5,041 nt of DNA from Candidatus Cloacimonadota bacterium (lineage in GTDB: Bacteria > Cloacimonadota > Cloacimonadia > Cloacimonadales > TCS61), in NCBI GenBank assembly GCA_018654125.1, contig JABIME010000311.1:1-5041 (forward strand). Direction: 5' to 3'. Under the pieces are notes generated by a model. That model ran no database searches. It was not told the origin of the DNA and was given only the letters and a program-made list of their open reading frames with translations. Shown in pieces: positions 1 to 5,041 of this stretch. The position numbers were made by a program, and so were the translations under genes. Within the stretch, counting starts at the first letter, position 1. The number at the start of each line of letters is the position of its first letter.

Positions 1-1
1 T

Positions 2-430
2 GATGGAATTATTTGTTTTGGTAATACTCTGGTTCATCTCTCCGATGCAAAAGACATTGAGGGTTTCTTAAAAAAAGCATACGATTTACTTAATGATGGT
101 GGAATAATTGCGATTCAAATTATAAATTATTCCAGAATTTTTAAACAGGAAATTGATCATCTTCCTACAATTAAAAATGATAAGATTAAATTTGTTAGAA
201 ATTATACAGCTTCTAGAAATCCTAGAAATATAGAATTTCAGACAAAGTTAACCATAAAAGAAACAAACGAAATCATCAAAAACAAAATAGATCTATTTCC
301 AATTTTTCCGGAAGAATTACATGAGCTGATGCATAAAATTGGATTTGCCAAAATTCAGGAGTTTAGTGATTTTTCTAAAAAAGAATTTACTCCTAATTCA
401 ATACCTTTTATAATAACGGGACAAAAATGA
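2..430 (+). CDS. Class I SAM-dependent methyltransferase, C-terminal part (5' end outside the window)
   Basis: The frame is open from the window edge to a TGA at 428-430, giving 142 codons with no start. The first residues, DGIICFGNTLVHL, match the strand and loop after motif II of class I methyltransferases (the 'fDai.c.GNsl.hl' signature). The next segment, with LLNDGGIIAIQIINYSRI at about residues 29-46, matches the 'L.pGG.li.q..Ny.ri' strand that follows it. The N-terminal SAM-binding glycine motif lies upstream of the window and cannot be checked. The remainder (about 47-142) is a lysine-rich alpha/beta region that ends with FIITGQK, consistent with the final strand of the fold. The fold and general activity (methyl transfer from SAM, probably cytosolic) are inferred from the family; the substrate is unknown. 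Its stop codon abuts the A-tract and hairpin at 431-460, and the next gene is convergent. I am confident of the family, not of any specific function. Confidence 0.8.
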   Translation, partial: DGIICFGNTLVHLSDAKDIEGFLKKAYDLLNDGGIIAIQIINYSRIFKQEIDHLPTIKNDKIKFVRNYTASRNPRNIEFQTKLTIKETNEIIKNKIDLFPIFPEELHELMHKIGFAKIQEFSDFSKKEFTPNSIPFIITGQK

Positions 431-460
431 AAAAAAGCCTTTCAGTGCTGCCTGAAAGGC
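431..460 (-). terminator. Rho-independent terminator of the 490-1041 gene, possibly also serving the methyltransferase
   Basis: A perfect 9-bp inverted repeat, GCCTTTCAG (437-445) and CTGAAAGGC (452-460), encloses a 6-nt loop. Read on the minus strand, the stem is followed directly by six T (the complement of A431-A436), which is the classic intrinsic terminator layout for the gene ending at 490. On the plus strand the stem is followed by TAAATAAATC, a much weaker U-tract. Termination of the methyltransferase here is therefore plausible but less certain. The A-tract begins immediately after the methyltransferase stop codon. Confidence 0.85.
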
Positions 461-489
461 TAAATAAATCAATCAAAAGAAATTATATA

Positions 490-1041
490 CTAAAAACAAA
501 AACCTAATGTAATTGATCCACCATAACGAACTGGTCCACCAATATCAACGGTTTTTGTAATGTTACCACTTACTTCCTCAAAAGAAACTTTTTCATCTCC
601 ACTAAATAGAAGCCCACTGAAAACTTCAACAGCTAAAGGATAGAATCTCGTAGTACGATAACCACCACCTACAAAGGTGTAGAAAGCTTCTGCTTTTTCA
701 TCACCTACTTCAATTCCTATGTCAGTGATTCCTCCTTGAAGAAAAAGCCCTGAGTAGGGATCACTTCCGAAGTAGCCTTTTACATATGCCCCATAATTCT
801 TTGTTATATCAACAAATAAAAGTTTGCCGAATCCCATAAATCCGCTAACTGCTATGTTTCTGGTAACTCTTAATTCATAATTAAAATTTGGTGAACCAAA
901 GATCAACATCAGTGGATCAGTTGATATTGTGTGTCTGTAAGGTGCTTTCTTCTCTGTTACAATTGTGTTAACCTCTTGTGCCGATAATAATGTGAAAGCG
1001 AAAATAATTAATAATAATCCTAAAATAATTTTTCGAAACAT
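490..1041 (-). CDS. Small exported beta-rich protein, probable outer-membrane beta-barrel; function unknown
   Basis: The protein has 183 residues. Residues 1-21 form a Sec signal peptide: MFRK, then a long Leu/Ile/Phe core, then LLSA, with likely cleavage after Ala21 before Gln22. There is no lipobox cysteine. The mature part of about 162 residues is made of short alternating hydrophobic strands with Gly and aromatic residues (for example PNFNYELRV at 51-59, GLFLQGGITDIGIEV at 98-112, FVGGGYRT at 123-130) and ends ...SITLGFCF. A terminal strand closing with Phe is typical of outer-membrane barrels. The length suits a small barrel of about eight strands, comparable to the generic OmpA/OmpW-like or DUF3575-like proteins of Bacteroidota, but I cannot assign a family. 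The ATG at 1041 is supported by GGAGG at 1046-1050. The upstream lipoprotein gene on the same strand is 76 bp away, so co-transcription is possible. Confidence 0.75.
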   Translation of the reverse strand: MFRKIILGLLLIIFAFTLLSAQEVNTIVTEKKAPYRHTISTDPLMLIFGSPNFNYELRVTRNIAVSGFMGFGKLLFVDITKNYGAYVKGYFGSDPYSGLFLQGGITDIGIEVGDEKAEAFYTFVGGGYRTTRFYPLAVEVFSGLLFSGDEKVSFEEVSGNITKTVDIGGPVRYGGSITLGFCF

Positions 1042-1045
1042 GCAT

Positions 1046-1050
1046 CCTCC
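1046..1050 (-). promoter_or_regulatory. Ribosome binding site of the 490-1041 gene
   Basis: GGAGG on the minus strand lies 4 nt upstream of the ATG at 1041-1039. The spacing is on the short side, but the match is strong and fixes this start. An overlapping ATG at 1045-1043 is in another frame and closer to the site, so it is not used. Confidence 0.7.
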
Positions 1051-1117
1051 ATATTAAGTTTTTATTTTTTGTTCTTAAATTTAAACTTGGGTACTTTCTA
1101 ATAACTTTGCAAATTTC

Positions 1118-1975
1118 TTAATAATGAATAACAGTATACTTATTAAAATTAATCCGTTTGAAATCTGTTTCCTCTAATGTGGTATCAGTAATATCATTAC
1201 CATCTTTATCAGTAATAGAGATTAAGTTTTTTCTTCTAAAAACATAAAGAAGCTTGTTCTGATTTTCACCAATGCTTTCAACAAATATGTCTTTCTTTTT
1301 TATCATTCTAAGCACACCGTTACAAGATCTATCTTTTGTTAAATTGAATTTAATATAGTTGGGATTTTCTTCTGCATACGCAAATGATTTATGTTGAGAA
1401 AGACTGTCCGGATGAGGAAGATCTAAAACGATATTACTAAATTCCAGATCAGTGCTAAATCTATTATTGAAATACTCCAAAGCGGCATCCTGATTATCCT
1501 CTACATACAATTCTAAATCTCCATCATTAGTAATTGCATCAAGAATACTAACAAGTAATGCTGGCACCAATCCTACTACGACAACTTTATATTTTGGCCC
1601 TATCCAATTTACTACAATATCTCCAATGTAATAAACGTCATTTGTATTTGAAAGTTGAAATAATGCATCTTCTCGTTGGAATTTATAAGAAAAATTAGTG
1701 TAAGCTATGTTTGAAAAAAACGCTTCGCCAACAGGTAATTTGGTTATTATATAACCTGTAGAATCCGGCTTATAACTAAACTCTCCTGTAGTGAGTTCAT
1801 TAAATAAAATTCTCGATTTAGTAGTAACATCCTCATCATTATATAAAACCTTTAATTTGCCGACGACAATAGCTTCGTTTGGTTCTCTATCTAAAGTTAT
1901 AAGTTGTTTGTTCGAACTACATGCCGAGGTTATTATTATTACTGAGAGTAAAAAGATCTTACTCCATAATTTCAT
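1118..1975 (-). CDS. Predicted lipoprotein of unknown function
   Basis: The protein has 285 residues. A short signal peptide, with MKLWSK and then a hydrophobic core, ends in ITSAC with the candidate lipidated cysteine at residue 19 and a Ser/Asn-rich linker after it. Thr at position -3 departs from the canonical Leu, but the looser lipobox is tolerated in Bacteroidota-type bacteria. Residues 33-125 look like a beta-sandwich: IVVGKLKVLYND, RILFNEL, TGYIITKLPVGEAFF, then DVYYIGDIVVNW. This resembles lipoproteins whose Ig/transthyretin-like domain ends in 'LP.G...' and 'Y.GdI'. A hydrophobic stretch follows at 129-148 (YKVVVVGLVPALLVSILDAI), then a polar C-terminal half of about 135 residues with no motif I recognise. 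A GGGGGA site at 1986-1981 sits 5 nt before the ATG. A sigma-70-like promoter is seen at 2051-2022. The gene is divergent from the repeat lipoprotein and upstream of the small exported protein. Location in a membrane is likely; role unknown. Confidence 0.75.
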   Translation of the reverse strand: MKLWSKIFLLSVIIITSACSSNKQLITLDREPNEAIVVGKLKVLYNDEDVTTKSRILFNELTTGEFSYKPDSTGYIITKLPVGEAFFSNIAYTNFSYKFQREDALFQLSNTNDVYYIGDIVVNWIGPKYKVVVVGLVPALLVSILDAITNDGDLELYVEDNQDAALEYFNNRFSTDLEFSNIVLDLPHPDSLSQHKSFAYAEENPNYIKFNLTKDRSCNGVLRMIKKKDIFVESIGENQNKLLYVFRRKNLISITDKDGNDITDTTLEETDFKRINFNKYTVIHY

Positions 1976-1980
1976 CTAAA

Positions 1981-1986
1981 TCCCCC
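1981..1986 (-). promoter_or_regulatory. Ribosome binding site of the 1118-1975 gene
   Basis: GGGGGA on the minus strand is 5 nt upstream of the ATG at 1975. It is an imperfect Shine-Dalgarno, but it is the only purine-rich G cluster in an AT-rich leader and is correctly spaced, so it supports this start. Confidence 0.55.
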
Positions 1987-2021
1987 AAAAAATATTATTG
2001 TCCATTTACAAATGCTAAATC

Positions 2022-2051
2022 AAAATAGAAAAAAAGTAGAATAAATGTCAA
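2022..2051 (-). promoter_or_regulatory. Putative sigma-70-like promoter for the 1118-1975 gene
   Basis: On the minus strand there is a perfect TTGACA (2051-2046), an 18-bp spacer, then TATTTT (2027-2022), which matches 4 of 6 positions of the TATAAT consensus. Transcription would start near 2015 and leave a leader of about 40 nt containing the GGGGGA site. The call rests on consensus matching in an AT-rich region, and the phylum's promoter consensus may differ. Confidence 0.45.
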
Positions 2052-2095
2052 ATAGAAAAGTCTTTAGTCAATCTCTAAACCTGAGTAAATAGTTT

Positions 2096-2123
2096 TTGCA
2101 AAATAATAAAATAAAGCTATACT
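2096..2123 (+). promoter_or_regulatory. Putative sigma-70-like promoter for the YD-repeat lipoprotein
   Basis: TTGCAA (2096-2101, 4 of 6 to the -35 consensus), a 16-bp spacer, and TATACT (2118-2123, 5 of 6 to the -10 consensus) lie on the plus strand. The inferred start near 2130 gives a leader of about 29 nt ending in the Shine-Dalgarno at 2148. Together with the minus-strand element it makes a divergent promoter region whose two -35 boxes are 44 bp apart. Confidence 0.45.
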
Positions 2124-2147
2124 ATTACAGTCGTTAATAAAATTAAT

Positions 2148-2151
2148 GGAG
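2148..2151 (+). promoter_or_regulatory. Ribosome binding site that fixes the ATG at 2159
   Basis: GGAG followed by four A is 7 nt upstream of the ATG at 2159. This is the best translation start in the region. The in-frame GTG at 2217 that begins the long downstream frame has only a TTTTGA context and no Shine-Dalgarno. The site therefore argues that translation begins in the signal-peptide frame and not at 2217. Confidence 0.7.
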
Positions 2152-2158
2152 AAAATTG

Positions 2159-4064
2159 ATGAGGCGAAACACAAATATTTTAATTGTAGTAGTTGTAATG
2201 ACACTGGTTATTTTGAGTGGTTGTGGTCAAAAAAAAAGATGTTTACTTTACCGATATAGATATACTCTACAGTACATATGAGATTGAAGGATATTACCCA
2301 TATTCAGGTGATGTGAGTAAAGGAAGCTTATATCATTTTTCTTATGATGAAAAAGGTAAATTGATAAGAGTTGAATTTTTGGTGAATGGTGAGCTAAATA
2401 AAAGTTATAAACTGGGAGCTGCACAAATTGTCATTGAATACTCAGATGGTTTTGAAAAAAGAACCTTGCTCGATACAAATGGAGAGCAATCTAACAAAAC
2501 TAGTGGTGTCAGCTTTATCAGGCTCAAACTGGATGAAAATGGTTATCGATCATCACTCTTTCATTATGATTTTGCAGGTGATTTAACGGAAAATTCATCG
2601 GGTGTTTATCAGTATTACTGGACCCTGGATGACCAGGGTCATAGAGTCCAATCGATATGCCTGGATGCTGAAGGAAACCGAATAGAAGATAAAGAAGGTG
2701 TGAGTGAATTTAAGTATGCTTACGATGACAATGGCTATCTAAATGAGATTAGAGGTTATGATGATGAAGGTCAACTTCATGAGCACCCAATTTATACATC
2801 CGCGATAGAACGTTTTAAAAGAGATAAAAATAATAATATACTACAAAAAAGTTACTACGGTGCCGATGAAGAACTTAAATTTATCGATCGTTATAATTAT
2901 GCAATGATTCGTTTTGAATATGATAGTAACGGGAATAAGATAATGATAAGTTATTATGGTGCTGATGAGCAGCCGGTCGAACTTCAGGAGCTAGGGATTA
3001 CCATTATACGCAGTAATTTTGATGAACACAATAACTTAACTGAGGAGAGTTGTTATGGTATTGATGATGAACTTAAATTTATCGATCAATATAATTATGC
3101 GATGATTCGGTATGAATATGATACTAATGGGAATGAGATAATGAGAAGTTATTATGGTGCTGATGAGCAGCCGATCGAACATCGGGAGAATGGATTTGCC
3201 ATTAGACGCAGGAATTATGATGAACACAATAACTTAACTGAAGAGAGTTATTATGGTATTGATGAACAACTTAAAGCTAATAAAATAAACGGTTCATCCA
3301 TCGTAAAAAGGGAATATGACTCTGAGGATAATATATTAGAGGAGAGTTTTTACGGGAGCAATGGTAAATTAAAATTCCTGGAAGTATACGGCTATGCCTT
3401 AGTTCGCTTGAAATATGATGAGAACAACAACAAAATTGAAACAAGAGTTTATGGGAAAGATGAACGCTTGAAAGTTGGTGTAATAGGCTATGCTATTAAC
3501 CGTACAAAATTTGATGAAAATGGTAATAAAATTGAAAGTAGTTATTATAATGAAAATGAAAAGTTAATTGAATATAAAGATAACGGCTATGCTGTGGTTC
3601 GACAAAAATATGATGAGTTTAAGAATATTATAGAAGAAAGTTATTATGGTACTGATGGAAAACTTTATGCTTCAGAAGATCTTGGTTACGCAATAAAGCG
3701 GATGGAGTATGATGAGGTTGGCAATAATATTGAAGAACGCTTTTACGATGTTAATGACCAACGTACATTTGAGGAAGACTCAGATTATTCAATTAGACAA
3801 ATGAAGTATGATGAAAATAAGTATTTAGTTGAAGTTAGATTTTTTAAAGAAGAGGGTAAGTTATCAGATGAATCTTGCATAAAAACTCTTGGACGTGACG
3901 AGAATGGGAATGTTCTTGAAGTGAGATATTATGATGCTGAAGATGTTCTAACCAGATCTGGTTGGGCAATTAAACGAGATACGTATAACGATAATGGTGA
4001 CTTGACAAAGAGTGATTATTATGATCACTCTGATAAATTTCTAGGTTCAAAAGATAACGATTAA
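2159..4064 (+). CDS. YD-type tandem-repeat lipoprotein, with its frame interrupted at an A9 tract
   Basis: Starting at ATG 2159, the first frame encodes MRRN, a hydrophobic core of about 15 residues (ILIVVVVMTLVILSGC) and then GQKK, a canonical lipoprotein signal with lipobox LSGC and Cys22. It meets a stop at 2279-2281 after 40 codons. The remaining 609 codons (from GAT 2238 to TAA 4062-4064) lie in the +1 frame. Removing one A from the run at 2229-2237 joins them as ...CGQKKDVYFTD..., giving 634 residues. The body has at least 12 units of a 33-residue repeat, roughly [YF]D..[GN]N.I.ESYYG.D..L......GYA.[VI]R, with irregular units at both ends. This is like RHS/YD and MORN-type beta repeats but is not a close match to either. 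Family knowledge suggests an extended beta surface structure, perhaps for binding; no catalytic motif is visible. It is a surface or periplasmic lipoprotein by inference. The TAA is doubled (4062-4067) and a strong terminator follows. The frame break may be phase variation, slippage, a real mutation or a sequencing error. Confidence 0.75.
2229..2237 (+). repeat. Homopolymeric A9 tract at the junction of the two frames
   Basis: Nine consecutive A lie directly after the codons for lipobox Cys22 and Gly23 (the run starts inside the Gln24 codon). Eight A would put the signal peptide and repeat domain in one frame; so would eleven. With nine A, translation ends at 2279-2281. Runs of this length are known sites of slipped-strand mutation and of RNA polymerase slippage, and also of sequencing error. 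Confidence 0.9.
2871..3068 (+). repeat. 198-bp direct repeat, copy 1 (two 33-residue units)
   Basis: This segment pairs with 3069-3266 at a constant offset of 198 nt. The encoded 66 residues are identical at about 50 positions. Exact blocks include 27 nt beginning at 2949 and 23 nt beginning at 3021. It is the most similar pair in the array and looks like a later duplication of a two-unit block. Confidence 0.85.
3069..3266 (+). repeat. 198-bp direct repeat, copy 2
   Basis: This is the second copy of the two-unit block at 2871-3068. Its matching exact blocks begin at 3147 and 3219. Many of the differences change the amino acid (for example Arg/Gln, Lys/Glu, Leu/His, Ile/Arg), while the Tyr, Asp, Gly and Asn framework of the repeat is kept. 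Confidence 0.85.
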
Positions 4065-4070
4065 TAACGA

Positions 4071-4109
4071 AAAACAGCTCACCCAAATTTCTTTTGAGTG
4101 AGCTGTTTT
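4071..4109. terminator. Bidirectional rho-independent terminator between convergent genes
   Basis: A perfect 12-bp inverted repeat, AAAACAGCTCAC (4071-4082) and GTGAGCTGTTTT (4098-4109), extends inward past one C/A mismatch by three more pairs to a 5-nt loop at 4088-4092. On the plus strand TTTTGTTTT follows the GC part of the stem. On the minus strand five T follow it. It sits 6 nt after the first stop codon of the repeat lipoprotein and 13 nt from the stop codon of the minus-strand gene, so it should end both transcripts. Confidence 0.9.
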
Positions 4110-4122
4110 GTTTTAAACTACA

Positions 4123-5041
4123 CTATTTTAACAGCAGGCATTTTTTCATTGCTACTGTCTTTCCTGCAACCGTGAGTTTATATAAATAGATTCCAGAACT
4201 CACAGGTTGTTGATATAAATCTGTTCCATTCCAAGTAACTGATCCTTCGATACAATGCTGTGCATCACTCAGGATGACAGTTAACGTTGTAATTTTTTGA
4301 CCTTTCAGATTGTAGATTTCAATCTCAGGGTTCTCCGTGTGCTCTGTGCTCAAATTAAAACTGATAGTAGTTGTTGGATTAAACGGATTAGGATAATTAC
4401 CAATTAGCTCGGCTCTATTAATGATAGTTCCATCTACCCCCGTTCCTATATATTCAAAGTCAACTTGCAATGGGTCAGAACTTCCAAGATCATAAACAGC
4501 TTGAATTACTACGGAATATATTTGTCCATTTACTAAATTTTCAAAAAGCCATTGTGTTTCTGAAGTGTTAAACATTTCAGCATCTAAATAAACATCATAA
4601 CCTATCAAACTTACACCTACTGATGGGATTGGTGGATCCCAACTAGCTAATCCTGAAGAGGGATCTACCGTGAAATTTTGAGGTGGATTTAAAATTGGAG
4701 TTCTTTCTACCACATTAGAAAGTGCGGCATCTGCTTCTATTCCGTTTGTATATTGTGCAACAACAGCATATTGATACATTTCCGGTTCAAGCTGTTCCCA
4801 CTCAGTATCTACATAAACTTCTTCAGTTAAAGAAGTAAGCAATTCCCATTCAAGTGGATTCTGGTTATTGTATTCTGTAAAACGTAAAATGTCATATATT
4901 TCAAATTCTCTTACTGTAGGTGGATCCCAGGTTAATGTAACTTCTGTATTCTCGTCATTTACAACAGCAACTACATTGCTAGCCGGTATCGCATTTTCAT
5001 TCAAAGTTATAGTTCCAAGATCAATATGTTGATTTCCAACA
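4123..5041 (-). CDS. Secreted multidomain protein, C-terminal part: two FN3-like domains and a Por/type IX-like sorting domain (5' end outside the window)
   Basis: The frame is open to the window edge. A TTG at 5004 is not a credible start, because 12 in-frame codons precede it (VGNQHIDLGTIT...) and none is a stop. Of the 305 visible residues, 1-13 look like the end of a carboxypeptidase-regulatory-like beta domain ('IDLGTITL'). Residues 19-115 are one fibronectin-III-like domain (VTLTWDPPT, then YAVVAQYTNGIEA). Residues 116-198 are a second (NFTVDPSSGLASWDPP, then YSVVIQAVYDLGSSDPL). Residues 214-305 are a FlgD-like C-terminal sorting domain with GNYPNPFNPTTTISF, IYNLKGQK, WNGTD, PVSSGIYLYKL and a final MKKCLLLK. 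Such domains direct secretion and surface attachment in FCB bacteria. The catalytic or binding part, if any, lies upstream and is not seen. The IYNLKGQK-WNGTD loop is a few residues longer than I would expect and contains an imperfect palindrome (4237-4282). Confidence 0.85.
   Translation of the reverse strand, partial: VGNQHIDLGTITLNENAIPASNVVAVVNDENTEVTLTWDPPTVREFEIYDILRFTEYNNQNPLEWELLTSLTEEVYVDTEWEQLEPEMYQYAVVAQYTNGIEADAALSNVVERTPILNPPQNFTVDPSSGLASWDPPIPSVGVSLIGYDVYLDAEMFNTSETQWLFENLVNGQIYSVVIQAVYDLGSSDPLQVDFEYIGTGVDGTIINRAELIGNYPNPFNPTTTISFNLSTEHTENPEIEIYNLKGQKITTLTVILSDAQHCIEGSVTWNGTDLYQQPVSSGIYLYKLTVAGKTVAMKKCLLLK
4237..4282 (-). repeat. Imperfect palindrome inside the sorting domain, resembling a dispersed short repeat
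   Basis: The minus strand reads AACTGTCATCCTGAG, then a central ATGC-ACA-GCAT hairpin, then CGAAGGATCAGTT. The outer arms AACTG(TC)ATCCT and AGGATCAGTT pair except for a 2-nt bulge. The half-sites GTCATCCTGAG and CGAAGGATC are the same as those of a short palindromic repeat that I recall as scattered through many environmental bacterial genomes. It is translated in frame as VILSDAQHCIEGSV. Membership in that family is inference from memory and was not tested by a search. Confidence 0.5.

What the first reader, a model, noticed from the sequence alone, without database searches (positions are those of the whole stretch)
2159..2281. A lipoprotein signal is split from its 609-codon body by an A9 tract: candidate phase-variable or slippage-controlled gene
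The frame from ATG 2159 has a good Shine-Dalgarno (GGAG, 7-nt spacing), a hydrophobic core and a perfect LSGC lipobox, then stops at 2279-2281. The repeat domain is open in the +1 frame and has no signal peptide or Shine-Dalgarno of its own. The switch point coincides with a nine-A run placed just after the lipidated cysteine, so one fewer A restores a 634-residue lipoprotein. Such a placement would give an on/off surface lipoprotein by slipped-strand mispairing. It could also allow constant low-level expression by RNA polymerase slippage on A9. A simple homopolymer sequencing error is the main rival, and a fixed loss-of-function mutation is possible, although the 609 codons without a stop argue against long-term decay.
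Basis: partly seen in the sequence, partly recalled or inferred. Interest (0 to 1): 0.75.

Follow-up and report, generated by a model that had tools for sequence, protein, structure and literature searches.

The report
Lipoprotein gene broken at nine-A run
A surface-lipoprotein gene of an uncultured bacterium, probably a Cloacimonadota, has its export signal and its body in different reading frames because of a run of nine As; the likeliest cause is an ordinary slip or reading error in that run, and an evolved on/off switch is possible but not shown.

Summary
A Shine-Dalgarno, start codon, hydrophobic leader and LSGC lipobox (2148-2228) are followed by A9 (2229-2237). After it the leader frame stops at 2281, while a 608-codon body is open in the +1 frame to 4064. 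The pieces are most likely one gene: of 23 relatives matching the body's N-terminus from near its start, 21 have a leader directly before it in the same protein, 17 of them with a strict lipobox. The body is predicted confidently as an RHS/YD-repeat beta structure starting just after the tract, and a terminator follows.

Nothing shows a switch. Usual AAA codons explain most of the tract. Five distant relatives with DNA at this junction are in frame, without an A run there. No second copy of the locus was found, so population tract length is unknown. RNA-polymerase slippage is weak: restoring the frame needs a deletion-type slip (or a two-base insertion), while published poly(A) slippage is mostly single insertion.

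Best reading: a YD-repeat lipoprotein gene, probably of a Cloacimonadota, with a recent, segregating or technical homopolymer frameshift. Phase variation stays open at about 0.13.

The parts
2095..2123 (+). promoter-like site (TTTGCA-17-TATACT) upstream of the leader; weak, consensus match only
   Evidence: 9 of 12 matches; 19 such sites found in 1900-4200 against a mean of 12.6 in shuffles
2148..2151 (+). Shine-Dalgarno GGAG, 7 nt before ATG 2159
   Evidence: sequence read directly
2159..2281 (+). 40-codon leader frame: lipoprotein signal peptide with LSGC lipobox (Cys 2222-2224), then out of frame with the body to a stop at 2279-2281
   Evidence: LptM_cons match of 19.6 bits, below its cut-off of 27.3
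2229..2237 (+). A9 tract where the frame changes
2238..4064 (+). body: RHS/YD-repeat beta protein in the +1 frame, 608 codons and stop
2823..3218 (+). two tandem 198-nt copies (80% identical) inside the body; dN 0.19, dS 0.51 between them
4071..4109 (.). 17-bp stem-loop between the body gene and the facing gene, listed as a terminator for the - strand; by eye also T-rich after it on the + strand
   Evidence: folds at -21.0 kcal/mol as + strand RNA 4065-4125

Best explanation
This is one gene for an exported, lipid-anchored RHS/YD-repeat protein of an uncultured bacterium, most likely of Candidatus Cloacimonadota. Its reading frame is interrupted at the A9 tract just behind the lipidated cysteine. 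The break is a homopolymer length change of ordinary kind: a recent or segregating replication slip, or a sequencing or assembly error in the longest homopolymer of the window. As written, the DNA gives a 40-residue aborted lipopeptide and no exported body. Shown: the anatomy, the leader-body layout of relatives, and the open body. Inferred: that leader and body were one gene here too, that the change is recent or technical, and the taxon (from one neighbour gene).
For: Of 95 body relatives (94, one more), 37 match body residues 7-110 at E <= 0.01 and 23 of these match from within the first 25 positions. Of the 23, 17 have a hydrophobic leader with a strict lipobox, 1 a relaxed lipobox (P0077), 3 a hydrophobic leader without lipobox (P0001, P0002, P0003) and 2 no leader as recorded (P0024, which starts MNGC, perhaps a lipobox with its start cut off; P0032). 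In two close lipoprotein relatives, P0004 and P0009, the conserved Tyr lies 7 residues after the Cys; in P0033 and P0035 the distance is longer. In the window the distance is 22 nt, 7 codons and one base. The AlphaFold2 model is confident (mean pLDDT 88.2) and its first strand starts at residue 7, directly after the tract. No stop in 608 body codons. The two youngest repeat copies have dN/dS of about 0.37. AAA makes 76 of 96 Lys codons and CAA 29 of 42 Gln codons of the window's genes (summed by me), so Gln-Lys-Lys gives a run of about 8 A in roughly 0.43 of cases with no selection for a switch. In 5 of 31 loci the DNA covers this junction; by eye on the printed translations all 5 run from leader to body in one frame, and none has a run of six or more A there.
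Against: No reads and no second copy of the locus were available, so neither an error nor a recent mutation is demonstrated. The other homopolymers inside genes of the window, up to A7, leave their frames open, so there is no sign of a generally error-ridden sequence. The five relatives match family query proteins (not the window) at 30-38% identity, and by eye only one of them (L013) has a lipobox, so they say little about close kin. The dN/dS value covers the time since the duplication, not since the frame break.
Confidence: 0.78

Rival explanations
1. Evolved phase variation: replication slippage in the A tract turns the lipoprotein on and off in different cells.
For: The position is right: the tract lies in the first 4% of the gene, between signal and body. 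Poly(A) tracts of 5 to 9 are more common than expected in the first 10% of prokaryotic genes, and the A tract of inlA changes length at about 5.5e-7 (A6 to A7) and 3.9e-8 (A7 to A6) (PMC2831843, first third of the Results and section 9 read). The protein is predicted to be a lipoprotein, a usual class for phase variation (recalled).
Against: No length variants were seen, because no second copy was found. No A run of six or more at the junction in 5 of 5 distant relatives with DNA. The tract is largely explained by codon usage. The same paper finds tracts over 7 bases generally not over-represented, and those over 8 not significantly nearer gene starts in its rank test. Nothing on variation of this gene family was seen in the listings.
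Confidence: 0.13
2. Transcriptional slippage on A9 yields a fraction of mRNAs in which signal and body are in one frame, so the gene is expressed at low level without any DNA change.
For: Bacterial RNA polymerase slips in vivo with high efficiency on nine As or Ts (PMC5009743, passages). Frameshifted genes rescued this way are reported for Buchnera and Blochmannia (PMC3017870, passages). Of 53 groups of A9/T9 genes with homologues, Baranov et al. found six whose slippage product matches a single-frame homologue, and seven with conserved overlapping frames; 40 showed no sign of use (PMC1088944, Results read). In AT-rich Buchnera, deletion errors in runs do rise with run length (PMC5574713, passages).
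Against: The productive direction here is loss of one base or gain of two. E. coli polymerase gave no deletion-type rescue on the poly(A) runs examined (PMC6260861, section 19; I did not see whether nine As was among them). Transcript insertions dominate in A/T runs and 80% of insertions are single; fewer than 1% of E. coli and 21% of Buchnera transcript deletions start in homopolymers, and that study saw no restored reading frame (PMC5574713, passages). Only a weak hairpin is predicted just upstream (-4.3 kcal/mol).
Confidence: 0.05
3. The body is a separate cytoplasmic gene and the leader ORF is a chance or unrelated small lipopeptide.
For: 29 of the 94 relatives carry a TIR domain and P0032 carries sigma-factor domains and no leader, so the repeat also occurs in proteins of intracellular layout.
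Against: No GTG or TTG start with more than a 3-nt Shine-Dalgarno match, and no ATG, among the 15 body-frame candidates listed to 2700. The four best body hits, P0001-P0004, all carry a leader directly before the same residues. The leader here has a proper Shine-Dalgarno and lipobox at the expected distance.
Confidence: 0.04

Closest known systems
RHS/YD-repeat lipoproteins of uncultured bacteria (Pfam PF05593, TIGR01643; I know of no name for this subgroup)
   Same: leader or lipobox, then the YYR..I..DG.Y.I.G.YP start, then beta repeats; up to 46% identity over the N-terminal part
   Different: the relatives are single proteins; the window has leader and body in different frames
inlA 5' poly(A) tract of Listeria (PMC2831843)
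   Same: length change of an A run near the 5' end truncates a surface protein
   Different: there, strains with both lengths and reversion rates were measured; here only one sequence exists. Different protein and bacterium.
Homopolymer-frameshifted genes thought to be rescued by transcriptional slippage in Buchnera and Blochmannia (PMC3017870), and the A9/T9 genes of PMC1088944
   Same: otherwise open gene broken only at a long A run
   Different: no transcript evidence here, and the needed direction is the rarer one on poly(A)
Phase-variable mycoplasma lipoproteins with poly(A) tracts near the N-terminus (Vaa, P78; recalled, not looked up)
   Same: A tract close to a lipoprotein start
   Different: variation shown there, not here

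Membership tests
RHS/YD-repeat proteins (PF05593 / TIGR01643) | profile match above the curated score | tested here: met
   PF05593 25 bits vs 22; TIGR01643 26.7 vs 15.8; in both no single stretch passes the limit alone, the score is the sum of weak repeats
RHS/YD-repeat proteins (PF05593 / TIGR01643) | beta-repeat fold like solved Rhs shells | tested here: met
   pLDDT 88.2; best Foldseek hits are Rhs shells, E 1.9e-19, but query TM-scores only 0.10-0.30 in the 50 rows listed, so repeat type rather than global shape; PDB profile hit 7q97, E 1.2e-9 (with alignment A1)
RHS toxin or effector | C-terminal toxin domain behind the shell | tested here: not met
   no other Pfam or NCBIfam domain at E <= 0.01; strands run to residue 613 of 615
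Bacterial lipoprotein | n-region, hydrophobic core and lipobox ending in Cys, in one frame with the protein | tested here: not met
   the leader is complete but out of frame with the body in the given sequence; no signal-peptide program was available
Phase-variable gene by slipped-strand mispairing | length variants of the tract in one population, changing expression | not testable with these tools
   no reads; no second copy of the locus found
Phase-variable gene by slipped-strand mispairing | tract kept at the same place in relatives | tested here: inconclusive
   0 of 5 distant relatives with DNA at the junction have an A run of six or more; no close relative was available
Gene expressed by transcriptional slippage | mRNA length variants at the tract | not testable with these tools
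   no transcript data

The most novel reading that the evidence does not exclude
A phase-variable RHS-repeat surface lipoprotein in the Cloacimonadota, switched by replication slippage in an A tract that sits exactly between lipid anchor and repeat shell; it would be a surface on/off system in an uncultured environmental lineage rather than in a pathogen.
Probability: 0.12. Interest if true: 0.5.

Novelty: new member of a known kind. Interest (0 to 1): 0.22.

Why it matters
As it stands it is a useful caution: one homopolymer separates signal from body, so a gene caller would probably annotate a signal-less protein where most N-terminally matching relatives are lipoproteins. If the tract did vary within a population, it would extend contingency switching of surface lipoproteins to an uncultured environmental phylum, and this could be tested in existing metagenome reads.

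Tried and rejected
Looked for a second copy of the locus. Body search in the 5.8-billion protein set: 94 hits, best by E-value 34% identity over 95% of the query, highest identity 39%, none near-identical (only proteins of 0.55 to 1.75 times the query's length are candidates, and 7,993 were scored). First 200 body residues, to catch contig-edge fragments: 2 hits, 26-27%. Genome contigs: 3 distant loci. Viral contigs with the body: 1 distant locus. Viral contigs with the neighbour gene: none. Two DNA patterns around the junction in viral contigs: none. Body against plasmids: none. DNA 1976-2400 against phages: none. The neighbour gene has one near-identical public protein, P0095, on a 2,073-bp contig (284 of 285 residues identical); no DNA of it could be fetched.

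Whole-genome searches reached only the phylum of locus L003 (record title: Bacteroidales), not Cloacimonadota: 21 of 296 genomes (query P0004) and 11 of 395 (query P0075) had matches, most of them to the repeats. One search covered all 31 loci then held; the 13 loci added (L032-L044) were not examined for the junction, and at least two of them (L032, L040) overlap genes already seen.

Rejected: -1 ribosomal frameshifting, because the frame it enters stops within about 10 codons; a body-only start; a known RNA element (no Rfam match at gathering score); a toxin reading (no toxin domain).

Paper searches: phase variation, Cloacimonetes, slippage (140 papers held two of the three terms, the 10 listed were seen, none of the 10 holding the word Cloacimonetes), Cloacimonadota with lipoprotein (4 papers) and YD repeat, lipoprotein, Bacteroidetes (2 papers). 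Titles and abstract beginnings showed nothing on this gene; those papers were not read.

Full report
What is there. The window is AT-rich (35% A, 32% T) and carries five genes, two of them cut by its ends: the end of a methyltransferase-like gene (2-430; best match below the curated cut-off), a 183-aa gene (490-1041, -), a 285-aa lipoprotein-like gene (1118-1975, -), the gene of the finding (2159-4064, +), and a gene with fibronectin type III and a C-terminal sorting domain (4123-5040, -). Of 15 public relatives of the 285-aa protein, one is nearly identical (P0095, 284 of 285 residues). Three are named by organism in the listing: two Candidatus Cloacimonetes (59% and 45% identity) and one Candidatus Marinimicrobia (31%). 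So the source is probably a Cloacimonadota bacterium; this is an inference from one neighbour gene.

GGAG lies 7 nt before ATG 2159. The leader reads MRRNTNILIVVVVMTLVILSGC and continues to a stop at 2279-2281. The A run is nine long, at 2229-2237. The body frame is open from 2217 to 4064, with 608 codons after the tract. Among the 15 body-frame start candidates listed to 2700 there is no ATG, and the GTG and TTG codons have at best a 3-nt Shine-Dalgarno match.

Leader and body are most likely one gene. I searched the body as encoded (94 proteins) and its first 200 residues (2 proteins, one of them new), giving 95 relatives. When body residues 7-110 were compared with all 95, 37 matched at E <= 0.01, and 23 of them from within the first 25 positions; the other 14 were not looked at for leaders. 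Of the 23, 17 have a hydrophobic leader and strict lipobox before the match, 1 a relaxed lipobox, 3 a hydrophobic leader without lipobox, and 2 none as recorded (leader and lipobox judged by a hydropathy window and a pattern of my own plus eye, not by a signal-peptide program). In P0004 and P0009 the conserved Tyr is seven residues after the Cys, with longer linkers in others. In the window it is 22 nt after it, which is seven codons and one base. The frame change can therefore be placed between 2225 and about 2243, and the A9 lies inside that interval.

The body is open and folds in prediction. The AlphaFold2 model from 37 sequences has mean pLDDT 88.2, with strands from residue 7 to residue 613; residues 1-4 and 183-216 are low. 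Foldseek's best solved structures are Rhs shells (E down to 1.9e-19), followed by teneurins and Tc-complex shells, with query TM-scores of 0.10-0.30 in the 50 rows listed, which says repeat type and not the same overall shape. There is no toxin domain. Two tandem 198-nt copies inside the body are 80% identical with dN 0.19 and dS 0.51; the next pair gives dN 0.50 and dS 1.47, and the third pair is saturated. That shows constraint since the duplications; it says nothing about the time since the frame break. A strong stem-loop follows the gene.

Does it look like a switch? Three points speak against needing one. First, Lys is AAA in 76 of 96 cases and Gln CAA in 29 of 42 (summed by me), so a Gln-Lys-Lys linker behind the lipobox often makes a long A run by itself; some relatives also have Lys-rich linkers there, such as P0004, P0077 and P0110. 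Second, of the 31 loci held, 5 contain DNA through the junction (L008, L010, L013, L015, L024). By eye all 5 run from leader to body in one frame and none has a run of six or more A there (L024 has one T6 in its leader). They are distant, and only L013 has a lipobox. Third, the tract is the longest homopolymer of the window, the kind of place where both polymerase slips and sequencing errors concentrate. One point speaks against a generally poor sequence: genes crossing the shorter runs, up to A7, keep open frames.

Direction matters for transcriptional slippage. The body is in the +1 frame, so only loss of one base or gain of two would put both pieces in one frame. In a reporter study E. coli polymerase gave no deletion-type rescue on the poly(A) runs examined (PMC6260861, abstract and section 19 read; I did not see whether nine As was tested). 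In genome-wide data, insertions dominate in A/T runs and 80% of insertions are single; deletions rarely start there, fewer than 1% in E. coli and 21% in Buchnera, although in Buchnera they rise with run length; that study saw no restored frame (PMC5574713, passages). Rescue is thus possible but expected to be weak. Known precedents for the two active readings are inlA (PMC2831843, abstract, first third of the Results and section 9), A9/T9 genes with single-frame homologues (PMC1088944, Results) and Blochmannia (PMC3017870, passages).

What could not be done. No reads, no transcript data and no second copy of the locus were reachable, and the window's genome is not held. The choice between a technical error, a recent or segregating mutation and an evolved switch therefore rests largely on priors. 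I put error or ordinary mutation together at 0.78, phase variation at 0.13, transcriptional slippage at 0.05 and separate genes at 0.04.

Verdict. It is an ordinary homopolymer frameshift in a member of a known repeat family unless reads show otherwise.

Noticed in passing
window 2823-3218: Tandem duplication of a 198-nt double repeat inside the body (80% identical), so the repeat shell has grown. Relatives of 350 to 1,075 residues were found, but the search itself allowed only about 338 to 1,076.
   Followed up: partly
window 1118-1975 (-): 285-aa lipoprotein-like protein with no Pfam or NCBIfam match at E <= 0.01. Of 15 relatives three have an organism name in the listing: two Cloacimonetes, one Marinimicrobia. 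Possibly an unnamed family of these phyla.
   Followed up: partly
29 of the 94 relatives (for example P0005-P0008): They carry a TIR domain (PF13676 or PF08937) on the same protein, so the same beta repeat is used both in exported lipoproteins and in TIR-domain proteins.
   Followed up: no
window 4123-5040 (-): Fibronectin type III protein with a type IX-like C-terminal sorting domain (PF18962), facing the repeat gene across the stem-loop at 4071-4109.
   Followed up: no
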